Of a DNA stretch of 62,841 bases, positions 1-62,841 are shown one piece after another. Made by a program: the position numbers and the translations under genes. Below the pieces are notes generated by a model that was given only the letters and a program-made list of their open reading frames with translations, did not search any database and had not been told where the DNA came from. The number at the start of each line of letters is the position of its first letter. The first letter of the stretch is position 1. Where the stretch lies: IMG/VR virus record IMGVR_UViG_3300046167_000691, positions 1 to 62,841 of that record; one strand, given 5' to 3'. The DNA comes from a virus.

Positions 1-54
1 GTTTTACCTAACTAAATAGTATATTTACACTTAAATACCCTAGTGAGAACCGTT

Positions 55-271
55 TTAACAACAATTACATCGATCCCACTCTTTACCGTTTCTACATGTT
101 TCACCTAAAACTTCTAAATCGCAGAATTCTCGGTGATAGAACTCTATTAACTCTGTTGTAGTGAACTTCTTCCTCCACTGAGTTGTCTGTTCGATCCAGT
201 GGTACTCACCGGATTTTTTCTACATTTCCGTCATTCATCCATTCTAACATTTCTTTAGTTACTTCATACAT
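55..271 (-). pseudogene. frameshifted left copy of the 71-residue early protein
   Basis: This matches the intact gene at 61247..61462, but a run of six T (five in the right copy) near base 213-218 shifts the frame. The intact protein ends in a CNCC cysteine cluster. The change is a homopolymer length difference, so it may be a sequencing error or a real strain mutation. An early-class promoter lies upstream at 315..337. Confidence 0.75.
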
Positions 272-314
272 AGTTATTATATTTAATTATTAGTTTATTA
301 TTAATTACACTTTT

Positions 315-337
315 ATTATATATTACATGTCGTTTTT
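315..337 (-). promoter_or_regulatory. early-class phage promoter, site a
   Basis: Read on the minus strand this is AAAAACGAC, 8 bases, TATAAT. TATAGC lies directly upstream, 17 bases before the -10 box. It precedes the gene starting at 271 and is repeated at 61506..61528. Confidence 0.7.
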
Positions 338-473
338 GCTATACACACACTCTGTTTTGTGGTAAAATTTCGATCTTTTTAGCTAAAATACGGTGAATTT
401 GGCTAAAGAACATAGGTATGCTATACACACAGTGTAGATTACTGTATTTTAGTTAAAAGCCGAAGCTATAAGC

Positions 474-791
474 CTACTTTTTAGTAGACTTAGCTTCAGT
501 TATAGTTGCCAGATGTCTGACAGTGCTTGGTAGGTTAGTACTTTGTGACCAGTACTTTCTTTTTATCCAGCAAGCTTGTAGTTGTAGCTTAGGTAACATT
601 GCATTGAGTATTGTATCATGACAGTATGTTACAGTTTGCTTTTTGTTGTTAACAAAGGTGATCTGTTGGTTGCGACCGAGCCAAGATTCTCTGACTACAA
701 AGTTTTTTCTGATGATCGGAGGCCAGATTTTAGCTTTATCTTCGTTTGACATTGTTTTTAGTGCTTTTTGCATAATTTCATTTGTGCTCAT
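474..791 (-). CDS. hypothetical early protein, 105 aa (left copy)
   Basis: I do not recognise this protein. It is basic, with WPPIIRKNF, ESWLGRN and TVTYCHD segments, and has no membrane segment. A diverged copy lies at 61843..62160; most nucleotide differences between the copies are silent, which shows the gene is under purifying selection and really coding. Two tandem early-class promoters (839..861 and 950..972) lie upstream, with a long A/T-rich leader. It sits among other small early genes. Confidence 0.75.
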   Translation of the reverse strand: MSTNEIMQKALKTMSNEDKAKIWPPIIRKNFVVRESWLGRNQQITFVNNKKQTVTYCHDTILNAMLPKLQLQACWIKRKYWSQSTNLPSTVRHLATITEAKSTKK

Positions 792-838
792 AATTTTTAA
801 TTTTAAGTTTATAATTTATTTTTAGTTTATATATTAAT

Positions 839-861
839 ATTATATATTAATAGTCGTTTTA
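839..861 (-). promoter_or_regulatory. early-class phage promoter, site b
   Basis: Minus strand TAAAACGAC (one mismatch to the consensus), 8 bases, TATAAT, upstream of the 105-residue gene. It is conserved at 62208..62230. Confidence 0.65.
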
Positions 862-949
862 GTTATTTTATATAAATTAATTAAATTTAATATTTATTTT
901 TATATTTATTTTAATTATAATAATTATATTTATTATTAACTACATTTAT

Positions 950-972
950 ATTATATATATAGTGTCGTTTTT
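950..972 (-). promoter_or_regulatory. early-class phage promoter, site c
   Basis: Minus strand AAAAACGAC, 8 bases, TATAAT, with TATAGC 17 bases before the -10 box. It is in tandem with site b, about 110 bases farther upstream, and is conserved at 62319..62341. The gene-free stretch 792..1098 holds these two promoters and the RNA element at 1030..1092. Confidence 0.65.
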
Positions 973-1029
973 GCTATACACAATGCTATGCACATTTTGC
1001 GATCGAGTAAAAAAATGCTATACGCAGCC

Positions 1030-1092
1030 GGACCCCGGCTGGTTACCTCCGAGGTCAATTAGCTGAGGTCATCCCTCCTCACACCAAGGTCC
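1030..1092 (-). ncRNA. candidate structured RNA element B
   Basis: On the minus strand this folds as a three-way junction. The closing stem is GGACCTTGG with CCGGGGTCC (9 pairs, two G-U). Hairpin GAGG..CCTC has loop AGGGATGA. Hairpin ACCT..AGGT has loop CGG, followed by AACCAG. The single-stranded parts GGTGT, AGCTAATTG and AACCAGCC are shared with element A at 58263..58317, while the stems differ in sequence but keep pairing. It lies downstream of the 50-residue gene. The family is unknown to me. Confidence 0.5.
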
Positions 1093-1098
1093 GATGCG

Positions 1099-1251
1099 CT
1101 AGACTGAAGCCCAGAACAGATCTTGCTGCTCTGGAGTTAGTCCTTTTAAGTTATCCTGGCCGAACATATCCTGGCAGATCTGGGTTCTTCGTTCAGACTC
1201 AGCTATGCCTCGCATAACCTCATCCCATGCTTGTGAATTAGTTTGATACAT
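1099..1251 (-). CDS. small hypothetical protein, 50 aa (left copy)
   Basis: The translation starts MYQTNSQAWDEVM and ends EQQDLFWASV. It is acidic and Gln-rich with no recognised domain. The right copy at 62468..62620 has the same length, with conservative replacements and silent changes, which supports coding. Genes downstream of 1436 on the minus strand (25 aa, 34 aa, 50 aa) are packed within a few bases of each other and look like one operon under the promoter at 1464..1486. Confidence 0.7.
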   Translation of the reverse strand: MYQTNSQAWDEVMRGIAESERRTQICQDMFGQDNLKGLTPEQQDLFWASV

Positions 1252-1252
1252 A

Positions 1253-1357
1253 TTAATTAATTTGTGTTAGTGAGTTAAGATATTCTACTGCGAGTGCTAG
1301 TTCGTAGTCATAGTTCATTGCTTGTGTGTACAGGTACTCTTCATTGTAATTTTTCAT
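1253..1357 (-). CDS. small hypothetical protein, 34 aa (left copy)
   Basis: Translation MKNYNEEYLYTQAMNYDYEL followed by a short helix-like tail, acidic and Tyr-rich. The stop codon lies 1 base before the next gene's start region. The copy at 62622..62726 keeps the frame. Function unknown. Confidence 0.6.
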   Translation of the reverse strand: MKNYNEEYLYTQAMNYDYELALAVEYLNSLTQIN

Positions 1358-1358
1358 A

Positions 1359-1436
1359 TTAGTTTCGGATTGCGAAAGCTGCAGCAGCTCCCAGATTAGA
1401 CATTACTTTTTTAATTTTGATAATTGCATTTTTCAT
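1359..1436 (-). CDS. tiny basic peptide, 25 aa (left copy)
   Basis: Translation MKNAIIKIKKVMSNLGAAAA then a short basic end: an amphipathic or weakly hydrophobic Ala-rich peptide. It is the first gene after promoter 1464..1486 and the frame is kept in the right copy (62728..62805). It could be a small membrane-active peptide, but that is inference only. Confidence 0.5.
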   Translation of the reverse strand: MKNAIIKIKKVMSNLGAAAAFAIRN

Positions 1437-1463
1437 ATTATAGTTTTTATTAGTTACATTATT

Positions 1464-1486
1464 ATTATATATTATACGTCGTTTTT
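1464..1486 (-). promoter_or_regulatory. early-class phage promoter, site d
   Basis: Minus strand AAAAACGAC, 8 bases, TATAAT, upstream of the 25/34/50-residue gene cluster. Confidence 0.65.
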
Positions 1487-1493
1487 AAAATAC

Positions 1494-1634
1494 TTAGCTA
1501 ACTAAGTACTTTATATGATCTCTTATGAAGTTTATATCTTCTTCATGAAAATGATTGTGATACTCTCCATTTAATTTTGTTAGTACATCATACATTTTTT
1601 CTTCTTTTGAGTAATTGATTGTGAATTCAAACAT
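1494..1634 (-). CDS. small hypothetical protein, 46 aa
   Basis: The translation begins MFEFTINYSKEEKMYDV and ends HIKYLVS. It is acidic at the N end with a His-rich middle (YHNHFHEED), which might bind metal. It follows the early-class promoter 1721..1743 after a long A/T leader. No family recognised. Confidence 0.6.
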   Translation of the reverse strand: MFEFTINYSKEEKMYDVLTKLNGEYHNHFHEEDINFIRDHIKYLVS

Positions 1635-1720
1635 AATTTTTAATTTTTAATTTTTAATTTAATTTATAATTTATTTTAATTATTATTAATAATATTATTA
1701 TTATTATTAACTTCATATTT

Positions 1721-1743
1721 ATTATATATACAGTGCCGTTTTT
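1721..1743 (-). promoter_or_regulatory. early-class phage promoter, site e
   Basis: Minus strand AAAAACGGC (one mismatch), 8 bases, TATAAT, with TATAGC 17 bases before the -10 box. Two further TATAGC copies lie upstream (1752..1759 and 1776..1783 contain TGCTATAC on the plus strand). Confidence 0.65.
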
Positions 1744-1803
1744 GCTATACATGCTATACGCACGTAATAAAAAAATGCTATACGCGATTTCTCGCGCAAG
1801 CTT

Positions 1804-1986
1804 TTAATAATTATTCCACCATTTTATTAAATTAGCATTTAAATTTTTATTTAAATTTATTATATAATTATTTATATAATTTTTATTTTCTTCACTAAAG
1901 CTATGAAATAATTTATTATTTAAATATATATATATGTGATAGCATTTATTAATTTCGTCAAATATTATTTTATTAGTAAAATCCAT
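1804..1986 (-). CDS. small hypothetical protein, 60 aa
   Basis: A very A/T-rich reading frame coding mostly Asn, Ile, Lys and Tyr, with aromatic residues near the C end (KWWNNY). It follows the 62-residue gene in the same direction and probably shares its promoter. Composition is near that of random A/T-rich sequence, so coding is only moderately supported. Confidence 0.45.
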   Translation of the reverse strand: MDFTNKIIFDEINKCYHIYIYLNNKLFHSFSEENKNYINNYIINLNKNLNANLIKWWNNY

Positions 1987-2039
1987 AATTTATTATTTTT
2001 ATTTATTATTAATTTATTTATTATTATTTTTATTTATTA

Positions 2040-2228
2040 TTATTTTATATTTATTATTTTATATTTTAAATAATTATTATTAAATATTTTATCAACTTCT
2101 TTTAAATCTTTTTTATTAATTAATATTAATTTATTATTAATTTGAATCGGATGCTTTAATATATTTTTATTTATTATAATATTTAATATATTTTTAGGCT
2201 GACTAGTTTTTAATTTTAATATTTGCAT
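2040..2228 (-). CDS. small hypothetical protein, 62 aa
   Basis: A basic Ile/Lys/Asn-rich protein starting MQILKLKTSQPKNILNIII. It is the first gene after early-class promoter 2332..2354, separated by about 100 bases of A/T sequence. Function unknown; low complexity makes coding less certain. Confidence 0.5.
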   Translation of the reverse strand: MQILKLKTSQPKNILNIIINKNILKHPIQINNKLILINKKDLKEVDKIFNNNYLKYKIINIK

Positions 2229-2331
2229 AATTTTTAATTTTAAATTTAATTTATTAATTTATTTTTTTATTTATTTTTATAATTAATTTAATATTTATTT
2301 TTATATTTATTTAATTATTTTCTTTATAATA

Positions 2332-2354
2332 ATTATATATAGAGTGTCGTTATT
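2332..2354 (-). promoter_or_regulatory. early-class phage promoter, site f
   Basis: Minus strand AATAACGAC (one mismatch), 8 bases, TATAAT, with TATAGC 17 bases before the -10 box. It is the last early promoter before the divergent late arm. Confidence 0.6.
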
Positions 2355-2359
2355 GCTAT

Positions 2360-2570
2360 ACACGCTAGCGCTGCAGCTAGCTGCTTATAAAATATTAAAC
2401 GAAAAAGCCTGTTGCTTGCTGCAAAACTCAAAGCAAAAGGCTAAAGCTAAAAGCTAAAAGCTGAAATCAAAGGGGGACTGGGTAAAATGAATTGCGTTTC
2501 CCGTAGGAAAAAGTTTTTATAAATAAGCATGTAGCCCTATACCTCTTATTATGCAATAACAATTTTTACC
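2360..2570. other. divergent intergenic region with palindrome and hairpin
   Basis: There is no gene between the minus-strand early arm and the plus-strand late arm. It holds a palindromic run GCTAGCGCTGCAGCTAGC near 2363..2380, a long hairpin at 2406..2442 (AGCCT/AGGCT and TTGCTT/AAGCAA), and a short direct repeat of AAAGCT around 2443..2473. It is a candidate for a terminator, replication origin or packaging site; nothing in the sequence decides between these. Confidence 0.4.
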
Positions 2571-2572
2571 TG

Positions 2573-2602
2573 TAGCTTTTGGAAAAAACGTGTAATTATA
2601 TA
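2573..2602 (+). promoter_or_regulatory. late-class phage promoter, site 1
   Basis: TAGCTTT, 17-base spacer ending ACGTGTAAT, then TATATA. It lies 25 bases before the first late gene. The same layout recurs at 7360, 23178, 53516 (minus), 54591 and 61069. Confidence 0.7.
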
Positions 2603-2626
2603 TAACCATATAATAGAATGTAACGG

Positions 2627-2920
2627 ATGGCTTCAAAACAAAAATTATCGCCTGCGGCTAGAAAAGCAAAAGCGAAGAGAGACCTGGCTTATGCTAAGAC
2701 GGCTGATAGACGTAAGAAGAAGGCGCATGCACAGAGAGAAAGACGCAGAGCTAAACGCAGAGGTAAAAATGTCGATGGGTTAGATTGGGATCATAAAGAT
2801 GGCCGATGGGAAAAGATTTCTCGCAATAGAGCTAATGATGGAGAGGGAACAAAAAAAGAAGGTAAAAAGAAATATAAGGTACCGAAGCGCAAGCGCCGGG
2901 TTAAAAAGAAAAAGAAATGA
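2627..2920 (+). CDS. very basic protein with degenerate HNH-like motif, 97 aa
   Basis: The first late gene. About half of the residues are Lys, Arg or Ala, and both ends are polybasic. The middle holds DGLDWDHKDGRWEKISRNR, which resembles the core of HNH-type motifs but lacks the rest of that fold. Such Lys-rich proteins may bind virion or intracellular DNA; that is inference. The stop overlaps the next start (ATGA at 2917), so the two are translationally coupled. It is close downstream of late-class promoter 1. Confidence 0.7.
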   Translation: MASKQKLSPAARKAKAKRDLAYAKTADRRKKKAHAQRERRRAKRRGKNVDGLDWDHKDGRWEKISRNRANDGEGTKKEGKKKYKVPKRKRRVKKKKK

Positions 2921-3723
2921 GTAGAATTACTACATATCCTATAATATCCACGGTAGCTCAAGATGACCTGCTAGTTATATCCGATGTTAGTTCTTCTACG
3001 TTTCCGACTAAGAGTGTTACGGTACAACAATTGGTGGGTGGAAGTACCGCCCCCTTAGCGCTGACTGTGAATGGAACATCGGGAGCAGCTACTTTAATAA
3101 ACAATGTTTTAAACATACCTCAGTATATTGGGGGTGTAAGTAGAATAATAGCGGGTACTAATGTAACCATATCGCCATCTGGTGGCACTGGAGCGGTAAC
3201 AATTAATGCCAGCGGCGGTGGTGGTGGCGGTATAAGTACTGTTAGCGCTACTGGAAAAACTGGGCCATCTTCCATTACAGGAACTAATCTTAACGTACCG
3301 GACTATAATAGGGACCAATTGGCTTTTTCTTTTAGTATAACTACCTCGAGTAATCCAATTATTAGGGTTGGTAGAAATACATTTACTCCCACAGCCGGCT
3401 CGGGAGATGTTAATTGGAGTATTGCAGCAGACGGTGGGACCGTGGGAAGCTTTACAATTACCGCATCGGCACAAGTGTTTAGTAATACCAGTAGCGGTAA
3501 TTACTTAACGCATTTTACTATAATGGACCCCAACCTAACAACTCCTTCATCGGGTACGGGGACTCTACCTAGAATAGCTATAGCAAAAGTAACCAGCACA
3601 ACTACTTTTAATTTAAGTTTCTTTCAGGGGCAGTCCGGTAATGTGCTTGGGCAAAGAATTGCTCCGGCTACTGGGGATCTTCCCGTTACGGTAATGGTAT
3701 CTAGGTATCTTTTAGGATTTTAA
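2917..3723 (+). CDS. tail or fiber-like structural protein, 268 aa
   Basis: The N-terminal segment (ISTVAQDDLLVISDVSS) is of the type found at the start of many marine phage tail/fiber proteins. It is followed by Ser/Thr/Gly-rich beta sequence with a poly-Gly linker near residues 98-105 and a C-terminal beta domain. It probably forms part of the receptor-binding apparatus. It lies between the basic protein and further fiber-type genes. No catalytic motif is seen. Confidence 0.65.
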   Translation: MSRITTYPIISTVAQDDLLVISDVSSSTFPTKSVTVQQLVGGSTAPLALTVNGTSGAATLINNVLNIPQYIGGVSRIIAGTNVTISPSGGTGAVTINASGGGGGGISTVSATGKTGPSSITGTNLNVPDYNRDQLAFSFSITTSSNPIIRVGRNTFTPTAGSGDVNWSIAADGGTVGSFTITASAQVFSNTSSGNYLTHFTIMDPNLTTPSSGTGTLPRIAIAKVTSTTTFNLSFFQGQSGNVLGQRIAPATGDLPVTVMVSRYLLGF

Positions 3724-3754
3724 ATAAAAAATAAAAAAATAAAAAAAATAAACA

Positions 3755-4045
3755 ATGGGACAATACGCAAATCAACCAGATTTTGGAACAATAGCGGTAG
3801 CAGTAACTGCTAGCAACACAATAAATAACACTACTAACTTAGATAGCTCATGCTTATTTATAGGAACAGGTGGTGATGTAAAAGTAATACTATCAGGAGT
3901 AAACGGTGCTGGTGGCACAGGGCGACCTACGGCAGCGCAAGCTGTGGTTTTTAAAGGTTTACCAGCAGGATCTTTTTTACCAGTTATAGTAGATTATGTA
4001 CTAGCTACTGGAACAACTGCTGCTGATTTAATAGCTGTTAAGTAA
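3755..4045 (+). CDS. small virion spike/base-type protein, 96 aa
   Basis: A compact beta-rich protein (VAVTASNT, LFIGTGGDVKVILSG, LPAGSFLPVIVDYVLATGTT). The FIGTGGDV..LPV.V..V.ATGTTA pattern is like small spike-base proteins of marine phages and gene transfer agents, known to me mainly by annotation. It is preceded by an A-rich leader with no Shine-Dalgarno site. The stop overlaps the start of the next small gene (TAATG). Confidence 0.6.
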   Translation: MGQYANQPDFGTIAVAVTASNTINNTTNLDSSCLFIGTGGDVKVILSGVNGAGGTGRPTAAQAVVFKGLPAGSFLPVIVDYVLATGTTAADLIAVK

Positions 4046-4185
4046 TGGGTGGTCAATCTATAGGTAACGGTATATGGTGGCCTTCTAATTATGGAGGCGG
4101 CGGTGGTGGTGGTCCGTTTATTATAGCGGAAAATGGTGACTTCATATTATCTGAAGCAGGAGATAACTTAACCCCAGAAAATTAA
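4045..4185 (+). CDS. Gly-rich mini-protein, 46 aa
   Basis: Translation MGGQSIGNGIWWPSNYGG, a run of seven Gly, then a short acidic tail (PFIIAENGDFILSEAGDN). The start overlaps the stop of the preceding gene by one base. Tryptophan pair plus poly-Gly suggests a small structural adaptor; function unknown. Confidence 0.6.
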   Translation: MGGQSIGNGIWWPSNYGGGGGGGPFIIAENGDFILSEAGDNLTPEN

Positions 4186-4204
4186 AAACATAAAATAATA
4201 AACA

Positions 4205-6724
4205 ATGGCAAATATAAAATTTTCAGAATTTACTGAGGCAGCTGCAATAGGAGACATAGCTTTTGTTGTAGGATATGATGGATCAACCAATAAAAGAATA
4301 CTAGCTACCGATCTATTGGGGAATTATCTTCCTTTAGCTGGTGGTACAATGACTGGTAATACTCTCCACGGAGATAACGTAAAAAGTATTTATGGAGCTG
4401 GTGGAGATCTTGAAATTTATCACACTGGAACCCACAGTATTATAAAAGACGCTGGTACTGGTAATTTACAACTTAATGCTGGTAGTTTTGTATTAAACAA
4501 TTCAGGTGATACTCAAAATATGATTATTGCAATTGATGGGGGTGCTACTACGCTTTTTTGTGCAGGCGTTAATAGATTAGCAACTACATCCACGGGTATT
4601 ACTGTTGCTGGTAATGGTATATTTTCAGGTAACGTTGGTATAGGAACTACGAGTCCTAATGAAAAATTACAAGTTGCAGGAAACATTCACGCATACGCAC
4701 CTGGTGGTGTTAATGCTGAATTAGCAGCAAGTACTGCAGCAGGTTCAACTACTATAGCAATTAGGTCTTCAGGTGTAACTCATTTTAATGGGGGTAACGT
4801 AGGGATAGGTACTACTGCTCCTGGTGCTAAATTGCAAATTGGTTCTGCAACACATGCACCAAGTGGTAATTTAGCTAACAATCTTTTACAGATTAAATCG
4901 GCTTCAGGTTTCGCATATTTAACTATTGGTAACGGAGACTCTGCAAACGCTACGTCTTATATCGGTGGCGCTTCTGGTCTTACGGTAGTCGGTTCGGTAA
5001 CAGATGCTGGGGCTTTATCAGAATATATGCGTATAACCAATACAGGTAATGTAGGAATAGGAACTTCTAGTCCTAGCGATAAATTATCTGTTGTTTCAAC
5101 AGTTGGTATAGTAGGTGATGGTACAAATCAAGGTTTATTAAAACTTTATTGTGAAGCAGGAACTCCCCACTACGTAGGGCTAAAAGGACCTAATCATTCT
5201 GGGGGTAGTAGTTATACATTACAACTACCAAACACATTACCTAACGTAGCTAATCAAATACTTGAGTCAAATGCAACGGGAACCTTATCTTGGATTGCTA
5301 CACCAAGTGGTGGCGGGGGCGCATCAAGTTTAAATGGTTTAAGTGATGTCGCACTAACAGCTTTTACTTCTGCATTAATAAATATACCAGCAGGAGGCAT
5401 AGGTAGCTATAGTTTCACTATGGGGGCTGGGGCTGGTAATTCAATGACCACTGGCGCTCAAAGTAACACATTTATTGGTTACAACGCCGGAAACTCTAAT
5501 AATGGGGACAATCATGTTATGATAGGAGCTCATGCAGGGGAAAGAAATGCTGCGACTGTGTCATTTGGTAATGTTATGATAGGTAGATATGCCGGTAGAG
5601 GAGCGGTTGGAAGCGATGCACATTCTACTATAGCTATAGGCGAATCCGCTTTAGAAGCTGTAACGGGGGGCGACAGAAATATAGCAGTAGGGTTTCATGC
5701 TTTAAGAAGATTAACAACAGCTGGCTCAACTATTGCTATAGGACCAGAAGCTGGGGAATTTATTATTGATAAATCTGATTCAGTTATTATTGGCTATCAG
5801 GCCATGGAAAATGCTAATTCTGGGCAATGTGTAGTCATAGGTAGTCAGGCGAATGACACAGCTGTAACAAATTTCGGCACGGGAGCTATTCATATAGGTT
5901 ATCAAGCAGGTAGATCTTCTACAGGAAACCGAAAAATTAATATTGGTTGGACCGCAGGAACCGCTCAAACCACAGGAGGTGGTGTAAATATTGGTGAAAG
6001 AGCAGGTGCTAGTAATACGAGTTCACAAGGTAGAGTATGTGTTGGGGGCTATTCAGCTCAGTACAACACGGGGAGTTCTAATACTTTTATAGGAGAATAT
6101 TCTGGGCAAGGTATATCTGGATCGTCTAACGGCGGTTACAACACCACTTTAGGTTACAAATCAATGGAGGACCTTACAAGCGCTCAGTATAACACTGCAG
6201 TAGGTATTAATGCTGGTGGAGGAATTTCAACTGGATCGTTTAATACAATTTTAGGTGGGTATTCGGGTAATCCAGCGGGCAAACTTACTACAGGTAGCTA
6301 TAATGTGCTTTTAGGTGTAAACGCTCAAGGATCTACTGCTACTGTAAATAATGAAGTTAGTATTTTTAATAATAGTGTATTCGCTAGGTTCCAGGGTAGT
6401 GCAGTTGCTTGGTCATTTGTTTCTGACAAAAGAGATAAAAAAGATATAAAAGATTTAGAGCTAGGCCTTGATTTCGTTGACAAATTAAAACCAAGAAAGT
6501 TTAAATGGAATTTAAGATCTTCTGATAAAGATGATGGCGCAGAAGCATCAGGGTTTATAGCGCAGGAAATAAAAGAAACTCTTGATGAAAGCGGAATTGA
6601 CTATACAGGAATAGTTAACACGGATGACCCTAACCAATACACGGTAGCTCAAGCTAACATTATACCAATGCTAGTTAAAGCTATCCAAGAATTAAAAGCA
6701 GAAATAGAAATATTAAAATCTTAA
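4205..6724 (+). CDS. tail fiber with YadA-like repeats and S74 chaperone domain, 839 aa
   Basis: Probable receptor-binding trimeric fiber. Residues 1-50 form a virion attachment-type N end. Residues about 130-330 hold GNVGIGTTSP-type repeats. About 400-720 hold some 17 short repeats of the form xxIGxxAG (IGYNAG, IGAHAG, IGRYAG, IGYQAG), typical of YadA-like left-handed beta-roll heads. The last about 100 residues (SDKRDKKDIKDLELGLDFV ... ASGFIAQEI) are a peptidase S74 intramolecular chaperone, known to assemble the trimer and then cut itself off. The C end is a coiled coil. Confidence 0.85.
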   Translation: MANIKFSEFTEAAAIGDIAFVVGYDGSTNKRILATDLLGNYLPLAGGTMTGNTLHGDNVKSIYGAGGDLEIYHTGTHSIIKDAGTGNLQLNAGSFVLNNSGDTQNMIIAIDGGATTLFCAGVNRLATTSTGITVAGNGIFSGNVGIGTTSPNEKLQVAGNIHAYAPGGVNAELAASTAAGSTTIAIRSSGVTHFNGGNVGIGTTAPGAKLQIGSATHAPSGNLANNLLQIKSASGFAYLTIGNGDSANATSYIGGASGLTVVGSVTDAGALSEYMRITNTGNVGIGTSSPSDKLSVVSTVGIVGDGTNQGLLKLYCEAGTPHYVGLKGPNHSGGSSYTLQLPNTLPNVANQILESNATGTLSWIATPSGGGGASSLNGLSDVALTAFTSALINIPAGGIGSYSFTMGAGAGNSMTTGAQSNTFIGYNAGNSNNGDNHVMIGAHAGERNAATVSFGNVMIGRYAGRGAVGSDAHSTIAIGESALEAVTGGDRNIAVGFHALRRLTTAGSTIAIGPEAGEFIIDKSDSVIIGYQAMENANSGQCVVIGSQANDTAVTNFGTGAIHIGYQAGRSSTGNRKINIGWTAGTAQTTGGGVNIGERAGASNTSSQGRVCVGGYSAQYNTGSSNTFIGEYSGQGISGSSNGGYNTTLGYKSMEDLTSAQYNTAVGINAGGGISTGSFNTILGGYSGNPAGKLTTGSYNVLLGVNAQGSTATVNNEVSIFNNSVFARFQGSAVAWSFVSDKRDKKDIKDLELGLDFVDKLKPRKFKWNLRSSDKDDGAEASGFIAQEIKETLDESGIDYTGIVNTDDPNQYTVAQANIIPMLVKAIQELKAEIEILKS

Positions 6725-6728
6725 AAAT

Positions 6729-6983
6729 ATGAGACGTAACACAGTAACAGCAGAAAAAGGATATGACGAAAATGATATATTAAATATACAAAGCCAATTA
6801 CCATCCCAACTACAGGATATTTCAGTGGCTGATATAGAGAGCGAAGTATACCAAAATATACAAGGTCACTTTTTATTCGTTTTAGCAGAAGATTTTTACA
6901 AAGATGAATTAACAGCTGAGCAAATAACTGAAATGGAAAGTTATCTACCTGAAAATTATCAAGAAATTTTTTATACTAATTAA
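6729..6983 (+). CDS. hypothetical acidic protein, 84 aa
   Basis: Starts 4 bases after the fiber gene. The protein is acidic, helix-rich, with NIQSQLPSQLQDISV and ESYLPENYQEIFY. No domain recognised. Position suggests a fiber accessory or assembly factor. Confidence 0.6.
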   Translation: MRRNTVTAEKGYDENDILNIQSQLPSQLQDISVADIESEVYQNIQGHFLFVLAEDFYKDELTAEQITEMESYLPENYQEIFYTN

Positions 6984-7010
6984 TAATAGAAACATTAAAA
7001 ACTTAAAATT

Positions 7011-7352
7011 ATGATTACTTACGAATGGAATTGCAAAACAGTTGACTGCTATGTTGAAACAGAGGGAGAATCTGATGTAGTGTATAATGTGCATTGGATT
7101 GTTACTGGAGTTTCAGATACATTAAACCCACAAGGGGATCCTTACACGTCAACTAGCATTGGAACACAAGAATTAAAAATTGATGATATTACAAACTTTA
7201 TACCTTTTGATCAACTTACAAACGATGAGGTAGCAGCGTGGACTAAAAGCACAATGGGAGATGAACAAGTAACATATATTGAAGCAGGTATCGCGTCAGC
7301 TATTGAGTTACTTATAAACCCAGTTTCTGTTACTTTACAAGTTGGAGGCTGA
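7011..7352 (+). CDS. conserved phage protein, 113 aa
   Basis: A beta-rich acidic protein (MITYEWNCKTVDCYVETEG ... YNVHWIVTGVSDT). This type is common and uncharacterised in marine cyanophages and pelagiphages, usually near tail genes. The C end is hydrophobic. No catalytic motif. Late-class promoter 2 begins 8 bases after the stop. Confidence 0.65.
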   Translation: MITYEWNCKTVDCYVETEGESDVVYNVHWIVTGVSDTLNPQGDPYTSTSIGTQELKIDDITNFIPFDQLTNDEVAAWTKSTMGDEQVTYIEAGIASAIELLINPVSVTLQVGG

Positions 7353-7359
7353 TAATCTG

Positions 7360-7389
7360 TAGCTTTATAAAATTACGTGTGATTATATA
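7360..7389 (+). promoter_or_regulatory. late-class phage promoter, site 2
   Basis: TAGCTTT, 17-base spacer ending ACGTGTGAT, then TATATA, 15 bases before the groEL start. It gives the chaperonin genes their own start point inside the late arm. Confidence 0.7.
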
Positions 7390-7404
7390 ATAAAATCTAA
7401 TTAA

Positions 7405-8943
7405 ATGAATCAAATAGTAAAACAATTTAGCTTTGGCGACAAAGGTAGAGAAAAAGTGTTTAAAGGTATCGAAACACTTACGGAAGCCGTAGCCTCAACA
7501 TTAGGAGGTGGCGGTGAATGCGTAATTTTTGAGGATGCCCAGGGAATACCTGTAATAACTAAAGACGGCGTAACAGTTGCCGAATTATCTGTACTATTAG
7601 ATCCTGTAGAAAATATGGGAGCATCACTAGTTAAACAAGCAGCTAGAAGAACAGTAGCGGAAGCCGGAGACGGAACAACAACTTCTACCGTATTGGCTTA
7701 TGCAATACTAAAGGAGTTTGCTAAATCGCCTATGAAATTTACTAGCAGACAAAAAAGAGATGCAATAAATAATATTATAGATAAAACTTTAACTCACTTA
7801 GAAAAGCAGGCTAAACCAGTTAATGGTGATATGATCGACGAAGTGGCTACTATATCTACTAACAATGATGCTGAACTGGGTAAACTAATTGCCGATGCAT
7901 ACAGAGCAGTGGATTTAACGGGCGTTGTTATGATGGAAACATCACAAGACGGGAATACGAGTATAGAGGTAGTTGAGGGGGTGCAGTATGAAAAAGGTTT
8001 TACTAATAATCATTTCGTAACTAATCACGCAAGCAATACAGTAGAGCTGAATAATCCAAAAATATTATTAGTTGATTCGATGGTAGACACGATTAGACAA
8101 ATACAAACTATATTAGAACATGTTATAAAAAATAACCTGGCACTACTTATAGTTGGAGACGTTGATCCTAAAGTTGCCGCAGCCCTTGCAATGAATAAAA
8201 ACAAAGGTTCTATAAAAGTTAATATAGTTCCAGCACCTACACACGGTGTTAATAGAAAAGAAATATTTGATGATTTAGCTTTATTAACAGGAGCAACTGT
8301 AGTAAGCGAAAATTTAGGTGATGATTTAGATTTAATTGATTTAGATTGTTTAGGCACTTGTATTAAGGCGGTATCAACGTTTAAAGATACAGTTTTTCAA
8401 GTAGCCGAAGAACAATCAGAAGATATTAAACTAATTATTGAAAGTATAAAAGAACAATTGCTTATAGAAAGCAATCCCAACAAAATAGTTAAACTTGAAA
8501 AAAGATTAGCTATGCTAGCTGCAAAACTTGCAATAGTAAAAGTTGGAGGTAATTCTGAGGTTGAATTAAATGAAAAGAAAGATAGAGTTGAAGATGCAAT
8601 ATGCGCAACTAAAGCTGCTATAAAAGAAGGTGTGGTTGCCGGTGGCGGAGTTGCACTAATTAATGCAATCAGAAGTATAAAACCAAAGTCATCTAGTGAA
8701 GAACTAGTTATTGAAGCTTTGTATTATCCTTGCAAAACGATTATGAAAAATGCAGGATTAGAATATGAGCATATAAATAAAAAAGATTTTGGCGTTAATG
8801 TTGAAACTGGAAAAACAGTAAATATGTTTAAAGCAGGTATTATAGATCCTGTACTAGTTACAAAGTCAGCATTAAAAAATGCTGCCTCAGTTGCTTCGAC
8901 TATATTGTCTACCAACTGTGTTATGTCTAACGTAAGAGGATAA
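7405..8943 (+). CDS. groEL: phage GroEL-type chaperonin, 512 aa
   Basis: Group I chaperonin large subunit that folds proteins in an ATP-driven ring, in the infected cytoplasm. Seen: ATP-site GDGTTTSTV near residue 92, VITKDGVTVA, apical EGVQYEKGFTNNHF with the substrate-binding aromatic pattern, and VEDAICATKAAIKEGVVAGGGVAL with the catalytic Asp. It is about 35 residues shorter than E. coli GroEL and lacks the GGM-repeat tail. Phage chaperonins are known in marine viruses. GroES follows after 1 base. Likely clients are capsid or giant virion proteins (inference). Confidence 0.95.
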   Translation: MNQIVKQFSFGDKGREKVFKGIETLTEAVASTLGGGGECVIFEDAQGIPVITKDGVTVAELSVLLDPVENMGASLVKQAARRTVAEAGDGTTTSTVLAYAILKEFAKSPMKFTSRQKRDAINNIIDKTLTHLEKQAKPVNGDMIDEVATISTNNDAELGKLIADAYRAVDLTGVVMMETSQDGNTSIEVVEGVQYEKGFTNNHFVTNHASNTVELNNPKILLVDSMVDTIRQIQTILEHVIKNNLALLIVGDVDPKVAAALAMNKNKGSIKVNIVPAPTHGVNRKEIFDDLALLTGATVVSENLGDDLDLIDLDCLGTCIKAVSTFKDTVFQVAEEQSEDIKLIIESIKEQLLIESNPNKIVKLEKRLAMLAAKLAIVKVGGNSEVELNEKKDRVEDAICATKAAIKEGVVAGGGVALINAIRSIKPKSSSEELVIEALYYPCKTIMKNAGLEYEHINKKDFGVNVETGKTVNMFKAGIIDPVLVTKSALKNAASVASTILSTNCVMSNVRG

Positions 8944-8944
8944 T

Positions 8945-9205
8945 ATGAATGCAATAGGTAGAAACATAATAATAAAAAAATTAAAAGAAGGTGTTACTAA
9001 AACCAAAGGCGGATTGCTTTTAGCTGAAAATCACCGAGAAGATATAAGATATGTAGAAGCTACGGTAGTGTCTACAGGATCTGAATGTGACGGAATAAAT
9101 AAAGATGATGTAATATATTACGATCGTCATGCAGGTCACAAAATTGAACTTGATAAAGAAACATATCACGTTATTAAAGCACAAGATGTAGTATTTGTTT
9201 TATGA
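8945..9205 (+). CDS. groES: phage GroES-type co-chaperonin, 86 aa
   Basis: The lid of the chaperonin ring. N-terminal INxxxK strand (IGRNIIIKKLKEG), mobile loop TKTKGGLLLAEN with hydrophobic LLL in the place of the IVL contact, VEATVVSTGSECDGINKDDV, and the C-terminal strand of the barrel. The length is slightly under the usual 95-97. It directly follows groEL and its stop overlaps the next start (ATGA), so the pair is one translational unit. Confidence 0.9.
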   Translation: MNAIGRNIIIKKLKEGVTKTKGGLLLAENHREDIRYVEATVVSTGSECDGINKDDVIYYDRHAGHKIELDKETYHVIKAQDVVFVL

Positions 9206-9648
9206 GAGAGTTAACTGGCCAGGAGTTAAAAGAAATAGGTCTGTTAAAACACTATCGAGTAATACGAAGATGGGCTTGCAAAAAAACCGGATTAACTGAT
9301 GCTGATTTAGAATTATTAATATACTTTGATTGTTTAGGCAACTTTACAAGAAAAGATTTTGAAGACGGTATTTTAATTTATTCTTGGGACAATAGAAGGT
9401 GGAATAGGTTATTAAAAGAAGGGTGGATAGTTAAATGGAGAGGTTATAATGGAGCAGATAAGAGCTATAGTATATATCAGGTTAGTTTACAAACAAAAAA
9501 TATAATACAACAGATTTATAGAATAATGCTTGGGACCGAAGATATACCAACTTCTACAAGAAGAAACCCAGCAATGAAACGAATTTCTTACAGTGATAAA
9601 ACTTTAGCCACTGCTATAGGAAAGATTAATAAAGATAAAACAAGATAA
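9202..9648 (+). CDS. putative winged-helix DNA-binding protein, 148 aa
   Basis: The segment GLTDADLELLIYFDCLGNF followed by RKDFEDGILIYSWDNRRWNR and LLKEGWIVKWRG fits the helix-turn-helix and wing of a MarR-like winged helix. The C end is a basic tail. The gene overlaps groES by 4 bases. A virion DNA-binding or late regulatory role is possible; assignment is by pattern only. Confidence 0.5.
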   Translation: MRELTGQELKEIGLLKHYRVIRRWACKKTGLTDADLELLIYFDCLGNFTRKDFEDGILIYSWDNRRWNRLLKEGWIVKWRGYNGADKSYSIYQVSLQTKNIIQQIYRIMLGTEDIPTSTRRNPAMKRISYSDKTLATAIGKINKDKTR

Positions 9649-9650
9649 TT

Positions 9651-10025
9651 ATGGCAGGAATAATGGCAGCAATGAAAAGCTTTGATGAATTGGGGTCTAT
9701 GTTTTCAAACAACCCAGCTCTTAAAGCAATACAGCAGGCTCAACAAAAGAAACAAGCTCAGCAACAAGCAGTAAGTCAAGTAGCCGGAGTAGCCGGAGTA
9801 GCCGGAGTAGCTGGAGCAGCGCCTGCACCAGCAGCACCAGCAGCACCTATGGCAGACACTGACGGACTAGAAGCTAGGATAGCAGCTTTAGAAACAGCTG
9901 GATCTAATACGCCTTCAGCTCCTTCATCTATGGCTCCACAAGCTGTAGCTACGGGAGAAGCAATTTTTGGAACTCAAGAGCAAAGAAATAGTTCAATAAA
10001 TCCTTTTAATAGTGCATTAATTTAA
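9651..10025 (+). CDS. Ala/Gln-rich protein, 124 aa
   Basis: Low-complexity protein: Gln-rich helix (residues 25-45), three tandem AGV repeats, Ala/Pro run, then ARIAALETAG coiled coil. The nucleotide repeat GTAGCCGGA is present three times around 9778..9808, a site where length could vary. Likely a minor virion component; function unknown. Confidence 0.55.
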   Translation: MAGIMAAMKSFDELGSMFSNNPALKAIQQAQQKKQAQQQAVSQVAGVAGVAGVAGAAPAPAAPAAPMADTDGLEARIAALETAGSNTPSAPSSMAPQAVATGEAIFGTQEQRNSSINPFNSALI

Positions 10026-10031
10026 AAAAAT

Positions 10032-10256
10032 ATGGAATATACAAAAAAACCAATAGCTAACGCAACAAGCGGAGCTTCAGGAGAAATAGGAGAAAGTGCT
10101 TTATGGGATGGTCCCTTAAGTCAAATGGGAAGACCTCATGGTAAAGGTTCTTCTTCAGGAATACGAGGTATGGAATTATTAAAATATCCATCAAGTTATG
10201 AGTCAAAACCAATTACAGAGTGTGCTAAGAAAGGACGCTACAATGAGTCTTACTAA
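10032..10256 (+). CDS. hypothetical protein, 74 aa
   Basis: Gly/Ser-rich with IGESALWDGPLSQMGRPHGK and a basic C end. It overlaps the start of the peptidase gene by 14 bases. No domain recognised; probable small virion protein. Confidence 0.5.
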   Translation: MEYTKKPIANATSGASGEIGESALWDGPLSQMGRPHGKGSSSGIRGMELLKYPSSYESKPITECAKKGRYNESY

Positions 10257-10629
10257 AAATTTTAGTAAATCTGAATTTGATTGTAGTTGTGGATGTAATA
10301 TGCCAGAAGAAGTTTTGATGGAAATTCAAAAACTAGCTGGGCAATTACAGCACATTAGGGATTTCATAAGAAAACCTATCAAACTAACAAACGCATACAG
10401 ATGTCCAAAACATAACAAAAAGGTTGGAGGAGTTTCAAATTCTCAACATATTTTAGGCAAAGCAGCAGATATTCAAGTAAATGGCTTAGACCCGCTGGAA
10501 GTTTACAAAACTATAGATAATTTAGCTGAGCACGGACACATATTGCAAGGAGGTCTTGGCAAATATAATACCTTCACACACTACGATATAAGAAAGACTA
10601 GAGCCCGGTGGGATAAAACATTAAAATAA
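10243..10629 (+). CDS. M15-family murein peptidase (endolysin type), 128 aa
   Basis: Zinc D-Ala-D-Ala carboxypeptidase-like enzyme that would cut peptidoglycan cross-links for lysis or entry. Seen: FSKSEFDCSCG, TNAYRCPKHNKKVGG, SNSQHILGKAADI (H and D ligands) and FTHYDIR with the last His. The start at 10243 is preferred over the in-frame ATG at 10198 because family homology starts at NFSKSEF and the upstream part lies inside the previous gene. A holin lies 1 kb downstream. Confidence 0.85.
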   Translation: MSLTKNFSKSEFDCSCGCNMPEEVLMEIQKLAGQLQHIRDFIRKPIKLTNAYRCPKHNKKVGGVSNSQHILGKAADIQVNGLDPLEVYKTIDNLAEHGHILQGGLGKYNTFTHYDIRKTRARWDKTLK

Positions 10630-10760
10630 TGGCTACAAAAAAATTTAAAGTACATAATATGTACAAAGGTAAAGTTACAAAAATAGCTAAAACTATGGCT
10701 CAGCATAATGCTTTAAAAAAGCAGGGTTATACTCATACTAAACCTAAAAAGAAAAAGTAA
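10629..10760 (+). CDS. tiny Lys-rich protein, 43 aa
   Basis: Translation MATKKFKVHNMYKGKVTKIA, then a basic Gln/Lys helix ending KPKKKK. Start overlaps the peptidase stop (TAATG) and its stop overlaps the next start. First of a run of coupled polybasic mini-genes. Confidence 0.65.
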   Translation: MATKKFKVHNMYKGKVTKIAKTMAQHNALKKQGYTHTKPKKKK

Positions 10761-11074
10761 TGGCAGTCAAGAAAAAAGCAGCACCTAAGAAAAGAGGTAA
10801 GGCACCTTCGCGTAAAAAATCTAAAGGAAACTACGCAAAAGTAAAAAAGGGAAAAGGCACAGGTAAGAAGGCTGGAGGAGGAATGACGGCTAAGGGAGTT
10901 GCTAAGTATCGTAAAGATAACCCCGGCAGTAAATTAAAAACAGCCGTAACTACGCCCCCTTCAAAACTTAAAAAAGGAAGTAAAGCTGCTAAAAGACGTA
11001 AATCATTTTGTGCAAGATCTAAAGGCTGGAAATCAGAAAGAGGATTAGCTGCGCGAAGAAAATGGAACTGTTAG
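10760..11074 (+). CDS. Lys/Arg-rich protein with RRKSFCARSKGW motif, 104 aa
   Basis: About 40 percent Lys/Arg. N-terminal AVKKKAAPKKRGKAPSRKK tail, middle GGGMTAKGVAKYRKDNPGSK, and C-terminal SKAAKRRKSFCARSKGW, a motif seen in uncharacterised phage and giant-virus proteins. Histone-tail-like composition suggests DNA packing or a virion role (inference). Its start is shared with the stop of the preceding gene. Confidence 0.7.
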   Translation: MAVKKKAAPKKRGKAPSRKKSKGNYAKVKKGKGTGKKAGGGMTAKGVAKYRKDNPGSKLKTAVTTPPSKLKKGSKAAKRRKSFCARSKGWKSERGLAARRKWNC

Positions 11075-11075
11075 T

Positions 11076-11210
11076 ATGAAAAATAAAAAAAATTGCGGGT
11101 GCCTTAGTAAATATATGAAGCCTTCTATGAAAGGTACAAAAGGATCAAAAGGTAGAAACGGCTGGGATGCAAAGCCAGTATTTAGAATAACTAATCCAGG
11201 TAGAAGATGA
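11076..11210 (+). CDS. tiny basic Cys-containing protein, 44 aa
   Basis: Translation MKNKKNCGCLSKYMKPSMKG, then a Gly/Lys/Arg stretch ending NPGRR. A CGC motif near the N end. It begins 1 base after the previous stop and overlaps the next start by 4 bases. Confidence 0.6.
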   Translation: MKNKKNCGCLSKYMKPSMKGTKGSKGRNGWDAKPVFRITNPGRR

Positions 11211-11329
11211 AAAAGAAAACAAACAAAGATGCTTGTTATTGGAAAATAAAAAAAAGTTATAAAGTATTCCCTTCTGCGTATGCTAGTGGGGCAATTGCAA
11301 AGTGTCGTAAGAAAAGAGGCAAAAAGTAA
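11207..11329 (+). CDS. tiny basic protein with YWKIKKSYKVFPSAYASG motif, 40 aa
   Basis: Almost the whole protein is the motif DACYWKIKKSYKVFPSAYAS followed by GAIAKCRKK. This motif recurs in many phage and giant-virus structural proteins of unknown function. Two Cys flank the motif. Overlaps both neighbours (ATGA before, TAATG after). Confidence 0.7.
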   Translation: MKKKTNKDACYWKIKKSYKVFPSAYASGAIAKCRKKRGKK

Positions 11330-11586
11330 TGGCTGTTCGTAAAACAAAAAAAGGAGCTGCATTAAAAAGATGGTTTAAAGAAAAGTGGACAGACGAAAAA
11401 GGTAATGTTTGCGGATCTACAAAAAACAAAAAAACTAAAAAGTGCAGACCCTCTAAAAGAGTAAGTTCAAAAACCCCAAAAACCTGGAAGGAAATGTCTC
11501 CGGCTGAAAAGAAAAAAGCGGTGGCAGAAAAGAAAAGAACAGGCATGGGCAAAAGAACTTCTTCTTTAAAAAGAAAAAAGAAATGA
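11329..11586 (+). CDS. Lys/Arg-rich protein with WFKEKWTDEKG motif, 85 aa
   Basis: Seen: ALKRWFKEKWTDEKGNVCG near the N end, a conserved phage/giant-virus pattern with Cys, then TKKCRPSKRVSSKTP and a polybasic C end. The C part resembles basic DNA-binding tails. It is coupled to both neighbours through start/stop overlaps. Function unknown. Confidence 0.7.
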   Translation: MAVRKTKKGAALKRWFKEKWTDEKGNVCGSTKNKKTKKCRPSKRVSSKTPKTWKEMSPAEKKKAVAEKKRTGMGKRTSSLKRKKK

Positions 11587-12074
11587 GTAAGAATCCGAAT
11601 GCTAAAAAAAACGGCGGTGAAGGAACGGCTGTAGGAAAAGCCTTAAGATTCTTAGCTGCTCAAGGAAAAAAGTTTGCACCAGAACTGCTAGATATGGCGG
11701 GATCATTAACTGGTGTTGAAGCATTAAGCAAATTAGGGGATGCAATTAAAGGTGACCCTGAATTATCTGAACTAGATAAAAGAATATTACTCGCTGAGCT
11801 GGAAACAGATGCGGTAAGAGAACAAGAAATAACTAAACGTTGGGAAGCAGATTTGCATTCAGATAGTTGGTTATCAAAAAACGTACGTCCATTAACATTG
11901 TCATTTTTATTAGTATGCATGTTTCTGTTCGTTATATTAGATAGTACATCATCAATACCATTTAACATAGGCCCAGAATGGATCGATCTTCTTAAAGCAC
12001 TTATGATAACCGCTGTTGGTGGTTATTTTGTTGTGAGATCAGGAGAAAAAATAACAAACAAATTAAAAAAATAA
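11583..12074 (+). CDS. 3TM-type holin, 163 aa
   Basis: Controls timing of lysis by opening the inner membrane. The soluble N half holds an amphipathic helix region (SELDKRILLAELETDAVRE). WLSKNVRPLTLSFLLVCMFL starts the first membrane helix at about residue 96, and a second lies at LLKALMITAVGGYFVV. The pattern is that of the GTA/phage 3TM holin family. Basic C end. The likely partner is the M15 peptidase upstream. Confidence 0.8.
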   Translation: MSKNPNAKKNGGEGTAVGKALRFLAAQGKKFAPELLDMAGSLTGVEALSKLGDAIKGDPELSELDKRILLAELETDAVREQEITKRWEADLHSDSWLSKNVRPLTLSFLLVCMFLFVILDSTSSIPFNIGPEWIDLLKALMITAVGGYFVVRSGEKITNKLKK

Positions 12075-12076
12075 TT

Positions 12077-12169
12077 ATGGGATATAAAAGCGCTAAGAAA
12101 AAAGTTACGGCTAAAACAAAAGCTATAACTAAAACTAGAAAAAATCAAACGTATACTCCAAAAAAATAA
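12077..12169 (+). CDS. tiny Lys-rich peptide, 30 aa
   Basis: Translation MGYKSAKKKVTAKTKAITKT then RKNQTYTPKK. It starts 2 bases after the holin stop. It resembles the other polybasic mini-proteins of this cluster. Coding is likely from spacing and composition, function unknown. Confidence 0.5.
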   Translation: MGYKSAKKKVTAKTKAITKTRKNQTYTPKK

Positions 12170-12201
12170 ACAGATAGGACTGTATAAACCTAGCCTAACA
12201 T

Positions 12202-12616
<415 letters not shown>

Positions 12617-12629
12617 TAAAATAAATATA

Positions 12630-12666
12630 GTCTTGCGGGATTAACGTTTCGCAAGGCTTTTATTAA
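12630..12666 (+). terminator. Rho-independent terminator
   Basis: Stem TCTTGCG with CGCAAGG (one G-U), loop GGATTAACGTTT, then GCTTTTATT. It ends the small virion protein transcript. Confidence 0.75.
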
Positions 12667-12683
12667 TTAAAAAAAAAATAATT

Positions 12684-13358
12684 ATGCCAGATCCAACAGA
12701 CCCAGTAAAAAAGACTACAAGAGGAAAAACAGTAACCACGACTGCAACCAGAGAAGGAACAAACGAAAGAGGAATAAAAGGTACTTATACAGATACTACA
12801 AATACAACTCCCGTTACTATAGATACAACAAGCAGTAACGGTGGTAGTGACGATTTTAAAGCAGCTTTTGCATCCGCTTCAGCAGATGGTAAAGACACAT
12901 TTACTTTTAAAAACAAGTCGTATAATACTAAAAAGGGCGACAGCAGTACGAGTAATGAAATTTCTACAACTTCTACGTTTAAACCACACATGCTAAAGCC
13001 TTTACCTGCATTAAATGCATCAGGCATTAATTTCAAAAAGCAATCGTATGAAATGGGTAAAACTCAAACGATCCAACGTCCTAATGAAGGTATGGGAGCA
13101 TATTCAGTTTCTAGAGGTGATAGTAGAGATGCTAGTATCGGAAAGCTTAAAACTCAAAATACAATGGTGCTTAATAAAAAGCAAGGAACGAGTTTAACAA
13201 ATGCGGGTGATAAAATTAATAAAGAATTAGAAAGTAGATTTGGGGAAAAACGAATAAGAGCAAAGTTTGAAGGCAGGTCAGAAGATTTTATTAATAAGCA
13301 AGTAAAAAAGGGACAAGAGCGTATAGCAAATAACACAGTAACAGTACAAAGAGGGTAA
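12684..13358 (+). CDS. Ser/Thr-rich hypothetical protein, 224 aa
   Basis: Residues 1-95 are Thr/Ser/Asp-rich and probably disordered. The C half is basic with FGEKRIRAKFEGRSEDFI and a KGQERIANNTVTVQRG end. No family recognised. Position between lysis genes and terminase suggests a virion or packaging accessory protein. Confidence 0.6.
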   Translation: MPDPTDPVKKTTRGKTVTTTATREGTNERGIKGTYTDTTNTTPVTIDTTSSNGGSDDFKAAFASASADGKDTFTFKNKSYNTKKGDSSTSNEISTTSTFKPHMLKPLPALNASGINFKKQSYEMGKTQTIQRPNEGMGAYSVSRGDSRDASIGKLKTQNTMVLNKKQGTSLTNAGDKINKELESRFGEKRIRAKFEGRSEDFINKQVKKGQERIANNTVTVQRG

Positions 13359-13388
13359 TAACAATTATTAACAACTAAAAAAACAATT

Positions 13389-13613
13389 ATGGCTTACATG
13401 CAACCGTCTGAACATCCAGACAAAAACAAACCAAAAAAAACAAAAACACCTCTAACTAAACCAACCCTTATGGGAGAAGTAAAAAAAGGGTATGCCAAGG
13501 GAAGTAAAGGCTCTATGGTGGGCAAATACAGCAGGGGAGGCCAAAACACGGATTTATTAGGTGGAGTAAGAGGAGCAATTAGCGCGGGATATGATTATCT
13601 TACAAAAGACTAA
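13389..13613 (+). CDS. hypothetical basic Gly-rich protein, 74 aa
   Basis: N-terminal Pro/Lys stretch (HPDKNKPKKTKTPLTKP), then Gly/Lys-rich segment with GGQNTDLLGGVRGAISAGYD. The GGxRGAxxAGYDY end looks like an amphipathic helix. No known family. Confidence 0.55.
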   Translation: MAYMQPSEHPDKNKPKKTKTPLTKPTLMGEVKKGYAKGSKGSMVGKYSRGGQNTDLLGGVRGAISAGYDYLTKD

Positions 13614-13653
13614 ACAATCAATTATTAACAATTAACAATTAAATTAAATCAAC

Positions 13654-13923
13654 ATGAGTAAAGTAAAAAAAATGAAATCAGAAAACTTATCAATTAGTAA
13701 AGAACAATTAGAAAAAGTACAAACGCTGCAAGCAGACTTACAAAAGTTTTGTGCGCACATTGGAGGATTAGAAGTTCAAAAAGCAAAAGCTATTTATCAA
13801 ATAAATATGCTTGAAAAGGAAATGGAGGACTTTAAAAAATCTATTGAAGATGAGTACGGACCTATTAACATTAATTTAACTGATGGTACTTATGAAGTAA
13901 TACCTACGGATAAAGAAAAGTAG
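13654..13923 (+). CDS. coiled-coil protein, 89 aa
   Basis: Residues 12-70 form a long predicted coiled coil (LSISKEQLEKVQTLQADLQK, then MLEKEMEDFKKSIEDEYG), with a beta tail NINLTDGTYEVIP. Similar small coiled-coil proteins sit near terminase in many marine phages and are uncharacterised. It could be a head assembly factor. Confidence 0.65.
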   Translation: MSKVKKMKSENLSISKEQLEKVQTLQADLQKFCAHIGGLEVQKAKAIYQINMLEKEMEDFKKSIEDEYGPININLTDGTYEVIPTDKEK

Positions 13924-13927
13924 GATC

Positions 13928-14155
13928 ATGGGTAATATTATAAGAAAGATAAGTATAGGTGCTGACTACAAGAACGAAGCAATGCATTACTCTGTTAAGC
14001 AGACAGTTTACGGTGGGCACGAAATTTCTCATATAATATTTGAAGAGTCTGATAATTCTTATAATATATTTATAAAAAAAGAAGACGAGGTAATGCCATG
14101 GAAGAAGTTTAATTCTAACATGGCAATATCCGTTGAGTATGACTTGGAGTACTAA
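13928..14155 (+). CDS. hypothetical protein, 75 aa
   Basis: A mixed beta protein (IRKISIGADYKNEAMHYSV, GGHEISHIIFEESDNSYNI). Stop shared with the next start (TAATG at 14153..14157). Conserved-looking but not recognised. Confidence 0.6.
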   Translation: MGNIIRKISIGADYKNEAMHYSVKQTVYGGHEISHIIFEESDNSYNIFIKKEDEVMPWKKFNSNMAISVEYDLEY

Positions 14156-14760
14156 TGAGAAGTATATACGATTTTATCATAAAGCCGGTAGGCCAAAGAT
14201 ATGATAATACGGTAAAGGTTGGGGAAGTGAACCTTGTGACCAACACTTCTATAGAAAGTTTTAAGCACGTTAATAATATAGCGGAAGTTGTAGAAACCCC
14301 AGCGGCATTTGCAACACCCATAAAAAAAGGTGATCTAATTGTGGTGCATCATAACGTGTTTAGAGTTTTTTATGATATGAAAGGACTTAAAAAAAATAGT
14401 AGATCGTTTCTTAAGGACGGGCTTTTTATGTGTGCAATAGATCAAATATATTTGTACAAGAATAAAAAGAACTGGAAATCATTTGGCGATAGATGCTTTG
14501 TTGCTCCGGTCAAAAACAAAGACCCTTTTAGCAGCGAAAAAACAGCTAGCCTTATTGGTATACTAAAAATAGGTAATAAGTCCTTAGAACGCGCTGGAAT
14601 CAATCCAGGAGACATAATTGGATTTACGCCAAATAGCGAATGGGAATTTGTTATAGATAATCAAGTTATGTATTGTATGAAATCAAATGATATTGTTATA
14701 AAGTATGAGCTCGATAGAAACGAAGAAGAATATAATAGCGGCTGGGCGCGAAGCAATTAA
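14155..14760 (+). CDS. probable tandem GroES-like (chaperonin 10 fold) protein, 201 aa
   Basis: Two halves each end like a GroES barrel. First half: KPVGQRYDNTVKVGEVNLV, then VVETPAAFATPIKKGDLIVV and a late strand LFMCAIDQIYLYKN. Second half: GILKIGNKSLERAGINPGDI, VIDNQVMYCMKSNDIVIKYE, which lines up with the GroES C end (ID-x-x-x-Y-x-x-x-x-x-DI). The canonical phage GroES is at 8945..9205, so this may be a second, specialised lid or a capsid assembly factor (compare T4 gp31 in role only). It lies next to terminase. Assignment by eye. Confidence 0.5.
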   Translation: MRSIYDFIIKPVGQRYDNTVKVGEVNLVTNTSIESFKHVNNIAEVVETPAAFATPIKKGDLIVVHHNVFRVFYDMKGLKKNSRSFLKDGLFMCAIDQIYLYKNKKNWKSFGDRCFVAPVKNKDPFSSEKTASLIGILKIGNKSLERAGINPGDIIGFTPNSEWEFVIDNQVMYCMKSNDIVIKYELDRNEEEYNSGWARSN

Positions 14761-14977
14761 AGAATTAGTAAAGGTAGCAAAAGAAAAGATCGTTGACTCA
14801 GAAGAAGATATATCTGCTGACAGACTTAAAAATGCTGCCGCTACTAAAAAGCTTTGCATATTTGACGCTTTTGAAATATTAAATAAAATTCAAGAAGAAG
14901 AGCAAATGATTGCGGATTCTAATGATAAAGAAAGTAAGCCTAAATTTAAAGGGTTTGCAGAGGGGAGATCTAAGTAA
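14705..14977 (+). CDS. small helical protein before terminase, possible small subunit, 90 aa
   Basis: Helix-rich, charged (AIKELVKVAKEKIVDSEED, RLKNAAATKKLCIFDAFEIL). It overlaps the previous gene by 56 bases in another frame and shares its stop with the terL start. Position is that of a small terminase subunit, but no helix-turn-helix is clear. A later start is possible given the long overlap. Confidence 0.55.
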   Translation: MSSIETKKNIIAAGREAIKELVKVAKEKIVDSEEDISADRLKNAAATKKLCIFDAFEILNKIQEEEQMIADSNDKESKPKFKGFAEGRSK

Positions 14978-17187
14978 TGGCTTACGAACAAACATTATAT
15001 AAAATTACAAAAGATTATATAAAACCTTCTGTAATTAGTAAAAAAAATCGCTATGCCAAATGGGAATACGGTTATAACAAAGAACACGATGTTGTTGTAA
15101 TTAGTAAAACCGGAAAGATAGGCGATATATACGAAATTGGTAATGTAATGATTGCATTACCCAAAACAGAAAATGCAAAAGACCTAGGAGAAAATAAGTG
15201 GAAAGCCACTGAGTATCCTAAGTTGTTAAAAAAAATTAAAAGTGTCCAGGATTGGAATGCTTATCCAAATAGTTTTAAAGAGCAATGGCATCCATATATA
15301 GATGAAGAATTTGAAAGACGTGAAAAAGGGTTTTGGTTTATTAATAAAGGTAAGCCTACTTACATTACTGGCACTCACTACATGTACCTGCAGTGGTCCA
15401 AAATTGATGTCGGATTACCGGACTTTAGGGAATCAAATAGATTATTCTATATATTCTGGGAAGCCTGCAAAGCGGATTCAAGATCGTACGGTATTTGTTA
15501 CCTTAAAAATCGACGCTCTGGATTTTCATTCATGTCGTCGGGAGAAACAGTTAATTCAGCTACGATATCTTCAGACTCTAGATTCGGCATACTATCCAAA
15601 TCAGGGGCTGATGCTAAAAAAATGTTTACGGATAAAGTTGTACCAATCTCGGTAAACTATCCGTTTTTCTTTAAGCCAATACAAGACGGGATGGACCGTC
15701 CGAAAACAGAGTTAGCTTACAGAGTGCCTGCTTCTAAATTTACAAGACGTAAGCTAGAAGATAACCAAATGGCTACTGAGCTTGACGGGCTAGACACAAC
15801 TATTGATTGGAAAAATACAGGTGATAATAGTTATGATGGTGAAAAATTAAAGTTACTTGTTCATGATGAATCAGGAAAATGGGAAAGACCTACAAATATA
15901 CTTAACAATTGGCGAGTAACTAAAACTTGTTTAAGATTAGGTAGTAGAATTATTGGCAAATGTATGATGGGATCAACATCAAACGCCTTAGACAAGGGAG
16001 GTAAAAACTTTAAAAAATTGTACGATGGTTCAGATACCTTGTTAAGAAATAAAAATGGACAGACTAAAACAGGTTTATATAAACTGTTTATTCCTATGGA
16101 ATGGAATTATGAGGGTTTTATTGATCAGTACGGTTATCCTGTGTTTGATACTCCAAAAAAAGAAACGTTAGATCCACAAGGAAATTTAATTACAGAGGGT
16201 GTAATACAACACTGGGAAAATGAGGTTGATGGATTAAAAGATGATGCCGATGCCTTAAACGAATATTACCGGCAGTTTCCAAGAACAGAGCAACATGCTT
16301 TTAGAGATGAAGCTAAACAATCTATTTTTAATTTAACAAAAATTTATCAACAAATAGATTATAACGAAGAACTAAAAAATTCTGCTATGGTTACTCAAGG
16401 TAACTTTCAGTGGGAAAACGGAATTAAAGACACTAAAGTAATGTTCTATCCAAACAAAAATGGTAGATTTTTTATTACTTGGGTGCCAGATCAAGAACAA
16501 CAAAATAACTTAATAATAAAAAATGGTATTAAATATCCTGGCAATGAGCATTTGGGAGCTTTTGGATGTGATAGCTATGACATTAGTGGTGTTGTTGGTG
16601 GTGGGGGATCTAACGGATCGCTTCATGGATTAACAAAATTTTCTATAGAAAACGTACCGCCTAATCATTTTTTTCTTGAATATATTGCAAGACCTTCAAC
16701 AGCGGAAATGTTTTTTGAAGATGTGCTTATGGCTTTAGTATTTTATGGAATGCCTTTATTAGCAGAAAATAATAAACCTCGATTGCTTTATTATTTAAAG
16801 CGCAGAGGATATAGGGGCTTTAGTATTAATAGACCCGATAAAACATACAACAAATTATCATTAGCAGAAAGAGAAGTAGGTGGTATACCTAATTCAAGTG
16901 AAGATATAAAACAAGCGCATGCTTCTGCTATAGAAACATATATAGAAGATTTTGTAGGAGAAAAAAAAGATGGTTACGGCGATATGTATTTGCAGAGGAC
17001 TTTAGAGGATTGGGCTAAGTTTGATATAAATAATAGAACCAAGCATGATGCTTCTATAAGTTCGGGGCTAGCTTTAATGGCTTGTAATAAGCATAGGTAT
17101 AATCCTAAAAGTATAACTAAAATTAAATCGTATTCTTTAGGTTTTAAAAAATATAACAACGAGGGAACTACTTCAAAAATAATATAA
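14977..17187 (+). CDS. terL: terminase large subunit, 736 aa
   Basis: Packaging motor: ATPase plus headful or site nuclease that loads DNA through the portal. N-terminal extension of about 110 residues, then deviant Walker A KNRRSGFS at residues 177-184, Walker B LLVHDE ending D297 E298, and RNase H-like nuclease with GCDSYDIS (D532) and a late acidic region near HDASISSG. The RRSG-type P-loop is known from Bacteroidetes podoviruses and crAss-like phages. Portal follows after 3 bases. Confidence 0.9.
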   Translation: MAYEQTLYKITKDYIKPSVISKKNRYAKWEYGYNKEHDVVVISKTGKIGDIYEIGNVMIALPKTENAKDLGENKWKATEYPKLLKKIKSVQDWNAYPNSFKEQWHPYIDEEFERREKGFWFINKGKPTYITGTHYMYLQWSKIDVGLPDFRESNRLFYIFWEACKADSRSYGICYLKNRRSGFSFMSSGETVNSATISSDSRFGILSKSGADAKKMFTDKVVPISVNYPFFFKPIQDGMDRPKTELAYRVPASKFTRRKLEDNQMATELDGLDTTIDWKNTGDNSYDGEKLKLLVHDESGKWERPTNILNNWRVTKTCLRLGSRIIGKCMMGSTSNALDKGGKNFKKLYDGSDTLLRNKNGQTKTGLYKLFIPMEWNYEGFIDQYGYPVFDTPKKETLDPQGNLITEGVIQHWENEVDGLKDDADALNEYYRQFPRTEQHAFRDEAKQSIFNLTKIYQQIDYNEELKNSAMVTQGNFQWENGIKDTKVMFYPNKNGRFFITWVPDQEQQNNLIIKNGIKYPGNEHLGAFGCDSYDISGVVGGGGSNGSLHGLTKFSIENVPPNHFFLEYIARPSTAEMFFEDVLMALVFYGMPLLAENNKPRLLYYLKRRGYRGFSINRPDKTYNKLSLAEREVGGIPNSSEDIKQAHASAIETYIEDFVGEKKDGYGDMYLQRTLEDWAKFDINNRTKHDASISSGLALMACNKHRYNPKSITKIKSYSLGFKKYNNEGTTSKII

Positions 17188-17190
17188 TAA

Positions 17191-19602
17191 ATGAATATAA
17201 GTACAAATACTAATAGCTCATTTCCAGATCAAGTTGTAAGTGACGCTGAGAAAGCTACGTTAAAATACGGACTTCAAGTTAGTAGAGCTATTGAACAAGA
17301 ATGGTTTAATTATGGAGGGAGTGGATCAAATCGTTATGCTACAAATTGGAATAGTTTTCATAACCTACGTTTATATGCGAGAGGAGAGCAAAGCGTTCAA
17401 AAATACAAAGACGAATTAGCTATTAATGGCGATTTGTCTTATCTTAATTTAGATTGGAAACCAGTGCCTATATTGTCTAAATTTTCTAATATAGTTGCTA
17501 ATGGCATAACTCAAAAACAGTATGATTTAACTTCGTATGCTCAAGATCCACAGTCACTAAAAAAACGAACAGATTTTGCACAAAATTTGCTTTTTGATAT
17601 GGTAACATTGCCTGAGCAAGAGCGCGCAAACAAAATATTAAGTGTAAATATAAAAAGAACTAATGTTCCGGTTATAGACTTACCTGAATCTATTGAGGAG
17701 CGAGATCTTTACATGCAGCTTACTTATAAGCAAGCCATAGAAATAGCTGAAGAGGAAGCAATTAATACTGTTTTAGCTACAAATGAATTTGATTTAACTA
17801 AGTCAAGAGTAAATCAAGATTTAGTTAATATAGGAATAGGTATTACAAAAACTTCTTTTAATCCCGCAGAGGGTGTCGTGGTTGACTACGTTGATCCGGC
17901 TTATTGTGTTTGGTCTTATACGGAAGACCCGCATTTTAATGATATATACTATGTAGGAGAAGTCAAATCTATAACTATTCCTGAACTTAAAAAAGAATTT
18001 CCAAATATTCTTAACGAAGAATTAGAGCATATACAGAAAATGCCAGGTAGCCGAAGTTTTATTAGAGGCCTTCAAAACTACGACTCTAATACTGTTCAGG
18101 TGTTATATTTTGAATATAAAACTTATACTGACCAAGTATTTAAAATAAAAAGAACAGATTCAGGTTTAGAAAAAGCTATTGAAAAAACCGATGAGTTTAA
18201 TCCTCCTCCAAATGATAACTTTGAAAGAGTATCAAGGTCTATAGAAGTTTTGTACGAAGGGGCAAAAATCATAGGAACCGATATAATGCTTAAGTGGGAG
18301 ATGTCAGAAAACATGACAAGACCTTTAGCTGATACAACTAGAGTTGAAATGAGTTATTCTTTGTGTGCTCCTAGAATGTATAAAGGAAAAATACAATCAT
18401 TAATAAGTAAATGTATAGGTTTTGCGGATGTTATACAGCTAACTCACTTAAAAATACAACAAGTCTTATCTAGAATGGTTCCCGATGGTATATTTTTAGA
18501 CATGGACGGATTAGCTGAGGTAGACCTAGGAAATGGAACAAACTACAATCCAGCAGAGGCATTAAACATGTATTTTCAAACCGGTTCGGTTGTAGGTAGA
18601 TCCCTTACTCAAGATGGGGACATGAACAGGGGTAAAGTCCCTATACAAGAGTTAAGTTCTTCTAATGGTATGAGTAAAATACAATCTCTTATTACAGCGT
18701 ATAATTATAATATGCAAATGATTAGAGACGTTACAGGATTAAATGAAGCCAGAGATGGATCTCTGCCTTCCGCAGATGCATTAGTTGGTTTGCAAAAAAT
18801 GGCAGCTAACGCTTCTAACGTAGCTACTAGACATATTCAAGAGGCTAGTTTATTTTTAGCTTTAAGTACTTGCGAAAACATTTCTTTAAAAATAGCTGAT
18901 GTATTAAATTTTCCTCTTACTAGAAATTCTTTAATGAATAGTATATCTACTTTTAATGTAGAAACATTAAATGAAATACAAAATTTAAACCTTCATGATT
19001 TTGGCATATACTTAGCAATGGAGCCTGATGATGAAGAAAAAGCCGAATTAGCTGCTAATATAAATGCTTCTTTACAACAAGGGAGTATTGATATAGAAGA
19101 CGCTATTGATATACGGGAAATAAAAAATATTAAGTTAGCTAATCAAATGCTAAAAATAAAGCGTAAGAAAAAAGAAGAGCAAGCTCAAGCCGTAACACAA
19201 CAAAACATACAGTCTCAAGCAGAAGCAAATGCTCAGGCTTCTGAAAAAGCCGCAATGGCAGAAGTGCAAAAACAACAAGCCCTTACCTCTGAAAAAGTTG
19301 CTATAGAACAAGCTAAGTCTCAATTCGAAATACAAAGGATGGAAAGAGAAGCTCAAATAAAGAAACAATTAATGGCAACAGAGTTTGAATACAGTATGCA
19401 ATTAGCTCAAGCTCAGTTAGGCGCTACTAAACAAAAAGAAGCAGAAATAGAAGATAGAAAAGACAAAAGGGTAAAAATACAGGGAACTCAGCAAAGCGAA
19501 TTGATACAGCAAAGACAAACACAAGGAATGCCTAAGAATTTTGAATCTCAAGGCAATGACGTTATGGGTGGGTTTGATCTGTCTTCGTTTGATCCTAACT
19601 AA
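17191..19602 (+). CDS. portal protein, 803 aa
   Basis: Dodecameric channel at one capsid vertex. Seen: NWNSFHNLRLYARGEQSVQK and SYLNLDWKPVPILSKFSNIV near the N end, as in portals of crAss-like and related podoviruses; a DVTGLNEARDGS segment in the stem-helix region; and from about residue 640 a long Gln/Ala-rich coiled tail (QAQAVTQQNIQSQAEANAQA). It lies directly between terminase and scaffold. Length is large for the family because of the tail, which may form the barrel. Confidence 0.85.
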   Translation: MNISTNTNSSFPDQVVSDAEKATLKYGLQVSRAIEQEWFNYGGSGSNRYATNWNSFHNLRLYARGEQSVQKYKDELAINGDLSYLNLDWKPVPILSKFSNIVANGITQKQYDLTSYAQDPQSLKKRTDFAQNLLFDMVTLPEQERANKILSVNIKRTNVPVIDLPESIEERDLYMQLTYKQAIEIAEEEAINTVLATNEFDLTKSRVNQDLVNIGIGITKTSFNPAEGVVVDYVDPAYCVWSYTEDPHFNDIYYVGEVKSITIPELKKEFPNILNEELEHIQKMPGSRSFIRGLQNYDSNTVQVLYFEYKTYTDQVFKIKRTDSGLEKAIEKTDEFNPPPNDNFERVSRSIEVLYEGAKIIGTDIMLKWEMSENMTRPLADTTRVEMSYSLCAPRMYKGKIQSLISKCIGFADVIQLTHLKIQQVLSRMVPDGIFLDMDGLAEVDLGNGTNYNPAEALNMYFQTGSVVGRSLTQDGDMNRGKVPIQELSSSNGMSKIQSLITAYNYNMQMIRDVTGLNEARDGSLPSADALVGLQKMAANASNVATRHIQEASLFLALSTCENISLKIADVLNFPLTRNSLMNSISTFNVETLNEIQNLNLHDFGIYLAMEPDDEEKAELAANINASLQQGSIDIEDAIDIREIKNIKLANQMLKIKRKKKEEQAQAVTQQNIQSQAEANAQASEKAAMAEVQKQQALTSEKVAIEQAKSQFEIQRMEREAQIKKQLMATEFEYSMQLAQAQLGATKQKEAEIEDRKDKRVKIQGTQQSELIQQRQTQGMPKNFESQGNDVMGGFDLSSFDPN

Positions 19603-19634
19603 GTAAGTATTTAATAATTATATAATATTATATC

Positions 19635-20777
19635 ATGAATGAACAAACAAAAACGGAAGGATCTTTTAAGATCCAATCCAAGCCAAAGCTAACCGACGAA
19701 CAATTAGCGGCTAAAAATAGGGAACCTTTAATAGATGTTCCTAGTAATGTAACTAGAGTAGTAATTCCTAAGGAAGAAAAAGATGCCGTTCAAAAGTCAA
19801 GCACAGATGGTGTGGATGAGAATAAACCAGCCGTAGATGTACAGGAAGTGGAGGAAGGAACACCCGAACCAGTCATTAAAGAAATTACCGAAGAAGAAAA
19901 AGTAGAAGTAAAAGCTGAAGAACCGGTAGTAGAATCTCAACCTATTCAAAATAATTTGCCAGAAAATATAAACAAACTGGTAGACTTTATGAAAGAAACA
20001 GGTGGGACTATGCAAGATTACATTAGGCTCAATACAAATTATGAAGATGTTGATAGAGATGTCTTAGTAAAAGAATATTATAAAAGTACTAAACCTCATT
20101 TGTCGCAAGAAGAAATTGATTTTATGATCGAGGACACTTTCGCATTTGATGAAGATATTGATGAAGAGCGAGACATCAAAAGAAAAAAACTCGCATATAA
20201 AGAAGAGGTTTCAAAAGCCCGAAAGTTTTTGCAAGATACTAAAGAAAAATATTATGATGACATCAAGTTGAAGTCACCTAATCTTTCGGATGATCAGCAG
20301 AAAGCATCGGATTTTTTTAATCGATATAAGGAGGATCAGGAAAGAAACTCCCAAAATCATGAGAAGTTTAAAACTCAAACTGAACAATTATTTAATAAAG
20401 ATTTCGAAGGTTTCGATTTCGATTTAGGAGAAAAAAAGTTTAGATATGGAGTTCAAAATGCTGCTCAAGTGGGGGAAAAACAATCGGACATTGGTAATTT
20501 CATAGGGAAGTTCCTTGGGGAAGATGGTACGATTAAAGATACTAAAGGGTATCACAAGGCTTTATACGCAGGAGCGAATGCTGATAAAATAGCAAATCAC
20601 TTCTACGAACAAGGCAAAGCAGATGCTATTAGAGATGTTGTAAACAAATCTAATAATACATCTACGGAAGCTAGAAAAGCGGCACCTGTTGAAAGTGCTC
20701 GTTTTGGTGCCTATAAGGTTAAATCAATTTCTGGAGCGGACTCCGCAAAACTAAAAATTAAAAAGTTTAAAAACTAA
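19635..20777 (+). CDS. capsid scaffolding protein, 380 aa
   Basis: Very acidic, Glu/Lys/Val-rich N half (residues 50-115), then helix-rich middle (RDIKRKKLAYKEEVSKARKF) and basic C end (GADSAKLKIKKFKN) that would bind the capsid protein. Composition and position just before the major capsid gene are those of a scaffold. No protease motif seen. Confidence 0.75.
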   Translation: MNEQTKTEGSFKIQSKPKLTDEQLAAKNREPLIDVPSNVTRVVIPKEEKDAVQKSSTDGVDENKPAVDVQEVEEGTPEPVIKEITEEEKVEVKAEEPVVESQPIQNNLPENINKLVDFMKETGGTMQDYIRLNTNYEDVDRDVLVKEYYKSTKPHLSQEEIDFMIEDTFAFDEDIDEERDIKRKKLAYKEEVSKARKFLQDTKEKYYDDIKLKSPNLSDDQQKASDFFNRYKEDQERNSQNHEKFKTQTEQLFNKDFEGFDFDLGEKKFRYGVQNAAQVGEKQSDIGNFIGKFLGEDGTIKDTKGYHKALYAGANADKIANHFYEQGKADAIRDVVNKSNNTSTEARKAAPVESARFGAYKVKSISGADSAKLKIKKFKN

Positions 20778-20782
20778 TAGAA

Positions 20783-22252
20783 ATGAGTTTATTACCACAA
20801 TTTGGGGCAATAGTCCCTTCGCAAACACAATCAGTACTTGCGACAAATTATTTACAATGGAATAACAACGGCGGTGGCGGTGGAATCCCAGGAAACTTTG
20901 CTGACTTTGCTCAGCAGTATTTACCAGAAATCTACGAATCAGAAGTAGAGCGTTATGGAAACAGAACGTTATCTGGATTTTTAAGAATGGTTGGCGCTGA
21001 AATGCCAATGACATCTGATCAAGTTATTTGGTCTGAACAAAATCGTTTACATATATCCTACGCTAATGTAGCTGGTACAGGTGGAGGAGCTGGAACAGGC
21101 TTGTTAATACCAGTTGCTGCAGGAATTGTAAATGTAATATCTATTAATGATACTATTGTTATTCTTGACCCTGCAACGGGAACAGAAGCAAAAGGTATTG
21201 TTACAGCTTCAGGTGCTGCTGCAGGAACCGGGGCTTTAACAGTTCAGCTTTATAGCGGATTAACCATAGGGGCAACTTTTGGAGCAAATGCACCAGGCCT
21301 TAAGATATTTGTTTATGGATCTGATTATTCTAAAGGAACTACAATCGGAGCTGGTGCTGGAAACTCGGCAGCTAGAGTAAGCGTAGAACCTGTATTAACG
21401 CAATTTTCTAATTCTCCAATCATTATTAGAGATCAGTATGTTGTATCTGGATCAGATACTGCACAGATTGGATGGGTGAATGTAGCAACTGAAGATGGAA
21501 CTGACGGATACCTTTGGTATTTGAAAGCTGCTTCAGAAACTCGCTTGCGTTTTGAAGATTACTTAGAAATGGCAATGGTAGAAGGTGAATTAAACCAAAA
21601 TGCAGGAGCGGGAGCAAATCAAAATTTACTTCAGCCAGGAACACAAGGTTTATTTGCTGCTATTCAAGCTCGAGGAAACGTAGAAACTGGATTTACTGCA
21701 GCTCAAGGATTAACTGAGTTTGACGCAATTCTTAAAAACCTTGATACTCAAGGGGCAATTGAAGAAAACATGTTATTCTTAAACCGTCAAACTGCTTTAG
21801 ACTTTGATGATATGCTAGCAAGCATTTCTTCAGGAGTTTCAGGTGGGGTTGCTTTTGGATTATTTGAAAATTCAGAAGACATGGCGCTTAACTTAGGATT
21901 CAGTGGATTCCGTAGAGGATCTTATGACTTTTACAAAACAGATTGGAAATACTTAAATGATGCGTCTACTCGTGGAGCAATCAATGGTGTTAATTCAATC
22001 GAAGGTGTATTAGTACCTGCTGGAACTTCAACTGTTTATGATCAAGTTTTAGGAACTAACATTCGTCGTCCATTCTTGCACGTACGATACAGAGCTTCTC
22101 AAACTGATGATCGTAGAATGAAGTCTTGGTTGACTGGATCAGTAGGTGGAGGAACAGGATCTACTCTTGATGCAATGGAAATTAACTTCTTATCAGAAAG
22201 ATGTTTAATTACTCAAGGAGCTAATAACTTCGTGTTATTTAGAGGAATCTAA
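20783..22252 (+). CDS. major capsid protein, 489 aa
   Basis: Coat protein of the head, probably HK97 fold. It starts 6 bases after the scaffold stop, has balanced composition with Gly-rich segments, an early helix (FADFAQQYLPEIYESEVERY), central insertion-like beta region (residues 90-200) and RRPFLHVRYRASQTDDRRMK near the C end. Fewer rare codons and few ambiguous bases than neighbouring genes. A terminator follows at once. Confidence 0.85.
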   Translation: MSLLPQFGAIVPSQTQSVLATNYLQWNNNGGGGGIPGNFADFAQQYLPEIYESEVERYGNRTLSGFLRMVGAEMPMTSDQVIWSEQNRLHISYANVAGTGGGAGTGLLIPVAAGIVNVISINDTIVILDPATGTEAKGIVTASGAAAGTGALTVQLYSGLTIGATFGANAPGLKIFVYGSDYSKGTTIGAGAGNSAARVSVEPVLTQFSNSPIIIRDQYVVSGSDTAQIGWVNVATEDGTDGYLWYLKAASETRLRFEDYLEMAMVEGELNQNAGAGANQNLLQPGTQGLFAAIQARGNVETGFTAAQGLTEFDAILKNLDTQGAIEENMLFLNRQTALDFDDMLASISSGVSGGVAFGLFENSEDMALNLGFSGFRRGSYDFYKTDWKYLNDASTRGAINGVNSIEGVLVPAGTSTVYDQVLGTNIRRPFLHVRYRASQTDDRRMKSWLTGSVGGGTGSTLDAMEINFLSERCLITQGANNFVLFRGI

Positions 22253-22263
22253 TAATTCCAATA

Positions 22264-22300
22264 TTAAAAGAGGGGGCTTCCGGGTCCTCTCTTTATTTTT
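22264..22300 (+). terminator. terminator after the capsid gene
   Basis: Imperfect stem AAGAGG(GGGC TTCCGGGT)CCTCTCTT followed by TATTTTTAATT. It would set a high capsid to downstream ratio. Confidence 0.65.
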
Positions 22301-22322
22301 AATTATTTAATTATATTATATT

Positions 22323-23177
22323 ATGGCAAATAAAAAACCTGTAGCTAAAAAAGCTACACAAGAACAACAAATTATAGAAACAGCTCCAAAAGTAGCTGTA
22401 GAAAAACCAGTTATAGAAACACCAAAAAAATCAACAAAACCTAAATGGGAAATTAAAGACAGGTTGTATTACCTAGTAGGTAGACATACTCCTCTTACAT
22501 TAACTATTCCGTGCAAGCATACTAGAAAGCATTCATTGTTGTATTTTGACGAAGAAACTGGGATTCAAAAAGAAATTAGATATGCTACTAATCATGATTC
22601 TCCTTTTAAAAGTGAACAAGAGGGGGAAGCTACACTAGGGCATATTATGTTTAGAGATGGAGACTTGCGAGTTCCCAAAGCTCAACAAAATTTACAAAAG
22701 CTTCTTTCTTTATATCATCCGCTAAAAGGCAGAATTTACGAAGAGTATGATCCCGTTGAAGAAGCTTACGATGATCTAGAATTACTTGACCTGCAGACTG
22801 ACGCAGCAGTATTTGCTAGAGATATGGATGTTGACGATGCTGAAGCTATACTAAGGGTTGAAATAGGAAGTGAAGTTAATAAATTGTCTTCAAAAGAAAT
22901 AAAAAGAGATTTAAGATTGTTTGCAAGTAATAATCCTGAATTATTTTTAGAATTAGCTCAAGACGAAAATGTAGGCCTTAGAAATGTAGCAATAAAAGCT
23001 ACGGAAGCGGGCATAATTTCATTGTCTCAGGATCAACGAACTTTTTCTTGGGCATCTAATAACAGAAAACTAATGTCTGTACCTTTTGATGAAAACCCAT
23101 ATTCTGCTATGGCAGCATTTTTCAAAACTGACGAAGGCGTTGAAGTATATAGATCTATAGAAAAGAAATTTAATTAG
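22323..23177 (+). CDS. conserved head-associated protein, 284 aa
   Basis: Lys/Ala/Pro-rich N end (residues 1-40), then KWEIKDRLYYLVGRHTPLT, beta segments with TIPCKHTRKHSLLYFDEETG, and a helical acidic C half. Found between capsid and connector genes in marine Bacteroidetes phages as far as I know, uncharacterised; possibly a head completion protein. A late-class promoter starts right after its stop. Confidence 0.6.
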   Translation: MANKKPVAKKATQEQQIIETAPKVAVEKPVIETPKKSTKPKWEIKDRLYYLVGRHTPLTLTIPCKHTRKHSLLYFDEETGIQKEIRYATNHDSPFKSEQEGEATLGHIMFRDGDLRVPKAQQNLQKLLSLYHPLKGRIYEEYDPVEEAYDDLELLDLQTDAAVFARDMDVDDAEAILRVEIGSEVNKLSSKEIKRDLRLFASNNPELFLELAQDENVGLRNVAIKATEAGIISLSQDQRTFSWASNNRKLMSVPFDENPYSAMAAFFKTDEGVEVYRSIEKKFN

Positions 23178-23207
23178 TAGTTTTTTAAAAAAACACGTAA
23201 TTATATT
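23178..23207 (+). promoter_or_regulatory. late-class phage promoter, site 3
   Basis: TAGTTTT, 17-base spacer ending ACACGTAAT, then TATATT. It precedes the connector and tail genes. A perfect 8-bp hairpin CCGGTTTC/GAGACCGG follows at 23230..23251 in the leader. Confidence 0.65.
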
Positions 23208-23229
23208 ATAGATGGTGAATTATTATTAG

Positions 23230-23251
23230 CCGGTTTCTTAAGTGAGACCGG
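23230..23251 (+). other. stable leader hairpin
   Basis: CCGGTTTC, loop TTAAGT, GAGACCGG, ending 26 bases before the connector ATG at 23278. No U-run follows, so it is more likely a leader or mRNA-stability element than a terminator. Confidence 0.5.
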
Positions 23252-23277
23252 TTAATATTTATAACAAAAGAAATAAA

Positions 23278-24198
23278 ATGGCAGTAAACGTAGACATAGT
23301 TTATAAAACGGTGTTACTTATTCTTAATAAAGAACAGAGAGGTAACTTATCACCAGACGAATTTAACAAAGTTGCAACGCAAGTTCAGTTAGAAATATTT
23401 GAAAGTTATTTCGACACTGTAAATCAGCAGCTTAGAAGGCCAGATAATGACACTGAATATGGTGATCGAATTAAAAATGTAGACCAAGATATTTCTATTT
23501 TTAAAGAATATGGAACAGCAACTTATGTTGCGCCAGATAAATGTTTTTACATTGCCTACTACATCAGGAGCCAGTGTAGCTACACAAAATTTTACAGGAA
23601 ACGGCACAGCTATATCATTCCCTTTTACATCAATAACATCTTCTCAATTAGCAAGTAGTGTAATATCTGTCACTATTAATGGTGCTATTACAACTGCTTT
23701 TACCATTAGTGGGGCTAATATAATATTCAACACTGTACCTGCAAATAATGCAGCTATAGTTGTTACGGCGACCCCAGAGGACTTTTATAGACTTGGTACA
23801 GTAATATATAAAGATACCACAGAAGCTCAACTAGTGCAGCGAAACGAGCTTTTATATATAAACACCACTCCTTTAGTTGCCCTTACTACCACATACCCTA
23901 TATATTTATATGAAAAACCATAAATTATATTTATATCCACAAACTATTACATCGGATATAACGGTAAGCTATTTAAGAAAACCTTTAGACGTTATTTGGA
24001 ATTTTACAATTCCATCGGGACAAAACTATTACCAATGGGATCCAACTAATTCTGTTGATTTTTGAATTATCAAAAACAGAACAAACCAATATTATATTAA
24101 AAATATTACTTTACTCGGGAATAGTAATAAGGGATCCGTCAGTAGTTCAAATAGCCGCACAGCAAGTTCAACAAGAAGTACAACGCTCAACATTATAA
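23278..24198 (+). CDS. head-tail connector protein, broken by apparent frameshifts, about 305 aa
   Basis: Translation starts MAVNVDIVYKTVLLILNKEQ. The frame must change near 23545, 23920 and 24060 to keep the protein open to the stop at 24196. The reconstructed C end (FELSKTEQTNIILKILLYSG, then VVQIAAQQVQQEVQ) matches the type of connector seen between capsid and ring genes in Bacteroidetes podoviruses. Preceded by late-class promoter 3. Frameshifts are probably sequence errors. Confidence 0.65.
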
Positions 24199-24201
24199 GA
24201 T

Positions 24202-25493
24202 ATGCCTATACCTAATGGCGGTTTAATAACCGAAACTAACGAACAATATTACGCAGGAGCTCAGCGATTCTTATCTGCTGGAGGGGTAACAATAACTACT
24301 ACTTTTAATACAGATTTAGTTTTTTCTACTTCAAATACAGCATTGCCTGAATATGCTTTAAATAATTTTCAAATATACACTAGTGCTAATAATAACCCAG
24401 GGTCTTATACTGAGTATACTGGAACATACACAGTTGCTAATAATAAAATAACATTCGCAGCGGCTCCTGCGGCTGGGGGTTTTATATAGCCGTACAATTA
24501 AAAGCTTTGGACGGTGGTAGTTTTGGCACTGAACAAGCTATAGGAACAACCGTACAAGAAAATTACGGAAGCTACGGATATACTTCTTTAAACGATATTA
24601 TAAACGGATTTATAGCTACTTATGTAGGAGAGCATAAATTAATACCTAGACGTAAAAAGAACTGACGTAATATTTCATGCTAAAACGTGGTTTGCAGGAA
24701 TTTAGCTATGACACACTTAGAAAGCGTTAGAGTCACAAGAGCTTACTGTAAACTATTCCGGCTAGCTTAAGCGTTATTATACCTCAAGATTATGTTAATT
24801 ATGTTAGACATGTCTTATGGACTAGATTCGTTTAGGCGTTCAACATCCTATATTTCCTGCTAATACATTTAACTACTGTCTCCCTACGCAGTTCACCTGC
24901 TTCAAGATAAGCGTTGGTACGACCCTACTCAAGACTAGTTTTGGGGACTCTAAATTTAGAGGGCTAGCTACTATCACAAGTTGAAGCAGCGTTGGGCATC
25001 TAATGACGCCAAGGAGAATTTCAGGAGCATTTACCGCACAAGATGTAGTCCCCGCAGACTACTTTGCTTAACGCAGGTTGGCTTTCAGGAATTACCCTTT
25101 AATGGGCAGAACGGTATGGTCTTAACCCTGACAACTATGCTCAGCGCAACGGTTGGTTTACATATGAACGACAGAGATGGTAACAATAGCTTTTTCGTAT
25201 CGAATTTAAAAGGTACGCTTGTAGTTATACTTGAGTATATATCAGATGGCTTATGCTTATGATCTTAGATGCGAGGATACCTAAGTTGGACAGAAGACGC
25301 TTTATACTGCGCATATTATTACATTCTATATTAGCTGTCTAGCGCTAATCAGTACCTGAATACATTGTACAAAGATTTAAAAAGAGACAGAAGTCAGCTA
25401 AACTAAGAAATGCTAAGATTAGATTATCTAATATTAAACTTGAGCAAATTGTTCAAGTTATGCGACGGCAAATCTAAATGGCTTAAATCTTAA
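24202..25493 (+). CDS. ring/tail tube protein, heavily frameshifted, about 430 aa
   Basis: Intact for the first 95 codons, then only readable by changing frame many times. Pieces in order: GFIATYVGEHKLIPRR, HAKRGLQEFSYDTLR (after dropping one A near 24685), IIPQDYVNYVRMSY, HPIFPANTFNY, EYISDGL, ALYAHILHSIL, RLSNIKLEQIVQVM and KSKWLKS. To my knowledge this order is a hallmark of ring proteins of crAss-like and related phages. The 24.66-25.49 kb part has error density typical of raw long reads. Confidence 0.65.
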
Positions 25494-25497
25494 TTAC

Positions 25498-28400
25498 ATG
25501 GCTCGACAAATAAAGAACAGCATTTCTAAGGTCTAAGATGAATAAAGATCTTGACGACCGATTGATTGCCTAACGGTGAGTATAGAGATGCAATCGGAAT
25601 ATATCTGTTGGTAGATCCGAAGATGACGATGTTGGCGCGTTAGAAAACATACTAGGCAACGACTTTAGTTGGCAGGAACAAATATTGGAACTGGTCTTAC
25701 TATAATAGGTATAAAAAAACAGCAACTCTACGGATCAAATATTTTGTTTTTCTAACAGATTATACTGATCCAAATCCTAGTAGCCCTACAGATGCTCCAT
25801 CTACATCTAAACACTACATTTATGTTTATAACAATGTTTCAGAAGATTACACCCTTTTAGTCCAAGGAGAATTTTAAATTTTTCTACAACAAATAGAATA
25901 ATAGGTATTAATTTAATTGAAAATTTATTATTTTGGACAGATAATAGAAACCAGCCCCGAAAAATAAAATTTTGCTTTATTTTCAGGCACTACATCAGAT
26001 GGTCGAACAGAAGAATATTACACTCAAGAACACCAAATTTCTGTAGCAAAATATAGCCCTTATCAGGCCATACAATTATATAATAGAATTGATGTAGAAA
26101 CTTCTGCCTCAGTTGCTTCTACGACTGGATATTTTACATTGGATGGAAACCAAGTTGCGGCTCTAACTCCTTTTATAGGCGCAACTGTTGTTTCAGCGGA
26201 GCAATCTACCGCTATAACAGGTTTGGATCATATAAAAGTAACAGGAGTTGTTTCAGTGGGCGCTGTTACTAGGGTTCTGTTTCTCCTTCCTTTTCTCCTC
26301 TCCGGCTGCAAGTACTTATTTATCTTTAATTATGTCAACAATGACTAATAAAACAAATGATTCTACCTGGCCTGGTGATCCAGACTATTTAGAAGATAAA
26401 TTTGTTAGATTTAGCTATAGGTTTAAGTATGACGATAATGAGTATTCTTTAATGGCCCCTTTTACTCAAATAGCGTATATACCTAAACAGTACGGTTATT
26501 TTTTAAACGGAGATGAAGACCGCGGCATATCAATCTACGGTTGTAAGATTTATGGAAAACTTAGTACAGAATATAGGTTTAGTTATTCCATTACCTACAA
26601 ACGCTAATAGAATAATACGTGATTACAAAAATAAGTGAATTAGAAATATTATTTAGAGGAGAGCGATGCTGTTGGCGGTTAAAGTTTTAGAAAGTATAAC
26701 TGCTGGTAAAATATCAGGAGCTAGCGGCAACAATAATTATTATACATACGATTATCAATCACGTAAGCCTTATAAAGCTTTGCCAGAAGCGCAAACTGTT
26801 AGGAGTGTACGATAAAGTTCCTGTAAGAGCTTTTGCTCAAGAAACTTCAGGAAACAGAATAATTTACGGCAATTATAGAGATCAGCACACTCCGCCTGCA
26901 AATATAAATTATAACTGTAGAATATCCCAAAAAAGTAGTACAGGCAAATATAATAACTGGATTGAATACCCTAACCATTCGGTTAAAAGAAATAGAAATT
27001 ATCAAGTAGGATTTGTTTTAGCAGATAAATTTGGTAGGCAGTCCCGCGGTTATTTTATCTTCTGTAGATAATGGAATAACTAGTGGGGGGGCCAGTTTTA
27101 TTTTGGATCAACAATATATAGCCCTTACGATATAGCTGCTACAGATTACAAAGTGTTAAAAATTGGTTCGGTGATGCTATAAATGGTTTTAGTAAATTCA
27201 GAAATAACTTCAACAAGAAACTTAGCGGAAGGTACTCCTGGATTATATGCTGTTAAAACAAAAAGCAGGGACTGGCACAGGAGATGGATTTGCTATTAAT
27301 GGTAACGCAACAATTGTTGTCGATTCTACATATACATTTTCTTTAAACAGTACTCCTTTCCCTAAACAATAATCATATTCCTAATATAGGCGATTATATG
27401 AGGGGGGCTTATGAGGATTTTGTTAAAGTAACGAATAGAACTGGTCCATCAGGAGGTGGGCAAACTTACACAATATTACTACGACAGGTAGAGTAAATGA
27501 TGTTTATCTTAGAGCCGATAACTTAACTTCAGGAACCCCCTGATTTAAAATTTGCTTATACTATAAATGATTTAGGTTGGTATAGTTATAAGATAGTAGT
27601 AAAACAAACACAACAAGAATATTACAATGTATATTTGCCCCGGAATACTTAATGGCTATCCTGGCCAAAGCGGGGCTACTAATATGCCAACTAACCCAAA
27701 TGTTGCGGGAGGAATTGATAATGGGTTGTTTCCTACAGATGAAACAAATCTTACTGCTTTTGCAGTATTATTTTAATGATAACATTAATAAAATACCTAG
27801 AGATTTAGCGGATGTAGGGCCTGATCAAAAACAATATAGAAGCTCTGTTACATTGTATGGTAGAGTAACAAATATAATGACGGTTGCAAGCGGAGCGAAT
27901 TCTTCAATACCTTACAACAGCCAATATTATGCTAGAATTAATTCTGAGGGTAAAACTGCAATATCTCATACATCGACTGCTATAGCTAGAGCTAAAGAGG
28001 TAAATATGGGGTACTCCGATTTATCTAATGGTTATTCTATGGCTCCACCTGCTGCTATAAATACAGGCCCAGGAATTGGAAACAAAGCCTTTTATCAAAT
28101 AGATACAAATCCGTTAATATCAAGAATTTCCACAGTTGATAAACCTATAGGAGCAACGTCTTTAAACATAGCAGCCAACGGTTCACTTAATTTACCGGCG
28201 GGAGCCGAAAACATGGAACCATATTTAGCGGTTTATGAAACAGAACCAGTGGAGTCATTGCTAGATATATATTGGGAAACAGCTAGTGAGGGTTTAATTG
28301 TAGACTTAAACGCGGATGTTCTTTCCGGATCGGGGGGAGCTACTTCATTTAAAGATGTAACTTGGGTTTTTGATGAAACTACTGCTGCTGGAACTTTTGT

Positions 28401-31400
28401 AACTACATCGTTTTTTGAACCAGTTAATGTGGAAGGAGATGTTTATTCAACGCCTACAACGGCTGAATTAATTTCACAAACAAACGGCAACGGTTGATAG
28501 CGTAGAGTTATTTGAATTGTTTTCAGGGACAGGTTCCAATGCAGGAGAATACAAAATAAGGTATATAGGAGATAATCCAATGGTATTCGGTTCTGACAGT
28601 CGTACATTAGATGTTTATTCGTTTATTATACGAGTCACTACAAGTGACGGTGATGTTAGCGATTCTGACTCTAGCTGGTCAAATAGAAGGTTTTGGTGCT
28701 TTAAAAAATATAGCTCCTACATACACACGAATATCTAACTTTCCCACTACAAAAGATACAAGGATAATTCTTCCTGCTTTAGGTGCTACTGGAAAGATGG
28801 GCAACAGCAAATCCTAAAAAATGGTAGTGGCTACACGGCACAAAATAGATCTCAACTTGAGTATACTATTACCGGAGGCACATACCCAGATAATTGGGAA
28901 ATGGATAAATATAATGGTGAAATTACACAAGCGATTGCAGGTGATGGTAATTTTGAAGGTAATCCAAATGGAACATATACTGTAGACATTACTGTAACAG
29001 ATGCGAATGGCGTTACGTTCCCGTCAACGGGGGTCTAATGATTATAAACAACGTAGTGTAACACGTACTACATCTATAACTATAGGCTATGCAGAGCTTA
29101 ATACAGAATTAAAAAATTCTAACTGTATATTTGATCCCGCCGCAAATACAGCTGGTACAATAAAAAACTACTACTAATGGATCTGGCGGCAAAGTTTCCG
29201 GGATATGGTACATAGCCAATAGTGTGTTAAACACTAGTGATTTTACTGGTATAGGTTCAGGAATAACAAGTATTAATAGATTAGGAACAGGGCCTCACAA
29301 ACAAGGAACAGTAGCCCTTAGTTCTAATTTTAAGCAACTTGCTGATTCAAGTTCTAGTTCTAGCTTTAATTCTGGTTTCAACTAAATATTACTATAGAGT
29401 TCAAGGAAATTCTACCTGGAACCCTGTTTTAAGATTGCAAGAATATAAATCAAGCGGGGTTCACCAATAACATAGGAGCAAGTCAAATAGATACTACCTA
29501 TATGGAACACACCTAATTATGGACTTACTCTTAACATAGCAGGTAACACCGCCTCTAATAATAAATGGTTATCTGACGTTAGAGCTATTAATTATTTAGC
29601 TTTTGCTAATGAGTCTAACGGGCAACCTATAGAATACGCTATTATTATAAAAGATTTAGAAAAAAATCAAGCGGAACTAACGGGCAGAATGCTGTGGTAG
29701 GGTGGGGTACAGTTAGACGATTTACATAATCCAGCTTGTGTACCCTGGCAAGGGCAAAACCGGAGGTAATCAAAGTTCTTATAAATACTTTAGATCTGCG
29801 GAATCAAGCAACACATTGACTACAGATACTATATCTACTAGCAATGGTTTTATATGCTGAGACTCCTTATGGTGAGTATGTGGGTCAGTTTTTTACTGAT
29901 TCAAGTTTATCAACTGTATACAAACCTGCTTCTGATTCTGCAGAATATATAAACTTTAGGCTTGACAGAAGTAATACGCCTAACATAGGAGCGCTAGCTT
30001 GGTCTAATCTTTCTGCTAATGTCGGGTTTTTATCTTTTGCAGCAGGATTTAGTAGCTTAGATGGTTAAAATAATAATAAATTTAACTGATCCAGGAGTTA
30101 ATGCCTCTTGTACTGCTTCTATATTAACCGGAGGAAACCCCGTAAATTATGCAGGTACATCTCGAATAAAAACAGATAATTAGCAATGGCAGCAAATATA
30201 GAACTTAAATACTTTAATACATTCTGGTTAAAAAAAATCAAGACTATAGCTAATGTTGCTCCTTGGCAAAACTGGTAATAACATTTCAAAGTCGATCTGG
30301 TGTTGTTTTTACAGTGTCCCCAGGTGTTACAGAAACGGAAGCTAATGTAGGGCAAGAAATAACTATGAGCTGGACTTTTAAACGGAAACGACTATACGTT
30401 TTCCACTACAATTATTAGCAGAGGGGCTGGAACTGTTACTACTTTTACTGTAGCCGAAGTTCCTTCCGTTCCGGTTACAGCTAATACCCCCATAGTTTTT
30501 TGGTAAGATAATAAATTTTGACAACATACCGCAAGCTTATAGCCCCACCCCTGCAAGTGACTGGCTAATAGAAGAGTCAAGAATACGAGGTGGATATAAT
30601 AATACATCTGTAGATTTTTGGCGTTAAAGCTTATATAGTGGAAGACGAACCTAAACAATCACATAAGTTTAGTGGGTTAATACATTCTGGTATATTTAAT
30701 TCTAGAACTGGTATAAACCAAACTAATCAGTTTAGTGTAGGTGAAGATATAACAAGGACTATAGATCCAGCTAACGGGTCTATACAAAAATTATATGCAG
30801 AAGACACTAACCTTATTATATTTCAAGAAAATAAAGTAAGTAAATCCTTAATTGATAAAGACGCTATATATTCAGCTGAAGGGAAATGCTAGTGTTACTA
30901 GTCGTAACTTAGTTATAGGACAAAATGTAGCGTTTGGAGGAGAGTATGGCATATAGTAAAGATCCAGAATCTTTTGCAGTTAATGGTTACAGAAAATACT
31001 TTACAGATAAAGATCAAAACGTAGTTTGCAGATTATCTATGGATGGCATTACTGTAATATCAAATTATGGAATGACTGATTACTTTAGAGACAAATTATC
31101 TACTTGCTACATCAGGAGGAATTAAAGCAGGTTGGGACGCTCATAATAAGCAATATGTAGTTTCGATTTACATCGGAAGTTTTTAGGTACAAGAGGTTCA
31201 ACAGTTGAAAACAATACTTTAGCTTTTGATGATACCGCAAAAGGGTGGACTAGTTTCTTTGATTATAATCCTAATCAATTAATAAGTTTAAATAATGATT
31301 ATTTTACGGCTAACTCTGGAAAATTATACAAACATTATACATTAGCTTCTAATACAACAGATAGATCTGTGTTTTATGGGATTACATATAATTCCAATGT

Positions 31401-31776
31401 AACCTTTGTGTTTAATGGAGCCCCGTCAACAGTTAAAAACTTTCAAACTATAAATTACGAAGGATCTGATGGCTGGCGAATGGAAAGCTTTTCTACCAAT
31501 ACTGATACAGCTTTGCCTGTAACGGAATCGGTATTTGTTACTAGCCTACAACAAATGCAAAACGCTCTGTTAATAAACAGATTTAAAGCTAAAGAAGATA
31601 AATACTATGCAGATATTGTAAACAGTACTCCTTCTCAAAGTGGCGAGGTTGTTTTTGGATCTTCTTCTTCTGGGGTAAAAGGATTTTTTGGAGAAATTAA
31701 AATGGAAATAAATAATAAAAATGCAGGTAAAAGAGAATTATTTGCAGTAAGCACAACTTTTGTGCAATCATCTTAA
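25498..31776 (+). CDS. large tail hub/stabilisation protein, frameshifted, about 2090 aa
   Basis: Pieces read MARQIKNSISKV, MNKDLDDRLIANGEYRDAIG and DVGALENILGN at the start; NYRDQHTPPANINYN in the middle; and FAVNGYRKYFTDKDQNVVCR, SGVKGFFGEIKMEINNKNAG at the end. The order of NKDLD.RL..NGEYRDA near the start and GVKGFF near the end is that of the big tail protein in crAss-like phages. At least a dozen indels break the frame between 25.5 and 31.2 kb; the last 135 codons are intact. Start set from the homology, not from a single open frame. Confidence 0.6.
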
Positions 31777-31786
31777 ATCAAATTAA

Positions 31787-32251
31787 ATGAATAATGAATT
31801 ATCAATTAATTTTATAAAACAGTTAGAAGTATTACAGAATGTGCTTATAGAAAGCAACGAAGAAGGAGTGTATGGGGATGGTAAAAATTTAGTTAACAAT
31901 GAAGAATTTCCAATAACTAATAATTTTACCAACGGACTGTACATGCGCCAAATGAAAATGAAAGCTGATACCATGGTTATAAGTGCTATACATCATACAA
32001 ATCATTTTTGGTTTTTATTATCTGGTAAAGTTATAGTGCAAGCTGACAATGAAACTGTAGAGCATATAGCTCCATGTTGGTCGTACTCCTTAAAAGGAAC
32101 TAAAAGATTAATTAAGTGTGTAGAGGATTGCGTTTGGATAAATATAATAGCTAATCCTACGGACACAAGAAATATAGAAGAGGTAGAGAATAATTTCTTT
32201 TCCTTTACAATGGAAGAATATAATAAAAAAGAAAAGTTATGGCAGGAGTAG
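31787..32251 (+). CDS. cupin-like beta-barrel protein, 154 aa
   Basis: Central DTMVISAIHHTNHFWFLLSG then KVIVQADNETVEHIAPCWSY looks like a cupin barrel with His residues in the first motif. Small proteins of this type accompany tail or internal virion genes in several marine podoviruses. Enzymatic role not shown. It overlaps the next gene by 13 bases. Confidence 0.6.
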   Translation: MNNELSINFIKQLEVLQNVLIESNEEGVYGDGKNLVNNEEFPITNNFTNGLYMRQMKMKADTMVISAIHHTNHFWFLLSGKVIVQADNETVEHIAPCWSYSLKGTKRLIKCVEDCVWINIIANPTDTRNIEEVENNFFSFTMEEYNKKEKLWQE

Positions 32252-33303
32252 TATTAGCCGCCGGAATAGGAGCGGCAACTAGTTTAATCGGCGGATTTAT
32301 TGGAGGCAGAAAGGCTAAAAAAGCAGCAAGGCAAGCTAAAGCCGAAAGAGATAGAATAAATGGTGCAATAAAAGCTTTTGAACAAAACAGACAAGCTGTT
32401 ATTAATCCTTACTCGGATGTTAAGTCTTTAGCCGGTTTAGCAACTGATCTTAGCGGGGAAATGTCTAATCCTTATGCAAACCTAGGGGTTGCGACTAGCG
32501 CTGCTGAAATAAAAATGGAACAAACAGATTTAGCATTAGCTGCAACTTTAGACACTTTACAATCAACGGGAGCAAGTGCAGGAGGAGCAACTGCTTTAGC
32601 TAATGCCGCAGCAAGAAGTAAAAAAGATGTAGCAGCGGACATTGAAAAACAGGAAGCTCAAAACGAAAAGTTATCTGCACAAGGTGAAGCAGAGTTACAA
32701 TCAAAACAATTAGCTGAAAAAGCAAGAATACAAAGTATACAGATATCTGAAGGAGGTAGAGCACAAATGGCACAAGCGCAAGGTAAATCTTTTGAATTCC
32801 AAGCGCAAGAAGGAAGAGATCAAGCTACTCTTGACAGAATGGCGGCTGGGCTTTCGCAATCTAATGCAAACATAGCTAATGCTAATGCGGCACAAGCGGC
32901 TAACACAGCAGCTATGATAGGCGGTGTTGGTGATATTGCTGGAGCGGTGATTGGAGCTGGAGGATTTGGTGGAGGCAACGAAACACCAATAACTTCAGTT
33001 ACACCTCCTGCAGCAACAACTGTGGTACAGGATACGAGTTCAACCCAACCTTCAGGAGTGAGCAACATGGGAAGCATGGGAACAGGTAGTGACAGAAGAT
33101 TAAAAAAGAACATTAAAAAAATAGGTAAATCATCTAACGGATTAAATATATATTCATTTGAATATATAGATAAATCTTACGGAGAAGGCACTTACCAGGG
33201 GGTTATGTCCGATGAAATACCTAAAGACGCAGTAATTAAGGGAGCTGATGGATTTGATAGGGTAGACTATTCTATTATAGACGTTGAATTCAAAAAAATA
33301 TAA
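32239..33303 (+). CDS. internal virion protein with C-terminal S74-type domain, 354 aa
   Basis: Residues 1-25 are a hydrophobic Gly/Ala segment (VVLAAGIGAATSLIGGFIGG) as in ejection proteins such as T7 gp14. Residues 25-230 are Ala/Gln-rich coiled coil. The C end (SDRRLKKNIKKIGKSSNGLN, then YQGVMSDEIPKDAV) is a short peptidase S74-like chaperone. An S74 piece on an internal protein is less usual than on a fiber. Likely injected with the DNA to form a channel in the host envelope (inference). Confidence 0.7.
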   Translation: MAGVVLAAGIGAATSLIGGFIGGRKAKKAARQAKAERDRINGAIKAFEQNRQAVINPYSDVKSLAGLATDLSGEMSNPYANLGVATSAAEIKMEQTDLALAATLDTLQSTGASAGGATALANAAARSKKDVAADIEKQEAQNEKLSAQGEAELQSKQLAEKARIQSIQISEGGRAQMAQAQGKSFEFQAQEGRDQATLDRMAAGLSQSNANIANANAAQAANTAAMIGGVGDIAGAVIGAGGFGGGNETPITSVTPPAATTVVQDTSSTQPSGVSNMGSMGTGSDRRLKKNIKKIGKSSNGLNIYSFEYIDKSYGEGTYQGVMSDEIPKDAVIKGADGFDRVDYSIIDVEFKKI

Positions 33304-33304
33304 A

Positions 33305-34870
33305 ATGAGTTATAGAAATCCACAAATAATACAAGACAGGTCTGGCGAGATTTTAGCTAAAGGAATTAGTCAAGCAACAAGTTCTATTGCTAAGGGAATA
33401 CAAACTTTAGGAGCTAAACGGGAAGCTGAAAGAAAAAGAAAAATTGCAGAAGATAAGCAGTTCCGAAAAGATAGCATGAAAATAGCTAGACAGAAAGCGG
33501 CGGATAGTAGTACAACTAATAAAAATCTTGCAAAACTAAGCGGTAATATAGATGGACTCAAATATACGCTTAAATATTATGGAGACATTAGTGGTGAGGC
33601 TAAAGTAAGGGGAGTACAGGGAACTTCAACTTCGGAAGATGAGAATACAATTACCTATGCTCAGGGAGAAATGGATAAACTAAATTCAGGCATAGAATTA
33701 ACACTAGGATATGCGGGAACATCTAATATAGAAAATCCTTTAGAAGCAGGAAATGGACAGTATATAAAAGAGGATGAAAATGGGAGTATTGCCGCTAATA
33801 GAGCTTTTCATTTTGGCCTTAAAAGTGCGGAAGGTTTTTCTATTGAATATCCTAAAAAAATAGTTGATGGTAAAGTTCAACAATATGTTAAAGCCACAGA
33901 TTCCGATGGCAATTCCTACGAAAAAACTTGGGATGACTACACGGCAAGTTTAAGAGAGGGGGGCTACGTTGTAACATTTCCAAGCGTACAAGTGGAACTT
34001 ATGGAAGAGCAGTCTGAAGCATTGTATGATAAAAAAGGTAATTTTTTAAATAATCTTACCATGGAGCAAGATGAAAAAACTATAATGGAAAACGGTTTTG
34101 AAAATAAAAAAGATTTTCAAGATAAATCAAAAGTTTCCGCTGTAAATGATAAGGGAGAAGAAATTATTGAAAATAGGCAATACTTAAATAAATTAAGTAT
34201 ACAACAGGCTAGAGAAAGATTAACAGATACAACTTTTTCAAAAGTTACTTATGCAGCTGCAACTAATAAACAAGCTTTAAGTAGAGCATTAATTGATCTT
34301 AATATTTATGATTCAGTGGGGCCTATAGGAGCCGATCAGTGGTTGGCAGAAGACATGACTGATGAGATGAAAAAGGAGGCTATTGAAAGAAGTACTAATA
34401 AAACGTGGGAAACCACACGTATTAAAAAAGATTCAGAAGGAAGGTATTACAGAGTCACTAGCTCTTATTCTCCTGAATCTCCTGAGTCTTCTGATACTCC
34501 AAGTGCGGCAGAACAAACTCTTGCGGCTTATAATGAATTTTCTAATAACATAAATACTCAATTAGATAAATCTACAAAAGAAACTTTTGGAAATGCCGTG
34601 AAAGAAATTGTTAGCCTAGCAAGTACTTATGGTAAACACACTATAGAAGATGTTCAATATGGACCTAACTCTCTTACTATTAAAACTAATACAGTTAAAC
34701 AAGCAGGAGTGACAGATAATACCTATGTTGAAATAGATATACCCTATAATGACGCCGCTAAAATAGGAGAGCTAATAGCAAAGGCTGGATATAAAAAGCT
34801 TGGGTATGCTAATGCTGAAGCTAAAAAAATTGTACAAAAATATAATGCACTCAATAAAAATAAAAATTAA
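33305..34870 (+). CDS. internal virion/ejection protein candidate, 521 aa
   Basis: N-terminal Lys/Arg coiled coil (KREAERKRKIAEDKQFRK), acidic mixed domain from residue 70 to 330, and helical C end (AKKIVQKYNALNKNKN). No family recognised. Start at 33305 chosen because the in-frame ATG at 33284 lies within the previous gene. It is just before the giant protein gene, the usual place for a partner ejection protein. Confidence 0.6.
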   Translation: MSYRNPQIIQDRSGEILAKGISQATSSIAKGIQTLGAKREAERKRKIAEDKQFRKDSMKIARQKAADSSTTNKNLAKLSGNIDGLKYTLKYYGDISGEAKVRGVQGTSTSEDENTITYAQGEMDKLNSGIELTLGYAGTSNIENPLEAGNGQYIKEDENGSIAANRAFHFGLKSAEGFSIEYPKKIVDGKVQQYVKATDSDGNSYEKTWDDYTASLREGGYVVTFPSVQVELMEEQSEALYDKKGNFLNNLTMEQDEKTIMENGFENKKDFQDKSKVSAVNDKGEEIIENRQYLNKLSIQQARERLTDTTFSKVTYAAATNKQALSRALIDLNIYDSVGPIGADQWLAEDMTDEMKKEAIERSTNKTWETTRIKKDSEGRYYRVTSSYSPESPESSDTPSAAEQTLAAYNEFSNNINTQLDKSTKETFGNAVKEIVSLASTYGKHTIEDVQYGPNSLTIKTNTVKQAGVTDNTYVEIDIPYNDAAKIGELIAKAGYKKLGYANAEAKKIVQKYNALNKNKN

Positions 34871-34873
34871 CTT

Positions 34874-37800
34874 ATGTATACATATATCATAGACGATAAA
34901 AAAGTAACATTTAAAAATTGGGACGAAGTCTCTTCCGCTTTAGATGAAGCAGAAAAAAATGGATTAACCGCTGAATATGTTGATTATGAAGAAGGTTTGG
35001 ACGGGCCTAAAACGGAGGAACAAACAAAAGCCGCCGAAGAAAAAAGTATTATACCAAAAGCTCCTTTTCTACCAGATGCTGCAGAGAGTGCGGATGTAGT
35101 GTCGAAGACTCAAGCACAAGATACGGACTCACGATCGGAAGACTCTTCTTCGGGTTCACGATACATAAGATTTAAAAGCGGTACAATAATATACGAGGAT
35201 GACTATGTACAAAACTATGCTGATACGGAAAATTATCCCAAGTCATTTGATGACTACGCTTTAAAATTCGGTGGCAAAGTTCAAAAGGTAGAAGAATCAG
35301 TTGTTGAGGGAGGTGAACTTGATCCCGTTTATATCAGCGCAGGACCTCAATCTTATGTTGCTGAATTAGAAGGACTAAACGAATTCGGAGAAATTACAGA
35401 CGGTCAAGTAACGATAGATTATGATAGCTTAGCAAAAGAAAACGGTTTTGAAAGTGCAGCGGAGGCTTATGCAGAAACCGAGCCAAAAAGAGAAATGCTA
35501 AATGTATTTGAACCTAATAATGTAATTACCGATAGAAAAGGTAATGTAACCACTAGATTCAAATATGTAGAATATGAGGATGATACACCTGAAAAGAAAA
35601 AATATTTACGCGAACAGAAAGAAGCTACAGACTATGCAGTAAAATTAGCTCTTAACAATACCGAATTTTCTACAAATGATATTACTGATGTAAACACCTT
35701 TAATAAAGAAGTTTTTAATCCTGAGTATCTTTCAGAGCAGGCTAAATATTTGGAAAAAGCACTGCCTCAACTTAATTTATATCAAGCAGAGCTTGCGGCT
35801 TCTAATTATAATAATGCTAAGTTGCAACTGCTAAAAAATAAAGAGCTAGACGAGAGTGAAGAAGCTATTAATATTCTGCAAGAAGATAAGAAGTATACAG
35901 CAGTTATGAATCTTTATGAGTCTGAAGCTCTTAATAATTTACCTAAAGCCGGAAAAGAATTAGGTGTTGCGAAAAATAAACTTGAAGAAGCAAAAACTAA
36001 TTTAAAAACAATTGATCCTAACGCGAGGGCTATTGATTATACTACGCAAGTAAGAAAAATTAACGACTATAAAGAACAATTACAAAAAGCTATTGAGGCT
36101 TACAGTAATCAAACGCCTTTTGATTATGATAGTGAGGGTAACTTTAAATTAAAAGATCCAGAGGTTCCTATTATAACAGATCTTGATTATAACATATTAA
36201 CTCCTCAGGAAGTAGAAATTGCTAAAAGTAACGGGCAAACTCTTCTTATTGAAAATGAAAGGTATAAATATAATTTAGATAGAGCTTCGCAATGGAATGA
36301 TCGTGAAACTATAAAAAACAATTTTCTTTTAACTAGCATTGATAATAATAAATACACTGCAAAAGGCAAAGAAATTTATTATATTAAAACTACATCACCA
36401 TTATCAGATCCTCAGTTAGCCGGATTTGCAGATACACTTGAAGAAGATTCACCTACTAATTTGGAATACCTGGGTTACACTAAGTCCGGGGAACGTTTTT
36501 CAAAACGGCGTAAAAAAGATGGAGAGTATAGAGCTTATACGCTTAGAGAAATATCTAATGCTATCAATGAAGGAGATTGGAGTATAGATAGAATTAAATT
36601 TAAAGATGGCAAACCTGAAGGCTTTAACACCGATAGGGACTTTTCTAGGTTTAGTATGAATTATGCTGACACAAAAATGATGCTACCTATAGTTACTGAT
36701 ATGTACGTGCTAGGGCTGGATCCGGGTACACAAGGTGAAGATACCGCTATAAATATGGCTGGAGCTTTTACTGATGAACTATTAGAAAATTCTTGGGGTT
36801 TATTTGGAGATGGATTGGAAACTATAAGAGAAAAGAAAGATGCTCAAAGATTTACACTTGGAAAAATAGGGTTGCCAGAAACAGAGTCAATGAAAAAATC
36901 TTTTGAAAGAGGATTTATGATGAGACTTAGCGAGAGTGCAGGGGCATTCGTGCCTGTTTTAGGGGAATTTAGTGTTGCTACCGCTTTAACAGGAGGGGTT
37001 GGCAATGTATTAGGAACTGGTAGATTTATAAAAACAGCATTTTCAGGGGGTAAAAATTTAGGTAAAGCGGCGCAGGGTGCTTGGAAATCTAGCTATTGGG
37101 GGAAAAATCCTAGAGCTGCTAAATTTGCTGCTCACATGTTAAAATTTGGTGAAGAGGAAATAAAGTTTTCAATGGTAGCCCGGGGCGAGAACACTCTTGG
37201 CTCAGGTGGCGCTTTTTACTTAGGCGGTCTACTAACGCAAAGACTTGTTCCATTTAGATTTAATACAAAATATGATTGGGCTAATCCTGCTAATAAATTC
37301 TTAGAAAAGATTGTTCTAACCGGAGTGGGAGGTGCTAGTTCTTCAGAACTTTCTCATTTATCAGAAGCTTTTTATAAAGAATTCACAGGGGATAAATCTC
37401 TTAAAACTTCTATGGACGAATTTTGGGGAGACAACTCAGAAACTATGACTAGATGGTCTATTAACTTAATGCAATTTTCGTTTTTAGGTGGTACTAAAAT
37501 GAAAACATGGGATTGGGTAGCTGAGTCAACTGTTCAAAAGCTTAACAATAAATTTGTTAGACAAAGAAATAAAGCTTTAAGTGAAGGTAAAGATGTTGAA
37601 AAACTAAACCAAAAAATATACGAAACGGATAAAATTTTAGAATTAGGTAAAACTGAAGTTCAAAAATCTGATGTGATGGCGTTGCAAGAGGAAATTAATA
37701 AAATTGAAAAAGACGTAAATTCAGGTAAACTAAGTTATTCAGAGCGCCAAGACGCTATGAACAGAAGAATTGCTAATGAAAAGCAAATAGAAAAACTTCA

Positions 37801-40800
37801 GACAGAATTTAAAAATAAGCAACCATATTTTAAAAAGGAATTTGGAGTAAATCTTGTATTTGGAGAAGTTCCGGGTTCCAGAGGTGAGCTGAGCCCAGAT
37901 GGCAAAACCCTTACTATAGATAAAAATAAATTAAGCGAGGGTGTATTACAGCATGAGATGGGACATTGGGCTATGATAATGTCAGGCCGAAAAAATGGGT
38001 TAGTTGATAAAATGTATGAATCTATTTATAGCAGAGTTGAGGATGCTATTAAAGCTACTCAACTTAGAGGGGATCTACAATTAGCAGAAACTAATGATGC
38101 TCAAGGCAATCCTCGTAAAACAAGTACCTTGCAACAAGTATTGGAGGCTAAATATGGTAAAAACAATAAAGTTCTTAAAGAAGAATTTATAATGTTTTCT
38201 ATAGAGTTTATGAAAAATAATAAATCTTTTTCTAACGCTTTACTAAATAGAGGTGTAATTCAGTCTGTATATAAAGATTTAGCTGTGTTTGCTAATAATA
38301 AAGGTATTAATTTTGGTAAAAAACCTATTAACCTAAATAATGGAAGTAAAGATAATAGAGCTGATGCCGTAATAGACTTATTATACAAAATGGCTAATGC
38401 TAAGGGGCAAGGATATAAAGAAAACGTAAAAGCTTTAGGTGGAGTTGCGGTAGATAAAAATGGAGTGTATAGCACGGCTTCAGGAGAGAAGCTTTTGGAT
38501 CAAAAGCAATTAAAATCTCGTGAAATACAAGAAGAGCAAAGCCCGGAATATAGAAAGTTAAAAGCAAAAAGGGACGCTAATAATCAGAAAATTATAGATT
38601 TTTACGAAGAAAATAAAACCACACAATCTCGTGAAACTCTAGCGGAGGATTTAAATTTTCAATTTTTAGATCATGTTAAATTCCATGCTCGTAAAGCTCT
38701 TACTTTAGCTAATCAAGGTAAATTTCCTACTGAGTCTGAAATATACGAAGCAGCAACCGCTTATATATACGGGCTTCCTACAATGGGCCAGCCCGGAGGT
38801 AAAACTTTAGCAGAAAAAGCTATCATGCCTTTTTTTAGAGGGCAAGATATAATAGCCGCTATTAAAAGAGATAACCTTTCTGTAGAGCAAACTATTGGTT
38901 TACTAAAACAAGGTAGTATTCCTACTGGAGCGAAGACTTATGAGGATGCAGCTAAGGATCTTCACGATATGGCAACAGGTAAAAAACCGGAAGCTAGTAT
39001 AATTACCTATGTTAATAATGCTATTAAAGTTCAGCTTTTACCTGATGTTATAAAAAATAAGATACAGGAAGATCAATATGTAACTACTGCAGACACTCAG
39101 CAGTTGGAATATTTTGCTGAACAAATGAGTGAATACGGAGAAGGGGAAGTGTTTTCAGAAAAAGATGTCAAAGACTTTAAAGAAGCTGCTACGGTTGATA
39201 AAAAAGATGAGGGTTACGATGGATCCGGAGCTGCTAAGCGTAGAACCCGTGATTCTGCAATGAACATACTTAATATTAAACCTGAGACGCGAAAGAAGGT
39301 TAAAGATATAGTAGTAGATAAAATTGAAAACGAGCCAATAGAAGGCTTAGATGCTTTTAGCGTGGGTACTATGAACTTTGGAAAAGGAAAAGTATTTGAT
39401 ATAGAAGTGCCTACCGAGCCTAATCGAGCTAACGCGTTCGGTCCTGATGGTGTTAAAATAGAATTTAAAGGCATAAGAAAACCAGCAGATATATTTGAAA
39501 AGATTATAAAAATTATAAAAAAGGATCTTACTAACGATATAATAGATCAGACTAAAACCCCTGAGCAAGTAACAGAAGCTAAGGCTGAGATGGAAAGAAT
39601 TTTAAATTTAAAATTTAAAAGAGATGTTGGCTATGAAAAAGAACCTACTAGATTATTTAGAGTTGGGTTAGAAAGAAAAGCAGAAGCTGATTTGTATCAA
39701 GACATAAGGGCTGAGATGGGAGAAGTAGGGTCTGAAGCGAATCTTAGATGGCTAGCTAAGGCTAGAGCCTTAATGGATAACTACATTGATTTAAGCCAAA
39801 TAACAAAACGATTTGATTTAGATGTACTCTACGAAAAAGTATACAAGCTAGATGCACAAGGCGAACCAGTATTAAATGCTAAAGGTCAAAAAGTGCAAGC
39901 AAGAAGTGGTGAGCGTGCTTCAGGAAATTTACTATTTAAAAAGAGAGCTATATCAGCAAAAGAATATTTTGATTATTTTAAAGACAACGTCGTTAGGCAA
40001 GAATCTTTAGCTAAAGCATTAGCTAGAGAATTTGCGTTTGATCAAATAGTGGATGTTCTTAAATCTGATACAATTAAAAAAATTGCTCTTAAGGAAGGCC
40101 AAGAAATTACTACTATTGACATGGAAAAAGGATCTGAAATTTTCAGGGAAGACATGTTCAAACATATTAGAAGAGGTAGCAATATAGAAAAACTTTATAG
40201 TAAAGAAATTCAAGCTAGCGCGGAAAAAAGGCAAATATCCGAAAAAGACTTTAAGAAAGGACTTAGAGATTCTATTTTTCAACTTAATAATGCAGGTTGG
40301 GAATCCCTAGATTATGTACAAAAAAGTTTTATTAATGATGTTATTCGTGCAGAAATGGTAGGAGAGGTTGCTAATCTACGTGCTACTTTAAAGAAAGACG
40401 CACAAGATAGGCTAATTAAAGATAAAGATAAAGTTGATAATCATTTTGAAAATTTAAATAAAGAAGAATTTGAAAAAAGACAGAAAGGTGTTATGTATGG
40501 AATTAAAACACTTTTTGGGGAAATATTTAATGAAACATTAAATAAAGTTGCTAAAAGTCGCGGAGGCAATATTTCTACTGGAGAATTTTTAAATTCTAGA
40601 ATTTTAGGTGCAAATGATATAAAAGTAGGTTTAAATTTAGGTCTTAAAAATTTATATGAAATTGAAGGAAGAGAGGGGAAAAATTATGGAATTAAAAATG
40701 CTGATGAATTATATAAATCATCTAGCAAATCCGATGCTGCAGAATATTTTGAGCCTGGAACATTAGAAAACTTAAAAACTAATACAGAGCTTAATAATTT

Positions 40801-43800
40801 ATTAAACGATGCCAACACAAAAATAAAGGAAGCAGATAAACTAGCTAAAACTTGGTATGAAAAATCCGGAATGAAGTATGAAGTTTCTAAAGTAACTTTG
40901 GACCAAAACTCTGAAGTAGCAAGAACTGAATTATTTCGTGAGTCAGATAAACTTAGAATAGAACAACCTAAGTTATCTACCTCAAAACACGCTAACATTC
41001 TTTTTAAAAGAATGACAGCAAAAATTGGTAAAGAAGGTGTTAACGCATTGATAGCAGAAAGTAATGCATTACAGGCTACCCAAAGGGCGGTATTATATAC
41101 TATGGGCTTATTAGGGGAAAATGTAAAAGGCAAAAAAGGAAATGATGCAATAAAAACGATGCTTTACATGATGTCAGAAAATAATCTGCAGGGTTCAAGA
41201 AAAATGGCTCCTGAGATATGGTATGATTTTAATACTATTTATGAAGCCAGCAGTCGTAATAAACAAGGAAAAATTACTAAAAAAACTATTAATAAAATTG
41301 ACAAACCTATAGGTAATGAACATCTGTTACCTAGAGCTGCTTATTGGAGAAAAGTGTTCCAAGCATATAACAGTAAAAAACTTACAGATAACTCCGTGTT
41401 AGATGCTTTAGTAGGTGGGTACGAAAGTATGATAAGTAAAAAGGAGTTTCAAAATTTATCGGATGCTCTTACAATACCTAATACATGGACAGGCAAAACT
41501 TTAATAAAAGATGCTCCGGTGCCTTTTTTAGGTAAATTACTAATAGCTACTACTCCTGGTAAAAGTTTAAATAAAGCCGCTTGGAAAAGAGTATTAGGTG
41601 ATAATGGCGGTATAAATATGAAAGATCTTAATAGATTAAATAATATAAGAAAACTTGATGGAACCACCGCTTTACAGCAATGGGGTAAGGATTTGATAGC
41701 TAATTTTGAAAGTAGCTTAGTTAAGCAATCTATAGATGCCGCATATTCTAACAAACTTTTAGCTAAAAACTTGAGATTGCCAGAAGGCGCTAATGGAAAA
41801 CAAATGGTTGGAGCGCTTAGGCCATCATTTAAATCCAAAGAAATTCAGGAGCAAGGAGAAAGCTACAAAGAGTATAAAGAAAGAAAACAAACGCCTAAGG
41901 GTAAGCTATTAGAAAAAGAGTTAGCTACTATGATAGAAAGAAAAGGAGGTGCTCCTGCAGAAGCTACAGTGTCTGATTCAAAAGCTTTTATGGAAGGTAA
42001 AAAAAGGTGGGATGATTTATTTATTCCTTCTAATTCTATGGATTTTCGGGATTTTCTTTACAAAGGTTATGGAAAAGGCAAGCAAGGAGATGCTGATATG
42101 GCGTTTATGGAGGAACATGTTTTAAGACCATTAACTCGAGCTGAAAATGCACTTAGTGTTTATAGAATGAAATTAGCCGAAGACTATGCAGCTTTAGAAA
42201 CTCAAATTAAAGCAATGGGTGAAACTAAACCAGAAAAAGAAGCAGCAAAGCGAGTTGAAAAACTTGGTTACAATATTGATCAAGCAGTCCGTGTGTATAT
42301 ATGGCAATCGTTAGCTATGGATATACCGGGAATATCATTAGCTGAAAAATCTCAGTTAACGGGTGCAGTAATGTCTTCTCCAAAATTAAGAGCCTATGCA
42401 AAAGGAATAATGGATATAACTAAAACTAAAGAAAAATATCCTGAACCTAGTGCTAACTGGTTTAGAAGTAATGTACAATATGATTTATTCACACACGCAA
42501 CAGATGGTGTACGTGCGGATTTCTTATATGAATGGCAAGAGAATGTTGACGCCATGTTTACTAAAGAAAATTTAAATAAATTAGAATCTAGATTTGGTAG
42601 TAAGTATAGATATAACTTAGAGCAAATGCTTACGCGTATAGCAAAAGGAAAGTCAAGACCGGAAAGTACTAATGATTCTTTTAATACTACTCTTAATTAT
42701 ATTAATGGATCAGTTGCAACTATTATGTTTTTAAACATGAGATCCGCTGCTCTGCAAACTATATCTGCGGCTAACTATGTAAATTGGACAGACAACAACC
42801 CTATAGAAATAGCTAAAGTTATAAGTAAAAATCCTAAACTTTTTATACAAACAGCTAAAAAAATATGGTCTTCCGATGCATTACGTGATAGACGTACTGG
42901 ATTAAAAATTAATGTTCAGGAAGCTGAAATGGCTAAAGCTATGAAGCAAGGAGGAAGAACTGCCGCACAAGAAATATGGGATCAAATGATCAAAATAGGA
43001 TTTAAGCCTACACAGATGGCGGATAGTTTTGCTATTGTTATGGGTGGAACACCTTTCTATATGAACAGAATGAAAACGTATGAGAAAGAAGGTTTGAGTA
43101 AGAATGAAGCCGCTGACAAAGCTTGGGAAGATTTTCTAGACAAAACACAAGAAGGACAGCAATCGTCTCAAATGGATCGTATAAGCAATATACAGACAGG
43201 TTTAATGGGAAGATTGGTTTTTTCATTTAATAATACCCCCTTCCAAATGTCTAGACTACAAAAGAAAGCGTTTTTGGATTTAAAAAATAATAGAGGAGAC
43301 AAGAAAACTAATGTATCTAGAATGGCATATTATGGTCTTGTACAATCTTCATTATTTTATGGCTTACAGCAAGCATTTTACAGTACTGTAATGACCGATG
43401 ACGAAGAGCTGAGTGAAAAAGAGAAAGCTGAAAAGTACACTATGTATGAAAAGCGACTAGATAAACTAGGTAGAAGTGTGTGGCAAGGTATATTAACAGG
43501 GTCAGGATTACCAGGCAAGCTTAGCGTAATGGGATATAATACCGCATTAGAGGCAGCTACTCAATATAAAAAAGGATATCAAGGGTCTGATTTTTTCCCT
43601 ATATTATCTCAAATATTATCTGTATCCCCTACGCTTGGAAGTAAAGTAAATAGATTAGGTAGAAACTGGAAAAGTCTTATCATGGCTGAAAAAACAAAAA
43701 AAGGCATAGAATTTGGAAATACATTTAATACTTTAGATCCTCGTAATCCTAATAATAAAGCTTACATATCTATGGTTGGTACAATTACTAATATACCTTT

Positions 43801-44359
43801 AGATCGTATTGTGCAAAAAATGGAAAATTTATCGAATGCTTTTGATGCACAAAATGAGTTATGGCAACGTGCTGCAATGCTTATGGGAACTCCTAAATAT
43901 CAATTACAAACTAAAGAGCAAAACGACAGAGACAGACAGAACAAACTAGATACTTTTTACTTGAATAATACTTCTAAAGGGCAAAGGGATATTGATGCTA
44001 TTGAAAGCTTAAATATTAAAGAACAAAAAGATTTTATGAAAGCTTTAGGGGGAACTAAAGAATGGATTAAAACACTAGACACCCAATCTGAGCGCACAAG
44101 TACTTTGTTATATTTAGCAAAAGAAGCGGGTATTGATATTGAAAAGCAATATGAAAAATACGAATATAAAGAAATAGAAAGAAGCGAAGAATACAAAGAA
44201 ATACAAGAATGGGGCAGAGACAAGCAAATAGATTGGATAAAAGCCAATGGTATTAATCCAGATGCAATGAAATTTGTTAGAAAAAGTGAAGCTGATAGAA
44301 TATATATAATACAAGAATTAATGAAAAATAATAAAAACAAACAAAACTCTTTAAAATAA
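34874..44359 (+). CDS. giant internal virion protein with zincin motif, 3161 aa
   Basis: The largest gene, one open frame of about 9.5 kb, no frameshift. Residues 1-350 acidic; 675-720 hydrophobic Gly-rich (GAFVPVLGEFSVATALTGGV), possibly membrane-active; zincin LQHEMGHWAMIM with His1027 and His1031 in the metal-binding HExxH; long helical middle; a C-terminal block (about 2610-2840) with hydrophobic MAYYGLVQSSLFYGLQQAFY. Architecture is that of large polyvalent proteins injected with phage DNA. No polymerase catalytic motifs were found by eye. Function: likely envelope passage and host-target proteolysis (inference). Confidence 0.75.
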   Translation: MYTYIIDDKKVTFKNWDEVSSALDEAEKNGLTAEYVDYEEGLDGPKTEEQTKAAEEKSIIPKAPFLPDAAESADVVSKTQAQDTDSRSEDSSSGSRYIRFKSGTIIYEDDYVQNYADTENYPKSFDDYALKFGGKVQKVEESVVEGGELDPVYISAGPQSYVAELEGLNEFGEITDGQVTIDYDSLAKENGFESAAEAYAETEPKREMLNVFEPNNVITDRKGNVTTRFKYVEYEDDTPEKKKYLREQKEATDYAVKLALNNTEFSTNDITDVNTFNKEVFNPEYLSEQAKYLEKALPQLNLYQAELAASNYNNAKLQLLKNKELDESEEAINILQEDKKYTAVMNLYESEALNNLPKAGKELGVAKNKLEEAKTNLKTIDPNARAIDYTTQVRKINDYKEQLQKAIEAYSNQTPFDYDSEGNFKLKDPEVPIITDLDYNILTPQEVEIAKSNGQTLLIENERYKYNLDRASQWNDRETIKNNFLLTSIDNNKYTAKGKEIYYIKTTSPLSDPQLAGFADTLEEDSPTNLEYLGYTKSGERFSKRRKKDGEYRAYTLREISNAINEGDWSIDRIKFKDGKPEGFNTDRDFSRFSMNYADTKMMLPIVTDMYVLGLDPGTQGEDTAINMAGAFTDELLENSWGLFGDGLETIREKKDAQRFTLGKIGLPETESMKKSFERGFMMRLSESAGAFVPVLGEFSVATALTGGVGNVLGTGRFIKTAFSGGKNLGKAAQGAWKSSYWGKNPRAAKFAAHMLKFGEEEIKFSMVARGENTLGSGGAFYLGGLLTQRLVPFRFNTKYDWANPANKFLEKIVLTGVGGASSSELSHLSEAFYKEFTGDKSLKTSMDEFWGDNSETMTRWSINLMQFSFLGGTKMKTWDWVAESTVQKLNNKFVRQRNKALSEGKDVEKLNQKIYETDKILELGKTEVQKSDVMALQEEINKIEKDVNSGKLSYSERQDAMNRRIANEKQIEKLQTEFKNKQPYFKKEFGVNLVFGEVPGSRGELSPDGKTLTIDKNKLSEGVLQHEMGHWAMIMSGRKNGLVDKMYESIYSRVEDAIKATQLRGDLQLAETNDAQGNPRKTSTLQQVLEAKYGKNNKVLKEEFIMFSIEFMKNNKSFSNALLNRGVIQSVYKDLAVFANNKGINFGKKPINLNNGSKDNRADAVIDLLYKMANAKGQGYKENVKALGGVAVDKNGVYSTASGEKLLDQKQLKSREIQEEQSPEYRKLKAKRDANNQKIIDFYEENKTTQSRETLAEDLNFQFLDHVKFHARKALTLANQGKFPTESEIYEAATAYIYGLPTMGQPGGKTLAEKAIMPFFRGQDIIAAIKRDNLSVEQTIGLLKQGSIPTGAKTYEDAAKDLHDMATGKKPEASIITYVNNAIKVQLLPDVIKNKIQEDQYVTTADTQQLEYFAEQMSEYGEGEVFSEKDVKDFKEAATVDKKDEGYDGSGAAKRRTRDSAMNILNIKPETRKKVKDIVVDKIENEPIEGLDAFSVGTMNFGKGKVFDIEVPTEPNRANAFGPDGVKIEFKGIRKPADIFEKIIKIIKKDLTNDIIDQTKTPEQVTEAKAEMERILNLKFKRDVGYEKEPTRLFRVGLERKAEADLYQDIRAEMGEVGSEANLRWLAKARALMDNYIDLSQITKRFDLDVLYEKVYKLDAQGEPVLNAKGQKVQARSGERASGNLLFKKRAISAKEYFDYFKDNVVRQESLAKALAREFAFDQIVDVLKSDTIKKIALKEGQEITTIDMEKGSEIFREDMFKHIRRGSNIEKLYSKEIQASAEKRQISEKDFKKGLRDSIFQLNNAGWESLDYVQKSFINDVIRAEMVGEVANLRATLKKDAQDRLIKDKDKVDNHFENLNKEEFEKRQKGVMYGIKTLFGEIFNETLNKVAKSRGGNISTGEFLNSRILGANDIKVGLNLGLKNLYEIEGREGKNYGIKNADELYKSSSKSDAAEYFEPGTLENLKTNTELNNLLNDANTKIKEADKLAKTWYEKSGMKYEVSKVTLDQNSEVARTELFRESDKLRIEQPKLSTSKHANILFKRMTAKIGKEGVNALIAESNALQATQRAVLYTMGLLGENVKGKKGNDAIKTMLYMMSENNLQGSRKMAPEIWYDFNTIYEASSRNKQGKITKKTINKIDKPIGNEHLLPRAAYWRKVFQAYNSKKLTDNSVLDALVGGYESMISKKEFQNLSDALTIPNTWTGKTLIKDAPVPFLGKLLIATTPGKSLNKAAWKRVLGDNGGINMKDLNRLNNIRKLDGTTALQQWGKDLIANFESSLVKQSIDAAYSNKLLAKNLRLPEGANGKQMVGALRPSFKSKEIQEQGESYKEYKERKQTPKGKLLEKELATMIERKGGAPAEATVSDSKAFMEGKKRWDDLFIPSNSMDFRDFLYKGYGKGKQGDADMAFMEEHVLRPLTRAENALSVYRMKLAEDYAALETQIKAMGETKPEKEAAKRVEKLGYNIDQAVRVYIWQSLAMDIPGISLAEKSQLTGAVMSSPKLRAYAKGIMDITKTKEKYPEPSANWFRSNVQYDLFTHATDGVRADFLYEWQENVDAMFTKENLNKLESRFGSKYRYNLEQMLTRIAKGKSRPESTNDSFNTTLNYINGSVATIMFLNMRSAALQTISAANYVNWTDNNPIEIAKVISKNPKLFIQTAKKIWSSDALRDRRTGLKINVQEAEMAKAMKQGGRTAAQEIWDQMIKIGFKPTQMADSFAIVMGGTPFYMNRMKTYEKEGLSKNEAADKAWEDFLDKTQEGQQSSQMDRISNIQTGLMGRLVFSFNNTPFQMSRLQKKAFLDLKNNRGDKKTNVSRMAYYGLVQSSLFYGLQQAFYSTVMTDDEELSEKEKAEKYTMYEKRLDKLGRSVWQGILTGSGLPGKLSVMGYNTALEAATQYKKGYQGSDFFPILSQILSVSPTLGSKVNRLGRNWKSLIMAEKTKKGIEFGNTFNTLDPRNPNNKAYISMVGTITNIPLDRIVQKMENLSNAFDAQNELWQRAAMLMGTPKYQLQTKEQNDRDRQNKLDTFYLNNTSKGQRDIDAIESLNIKEQKDFMKALGGTKEWIKTLDTQSERTSTLLYLAKEAGIDIEKQYEKYEYKEIERSEEYKEIQEWGRDKQIDWIKANGINPDAMKFVRKSEADRIYIIQELMKNNKNKQNSLK

Positions 44360-44366
44360 AATCCTT

Positions 44367-44645
44367 ATGAACTTAAGTGAAAAAACACAAGTAACCTTAG
44401 ATTTAAAAACAATAGGGATAGTTATCGGAGGAGCTATTTCTTTAGCGACATTATATTTTACATTACAAAAAGATATAGAGCTTGCTAAGGAGTTGCCGAA
44501 GCCTACTATTACAAGGACCGAATATGATCTTAAAGATCAATTAGTTCGAGAAACAATTATGAACACACAAGACAAGGTTCAAGAAAATAGTGATAAATTA
44601 GATAAAATAGACGAAAAGCTGTATGAAATAATAGAAAAAAAATAG
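44367..44645 (+). CDS. single-pass membrane protein with coiled coil, 92 aa
   Basis: One membrane helix near residues 15-33 (IGIVIGGAISLATLYFTL), then charged coiled coil ending DKLDKIDEKLYEIIEKK. Size and layout resemble small phage membrane/lysis accessory proteins such as class III holins or spanin-like parts. Assignment uncertain. Confidence 0.55.
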   Translation: MNLSEKTQVTLDLKTIGIVIGGAISLATLYFTLQKDIELAKELPKPTITRTEYDLKDQLVRETIMNTQDKVQENSDKLDKIDEKLYEIIEKK

Positions 44646-44647
44646 CC

Positions 44648-44977
44648 ATGAAAAAAATTATAATTTTAATAACTTTACTAACCTGTTTTAACTCCTATAG
44701 CCAAGATTTTACTTTACTTGAAATAAATGCAAAGTGGAATAAACATAATAACCTGCCAGTTACTAAAATTGCAAATATTAAAATACAATTTGCATGGCTA
44801 GAAGATCAACCTTCTTCTATTCAAAGAAACGTAATTTCTGTACCAACTTTAATATTAATGAATGGTGGAAAAAGCGTTGCGCAATGGAGAGCAGGTATAG
44901 ATCTTCAGTTAATAGTTACAGAAGAAGAAGTAAAAAAAGCAATAGAAACATTTAACAAAAGAAAAAAACAATCATGA
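44648..44977 (+). CDS. secreted thioredoxin-like protein without CxxC, 109 aa
   Basis: N-terminal signal peptide MKKIIILITLLTCFNSYSQ of flavobacterial style (ends SYSQ). The rest looks like a thioredoxin fold: FTLLEINAKWNKHNN where the active Cys pair would be, and the cis-Pro strand SVPTLILMNGGKSVAQWRAG. The two catalytic Cys are absent, so it is probably a binding or structural variant acting in the periplasm. Its stop overlaps the next start (ATGA). Confidence 0.7.
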   Translation: MKKIIILITLLTCFNSYSQDFTLLEINAKWNKHNNLPVTKIANIKIQFAWLEDQPSSIQRNVISVPTLILMNGGKSVAQWRAGIDLQLIVTEEEVKKAIETFNKRKKQS

Positions 44978-45078
44978 CTGACGAAAAGAAAAAATCAAAA
45001 TTCAAGCAAATGCTTATATGGCTAATGGGTAAATGGAACTCATTGCTTTATTTATTAATGTTTAAAAATTACGATTAA
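44974..45078 (+). CDS. small amphipathic membrane peptide, 34 aa
   Basis: Translation MTDEKKKSKFKQMLIWLMGK then WNSLLYLLMFKNYD. Charged N end followed by a hydrophobic aromatic helix. Its start overlaps the previous gene's stop. It is the last late gene before the terminator. Possibly lysis related. Confidence 0.55.
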   Translation: MTDEKKKSKFKQMLIWLMGKWNSLLYLLMFKNYD

Positions 45079-45123
45079 AATAGAATTAAACAAAACAGGC
45101 TACCACACCTTAAAAATTCTATA

Positions 45124-45163
45124 ATAAAAAAGCCGCTACAATTAAGTAACGGCTTTTTTTATT
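45124..45163. terminator. bidirectional terminator between the two arms
   Basis: AAAAAAGCCG and CGGCTTTTTTT form a stem with A-run before and T-run after, so it works on both strands. It separates the convergent late arm and replication arm. Confidence 0.85.
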
Positions 45164-47026
45164 TTAAGTAATCTCACATGCCCCTCCTGCACAAGCAAGT
45201 TCTCCAGATAAGTCGGTTTCATCGTCCTCTTCTTCAATTCTAGAAATATCAACTAATTTTAACGTTTCCATCATTTCATAATACTTCTCTCTTGTAATAT
45301 CTTCAAAAGGAGCCTGAACATAAGTGCCTCCGTTATAAGGTAACACAGATAGACCATTGTAAAATTCTTTGTTATCCCACATCCAATCACCAATCAATTC
45401 CCATTCATCTTCTTTAATAGATACAGTAGCCGATATATTATGTGTATTTCTACCGTCTCTATGGCCCGGTTTAACCCACATCTCAGATACAAATTTTACA
45501 CGCTCAAGAAGTTCAATCGGATGTTCTGTTCTAAGCATAGATCCTTTCGGCGCTCTTTGAGGTATTGATATCACAGCAGTGTCATGAGGTCTAAAGTATT
45601 CATCTTCAATTAGTTCAGGGTGGTTTTCAGCAAGGAACTTGTACATTGACTCGTTCTTACCTACACGTATTCTTCTTACATAATAATCATTATGCCAAGC
45701 GTGAATACCAGATGACGTTCCTAGCGTCAATGATGTAGTCCCTGCTGGTTTAACCGTTGTTGATCTAGCTGATGGGTTAATGCCAATTAATTTTGCAACA
45801 CGTTTATTTTCTGCTTTAACAAGCAGTGCTGCTTTATCCATGTCTAATTTTAAGACTTTGCCAGATCCAATTCCTGTGATTGAGACGCCAATTAAAGCAT
45901 CTTTTTCTGTTGTGGTTCTCCATATATCTCTAAGATAATGAAAGCTTGTGTATGACGCTTGTAGCGTTCCTATAAAGGCTGCATGAGTTACACGTCTATC
46001 AAATGCTTCTTGCGTATCTAAGTCTGATCCATTTACTTCACATAAATTACAAAATTGATAAGGTCGAAGTGCAATTTCGCAACAAGGGTTAGTACCCCAA
46101 TCTTTATCATTAGTTAAGTAAAATCCAGGTTCACCAGAACCAGATAACTCAATACGTTTCCATAGATCCGTAAAATAACCTTTGGTTAACTTATCTCTCA
46201 TTAGTACAGCTGAATTATTAGCTCTACCACGTTGTGGATTTTTTTCCCACCAATCTCCTGACTTACAGCCAATCATTTCAACATCATCAGATGAGAATAA
46301 AGAAATTAAAGCTGCTCGTCTTATTCCTCCGGCTAAAACTGAATCAGCAATGTGACATATAATATCATGAGCTTGCACTGTACTTAGATAATCTCCGTCT
46401 TTTAATGAATCTAATATACCTGTTATCTTTACTATAGCTTCTTTAAGAGGCTGAGGCCCCGGTGCTTTGCCCCCAGATGTTACTAATCTTGCTCCTTTAG
46501 CGCGTATATCTGAATAATCAAAATCAATTCTTGAAGATCTTTTGTTGCCTAAGTACGACTTCATCAATACTTTAATTGCATCAGCCCAACCTTCTATAGA
46601 ATCCATTACTAAGAATCTACGAGTACGTTTTTCAAATGGTACAGTTACAGATGGTAGCTTAGCTACATGATGTTTCTGGACTGAATAACCTACTCCAGTT
46701 CCGCCTAATAACAAAAACATTGTTTCACTAAAAGCAGCTACAGACTCTACAGGTAAGTAAGCGCAGTTATATATCCTATTAGGAGATATTTCGATAGGCT
46801 TACCACCAAATTGTAGGCTACGCATGCTTGGTAATATATTTTTGCTATACACATCTTCATAAGCTGCTCTTATTTCTTTTTCTAAGTTTGGAAATTTCTT
46901 TATATGCATAGATTCATTTCTAAACACAAGCTGATCCCAAGTTTCTCTACGCTTTGTTTCTGGTATATATTTTGCATATTTCATAAATACCGTTATGTCA
47001 CTTAATATTCTGTTTGATTTGTTCAT
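45164..47026 (-). CDS. nrdJ: class II (B12-dependent) ribonucleoside-triphosphate reductase, 620 aa
   Basis: Makes deoxyribonucleotides from ribonucleoside triphosphates with adenosylcobalamin. Seen: first redox Cys in NCAYLP (C88), finger loop NPCCE (N313, thiyl C315, E317), second Cys region QFCNLCE (C326/C329), and C-terminal shuttle pair CAGGAC (C612, C617) with the same spacing as Lactobacillus RTPR. Monomeric RTPRs are common in marine phages and fit a host able to obtain B12. It is shorter than the bacterial enzyme (about 740). It ends the replication arm. Confidence 0.9.
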   Translation of the reverse strand: MNKSNRILSDITVFMKYAKYIPETKRRETWDQLVFRNESMHIKKFPNLEKEIRAAYEDVYSKNILPSMRSLQFGGKPIEISPNRIYNCAYLPVESVAAFSETMFLLLGGTGVGYSVQKHHVAKLPSVTVPFEKRTRRFLVMDSIEGWADAIKVLMKSYLGNKRSSRIDFDYSDIRAKGARLVTSGGKAPGPQPLKEAIVKITGILDSLKDGDYLSTVQAHDIICHIADSVLAGGIRRAALISLFSSDDVEMIGCKSGDWWEKNPQRGRANNSAVLMRDKLTKGYFTDLWKRIELSGSGEPGFYLTNDKDWGTNPCCEIALRPYQFCNLCEVNGSDLDTQEAFDRRVTHAAFIGTLQASYTSFHYLRDIWRTTTEKDALIGVSITGIGSGKVLKLDMDKAALLVKAENKRVAKLIGINPSARSTTVKPAGTTSLTLGTSSGIHAWHNDYYVRRIRVGKNESMYKFLAENHPELIEDEYFRPHDTAVISIPQRAPKGSMLRTEHPIELLERVKFVSEMWVKPGHRDGRNTHNISATVSIKEDEWELIGDWMWDNKEFYNGLSVLPYNGGTYVQAPFEDITREKYYEMMETLKLVDISRIEEEDDETDLSGELACAGGACEIT

Positions 47027-47176
47027 TTATAATACTCTAATTTTAAATTCATCTTGTTTTTTAACTAATTCTTTCCACGATATCTTACCTTTATTGTTCC
47101 AGGACCATTTAACCCATTTGGCTATCTGTCTTTCTGCATAAGCTTTACGTGCTAATTGTTTTTTATTTCCTACCAT
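47027..47176 (-). CDS. small basic protein, 49 aa
   Basis: Translation begins MVGNKKQLARKAYAERQIAK and continues WVKWSWNNKGKISWKELVKK. Rich in Lys and Trp. It overlaps the nuclease gene end by 14 bases and shares its frame edge with the reductase start; spacing supports a real gene. Function unknown. Confidence 0.55.
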   Translation of the reverse strand: MVGNKKQLARKAYAERQIAKWVKWSWNNKGKISWKELVKKQDEFKIRVL

Positions 47177-47615
47177 CTAATATAAGTTTAATCATTAATG
47201 CTACATCTTTTTGGTTTTGAGGTTTGTAAAGTGTTCGTGTCTCGCCGTTGCTTACACACCAGCGTTTGAACAATTTCCACCTAAGCGGAAACTGCTCGTT
47301 AGCTCTTCCTTTGCATTCTATTATATAATCCTTACCAGTAAAGTCAGGAGTATATTTAATGCCTAGTATTTTCTTCTGTCCTCTATCTTTCATATCGCCC
47401 TTGCCATTTGATTGTTTCTCAAAAGATATATTAGGGAAACGAAAACCCTCTAAAGTTTGAAAGATTTCTTCTTCATACTTTTCAAATAACCCAGATTCTT
47501 TAAGGGCTAAATACGTATGCTTTTCAAGACCAGATCGAAAACTGATCCCATCGGCGCTAGCTTTCTTAGCGCGAACTGGACCTTTCTTTTTGCTTCCACG
47601 TTTAAAGCGTTTCAT
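47163..47615 (-). CDS. PD-(D/E)xK-type endonuclease, 150 aa
   Basis: SFRSGLEKHTYLALKESG then KYTPDFTGKDYIIECKGRAN holds the PD..ExK active site (Asp, Glu, Lys) of restriction-like nucleases, of the DUF1064 or endonuclease I kind. Basic N tail KRFKRGSKKKGPVRAKK. Likely roles are recombination junction or packaging-substrate processing. It overlaps the upstream gene by 14 bases. Confidence 0.75.
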   Translation of the reverse strand: MKRFKRGSKKKGPVRAKKASADGISFRSGLEKHTYLALKESGLFEKYEEEIFQTLEGFRFPNISFEKQSNGKGDMKDRGQKKILGIKYTPDFTGKDYIIECKGRANEQFPLRWKLFKRWCVSNGETRTLYKPQNQKDVALMIKLILDGRK

Positions 47616-48456
47616 TCTTTACAAATGATCCGTTAATCATAGAGCCTTTACGTTTGCTAATAACATCATAAGCACTAGCAATACAATCTTCTATATCGTG
47701 TCCTGCTAAATAAGCTAGGTTTGTTAGTACAACAACCATATCACCTATTGCATCGACAATCTCAGGCTCATCTGCTTTAATGATTGCTCTTGCAAGCTCA
47801 CCAGCTTCTTCTTGTAGTTTTATAAATTGTGTTTTGATATCTCCTTCTTCATACAAACCACGCTCTGAAGCCCATTCGCGTATTGCGGGGAATATACATT
47901 TACCACAACTAGTAGAAACGTATTCATAATTAACTTCCATTTCCATAGCTTCTGCTATAGTTGGTGGCATGTCTGATTTAATAGCTTTTGTCATTGCTTT
48001 ATTGTACACATAACATCTATCGTTATTATACATTGACGTCCTAGCGTTTTTCTTGCACCAACCGATTAAATTGTCGTTTACAACAAACTTTTGACCATTT
48101 TTTAATTCAATAGCTCTTCCTCTATTGTCTATAAGATATGCTTCTAACTCTCTTGCATAACAAGGGAATGTTGTTGTCATTTCAGTAACATTGATTTTAA
48201 ATTTGTTCATAGTCTTTGGTTTTTGTTTATTCATTAACTCTTTATAGCTTTGTCTGTCTACAGAATAACCGTAAAATTTTTGGTATTCTATTTCCTTAAC
48301 AGAAGCTGACTCTAGATCTCTAGATACAAAAAGCAATTCAACTTCTTCTGGTTCATAACCTTGTTGTTCAAAGACTCTGTCTCCTAAATCTTTTGTCATA
48401 CCTACTTTTACTTTAGGTATATGATAAACGTAATACATTGGTTTTGTTTTACTCAT
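47602..48456 (-). CDS. GIY-YIG-like / MazG nucleotide pyrophosphohydrolase fusion, 284 aa
   Basis: N-terminal MYYVYHIPKVKVGMTKDLGD resembles GIY-YIG (T5orf172-type) nuclease cores. Residues 90-190 are unassigned and include CYVYNKAMTKAIKSDMPP and a Cys pair (TSCGKC). The C-terminal 90 residues are a MazG domain: QFIKLQEEAGELARAIIK and EIVDAIGDMVVVLTNLAYL with the EExxE and ExxD metal sites. MazG hydrolyses NTPs or ppGpp-like compounds. Combining these in one gene is unusual; whether the first domain is active is not known. Confidence 0.65.
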   Translation of the reverse strand: MSKTKPMYYVYHIPKVKVGMTKDLGDRVFEQQGYEPEEVELLFVSRDLESASVKEIEYQKFYGYSVDRQSYKELMNKQKPKTMNKFKINVTEMTTTFPCYARELEAYLIDNRGRAIELKNGQKFVVNDNLIGWCKKNARTSMYNNDRCYVYNKAMTKAIKSDMPPTIAEAMEMEVNYEYVSTSCGKCIFPAIREWASERGLYEEGDIKTQFIKLQEEAGELARAIIKADEPEIVDAIGDMVVVLTNLAYLAGHDIEDCIASAYDVISKRKGSMINGSFVKNETL

Positions 48457-48467
48457 AGGGTTTTGTT

Positions 48468-49295
48468 TTATTTACCTACACTCAACGGAGCTGATATGGC
48501 AGGTAAAGGGTTATAATTTTTTATTCTTATTTCATTTAATTCAGGTATATGTAATATAAATTTTGAATCTATAAATATACCATAGTCTAATTCTAATTCT
48601 GCGCATTTAGGATTGTTATGTCTGTATAAAAATTCATTAGCTTGATCTATATGATTATTATATAGATGACAATCTCCTAACTGTCCTATTAGTCTACCTG
48701 GCTTTAGCCCTGCTCCTTTGGCCAACATTTCTAATAATATTCCATACATTGCAATATCATAAGGCAATCCTAAAAATACATCTGCAGATCTTTGTTGCCA
48801 CATTAAATCTAGCTTACCATCATTAATGTATACTTGAAATGCATAATGGCATGGGGGCAAAGCCATTTCTGGCATGTCAATCGGATTCCATGCGCTAACT
48901 AATAATCTTCTTGACTTAGGGTTATAGTCTATATCATGCACTAACTTATAAAACTGATCAAGTCCTCCAAAATCTCGCCATTGTTTTCCATATACGGGAC
49001 CTAATGTTTCATCTGTTCTGCTAGATCTTTCATAGTCTGGTCTCCAGTACTTAACTCCATTATCTTCAAGATATTTTAAGTCTGTCCTACCGTTAAGAAT
49101 CCATAATAATTCAGTTCTTGCTGCGTTGAAGCTAATACGCTTTGCATTAATGATAGGGAACCCAAGAGACATGTCGTGTTCAATAGTCCTTCCGAAGACT
49201 GATCTAGTTCCAGTTCCTGTACGATCTGCTTTAGCTTTTCCTCCATGCAATATAGCTGATAGTAACGCTCTGTATTCATCTTGTATATTAGTCAT
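48468..49295 (-). CDS. thyA: thymidylate synthase (ThyA type), 275 aa
   Basis: Converts dUMP to dTMP using methylene-tetrahydrofolate. Seen: substrate Arg loop ADRTGTGTRSVFG, catalytic LPPCHY (C149), QQRSADVFLGLPYDIA, and the late NHIDQ region. Length is close to E. coli ThyA (264). The C-terminal end differs from the usual PVAV. With the reductase it builds a dNTP supply module. Confidence 0.95.
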   Translation of the reverse strand: MTNIQDEYRALLSAILHGGKAKADRTGTGTRSVFGRTIEHDMSLGFPIINAKRISFNAARTELLWILNGRTDLKYLEDNGVKYWRPDYERSSRTDETLGPVYGKQWRDFGGLDQFYKLVHDIDYNPKSRRLLVSAWNPIDMPEMALPPCHYAFQVYINDGKLDLMWQQRSADVFLGLPYDIAMYGILLEMLAKGAGLKPGRLIGQLGDCHLYNNHIDQANEFLYRHNNPKCAELELDYGIFIDSKFILHIPELNEIRIKNYNPLPAISAPLSVGK

Positions 49296-49500
49296 TTGTC
49301 AATACTGATTTAATTTTTTCAACGTAATTAGCTGCATCTAATAGCTCCTCTTGCAAATGTTGTAACCAAGTTAATAAACTTGAGTTATCGCCATCTAATG
49401 TGACATTATACTTCTTAAAGCCAACATCTGATCTGCTAACTAATTGGTTAACTACCTTCTCAATTATTGGATCTCTAAATTCTATTTCTTTTTTTGTCAT
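49288..49500 (-). CDS. small acidic helical protein, 70 aa
   Basis: Overlaps the thymidylate synthase start by 8 bases. LLTWLQHLQEELLDAANYVE looks like the core helix of a MazG-like or dNTP-related fold, but only one half is present. Function unknown. Confidence 0.55.
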   Translation of the reverse strand: MTKKEIEFRDPIIEKVVNQLVSRSDVGFKKYNVTLDGDNSSLLTWLQHLQEELLDAANYVEKIKSVLTND

Positions 49501-49751
49501 TTGTTATATTTTTTATAGTAATAGTTATAAAATTCATACATCTTCTGCCATATCTTATTTCTAGAATATTCTTCTGGCGATTGGTTTATGTTCTTGTTAA
49601 TCTCGATTATTAGCCACCACTTTGTAGGCGTTCCTCTAATAGTAGGCTTAGGATAAATTCTTATACCGTTCTTATTACACCACATACGTGCAGCCTCATC
49701 GTATTCATCTGAGTTATAATAACCCATCATTGATGCTTTTTTTCTAGGCAT
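49497..49751 (-). CDS. hypothetical protein, 84 aa
   Basis: Tyr- and Lys-rich (IEINKNINQSPEEYSRNKIW, then YNYYYKKYNK). It overlaps the next gene by 4 bases and starts right after the primase-helicase stop. No family recognised. Confidence 0.55.
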   Translation of the reverse strand: MPRKKASMMGYYNSDEYDEAARMWCNKNGIRIYPKPTIRGTPTKWWLIIEINKNINQSPEEYSRNKIWQKMYEFYNYYYKKYNK

Positions 49752-51461
49752 CTATTCCCAAGGCATATTCTGATCCTCAGCTGGTGTATGAGGAATATAA
49801 CACCCACTGTTTCTTTCCCAAGTAAAATGACACTCAGCTCCATTGGTTCCTAAGTTTTGAAACTTACATTTAAGTACTTTAACTTTAACTGTATTTGCTT
49901 CATAGTTTCTGTGAACTAATAAACCATGATAGCTTGCATCATACCACTCACCTCCGCCTTTAATAGAATACATAGTAGGTTCTTCTATATCACCAGTTTT
50001 TTGATTCTTATACATCTTAGTTGGGTGAGCAACAACAAATACTAGCACATCGTACTTCTTAGCAAAGACTTCTATCTTCGTTAAGTAATCCATAGTATAT
50101 CTATTAACGTCATCAGATTCAGCGTTAATATCTCTTACTTTGTTAAACGGATCAATAACTAGGCATTTAATACCTTTTCTTTTCACCAGCTCGGCTCCTT
50201 TCTTCAAGACAGCTTCAAGTGAATAGCGCTCCATATCAATATGATAGTAATTGTCATTACAGTGATCTGCAATTTGATTCCATTTGTTTCCTCCAATATC
50301 TTCTTTAGCCGGCATGCCTTGCCAGTGCTTACGCATTAATTTATGTGCGTGGAGAAACGTTGGTACATTTTCAGGCGAAGCATAAGCCGTTTTCCAACCA
50401 TACTTCTGGTTATAGCCGACAACCATTTGATCGACAAAATCAGATTTACCGGAACTAGGTATACCAGTGACAGTAATGAACTGACCAGTGTAAGTCGAAA
50501 AAATATCGTCAAAGTTATCAAGGCCGATCTGATATCCCGGAGTGAAACCATTGCGAACAAAGTCCGTAACCTCATCTTCAATATCCCGGAACGTTGTAAC
50601 GTTCTCCATTGGTACAGGTTTTGCGCCTGTAATACGCTTTGATAATTCTTCTTTTCCATATTTTTGTAAATATTCGTTTGCATCTTTACAATCGTCAAAT
50701 GTTGTTATATAACATACTTCAGATCCTAAACGCCTAATCATTTCATTTTGTAATGCTAAACCAGCATCGTCGGTATCTACTGCTAAGATTATCTTTTCTT
50801 TATCATCAAAGTAATCAATACAGTTGTCTAAATAATCTAAGTTGTTTTGGCCTAGTGTTGCGCCGTTAGGCACAGAGATTACGTTAGTTACACCTGCTTC
50901 ATGCAGTGCTAAAGCATCCATTTCACCTTCAACGATTACACAATAGCTATATCCAACTATCGAATCAATGTTATAAAATACTTTCTCCGCCCCTTTAACT
51001 AACTTAAAGTTCTTACGACCATCTCTATATTTAATGTTCGTTAGTTTGCCGCCCATGAAGTAATTGAAATGTATAGCATTTTCTTCCTTCTGAGTCTGCG
51101 GCATCCATTCCTTGCCCTCTGTAACTTTCATATCTACAAGCGTAGACTTTGATATCCCTCTACCTTTAAACCATTCTACAACAGCATCTGATACTGTGTA
51201 TTGTGAATCTTCCTTAAAAGGCTTAGGCATTTCATATACTTTTTCAGCCTTACCTTTCCTTTTATATGTATGTAATTGAAATGGCGTATTACAGTTATGA
51301 CACGTACCAATACCTCTGTCCCAATCATAAGAAGCACACTTTGCTTTTTGATTCTTAGGTTTGCGGTCATGAGAACACAAAGGACATATACCCTGAGTCT
51401 TCTCGTCTAGCTTGTGTTGATTGTATACGTCAATCTGAAAGCCGTTTATTTCGGTGATCAT
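49752..51461 (-). CDS. bifunctional primase-helicase (T7 gp4 type), 569 aa
   Basis: Unwinds DNA and primes lagging-strand synthesis. Domains in order: zinc binding with C26, C29, C54 and C57 (ICPLC ... TCHNC); Toprim with VIVEGEMDALAL (E178, E180) and DTDDAG; RecA/DnaB-like helicase with Walker A GIPSSGKS (residues 333-340), LVIDPFNKVRD as Walker B region, and FVVAHPTK. No DNA polymerase was found next to it, so host polymerase is probably used. A terminator lies just upstream at 51484..51520. Confidence 0.9.
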   Translation of the reverse strand: MITEINGFQIDVYNQHKLDEKTQGICPLCSHDRKPKNQKAKCASYDWDRGIGTCHNCNTPFQLHTYKRKGKAEKVYEMPKPFKEDSQYTVSDAVVEWFKGRGISKSTLVDMKVTEGKEWMPQTQKEENAIHFNYFMGGKLTNIKYRDGRKNFKLVKGAEKVFYNIDSIVGYSYCVIVEGEMDALALHEAGVTNVISVPNGATLGQNNLDYLDNCIDYFDDKEKIILAVDTDDAGLALQNEMIRRLGSEVCYITTFDDCKDANEYLQKYGKEELSKRITGAKPVPMENVTTFRDIEDEVTDFVRNGFTPGYQIGLDNFDDIFSTYTGQFITVTGIPSSGKSDFVDQMVVGYNQKYGWKTAYASPENVPTFLHAHKLMRKHWQGMPAKEDIGGNKWNQIADHCNDNYYHIDMERYSLEAVLKKGAELVKRKGIKCLVIDPFNKVRDINAESDDVNRYTMDYLTKIEVFAKKYDVLVFVVAHPTKMYKNQKTGDIEEPTMYSIKGGGEWYDASYHGLLVHRNYEANTVKVKVLKCKFQNLGTNGAECHFTWERNSGCYIPHTPAEDQNMPWE

Positions 51462-51483
51462 ATATTATTTAATTATTTGAGTT

Positions 51484-51520
51484 AAAAAAAGGAGAGTACA
51501 CATTTCTATATACTCTCCGA
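51484..51520 (-). terminator. minus-strand Rho-independent terminator
   Basis: Minus strand GGAGAGTA, loop, TACTCTCC then TTTTTTT. It sits between the SSB cluster and the primase-helicase, so the latter would be transcribed by read-through or its own promoter. Confidence 0.8.
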
Positions 51521-51534
51521 TAAATTTAATTAGA

Positions 51535-51630
51535 TTAGTTATAATCTTCTAGACACTCTGAACAAATGCCACAGTAATTGTGATCACAATTAGTCATCAC
51601 TTCGTTGCACATTTCACAGGTGTTAGTCAT
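51535..51630 (-). CDS. Cys-rich zinc-ribbon-like mini-protein, 31 aa
   Basis: Translation MTNTCEMCNEVMTNCDHNYC then GICSECLEDYN: seven Cys and one His, CxxC patterns as in zinc ribbons. The start overlaps the SSB stop (TAATG). It may bind zinc; function unknown. Confidence 0.65.
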   Translation of the reverse strand: MTNTCEMCNEVMTNCDHNYCGICSECLEDYN

Positions 51631-51944
51631 TAGAATGGTAGATCATCATCTACCGCTGCTGGTGCAGCTTGTGGTGGTGGTGCTGCTCCGCCTTCACGAG
51701 GCGCTGTTTCAACATTTGTACCATTAGTCCACACCACTTTTACATTTCCTAAGTAAGTCTTGTCAGCTTTTGCTTCTCTTTCTTCCTTAGATTGTTCTAC
51801 AATGATTGGCCCATTGTCGCCATAATTACCAAGCTCATCGTTTATTGTGATTGTGATTGGTAAATAACTTCCTTTTTTACCCTTATAGATCTTATCTTTA
51901 GGTATTGCCGCTAAGTTTAAATTAGCTTTTAAAATTGATGCCAT
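51630..51944 (-). CDS. ssb: single-stranded DNA-binding protein, 104 aa
   Basis: Short OB-fold-type protein with beta strands (LPITITINDELG, LGNVKVVWTNGTN) and the acidic SSB tail DDDLPF at the C end, which binds replication partners. It is smaller than bacterial SSB. It lies in the recombination/replication cluster between the ERF/exonuclease pair and the helicase. Confidence 0.8.
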   Translation of the reverse strand: MASILKANLNLAAIPKDKIYKGKKGSYLPITITINDELGNYGDNGPIIVEQSKEEREAKADKTYLGNVKVVWTNGTNVETAPREGGAAPPPQAAPAAVDDDLPF

Positions 51945-51947
51945 AAA

Positions 51948-52109
51948 TTAATAAGTTTGTAATTGGTTAAACATTCGTGTTAATTGTTCTTTTGTCGCGC
52001 CTGTGGTTCGTCGAATGTTATCGACCGCTTTGACGTGGTTCTGGTTGTTGTAAAAGTTACTGGCTTTTGTTTTCATTCCAGTAACTGTACAGGTTCTTTT
52101 GTTTGTCAT
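51948..52109 (-). CDS. small basic protein, 53 aa
   Basis: Translation MTNKRTCTVTGMKTKASNFY then a basic Gln/Arg helix. Start at 52109 is favoured: the in-frame ATG at 52130 lies just after the -10 box of early-class promoter g and would be at or before the transcript start. Function unknown. Confidence 0.6.
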   Translation of the reverse strand: MTNKRTCTVTGMKTKASNFYNNQNHVKAVDNIRRTTGATKEQLTRMFNQLQTY

Positions 52110-52134
52110 AAAAAAATTAATTAGATTCATATAT

Positions 52135-52157
52135 ATTATATTCTGGTAGTCGTTTTT
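52135..52157 (-). promoter_or_regulatory. early-class phage promoter, site g
   Basis: Minus strand AAAAACGAC, 8 bases, TATAAT. TATAAC precedes it in the -35 position. It drives the SSB cluster. Confidence 0.65.
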
Positions 52158-52158
52158 G

Positions 52159-52908
52159 TTATAATGTGCCAGATTTCACATAATCCTTTAAATCAAATAG
52201 TGGATCTTCTATTAAGGTTTCATACGCTATCATCGCTTGCGCAACTTTAGCTTTGCCTCGTTCATAAAATTCTTCAGAGCAATCATATATACCTATTTGA
52301 TGTGTCTTCTTACATATAACTAGAAAAACTAAATCGTAATCAAATATTTCTTTATAAATGTACGCTTGTGAGTCATAGTTATATATGTTTGCACTCTTCT
52401 TGAACTTATTAATATCACCAGTTGTCTTAATATCTACAAGTAAACCTTGATCTTTATTAATACAATCAGCTTTGCCCTTCCACCAAGTACCATTTATTTT
52501 TTTGATACCTGGTTCTTCGTTAATTGTGTTACCTCTTAAAAGTGATATGCAAACATCGTTGTTTAAGATTTTAGCAATCATTTCTTCGCATCTGTCTACT
52601 TCTTTTTTAAGTAATAACATTTCTTTACCCGACTTTGCAATAGCTTCCTTATAGATCTTTGTTGTTCTTGTTGTTGCGTCTACATAAGGATAGTTAGCTT
52701 TAAGCTTTTCAGGTTCGAGTATTGCTGTGTGGAGATACCCACCGATAAGAAAGTTAATATTCGTACCGGTCGGTTTTCCAAATTGCTCAGGATCGTTTAG
52801 TAACTTATATATGTCACTATTGGATCTATATTGTCTTCCCACTCCATTATAATACTCTTCATCATTGCGTAGTAATTCAACTATTTTTTTTTGTTCTGCT
52901 TTAGTCAT
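52159..52908 (-). CDS. RecE-like PD-(D/E)xK exonuclease, 249 aa
   Basis: Contains INFLIGGYLHTAILEPEK, KGKADCINKDQGLLVDIKTT with the D..D-x-K active site and YDSQAYIYKE of the recB/RecE-type fold (DUF3799-like). It would resect double-strand ends for the ERF annealase encoded right after its start. Shares stop and start spacing with ERF (52908). Confidence 0.8.
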   Translation of the reverse strand: MTKAEQKKIVELLRNDEEYYNGVGRQYRSNSDIYKLLNDPEQFGKPTGTNINFLIGGYLHTAILEPEKLKANYPYVDATTRTTKIYKEAIAKSGKEMLLLKKEVDRCEEMIAKILNNDVCISLLRGNTINEEPGIKKINGTWWKGKADCINKDQGLLVDIKTTGDINKFKKSANIYNYDSQAYIYKEIFDYDLVFLVICKKTHQIGIYDCSEEFYERGKAKVAQAMIAYETLIEDPLFDLKDYVKSGTL

Positions 52909-53480
52909 TAAAGTGTTTCAGTTTTTACTGGCTTTACTGCTTCTAAGTCTTTCTTAATTGCAGCAGTCATATCATACTTACTTGCTATTGCGCTTACATC
53001 TCCTCCTGCTTCTACAAATTTCAATGCCTTCTTATATAAAGCTGAGGTCTTACTTGTTATCTGTTCTTTCGCTTTTTTGCCTGAGTGATCGTTAGAGGCA
53101 TCCGCATCTGCAGTGTCATCAATTAGGAATAAATTACCTAAAGCATATTTCTTTGCATAACTGGAAGCTGCCCCGTATTTTTGAGGCATACTCATACCTT
53201 TACTCAATAGGTCGACACCAACGATTGCCATAGCTTGTATAGCATTGTCACTTTCTCCGTCAATAATTTTTGCAGTTGATTGCATGACCGGAGGATCAAT
53301 ACTAACCATCTTTTCAGATACAGTTACCGTCACATTATGTTTAACACAAAACGGTTTTACGGCTTCCAGTATATCTTCTGCTGCTCGATAATAATATTTA
53401 CCAAAGCCATTGTATCTGGATTTTTTAGCTTTCATGTCTGCCTGAATAGTTGCTAATTTAGTTGTTAAATTTGATTTCAT
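52908..53480 (-). CDS. erf: ERF-family single-strand annealing protein, 190 aa
   Basis: Anneals complementary single strands in phage recombination and genome circularisation. Family signature GMSMPQKYGAASSYAKKYAL followed by DDTADADASN; N-terminal QADMKAKKSRYNGFGKYYYR. Preceded by late-class promoter 4. With the exonuclease it forms a two-part recombinase, useful for a phage with redundant ends. Confidence 0.85.
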   Translation of the reverse strand: MKSNLTTKLATIQADMKAKKSRYNGFGKYYYRAAEDILEAVKPFCVKHNVTVTVSEKMVSIDPPVMQSTAKIIDGESDNAIQAMAIVGVDLLSKGMSMPQKYGAASSYAKKYALGNLFLIDDTADADASNDHSGKKAKEQITSKTSALYKKALKFVEAGGDVSAIASKYDMTAAIKKDLEAVKPVKTETL

Positions 53481-53515
53481 TTATATAAGGTTTTTATTTG
53501 CGAACTTTCTATATA

Positions 53516-53545
53516 TATATAATTACACGTTTTTAAAGAAAGCTA
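53516..53545 (-). promoter_or_regulatory. late-class phage promoter, site 4
   Basis: Minus strand TAGCTTT, 17-base spacer ending ACGTGTAAT, then TATATA, 35 bases before the ERF start. The only late-class site seen on the minus strand. Confidence 0.65.
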
Positions 53546-53566
53546 CAGGTTATTTTTAATTATAAC

Positions 53567-54331
53567 TTACAGTAAATCAGGTAGTTGTAAGTCGTTTGTT
53601 TTTTCTACTAATTTTCTTAAAGCTTCTCGTTTAATTTCAGAAATTCTAGCACCCTTCATTTTGTAAGAACCTTCTATTCCAAATATCTCACAAATTTCAA
53701 CTGCATTGTGTTTGTCGCAATCAAGCCCAAACGATAATCTTATAACATCACTCTCACGTTCGGTTAAATGTTTTTTTAATAAAGCTAAAAGATAGTTATT
53801 AATAAGATCTAAATTATAATGTTGTGAAGTATCTGATATTTCTATTTGAGTATCTTCGCCTTCATTATTAGATATTTTAAAATCACCCATATACATTGAC
53901 TTAGATTTATTCAGTAAAGTGTTAACTATTGGATCGCTAGACTTGTTTCTAATTTCATTTATTTTCCACTCTGGTATTTTAATATCTCCCATATTTGCAT
54001 TAATATATCTACGTATAGTTCCTTTTATTCTTTTAGATAAAAAGGATTTTAAAGTTTGCTCAATATTAGCGGATTCATTTAATATTACCCAGTCTATTTT
54101 ATCTATAGCCATTATTAAACCAACATTACCGGCTTGTATTAGATCATTTATGCTTAATATGCCTATAGCTTGATGAGAGGTTGCAAATTTACGAGCTAAG
54201 TTTTCTACGAGAGGCATAAACTTTATAATCAGTTCGTCTCTGCTATACTCGTCCCAAAATAAACCTTCTGGCATTGATAATTTTAAATCTTCTTTATACC
54301 TAATGTAATTTTGTACATTGTATTTTTTCAT
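53567..54331 (-). CDS. phage sigma-70-like transcription factor, 254 aa
   Basis: Region 2: LVENLARKFATSHQAIGILS, then INDLIQAGNVGLIMAIDKID and FLSKRIKGTIRRYINANMGD for core binding and -10 melting. Region 4: LTERESDVIRLSFGLDCDKH, then VEICEIFGIEGS and ISEIKREALRKLV helix-turn-helix. Region 1 is missing, as in many phage sigma factors. It could direct host RNA polymerase to the late-class sites; the genome has no polymerase of its own. Confidence 0.85.
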   Translation of the reverse strand: MKKYNVQNYIRYKEDLKLSMPEGLFWDEYSRDELIIKFMPLVENLARKFATSHQAIGILSINDLIQAGNVGLIMAIDKIDWVILNESANIEQTLKSFLSKRIKGTIRRYINANMGDIKIPEWKINEIRNKSSDPIVNTLLNKSKSMYMGDFKISNNEGEDTQIEISDTSQHYNLDLINNYLLALLKKHLTERESDVIRLSFGLDCDKHNAVEICEIFGIEGSYKMKGARISEIKREALRKLVEKTNDLQLPDLL

Positions 54332-54454
54332 TTATTGTATTATTATGGATAGCAGTACCATCCCTGTTAGTGTAAATAACATGATCCATTGCCATGCTAT
54401 TATGTTTTTTTCGGTAGGATTTTTTTTACTCCACCACTTTTTTATTCTCTTCAT
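54332..54454 (-). CDS. single-pass membrane peptide, 40 aa
   Basis: Translation MKRIKKWWSKKNPTEKNIIA then WQWIMLFTLTGMVLLSIIIQ, a basic start and a C-terminal membrane helix. It starts inside the previous 40-residue gene and stops right before the sigma gene. Unknown role. Confidence 0.55.
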   Translation of the reverse strand: MKRIKKWWSKKNPTEKNIIAWQWIMLFTLTGMVLLSIIIQ

Positions 54455-54548
54455 CTGTTTCAGTTTTACATAAACAATATCCTTTGTCCAGCGTGCAATC
54501 GCATAGCCTCCATTGCATATTCTTATTTATTATATTTTCTTGTTTCAT
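54426..54548 (-). CDS. Cys-containing mini-protein, 40 aa
   Basis: Translation MKQENIINKNMQWRLCDCTL then DKGYCLCKTETDEENKKVVE with a CDC and CLC pair, perhaps metal binding. Overlaps the next gene by 29 bases. No known family. Confidence 0.5.
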   Translation of the reverse strand: MKQENIINKNMQWRLCDCTLDKGYCLCKTETDEENKKVVE

Positions 54549-54590
54549 ACGGTTAAACGTTAAAGTTTCGATGTATTTTATAATTTTACG

Positions 54591-54621
54591 TAGTTTTGTC
54601 GTAAAAATACGTGATTATATA
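54591..54621 (+). promoter_or_regulatory. late-class phage promoter, site 5 (plus strand)
   Basis: TAGTTTT, 18-base spacer ending ATACGTGAT, then TATATA, pointing away from the sigma gene into a minus-strand gene region. Downstream 54622..54703 has no gene. It could produce an antisense transcript over the 85-residue gene; the spacer is 1 base longer than in the other sites. Confidence 0.4.
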
Positions 54622-54703
54622 TGTATAAACAAATTTTTATTGTAGTTTAATTTTATTTTTTATCAAAAAATATATTCTACTAGTTTTTGCTTACACATTT
54701 ATG

Positions 54704-54961
54704 TTACGGGTTAGTATTATCTCTAGCGATCTTACGTAAATCATTAAGTTGCTTAAACGCCGATGCAGCCTTAGTAAACTCCTCATTAACCTCATAATAT
54801 TGTATTAATAGCTCTAATTCTTTAATTTGCTGTTCATCAGTTACCATAATATCAAGCCATTCACTTGGGTCTCCTTGCATAACTCTAGCGTCTTCTTCTA
54901 GCTTTTCAAATATTAATTCTACTATTTTAGTAGATAAATCTTCAATTTGTTTTTTAGTCAT
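54704..54961 (-). CDS. hypothetical acidic helical protein, 85 aa
   Basis: Acidic coiled-coil-like (IEDLSTKIVELIFEKLEEDA, QQIKELELLIQYYEVNEEF). Overlaps the 3D-domain gene by 8 bases. No family recognised. Confidence 0.55.
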   Translation of the reverse strand: MTKKQIEDLSTKIVELIFEKLEEDARVMQGDPSEWLDIMVTDEQQIKELELLIQYYEVNEEFTKAASAFKQLNDLRKIARDNTNP

Positions 54962-55301
54962 TTCTATTTTTATTTAGTGATATTTTAACATTTCTCCACT
55001 TGCCTAAGACTATCTCATTATCTACAAGAAAGTCTATAGCAAATACAAATCTTTTATTCATTCGGTCTTCTACAGTCCAGATTCCATTCATCTTACCTGC
55101 ATTTTCAACACACACCTCAGCGCCAAAAGTAAAGCCAAAGGCTTCAAGATCACGTGATACAGCCAGCCACCGGTGTTTACCTGGGTTATCAGCATCGATC
55201 TTTTTGTTTGACGCCGTAATAAGTGGCGTTGAATCTGTTTGATTAGGTACGGCATTGTAAACCGTAGCGTGTACGAGTATGTATAGCAACAGCGTTTTCA
55301 T
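54954..55301 (-). CDS. secreted 3D-domain (double-psi barrel) protein, 115 aa
   Basis: N-terminal hydrophobic segment MKTLLLYILVHATVYNAVPN could be an export signal. STPLITASNKKIDAD, RWLAVSRDLEAFGFTFGAEV and WTVEDRMNKRFVFAIDFLVD match the 3D domain of murein-acting proteins (three conserved Asp). Such proteins recur in Bacteroidetes phages. Activity on host peptidoglycan is likely but not shown. Confidence 0.65.
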   Translation of the reverse strand: MKTLLLYILVHATVYNAVPNQTDSTPLITASNKKIDADNPGKHRWLAVSRDLEAFGFTFGAEVCVENAGKMNGIWTVEDRMNKRFVFAIDFLVDNEIVLGKWRNVKISLNKNRND

Positions 55302-55588
55302 CGATCTAGTTGATATATTAGATTATTAATTACTGGTCTAGAAACCCATCCGGCAACAGTATCTTCACCACAGTTAATAAATTTGTGAGTAACAAATTCA
55401 CCCAGTGTATTTAATATTGCTACTTCAAAATGACTATAGCTTTCAGGTTCTAAGCCATTCTCATGAGGCGTAGAGTATAAACCATGACCTGCTTGTATAC
55501 TTAGGGTTAATTTAGCTTTTGTGTTTAGCTTAGCTCCAATACCGCCATGTAATTGCGGCACAAATTTTAAATCATTTACAGTTATCAT
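55298..55588 (-). CDS. hypothetical protein, 96 aa
   Basis: Start at 55588 (MITVNDLKFVPQLHGGIGAK) chosen over the ATG at 55711, which is inside the GP88 gene. Beta-rich, TLSIQAGHGLYSTPHENG segment. Stop overlaps the 3D-domain start (ATGA). No family recognised. Confidence 0.6.
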   Translation of the reverse strand: MITVNDLKFVPQLHGGIGAKLNTKAKLTLSIQAGHGLYSTPHENGLEPESYSHFEVAILNTLGEFVTHKFINCGEDTVAGWVSRPVINNLIYQLDR

Positions 55589-55665
55589 ATCATTAATAGT
55601 ATTAAGGTTATTAGTATTATTATGTTTAAAATTGAATATCCGGTCATTAATTAAATCTTTTATAA

Positions 55666-56274
55666 TTAATGGTAGATGAGTCCAATTTTGTGGTTGTCGG
55701 GACTGTACCATTTGGTTGCCCGAAGATCATACTCGCTGCTATCGTTATAGCCAGCACTGTTGAGATCACTAACAGAGCTAAAAATTCTGGTGTGGCGATC
55801 GGTCGTTTCATTTATTAAGTGTTTTTGTTTGCCTGAATCACTGTATATAATATCATAGTTATCAGGTAGTTGTACTTCTTTAGTTAATTGTATCATATTT
55901 GTGTAAGAATAGAACTTAACGTGTGGGTTGTGTATAGCAATTTGAATCCACTTATTTAAGTAAGCTCTACTATAATAATCACCAGAGTCATGTACTCTTA
56001 CAAAGTCGGGTTTCTTACGTCTGATCTCATCATTCATAGACTCGATAAATTTATCGGTCTTGCTCAACTCATATCGCTTTTCAAACGCAGGTTGGACGTT
56101 AGACCAGATGTAAGCACCTTTCTTAGCATAACAGAACTTAATACACTCATCAGCCATAGGACAAGTAAGTTTACCGGATGCAGATTTATATGCAGGTATA
56201 CCGAAGTTCATTAGCTTAACACCAAAGTGTTTACTAGTCTTTTTAATTTTAGAATTTTGTGTAAGTAAGTTCAT
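55666..56274 (-). CDS. GP88-family phage protein, 202 aa
   Basis: Starts MNLLTQNSKIKKTSKHFGVK. LTCPMADECIKFCYAKKG gives the conserved Cys group, and FVRVHDSGDYYSRAYLNKWI is the family core. Described as gene product 88 family in phages; Cys pattern suggests an iron-sulphur or zinc site. Biochemical role unknown. Promoter h lies 17 bases upstream. Confidence 0.7.
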   Translation of the reverse strand: MNLLTQNSKIKKTSKHFGVKLMNFGIPAYKSASGKLTCPMADECIKFCYAKKGAYIWSNVQPAFEKRYELSKTDKFIESMNDEIRRKKPDFVRVHDSGDYYSRAYLNKWIQIAIHNPHVKFYSYTNMIQLTKEVQLPDNYDIIYSDSGKQKHLINETTDRHTRIFSSVSDLNSAGYNDSSEYDLRATKWYSPDNHKIGLIYH

Positions 56275-56290
56275 AGTTTTAGTTTATATT

Positions 56291-56313
56291 ATTATATGTT
56301 ATATGTCGTTTTT
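56291..56313 (-). promoter_or_regulatory. early-class phage promoter, site h
   Basis: Minus strand AAAAACGAC, 8 bases, TATAAT, 16 bases before the GP88 start, leaving a very short leader. Confidence 0.65.
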
Positions 56314-56554
56314 AATCTAGCAGAGTCATATAAGCACTAGGATTAGCTGTTCGAAACCAGTCAAGTGCTTTTCTAAAGTCTTTTTGTACTTCGTTATTCA
56401 TAGGTATCATTTGACAACCCATTATGAAGTCGTACATTGATAGCTCGTTTTTGTTTAGTTCTGCAGTAGCATCAGTAAAAGGATTAGACACTTCGCCCCC
56501 CTTTTTATATTGTGTGCCTCCATTATTTGTAAACCATTTTGGTAGATCTTTCAT
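56312..56554 (-). CDS. conserved small marine-phage protein, 80 aa
   Basis: NPFTDATAELNKNELSMYDF, then DWFRTANPSAYMTLLD. The ELSMYDFI and AYMTLLD pattern occurs in uncharacterised marine phage proteins. Promoter h overlaps its stop region. Confidence 0.6.
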   Translation of the reverse strand: MKDLPKWFTNNGGTQYKKGGEVSNPFTDATAELNKNELSMYDFIMGCQMIPMNNEVQKDFRKALDWFRTANPSAYMTLLD

Positions 56555-56555
56555 A

Positions 56556-56783
56556 TTATATTCTAGTAAATTTAAAGTTTAATGTTTTTAGTATTTTGTT
56601 AATAAACGCGCCAGCGGAAGGTGCTGCCCGTAAGCCTTCCCAAACAAACTTGGGTACATCATAATACTCATAGCAGCTTGCGTTAGAGTACATTATAAAT
56701 AATGTTCTAGATCGGTTGTAGTACGTCGCATATTGGATCGCACTGGATTCGACAATAAAGTCTTCTTTAATTATTTCACTCAT
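56556..56783 (-). CDS. KTSC-domain protein, 75 aa
   Basis: SSAIQYATYYNRSRTLFIMY then YYDVPKFVWEGLRAAPSAG and FINKILKTLNFK fit the KTSC domain (small DNA/RNA-linked fold of unknown action). Starts 1 base after the 80-residue gene and close to the next one. Confidence 0.75.
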   Translation of the reverse strand: MSEIIKEDFIVESSAIQYATYYNRSRTLFIMYSNASCYEYYDVPKFVWEGLRAAPSAGAFINKILKTLNFKFTRI

Positions 56784-56786
56784 AGG

Positions 56787-57269
56787 TTATTCGAATTGCG
56801 AAGCGCAGGTGTATAGCACTTCTTTGTTAGTATTAGCACAGTGTGCTTTTTCATTAATATAATAGTTGCGGTATGCAGCTATAGAATCGTTTTCGACTTT
56901 GTATTCATCAGGCATGCATTGAGGCATGTCGGTTAAACCAATATTAAATATAGGGCCTGGTGTTTGTGACAATATGTCGCGACATTTAGTTATAGTAAGA
57001 TGTTCTTTATTATAACGCTTTTTATATTCTTTGCCGAGAGCCATCATGTGGAAGTATAGCCAAGCGTAGTTTGATCGAGAGGTACGTGCCCAAATGGCTG
57101 ACGGATGATTTTTATGCGTTAACTTGTAGGGAACATCGATTTCACTGCCAAGCATTATATGTGCAGAACAGAGTAGTTGAGCGGACTCAAGGATCATTTT
57201 AACAACGTGCTTGTTATACTGTAACTGTGCAGCACGTTCAGGGTCGGAGTTTAAATAAAATATATTCAT
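56787..57269 (-). CDS. conserved phage protein, 160 aa
   Basis: NIFYLNSDPERAAQLQYNKH, VVKMILESAQLLCSAH, THKNHPSAIWARTSRSNYAW: a family very common in T4-like and marine phages, rich in conserved His and Cys. Biochemical role unknown to me. Promoter i is only 7 bases upstream of the start, so the mRNA may be leaderless. Contains one TGCTATAC copy (56811..56818). Confidence 0.65.
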   Translation of the reverse strand: MNIFYLNSDPERAAQLQYNKHVVKMILESAQLLCSAHIMLGSEIDVPYKLTHKNHPSAIWARTSRSNYAWLYFHMMALGKEYKKRYNKEHLTITKCRDILSQTPGPIFNIGLTDMPQCMPDEYKVENDSIAAYRNYYINEKAHCANTNKEVLYTCASQFE

Positions 57270-57275
57270 ACAGTT

Positions 57276-57298
57276 ATTATATGTTAGTTGTCGTTTTT
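57276..57298 (-). promoter_or_regulatory. early-class phage promoter, site i
   Basis: Minus strand AAAAACGAC, 8 bases, TATAAT, overlapping the end of the 185-residue gene (its KND codons). The downstream ATG is 6 bases past the -10 box. Confidence 0.7.
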
Positions 57299-57841
57299 GA
57301 TATTTAGTTGCTCTATAGCATTAGTTATCTCGTCTAATAATCTTTTGTATTGGTTATCAGAGTTGTGATTACTTATAGTTTCCCACGCTGTTTTTAATAT
57401 TTGTGGCACTTTAGCTGGCCACTCATAGCCTTTGCTGTGGAATTCCAGCTCGACATCGGCACGTACATCGTCGTATACTTTGTCACACATATCTTCAATA
57501 GCTTCGTCGATAATACCCTCAGCATCACAGTATATAGACAAACCGTTGCGTATAGCATCTTGTACTTCGTCAATGATTTGAGGAGAATAATCTTGATAGT
57601 ATATATCTTCATTTACGCATATTGCGTTAGGGTTATGTGTACATATCCATACAGAGTGTCCGTCACGTGTAGATTCTTCATACACATATAGATCTTGTTC
57701 TTGCCATCTATCACTATAGCTTGCGCCGTAATGATCTAGTACAAGCTGTGTAAATTCGCCGTTTTGCTCGCTAATTTGTTTTTCGCTAAAGCCAAGTTCG
57801 TGCATCGCTGCTTCAATTAATTCATCGGTTAATAGTTTCAT
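57284..57841 (-). CDS. hypothetical acidic protein, 185 aa
   Basis: Acidic mixed protein (EQDLYVYEESTRDGHSVWIC, EGIIDEAIEDMCDKVYDDVR). The C-terminal KNDN is coded by promoter i. Promoter j is upstream. No family recognised. Confidence 0.6.
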   Translation of the reverse strand: MKLLTDELIEAAMHELGFSEKQISEQNGEFTQLVLDHYGASYSDRWQEQDLYVYEESTRDGHSVWICTHNPNAICVNEDIYYQDYSPQIIDEVQDAIRNGLSIYCDAEGIIDEAIEDMCDKVYDDVRADVELEFHSKGYEWPAKVPQILKTAWETISNHNSDNQYKRLLDEITNAIEQLNIKNDN

Positions 57842-57867
57842 ATTTATTATTTTTAAGGGTTTATTAT

Positions 57868-57890
57868 ATTATATATTATTTGTCGTTTTT
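57868..57890 (-). promoter_or_regulatory. early-class phage promoter, site j
   Basis: Minus strand AAAAACGAC, 8 bases, TATAAT, overlapping the last codons (KNDK) of the 51-residue gene and preceding the 185-residue gene. Confidence 0.65.
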
Positions 57891-58031
57891 GTTATCAAGT
57901 GCATCAAGTATGTACTCGTAGATTTCTTTTTCACGTATTTCGCTGTCAAGTACCATTTCCATCTCTTCTTTAGATACACCGCCGTAGATACCAGTTCTTA
58001 ACTGTTTTTTAGTATCTTCAACGAGCAACAT
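57876..58031 (-). CDS. small hypothetical protein, 51 aa
   Basis: Translation starts MLLVEDTKKQLRTGIYGGVS and ends ALDNKNDK, an acidic helix. The last codons coincide with promoter j. Overlaps the 29-residue gene by 14 bases. Confidence 0.6.
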   Translation of the reverse strand: MLLVEDTKKQLRTGIYGGVSKEEMEMVLDSEIREKEIYEYILDALDNKNDK

Positions 58032-58107
58032 AAGGCTTCACTAGTTTGGCTTGGATCTTGTCGGTGGCCAACCAATGGATATCAGGATTCGTAATTATTT
58101 TTTTCAT
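58018..58107 (-). CDS. tiny protein, 29 aa
   Basis: Translation MKKIITNPDIHWLATDKIQA then KLVKPYVAR. Overlaps the 51-residue gene start. Basic with aromatic residues; function unknown. Coding support is spacing only. Confidence 0.45.
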   Translation of the reverse strand: MKKIITNPDIHWLATDKIQAKLVKPYVAR

Positions 58108-58131
58108 TCATAGGTTTAGTTTAAAGGTTAG

Positions 58132-58199
58132 TGGATAGTGAGGAATCGAACCTCATACTCGTCAGCAGCACACCCGGTCGGGGCATCCATACCTATCCT
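58132..58199 (-). tRNA. tRNA-like element or degenerate tRNA
   Basis: Minus strand has a perfect T arm: TGAGG, loop TTCGATT, CCTCA, with the consensus GGTTCGATTCC. Flanking GGATAG and CTATCC can pair as an acceptor stem. No normal D arm or anticodon loop can be drawn, and only about 37 bases lie between stem and T arm, so a working tRNA is doubtful. It also overlaps a 20-codon frame with AGGAGG before its ATG. Confidence 0.3.
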
Positions 58200-58472
58200 C
58201 CTCGTAGACATTTGCTAGCAGCTTAAAGAAAGCGCTCGGTTATTTATTCGCTACGATAATGTGTGGCTGGTTACCTCCCAAGGTCATTTAACTTCACTCC
58301 GTCCCAGTGAACACCACTTAATATTTTATGTACTACACAGCAATGTACATTCGATCACATTTTCGCTGAACCACAAAGGGCTGTGAACTAACTAATAAAT
58401 AATAAACTACAGGGTTATTTGCGTATAGCATACGCTGCCGCCCGGGCACAATCAGTTAAGAATTTTAAAAAT
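58200..58472. other. gene-free segment with structured RNA element A
   Basis: No gene over 40 codons. It holds RNA element A (58263..58317), a GCGTATAGCATACGC inverted repeat near 58421..58435 that contains a TGCTATAC copy, and a CCGCCCGGGC run. Together with 58108..58199 it is the largest non-coding block of the early arm. Confidence 0.6.
58263..58317 (-). ncRNA. candidate structured RNA element A
   Basis: Minus strand: GTGG / CCAC closing stem, TGT, hairpin TCACT-GGGACGG-AGTGA, AGTTAAATG, hairpin ACCT-TGGG-AGGT, AACCAG. It shares the single-stranded parts with element B (1030..1092) while the stems differ but still pair. Confidence 0.5.
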
Positions 58473-58664
58473 TTATTTTTCATCTTTTTCGTTTTGGGTT
58501 ATTAATTTATTTACTCGTTCCATTCGGGTTTTTAAGTATTTTAAGTCGAGTGGATCAATGTTATTATACTTTATAACGTCTTTATTGAGGTAGTCAATTA
58601 AATGTTTAGTTGCATACATCATACAAATTAAGTTAGTATATTCTTTTGTTTTTAAGTTTATCAT
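58473..58664 (-). CDS. small helical protein, 63 aa
   Basis: Translation starts MINLKTKEYTNLICMMYATK. Helical, ending NEKDEK. It starts 28 bases after promoter k. Function unknown. Confidence 0.6.
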   Translation of the reverse strand: MINLKTKEYTNLICMMYATKHLIDYLNKDVIKYNNIDPLDLKYLKTRMERVNKLITQNEKDEK

Positions 58665-58692
58665 AGTATTAAATTTTATTTGTTACACATTT

Positions 58693-58715
58693 ATTATATA
58701 TAGTATGTCGTTTTT
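58693..58715 (-). promoter_or_regulatory. early-class phage promoter, site k
   Basis: Minus strand AAAAACGAC, 8 bases, TATAAT, just after the stop of the 63-residue gene upstream (58717..58908). Confidence 0.65.
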
Positions 58716-58716
58716 G

Positions 58717-58908
58717 TTATAAGTCTTTCTTGCGAATCCAGGTTAAACCTTTATAGTTAAACCACCGGCGTACACCATCGTTGTCATTGATCTCGTCATA
58801 TATATAGGCAAACTTGTTAGGTAGGTTAGCAAGATCGAAGCCAACGTGTAAGTCACCGTTTAATTTTAACTCTTTTTTAGTTCTTGAAAATTTTATAGTA
58901 TTTGTCAT
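58717..58908 (-). CDS. small hypothetical protein, 63 aa
   Basis: Starts MTNTIKFSRTKKELKLNGDL; the in-frame ATG at 58980 lies inside the next gene and is less likely. Contains VGFDLANLPNKFAYIYDEIN and a RRWFNYKGLTWIRKKDL end. Unknown. Confidence 0.55.
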   Translation of the reverse strand: MTNTIKFSRTKKELKLNGDLHVGFDLANLPNKFAYIYDEINDNDGVRRWFNYKGLTWIRKKDL

Positions 58909-58927
58909 AGTTATTAGTTTATTTGGT

Positions 58928-59263
58928 TTATAATTTATCTCGTAAAATGTCAGAGAACGAAGTGCATACTCTACCCTCAATTAGTTTTTCAGCTTCAGTG
59001 CGGACATTATTAAGTAATGTATGGTATTTATCTTCGCCATATAGTTTAAAGTATAGTTCTTTAAAGCCACCGGATAAAACAGGTTCGCCGTTTAAAAACC
59101 AATCGATTTCAGAGTCCATAGGATCGAGAGACCACTTGTTGTCTTTGGTTCGGAATACGTAACTATATACGGACACATGAGCGGTTATCAGTGAATCGAC
59201 GTGTATAGCAACTTCAGCGTTGTAGGTAAAGGAAATGTTGTCAGTTAAGTGTGTAGATTTCAT
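58928..59263 (-). CDS. hypothetical protein, 111 aa
   Basis: Mixed alpha/beta (AIHVDSLITAHVSVYSYVF, then WSLDPMDSEIDWFLNGEPV). Contains one TGCTATAC copy at 59203..59210 in a different reading frame from other copies. Unknown. Confidence 0.6.
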   Translation of the reverse strand: MKSTHLTDNISFTYNAEVAIHVDSLITAHVSVYSYVFRTKDNKWSLDPMDSEIDWFLNGEPVLSGGFKELYFKLYGEDKYHTLLNNVRTEAEKLIEGRVCTSFSDILRDKL

Positions 59264-59266
59264 AGT

Positions 59267-59473
59267 TTATTTATTTAAAGTGTTAATTATATTTTTTATA
59301 GTTAATTCGGTTATACATTCTAGCATTTCATAGTATTCATCGCCGTCGAGGTCGATGTTTAGATACTCTAGTTGATTGTTAATAGTGTCATACATTTGAT
59401 CTATAGTAACTTCAGCGATTTGTTGCGCTAAAATACCGGCATTGTTAGATAATTCTTGTTTAATAGTATTCAT
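59267..59473 (-). CDS. small acidic protein, 68 aa
   Basis: Starts MNTIKQELSNNAGILAQQIA; acidic with DGDEYYEMLECITELTIKN. It starts 3 bases from the next gene's stop, so the two form an operon. Unknown. Confidence 0.55.
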   Translation of the reverse strand: MNTIKQELSNNAGILAQQIAEVTIDQMYDTINNQLEYLNIDLDGDEYYEMLECITELTIKNIINTLNK

Positions 59474-59476
59474 AGT

Positions 59477-59668
59477 TTATAGTTGTTCGGTTAAGTGATC
59501 AAGGGCTAATTGGTAGCCATAGTTTTTCGCCATTTGCATTAGTAAAAAGTCATTTACACCGTTGTTACTTTGTGCAAACATATCTAGTACTTCTTCGGTA
59601 GGTGTGGCAACAATACCACGATCTAACATTTTTTGTTTGGTTGATATAAATTTTTGTATAGAGTTCAT
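59477..59668 (-). CDS. small hypothetical protein, 63 aa
   Basis: Starts MNSIQKFISTKQKMLDRGIV; ends YQLALDHLTEQL. Helical, unknown. It is separated by 3 bases from the 68-residue gene. Confidence 0.55.
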   Translation of the reverse strand: MNSIQKFISTKQKMLDRGIVATPTEEVLDMFAQSNNGVNDFLLMQMAKNYGYQLALDHLTEQL

Positions 59669-59713
59669 AGTTATTTTATTTTAGAGTTAAACATAGGCAT
59701 TTTAGGTCGTATT

Positions 59714-59798
59714 TCAGTCGAGTATAGTACTGCATGGATCAGGGTAATATTTCATAACATTCATCAAATCTAGCGTTTAAGGTATCTAACTTGTTCAT
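59714..59798 (-). pseudogene. probably frameshifted mini-gene
   Basis: Opens MNKLDTLNARFDECYEILP then hits a stop. Dropping one C or T in the CCCTGATCC run gives a 27-residue product ending PDPCSTILD. Possible one-base error. Confidence 0.35.
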
Positions 59799-59800
59799 AG

Positions 59801-59909
59801 TTAATAAAGGGTTGATTTTAGTTTAAAGTCATCTTCAGGGTGAACAAAGGGGAAATAGATGTTGCATAGTAGTTAAAAACTGAATGGCTTGGTCTTTTGT
59901 AGTAATCAT
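59801..59909 (-). pseudogene. frameshifted mini-gene behind promoter l
   Basis: Opens MITTKDQAIQFLTTMQHLFP and stops soon after a CCCC run. With CCC the frame continues FVHPEDDFKLKSTLY to a clean stop 3 bases before the next gene (35 residues). This is most likely a homopolymer error. Confidence 0.5.
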
Positions 59910-59946
59910 AGTTTATAGTATTTATTATTAGTTATTATTTGAATAT

Positions 59947-59969
59947 ATTATATAAGGTATGTCGTTTTT
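59947..59969 (-). promoter_or_regulatory. early-class phage promoter, site l
   Basis: Minus strand AAAAACGAC, 8 bases, TATAAT, located between the 97-residue gene and the frameshifted mini-gene. Confidence 0.65.
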
Positions 59970-60261
59970 AATATTTCGCTCTAATTTGGTCAGCACTACA
60001 ATATGCCCACATTACTTTGTTAATGAAGGTTATCCATTCAACAGAGTTTTTCTCGATCGGAAAGGTGTATAGCATGGCTTCGTAGAATTCCATTAGTCCT
60101 CTATCATTCTCTGCATACTGCGCTTTGAATACCCCATATTCGTCGCCTTGCATAAAATTCATACCGCATACTTTATTTTGTTCGTTATACTCTAGGTATA
60201 TCCACCGATCTTCCGATTCACACCATCTGTGTTCTACTTTAATTACTTTATTATTTTTCAT
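59968..60261 (-). CDS. hypothetical protein, 97 aa
   Basis: EHRWCESEDRWIYLEYNEQN then GMNFMQGDEYGVFKAQYAEN, aromatic and acidic, beta-rich. Contains TGCTATAC (60067..60074). Unknown. Confidence 0.6.
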   Translation of the reverse strand: MKNNKVIKVEHRWCESEDRWIYLEYNEQNKVCGMNFMQGDEYGVFKAQYAENDRGLMEFYEAMLYTFPIEKNSVEWITFINKVMWAYCSADQIRAKY

Positions 60262-60264
60262 AGT

Positions 60265-60426
60265 TTAATTATTTTGTATTTTAGTTCTTGCGGTACTCAC
60301 CGCTTCCATTCTTAAGTTATAAGTGTCTTCGGTTATACAACCGTCTAGTTCAATAGTTTCAAGGTGTTCTTCCATGTGATCTAGAGCTACCAATATCACA
60401 TTCTTTTCGTAGTTACTTAATTGCAT
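60265..60426 (-). CDS. small acidic protein, 53 aa
   Basis: Starts MQLSNYEKNVILVALDHMEE, helical and acidic, ends TKIQNN. It fits exactly between two other small genes. Unknown. Confidence 0.6.
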   Translation of the reverse strand: MQLSNYEKNVILVALDHMEEHLETIELDGCITEDTYNLRMEAVSTARTKIQNN

Positions 60427-60429
60427 AGT

Positions 60430-60708
60430 TTATTTATTTTGACAGTTATTAAGGTCGAACATGTATAGCAAACGTAGTCGATCGAGTTCGTTATTAATTA
60501 ATGTTCTAGTGTAATAGTAGTTATCACGGTTTTTATTATAGTGTTTAACTTTAGTGTTAATTTGGTATAGTTTTACACCACGTCTTTTGAAGTGTGGTTG
60601 ATCTTTACAACTCACTCTAACGTAACCGGATTTATAGGTGTAACCTAATCTTCCATCACTCATTTCACATTTAATTGTACCGTTTTTACTGATGTTTAAT
60701 ACTTTCAT
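60430..60708 (-). CDS. basic beta-rich protein, 92 aa
   Basis: KVLNISKNGTIKCEMSDGRL, then YTYKSGYVRVSCKDQPHFKR and a Tyr/Lys-rich helix. Possibly nucleic-acid binding; unknown. Contains TGCTATAC (60463..60470). Confidence 0.6.
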   Translation of the reverse strand: MKVLNISKNGTIKCEMSDGRLGYTYKSGYVRVSCKDQPHFKRRGVKLYQINTKVKHYNKNRDNYYYTRTLINNELDRLRLLYMFDLNNCQNK

Positions 60709-60741
60709 AGTTTATTATATTTAATTATTATTATTTACTTT

Positions 60742-60764
60742 ATTATATATTAATAGTCGTTTTT
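60742..60764 (-). promoter_or_regulatory. early-class phage promoter, site m
   Basis: Minus strand AAAAACGAC, 8 bases, TATAAT, with TATAAT also in the -35 position. It precedes the 92-residue gene. Confidence 0.65.
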
Positions 60765-60765
60765 A

Positions 60766-60921
60766 TTATATTATATTTAACTCCATTAATATAGATTCTT
60801 CAATGTCTTCATTTAAGAATTGTGTAGAGTCATACTCTAGCTTCATAGTTTCTATTAGTTCTTCGATCTCCCGTAATCTACCGGGATATTGTAGTTCGAT
60901 TTGACTTTGTATTCTATTCAT
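60766..60921 (-). CDS. small acidic coiled protein, 51 aa
   Basis: Starts MNRIQSQIELQYPGRLREIE, Glu/Leu rich and helical, ends MELNII. Downstream of promoter n. Unknown. Confidence 0.6.
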   Translation of the reverse strand: MNRIQSQIELQYPGRLREIEELIETMKLEYDSTQFLNEDIEESILMELNII

Positions 60922-60942
60922 AGTTTATTATATTTATAGTTA

Positions 60943-61035
60943 TTAATTATTTAAATTTATTATATATTTATAGTCGTTTTTATTATTATACTCTATGACA
61001 ACGTGTCGGTACACTATGTCATGTCGAATTGTCAT
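60943..61035 (-). CDS. tiny protein, 30 aa
   Basis: Translation MTIRHDIVYRHVVIEYNNKN then DYKYIINLNN; its KND codons coincide with promoter n. No leader promoter seen on this strand. Weak support. Confidence 0.35.
   Translation of the reverse strand: MTIRHDIVYRHVVIEYNNKNDYKYIINLNN
60959..60981 (-). promoter_or_regulatory. early-class phage promoter, site n
   Basis: Minus strand AAAAACGAC, 8 bases, TATAAT, preceding the 51-residue gene. Confidence 0.65.
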
Positions 61036-61068
61036 ACCCTTTTTACTAAAATAATCTCTGATATTCAG

Positions 61069-61098
61069 TAGTTTTCACCAAAAACGTGTAATTATAAT
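61069..61098 (+). promoter_or_regulatory. late-class phage promoter, site 6 (plus strand)
   Basis: TAGTTTT, 17-base spacer ending ACGTGTAAT, then TATAAT. It points into a gene-free stretch and then antisense over the early genes. Matches the consensus of sites 1, 2 and 4 in every fixed position except C to T in the -35. Confidence 0.6.
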
Positions 61099-61104
61099 AG
61101 TATT

Positions 61105-61210
61105 TATAAAAACTCTTCTTTTAGTGTAATTTAGTTATATAGAGTTAACTTACTCACTGGTCTTATAGTGAGTCTTTGACTCTACTTTGTTAGTTTTACC
61201 TAACTAAATA
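61105..61210 (+). ncRNA. candidate small RNA behind late-class promoter 6
   Basis: Two hairpins follow the promoter: ACTCACT/AGTGAGT (61152..61173) inside an outer AGAGT/ACTCT pair, then GTTAG/CTAAC (61189..61204). No coding frame over 20 codons. End undefined. Confidence 0.35.
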
Positions 61211-61246
61211 GTATATTTACACTTAAATACCCTAGTGAGAACCGTT

Positions 61247-61462
61247 TTAACAACAATTACATCGATCCCACTCTTTACCGTTTCTACATGTTTCACCTAA
61301 AACTTCTAAATCGCAGAATTCTCGGTGATAGAACTCTATTAACTCTGTTGTAGTGAACTTCTTCCTCCACTGAGTTGTCTGTTCGATCCAGTGGTACTCA
61401 CCGGATTTTTCTACATTTCCGTCATTCATCCATTCTAACATTTCTTTAGTTACTTCATACAT
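61247..61462 (-). CDS. small early protein with C-terminal CNCC, 71 aa
   Basis: MYEVTKEMLEWMNDGNVEKS, YHWIEQTTQWRKKFTTTELI, then a cysteine-rich end (CRNGKEWDRCNCC) that may bind metal. This copy is intact, the left copy (55..271) is frameshifted. Promoter a' at 61506..61528 lies upstream. Confidence 0.7.
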   Translation of the reverse strand: MYEVTKEMLEWMNDGNVEKSGEYHWIEQTTQWRKKFTTTELIEFYHREFCDLEVLGETCRNGKEWDRCNCC

Positions 61463-61505
61463 AGTTATTATATTTAATTATTAGTTTATTATTAATTACA
61501 CTTTT

Positions 61506-61528
61506 ATTATATATTACATGTCGTTTTT
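61506..61528 (-). promoter_or_regulatory. early-class phage promoter, site a (right copy)
   Basis: Same layout as 315..337: AAAAACGAC, 8 bases, TATAAT, with TATAGC upstream. Confidence 0.65.
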
Positions 61529-61659
61529 GCTATACACACACTCTGTTTTGTGGTGAAAGATCGATCTTTTTAGCTAAAATACGGTGAATTTGGCTAAAGA
61601 ACATAGGTATGCTATACACGCGGTGTAGATTACCGCATGTTACAGTCCGTTTTGACTAC

Positions 61660-61791
61660 CTAGCCAATAGTTAATTTATGGTGGTAGTCTCTGGCATACT
61701 CGATCACGCTCTCTTCCGTAATCATACCACGTAAATACTGGTTTAAGTTGTCAATCATAGCAATAGTTTCAATTCTGATCTGGTTATTCAT
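61660..61791 (-). CDS. strain-variable mini-gene, 43 aa
   Basis: Translation MNNQIRIETIAMIDNLNQYL then RGMITEESVIEYARDYHHKLTIG split over a helical protein. It is present only in the right repeat copy; the left copy lacks the whole segment. This suggests a gene cassette that comes and goes between strains. Confidence 0.6.
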   Translation of the reverse strand: MNNQIRIETIAMIDNLNQYLRGMITEESVIEYARDYHHKLTIG

Positions 61792-61842
61792 AGTGTATAG
61801 CATTTTAAGTTATTAATTATTAATTATTATTTGAGCAAAAGC

Positions 61843-62160
61843 CTACTTTTCAGTAGACTTTGCTTCAGTTATTTCAGCTAGATGTCTAACTGTGCTCGGT
61901 AGGTTAGTACTCTGTGACCAGTACTTTCGCTTGATCCAACATGCTTGCAGTTGTAGCTTAGGCAGCATTGCATTGAGTATTGTATCATGACAGTATGTTA
62001 CAGTTTGCTTTTTGTTGTTAACAAAGGTGATCTGTTGGTTGCGACCGAGCCAAGACTCTCTGACTACAAAGTTTTTTCTGATGATCGGAGGCCAGATCTT
62101 AGCTTTATCTTCGTTTGACATTGTTTTTAGTGCTTTTTGCATAATTTCATTTGTGCTCAT
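61843..62160 (-). CDS. hypothetical early protein, 105 aa (right copy)
   Basis: Almost identical in protein to 474..791 (differences at the C end: AEITEAKSTEK against ATITEAKSTKK) but with many silent DNA changes. Real coding gene under selection. Function unknown. Confidence 0.75.
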   Translation of the reverse strand: MSTNEIMQKALKTMSNEDKAKIWPPIIRKNFVVRESWLGRNQQITFVNNKKQTVTYCHDTILNAMLPKLQLQACWIKRKYWSQSTNLPSTVRHLAEITEAKSTEK

Positions 62161-62207
62161 AATTTTTAATTTTAAGTTTATAATTTATTTTTAGTTTATA
62201 TATTAAT

Positions 62208-62230
62208 ATTATATATTAATAGTCGTTTTA
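62208..62230 (-). promoter_or_regulatory. early-class phage promoter, site b (right copy)
   Basis: Same as 839..861. Confidence 0.6.
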
Positions 62231-62318
62231 GTTATTTTATATAAATTAATTAAATTTAATATTTATTTTTATATTTATTTTAATTATAATAATTATATTT
62301 ATTATTAACTACATTTAT

Positions 62319-62341
62319 ATTATATATATAGTGTCGTTTTT
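62319..62341 (-). promoter_or_regulatory. early-class phage promoter, site c (right copy)
   Basis: Same as 950..972, with TATAGC in the -35 position. Confidence 0.6.
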
Positions 62342-62398
62342 GCTATACACAATGCTATGCACATTTTGCGATAGAGTAAAAAAATGCTATACGCAGCC

Positions 62399-62461
62399 GG
62401 ACCCCGGCTGGTTACCTCCGAGGTCAATTAGCTGAGGTCATCCCACCTCACACCAAGGTCC
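62399..62461 (-). ncRNA. candidate structured RNA element B (right copy)
   Basis: Same fold as 1030..1092; the one difference seen (loop base T to A on the plus strand) leaves both hairpins intact. Confidence 0.45.
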
Positions 62462-62467
62462 GATGCG

Positions 62468-62620
62468 CTAGACTGAAGCCCAGAACAGATCTCTCTGCTC
62501 CGGACTTAGTCCTTTTAAGTTCTCCTGTCCGAACATATCCAGACAGATCTGGGTTCTTCTCTCAGACTCAGCTATGCCTTGCATAACCTCATCCCATGCT
62601 TGCGAATTTGTTTTATACAT
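62468..62620 (-). CDS. small hypothetical protein, 50 aa (right copy)
   Basis: Counterpart of 1099..1251, starts MYKTNSQAWDEVMQGIAESE and ends DLFWASV. Conservative replacements only, same length, supporting coding. Confidence 0.7.
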   Translation of the reverse strand: MYKTNSQAWDEVMQGIAESERRTQICLDMFGQENLKGLSPEQRDLFWASV

Positions 62621-62621
62621 A

Positions 62622-62726
62622 TTAATTAGTTTGTGTTAGTGAGTTAAGATATTCTACTGCGAGCGCTAGCTCATAGTCATAGTTCATTGCTTGTGTGTAC
62701 AGGTACTCTTCATTGTAATTTTTCAT
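62622..62726 (-). CDS. small hypothetical protein, 34 aa (right copy)
   Basis: Counterpart of 1253..1357, with the frame kept. Confidence 0.6.
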   Translation of the reverse strand: MKNYNEEYLYTQAMNYDYELALAVEYLNSLTQTN

Positions 62727-62727
62727 A

Positions 62728-62805
62728 TTAGTTTCGGATTGCGAAAGCTGCGGCAGCTCCCAGATTAGACATTACTTTTTTAATTTTGATAATTGCATTT
62801 TTCAT
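62728..62805 (-). CDS. tiny basic peptide, 25 aa (right copy)
   Basis: Counterpart of 1359..1436. Confidence 0.5.
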   Translation of the reverse strand: MKNAIIKIKKVMSNLGAAAAFAIRN

Positions 62806-62841
62806 ATTATAGTTTTTATTAGTTACATTATTATTATATAT

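Follow-up and report, generated by a model that had tools for sequence, protein, structure and literature searches.

Endonuclease II (DenA) of phage T4 is a GIY-YIG enzyme. In T4, removal of dCTP, a nuclease for cytosine-containing DNA and an enzyme of the thymidylate synthase (TS) family cooperate (PMC6071114, PMC8056088), the three functions being provided by gp56 (dCTPase), DenA and gp42 (dCMP hydroxymethylase). The last is a TS-family enzyme of the Asp type, in which Asp replaces Asn177 and the substrate is switched from dUMP to dCMP (PMC8670742), and it carries the hydroxymethylase signature Ser94 and Asp145 (PMC6400193). In the MetaGPA study, TS genes on contigs of phages with modified cytosine mostly carry Asp at this position and co-occur with a PF01503-type pyrophosphohydrolase (PMC8670742).

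A related strategy is described for cyanophage S-2L, where the MazG-like enzyme MazZ (with PurZ and DatZ) acts on dGTP and GTP and converts dGTP to dGMP for PurZ, thus supplying the monophosphate precursor of the non-standard base 2-aminoadenine, while removal of dATP gives the S-2L polymerase an indirect specificity (PMC8342488). On the nuclease side, the Tyr of the GIY motif, an Arg and a Glu are invariant in the GIY-YIG superfamily, with Hpy188I as a rare exception that has Lys in place of the second Tyr (YIG) (PMC8287910). Odn (Gp88) of phage ICP1 belongs to the T5orf172/MUG113 branch and keeps the catalytic Arg and Glu; its partner is a RepA-like origin-binding domain (PMC8263062).

Here we describe a phage gene that joins a GIY-YIG-type domain to a MazG domain. 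It lies in IMG/VR record IMGVR_UViG_3300046167_000691, positions 1-62,841 of which (62,841 nt) are called the window below. The dCTPase and nuclease of T4 are separate genes, whereas here their putative counterparts stand in one chain; in the available parts of PMC8342488 no nuclease part is described for MazZ, and the partner of the nuclease domain is MazG rather than the RepA-like domain of Odn. Both families are already known, and it is the joined architecture together with its strict coupling to an Asp-type neighbour that appears to be new. Our searches of the open-licence PMC literature turned up no description of a GIY-YIG/MazG fusion, and 'MazG' and 'GIY' each have 0 occurrences in the main text of PMC8670742, the study whose TS genes otherwise resemble the present locus.

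A conserved three-part fusion gene

The fusion gene, its parts and its closest neighbours are as follows.

47602..48456, minus strand: GIY-YIG / middle / MazG fusion gene, 284 aa (open frame, Pfam, relatives)
48223..48456, minus strand: compact GIY-YIG-type domain, residues 1-78 (profiles, model, invariant residues)
48208..48210, minus strand: in-frame ATG (Met83) at the domain junction, candidate internal translation start
47962..48207, minus strand: middle part, residues 84-165, small alpha/beta (structure model, Pfam scan)
47605..47901, minus strand: MazG domain (all-alpha NTP pyrophosphohydrolase), residues 186-284 (Pfam, fold, residues)
47163..47615, minus strand: DUF1064 / phage-resolvase-like nuclease gene, downstream with a 14-nt overlap with the fusion gene, in 92 of 93 loci
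48468..49295, minus strand: TS-family gene, predicted dCMP-specific and a predicted dCMP methylase (alignment; PMC6400193, PMC8670742)
48756..48758, minus strand: GAT codon of Asp180, the substrate-switch position
49288..49500, minus strand: short conserved gene belonging to this cluster (70 aa), in 87 of 93 loci

The minus strand is open throughout from 48456 to 47602, while the plus-strand reading of 47602-48456 contains many stops. Structure prediction of the full-length protein gave a mean pLDDT of 85.8. The middle part matched, apart from MazG-type models, no Pfam family in more than 2 of 44 members. HisIE-type entries headed the Foldseek results for the full model (best E 0.0035) and were rejected as a match of the middle part at an rmsd of about 12.

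Relatives were collected in several steps. A pattern scan of IMG/VR yielded 6 full-length relatives and, in addition, 5 short N domains standing alone. Searching with a C-half profile added 13 relatives, and an N-part profile matched 237, the best 80 of which were retained. This gave a first set of 93 complete fusion copies, window included. Before counting, the truncated copy in L082, the short stand-alone domains (L008-L012), an antisense match of 61 aa in L031 and contigs fetched repeatedly (L001, L013-L018, L032-L035, L110 and L111) were removed. A second sampling, blind to the N part, used the C half of diverse members and found at least 589 relatives; the best 80 were taken, or 78 loci after subtraction of 2 contigs already fetched. 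The N and C parts were fused in 76 of these 78 loci, the other 2 were cut by a contig end, and none lacked the N part. Five of the 76 fusions were identical to copies of the first set, and the union comprised 164 proteins; thinning of the 93 proteins at 85% identity left an alignment of 59 rows.

The sequence-only reading had proposed a GIY-YIG-like N end and a MazG C end in one 284-residue protein, with an assembly error as the alternative and with structure prediction and a search for the same fusion in other phages as checks. The open frame is conserved in the relatives, both ends are borne out by the profile and fold evidence given below, and the fusion recurs in other phages. With 93 complete copies and the 76 of 78 loci of the N-blind sampling, misassembly or a chance fusion is rejected: the gene encodes a genuine, conserved three-part protein. 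The middle part, the conserved Met at the domain junction and the dCMP-type neighbour had been overlooked in the earlier reading.

A tblastn search of 50,697 cultured-phage records with the whole protein matched 1,621 records, none over 80% of its length; the N part gave one weak match (E 0.2) in these records and the middle part none. On bacterial genome contigs, 8 matches also span the N part, all of them on contigs of metagenome-assembled genomes (MAGs), which may be misbinned phages. Four (L198, L201, L202 and L204) bear names of Bacteroidota and four those of other groups.

The GIY-YIG-type domain

MUG113, a model of the GIY-YIG clan, matched the window's N end with 14.5 bits in the whole protein and 16.7 bits for residues 1-82 alone, below its cut-off of 22.3. 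In a scan of 50 N parts, 47 of them from fusions and 3 from stand-alone domains, MUG113 matched 44 (best E 3.6e-5) and T5orf172 43 (best E 7.5e-5), both at E up to 0.5, at which the GIY-YIG Pfam model itself matched 7 and any other model at most 4. A PHROG endonuclease family was matched by 6 of the 50, and no PHROG family by the window's own N part. Matches of the N profile to PDB sequences, among them glutamate dehydrogenase, were at chance level (best E 0.065) and were discarded.

AlphaFold2 predicted residues 1-82 with a pLDDT of 88.7 and a pTM of 0.76 as beta-beta-alpha-beta-alpha, the order of a GIY-YIG domain, with strands at 8-13 and 17-21, a helix at 24-31, a strand at 40-45 and a helix at 48-61. 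The top six rows of a VIA-align comparison were all GIY-YIG domains, namely I-TevI (Z 5.6 and 5.5) and four UvrC structures (Z 4.8 to 4.6). All Z scores were below 8, the best row aligned 63 residues at an rmsd of 3.3, and an unrelated row equalled the sixth GIY-YIG row at Z 4.6. Foldseek against the PDB returned nothing significant for the N-domain model (best E 0.72), and in a BFVD search ranks 4-8 were viral proteins named GIY-YIG.

Conservation is consistent with a catalytic role. Y11, K17, G19, R27 and E55 are invariant in all 164 aligned proteins, as are H12, Q32, G33, S52, Q59, Y64, D67 and Y71. The residue set of the superfamily is thus kept as Y11, R27 and E55, with K17 at the place of the second Tyr as in Hpy188I, the assignment being by motif spacing rather than by residue-level superposition. 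The usual His or Tyr four residues past the Arg is missing, position 31 being variable (Q in 29 of 59 rows), and Odn likewise has no conserved His/Tyr in its first helix (PMC8263062). On profiles and model, we assign the N end to the GIY-YIG domains of T5orf172/MUG113 type, the catalytic set being apparently intact. The suggestion of the earlier reading that the joined domain could target nucleic acid is plausible, and the domain is likely to be an active nuclease.

The MazG domain

The C end matched Pfam MazG (PF03819) with 26.6 bits against a cut-off of 22 over residues 213-269, and all 44 members matched this model at E up to 0.05. At the same threshold PF01503, the type that accompanies Asp-type TS genes in the MetaGPA data, was matched by 43 of 44 C parts, the window's own score being 20.4 bits (cut-off 21.3). 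Structural comparison of the MazG-part model returned MazG, HisE-type, dCTPase and MazZ chains, the best rows ranging from Z 10.2 to about 8.5, with mouse dCTPase at Z 9.2 and S-2L MazZ (7ody) at Z 9.8 over 97 residues up to the C end. Unrelated SemiSWEET rows reached Z 7.8 with this helical domain, so that the sequence match also counts for the assignment. The model has C-terminal beta strands at 271-274 and 277-280, and MazZ is described as having the same two extra C-terminal strands (PMC8342488). By analogy, the domain is probably a tetramer.

The EExxE metal motif is intact (E216, E217 and E220 in 164 of 164 proteins). In the ExxD motif D239 is likewise invariant (164 of 164), the Glu three residues before it is replaced by Ala, Gly or Ser, and D235, one residue earlier, is invariant; the metal site may therefore be partly rearranged. 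MazG enzymes often have a wide specificity. Since the S-2L enzyme favours dGTP, the fold says nothing on the base, and it is the genomic context described below that makes dCTP the probable substrate. That MazG may lower alarmone, as the sequence-only reading had considered, finds no support here. In published tests a cyanophage MazG did not bind or hydrolyse (p)ppGpp and acted preferentially on dGTP and dCTP (PMC6850273), and the context here is one of cytosine modification.

A neighbouring gene predicted to act on dCMP

The TS-family gene lies 11 nt from the fusion gene, upstream in the reading direction. The sequence-only reading had placed the fusion next to thymidylate synthase; the family and the position stand, but an ordinary dTMP enzyme is not what the alignment suggests. 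The catalytic Cys is kept and Asp180 occupies the place of the Asn of aligned solved TS structures (E. coli position 177). The neighbour is accordingly predicted from its residues to be a dCMP-specific enzyme and not a normal thymidylate synthase. This corrects an annotation, in that a 'thymidylate synthase' here is predicted to use dCMP, which alters the nucleotide metabolism to be drawn for these genomes.

The substitution is strict. Asp was present in 92 of 92 neighbours found in the first set (in the remaining one of the 93 loci a contig end intervenes) and in 73 of 73 found among the 78 loci of the second sampling. In three of the five second-sampling loci without the gene (L130, L139 and L177) the contig ends close to the fusion, and the other two (L133 and L138) are true exceptions, being related contigs of 57 and 54 kb that carry the fusion and no TS-family gene; none was found on the cut contigs L003, L130 and L177 either. 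Where the distance was measured, the gene lay within 150 nt upstream of the fusion in 82 of 91 cases and at a distance of 405-612 nt in the other 9.

When the neighbours are typed by the T4 signature (PMC6400193), 36 of the 92 fall into the hydroxymethylase type, with Asp145 in all 36 and Ser94 in every one of the 35 sequences that reach that position; the other 56, including the window's, are of the methylase type. The window's neighbour has Pro-Val and Leu at the places of Ser94 and Asp145; because the Leu three residues before the catalytic Cys is kept, it is predicted to be a dCMP methylase. In a tree of 61 fusion proteins, 60 rows of which were labelled by neighbour type, the two types swap at least six times by parsimony, two of these swaps being forced by well-supported branches. 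Two different dCMP enzymes therefore occupy the same place beside one fusion protein.

The fusion follows the Asp state

A case-control comparison collected TS-family genes by one degenerate motif around residue 177, with either the Asn or the Asp codon, 80 of at least 120 stretches being listed for each. None of the 80 Asn-type loci had the fusion on its stretch, and one has a MazG-like protein about 3 kb off. The 79 confirmed Asp-type loci comprised 71 with the fusion, 1 with a truncated fusion (L377), 4 with MazG alone and 3 with neither. Restricted to loci with at least 1.3 kb downstream, the counts were 0 of 70 (Asn) vs 65 of 72 (Asp). Both sets include kin, and some Asp-type contigs are shared with the first sets, so that the comparison shows a strong link and not 71 independent events.

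The four MazG-only loci (L351, L354, L366 and L381) have an Asp-type gene that shares only about 32-35% identity with the window's. Immediately after it, a MazG of 101-102 aa is encoded on its own, 64-69% identical to the MazG part of the fusion, and no GIY-YIG part was found on these stretches. The pair of MazG and Asp-type TS thus exists without the nuclease part.

A possible role in cytosine modification

The protein most probably assists cytosine modification, and we posit, at a little under even confidence, that it does so with two activities. The MazG domain would hydrolyse dCTP to dCMP and pyrophosphate, which would lower plain dCTP and so remove the competitor of the modified triphosphate. 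The dCMP would pass to the neighbouring Asp-type enzyme, which would convert it to 5-methyl-dCMP in the group of the window and to 5-hydroxymethyl-dCMP in other groups, and host kinases may, by analogy, raise the modified monophosphates to triphosphates for DNA synthesis. The GIY-YIG domain would be a metal-dependent nuclease on DNA with unmodified cytosine, either host DNA or wrongly made phage DNA, and its cleavage would release further dCMP. Such a scheme would unite in one chain what gp56 and DenA do beside gp42 in T4, and it resembles the use of MazZ with PurZ in S-2L. The dCTP step is well supported by context; the nuclease step we infer by analogy, and unmodified-cytosine DNA as its target is a still more tentative proposal. 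What speaks for this role at the sequence level is the architecture, the invariant residues of active-site type and the strict link to an Asp-type neighbour.

Some observations do not fit readily. L133 and L138 keep the fusion without a TS-family gene, and near 3 of the 79 Asp-type genes neither the fusion nor a MazG gene was seen. T4 relatives with no known modification can likewise carry DenA and dCTPase (PMC8056088). Host enzymes would also be needed: a T4-type dNMP kinase was found in 0 of 26 records, PolIII alpha in none of 20, and DNA polymerase A in none of 26 above the cut-off, with one match below it. With neither polymerase found in these records, the phages may leave genome copying to a host polymerase, in which case control of the nucleotide pool would be important. 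The system may work like T4-type cytosine replacement, yet we do not class it as a member: T4 has a dNMP kinase, and the window's neighbour is methylase-like, not a hydroxymethylase. A carbamoyltransferase was found in 0 of 20 records.

A rival that shares the dCTP-to-dCMP step gives the GIY-YIG half a different task, unrelated to unmodified cytosine: as a module for DNA binding or structure-specific repair, it would direct the enzyme to replication forks or trim branched DNA. The gene does sit among genes for a primase-helicase (82 of 93 loci), an ssDNA-annealing protein, an exonuclease and the resolvase-like protein, the four MazG-only loci beside Asp-type genes indicate that the nuclease is dispensable for the dCTP step, and the stand-alone N domain of L008-L012 lies near a putative terminase gene. 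Invariance of Tyr, Lys, Arg and Glu in 164 of 164 proteins is more than binding would need, and we consider this rival possible yet rather doubtful.

Less probable still, and in our view unlikely, is a general house-cleaning MazG (for dUTP or damaged nucleotides) joined to a nuclease that serves to turn over host DNA; its occurrence with Asp-type genes would then stem from common ancestry within one large phage group. Because many of the sampled loci are kin, common ancestry may indeed account for part of the gene neighbourhood; synteny is broad, extending to the resolvase-like gene and the primase-helicase, L133 and L138 have the fusion but no TS-family gene, and the wide specificity of MazG enzymes would suit such a role. 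It accounts for the TS association less well than cytosine modification does, given that Asp occurs in every neighbour found, across two interchanging enzyme classes, that stand-alone MazG lies directly beside diverged Asp-type genes and that none of the 80 Asn-type loci has the fusion. That the N part is a homing endonuclease inserted beside MazG as a selfish element, as could be suspected from T5orf172 domains in several putative homing endonucleases such as those of phage ICP1 (PMC8263062), is very improbable, since its presence is not patchy (0 of 78 C-half-sampled loci without it, 76 being fused and 2 cut).

If a role in cytosine modification is true, cytosine replacement would be widespread in a group of uncultivated phages probably infecting Bacteroidota, given the at least 589 relatives found by the C half, and the fusion could be used as its sequence marker. 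Joining dCTPase and nuclease in one protein would condense a strategy that in T4 has for decades been known from separate genes, and would offer a ready means of probing how pool control and DNA surveillance cooperate.

A conserved Met at the domain junction

A Met 4-16 residues ahead of a T-x-T-F motif is present in 92 of 93 fusions of the first set and 75 of 76 of the second sampling. Its distance to the motif is 8 residues in 83 of 92 cases and 5-13 in the others, and the linker is variable. The stretch upstream of this Met contains 60% A, compared with 36% genome-wide and 50% before gene starts assigned by script, which may differ from the true starts. A Shine-Dalgarno-like motif precedes the junction Met in 1 of 92 cases, equal to the assigned starts.

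An internal start at this position would give a middle-MazG product beside the full fusion, so that nuclease and dCTPase could be dosed separately. Such a two-product arrangement fits alongside the helper role proposed above. The Met is kept in nearly all fusions despite the variable linker and shifting distance, and the A-rich stretch would fit an internal start in phages without Shine-Dalgarno motifs. The same stretch could simply reflect Lys and Asn codons, Shine-Dalgarno-like motifs offer no explanation (1 of 92), and the Met could be left over from the joining of the domains; we hold an internal start to be a somewhat doubtful possibility. More doubtful, as a whole, is the most inclusive version of the proposal, by which one polypeptide would bar plain cytosine at two levels (dCTP destroyed, plain-cytosine DNA cut), with an internal start for extra dCTPase, in common uncultivated phages probably of Bacteroidota that carry 5-methyl- or 5-hydroxymethylcytosine, are copied by the host replisome and have their base set by pool control alone.

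Host and related phages

The window's terminase has cultured relatives in phages of Flavobacterium, Cellulophaga, Tenacibaculum and Maribacter (86 of 87 records), which makes a Bacteroidota host likely. The related Manatee Spring phage (60.8 kb) has an annotated FAD-dependent thymidylate synthase and no annotated fusion. The stand-alone copies of the N domain in L008-L012 occur in other phages, near a gene that by eye resembles a terminase gene. Elemovirus phages of Flavobacterium have a related terminase (44% identity) and share the DUF1064 gene, GroEL and Erf. Among the 89 features of Elemovirus elemoF there is no annotated TS gene or fusion; the pyrophosphohydrolase annotated there shows 24% identity across 70 residues.

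Gene neighborhood of the fusion

Two further genes of the window belong to the surroundings of the fusion gene:

45164-47026, ribonucleotide reductase gene (PHROG, E 3e-121)
49288-49500, gene for a small protein of 70 aa

The ribonucleotide reductase gene lies in the same cluster as the fusion gene and was found, within the fetched stretch of each locus, in only 27 of the 93 loci with a complete fusion. The gene for the 70-aa protein is present in 87/93 loci, on varying sides of the fusion gene, and by eye the helix pattern of its product looks a little like that of a second NTP-pyrophosphohydrolase.

The accompaniment of the fusion by a thymidylate-synthase-family gene has exceptions, as no such gene was found on two fusion-bearing phage contigs:

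L133 2764-3585, fusion gene
L138 2764-3588, fusion gene

The N domain also occurs on its own (80-82 aa) in other phages, approximately 1 kb from a gene judged by eye to be terminase-like:

L008 1651-1899, stand-alone N domain
L009 3301-3543, stand-alone N domain
L012 5001-5243, stand-alone N domain

Other genes and contig ends

Elsewhere in the window, three further genes were assigned:

7405-8943, GroEL-like chaperonin gene of full length (E 9e-130 to PHROG groEL)
53567-54331, sigma-factor-like gene, matching the PHROG labeled RNA polymerase sigma factor at E 2e-17
56787-57269, gene for a Pyr_excise-matching protein (Pfam, 25 bits, cut-off 23)

The sigma-factor-like gene was recovered in 45 of the 93 loci; many loci of the set stop short of its position. 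Pyr_excise is a pyrimidine-dimer glycosylase family; the PHROG of the same protein is labeled DNA binding protein. The GroEL-like gene has a counterpart in both the related Elemovirus elemoF and the related Manatee Spring phage.

The window ends share two repeats (1-451 with 61193-61642, 98.0% identity; 470-1472 with 61839-62841, 95.8% identity), the spacer between the pieces being longer in the tail copy (61193-62841) than in the head copy (1-1472). They may stem from a terminal repeat, or else from a circular overlap that is not perfect.
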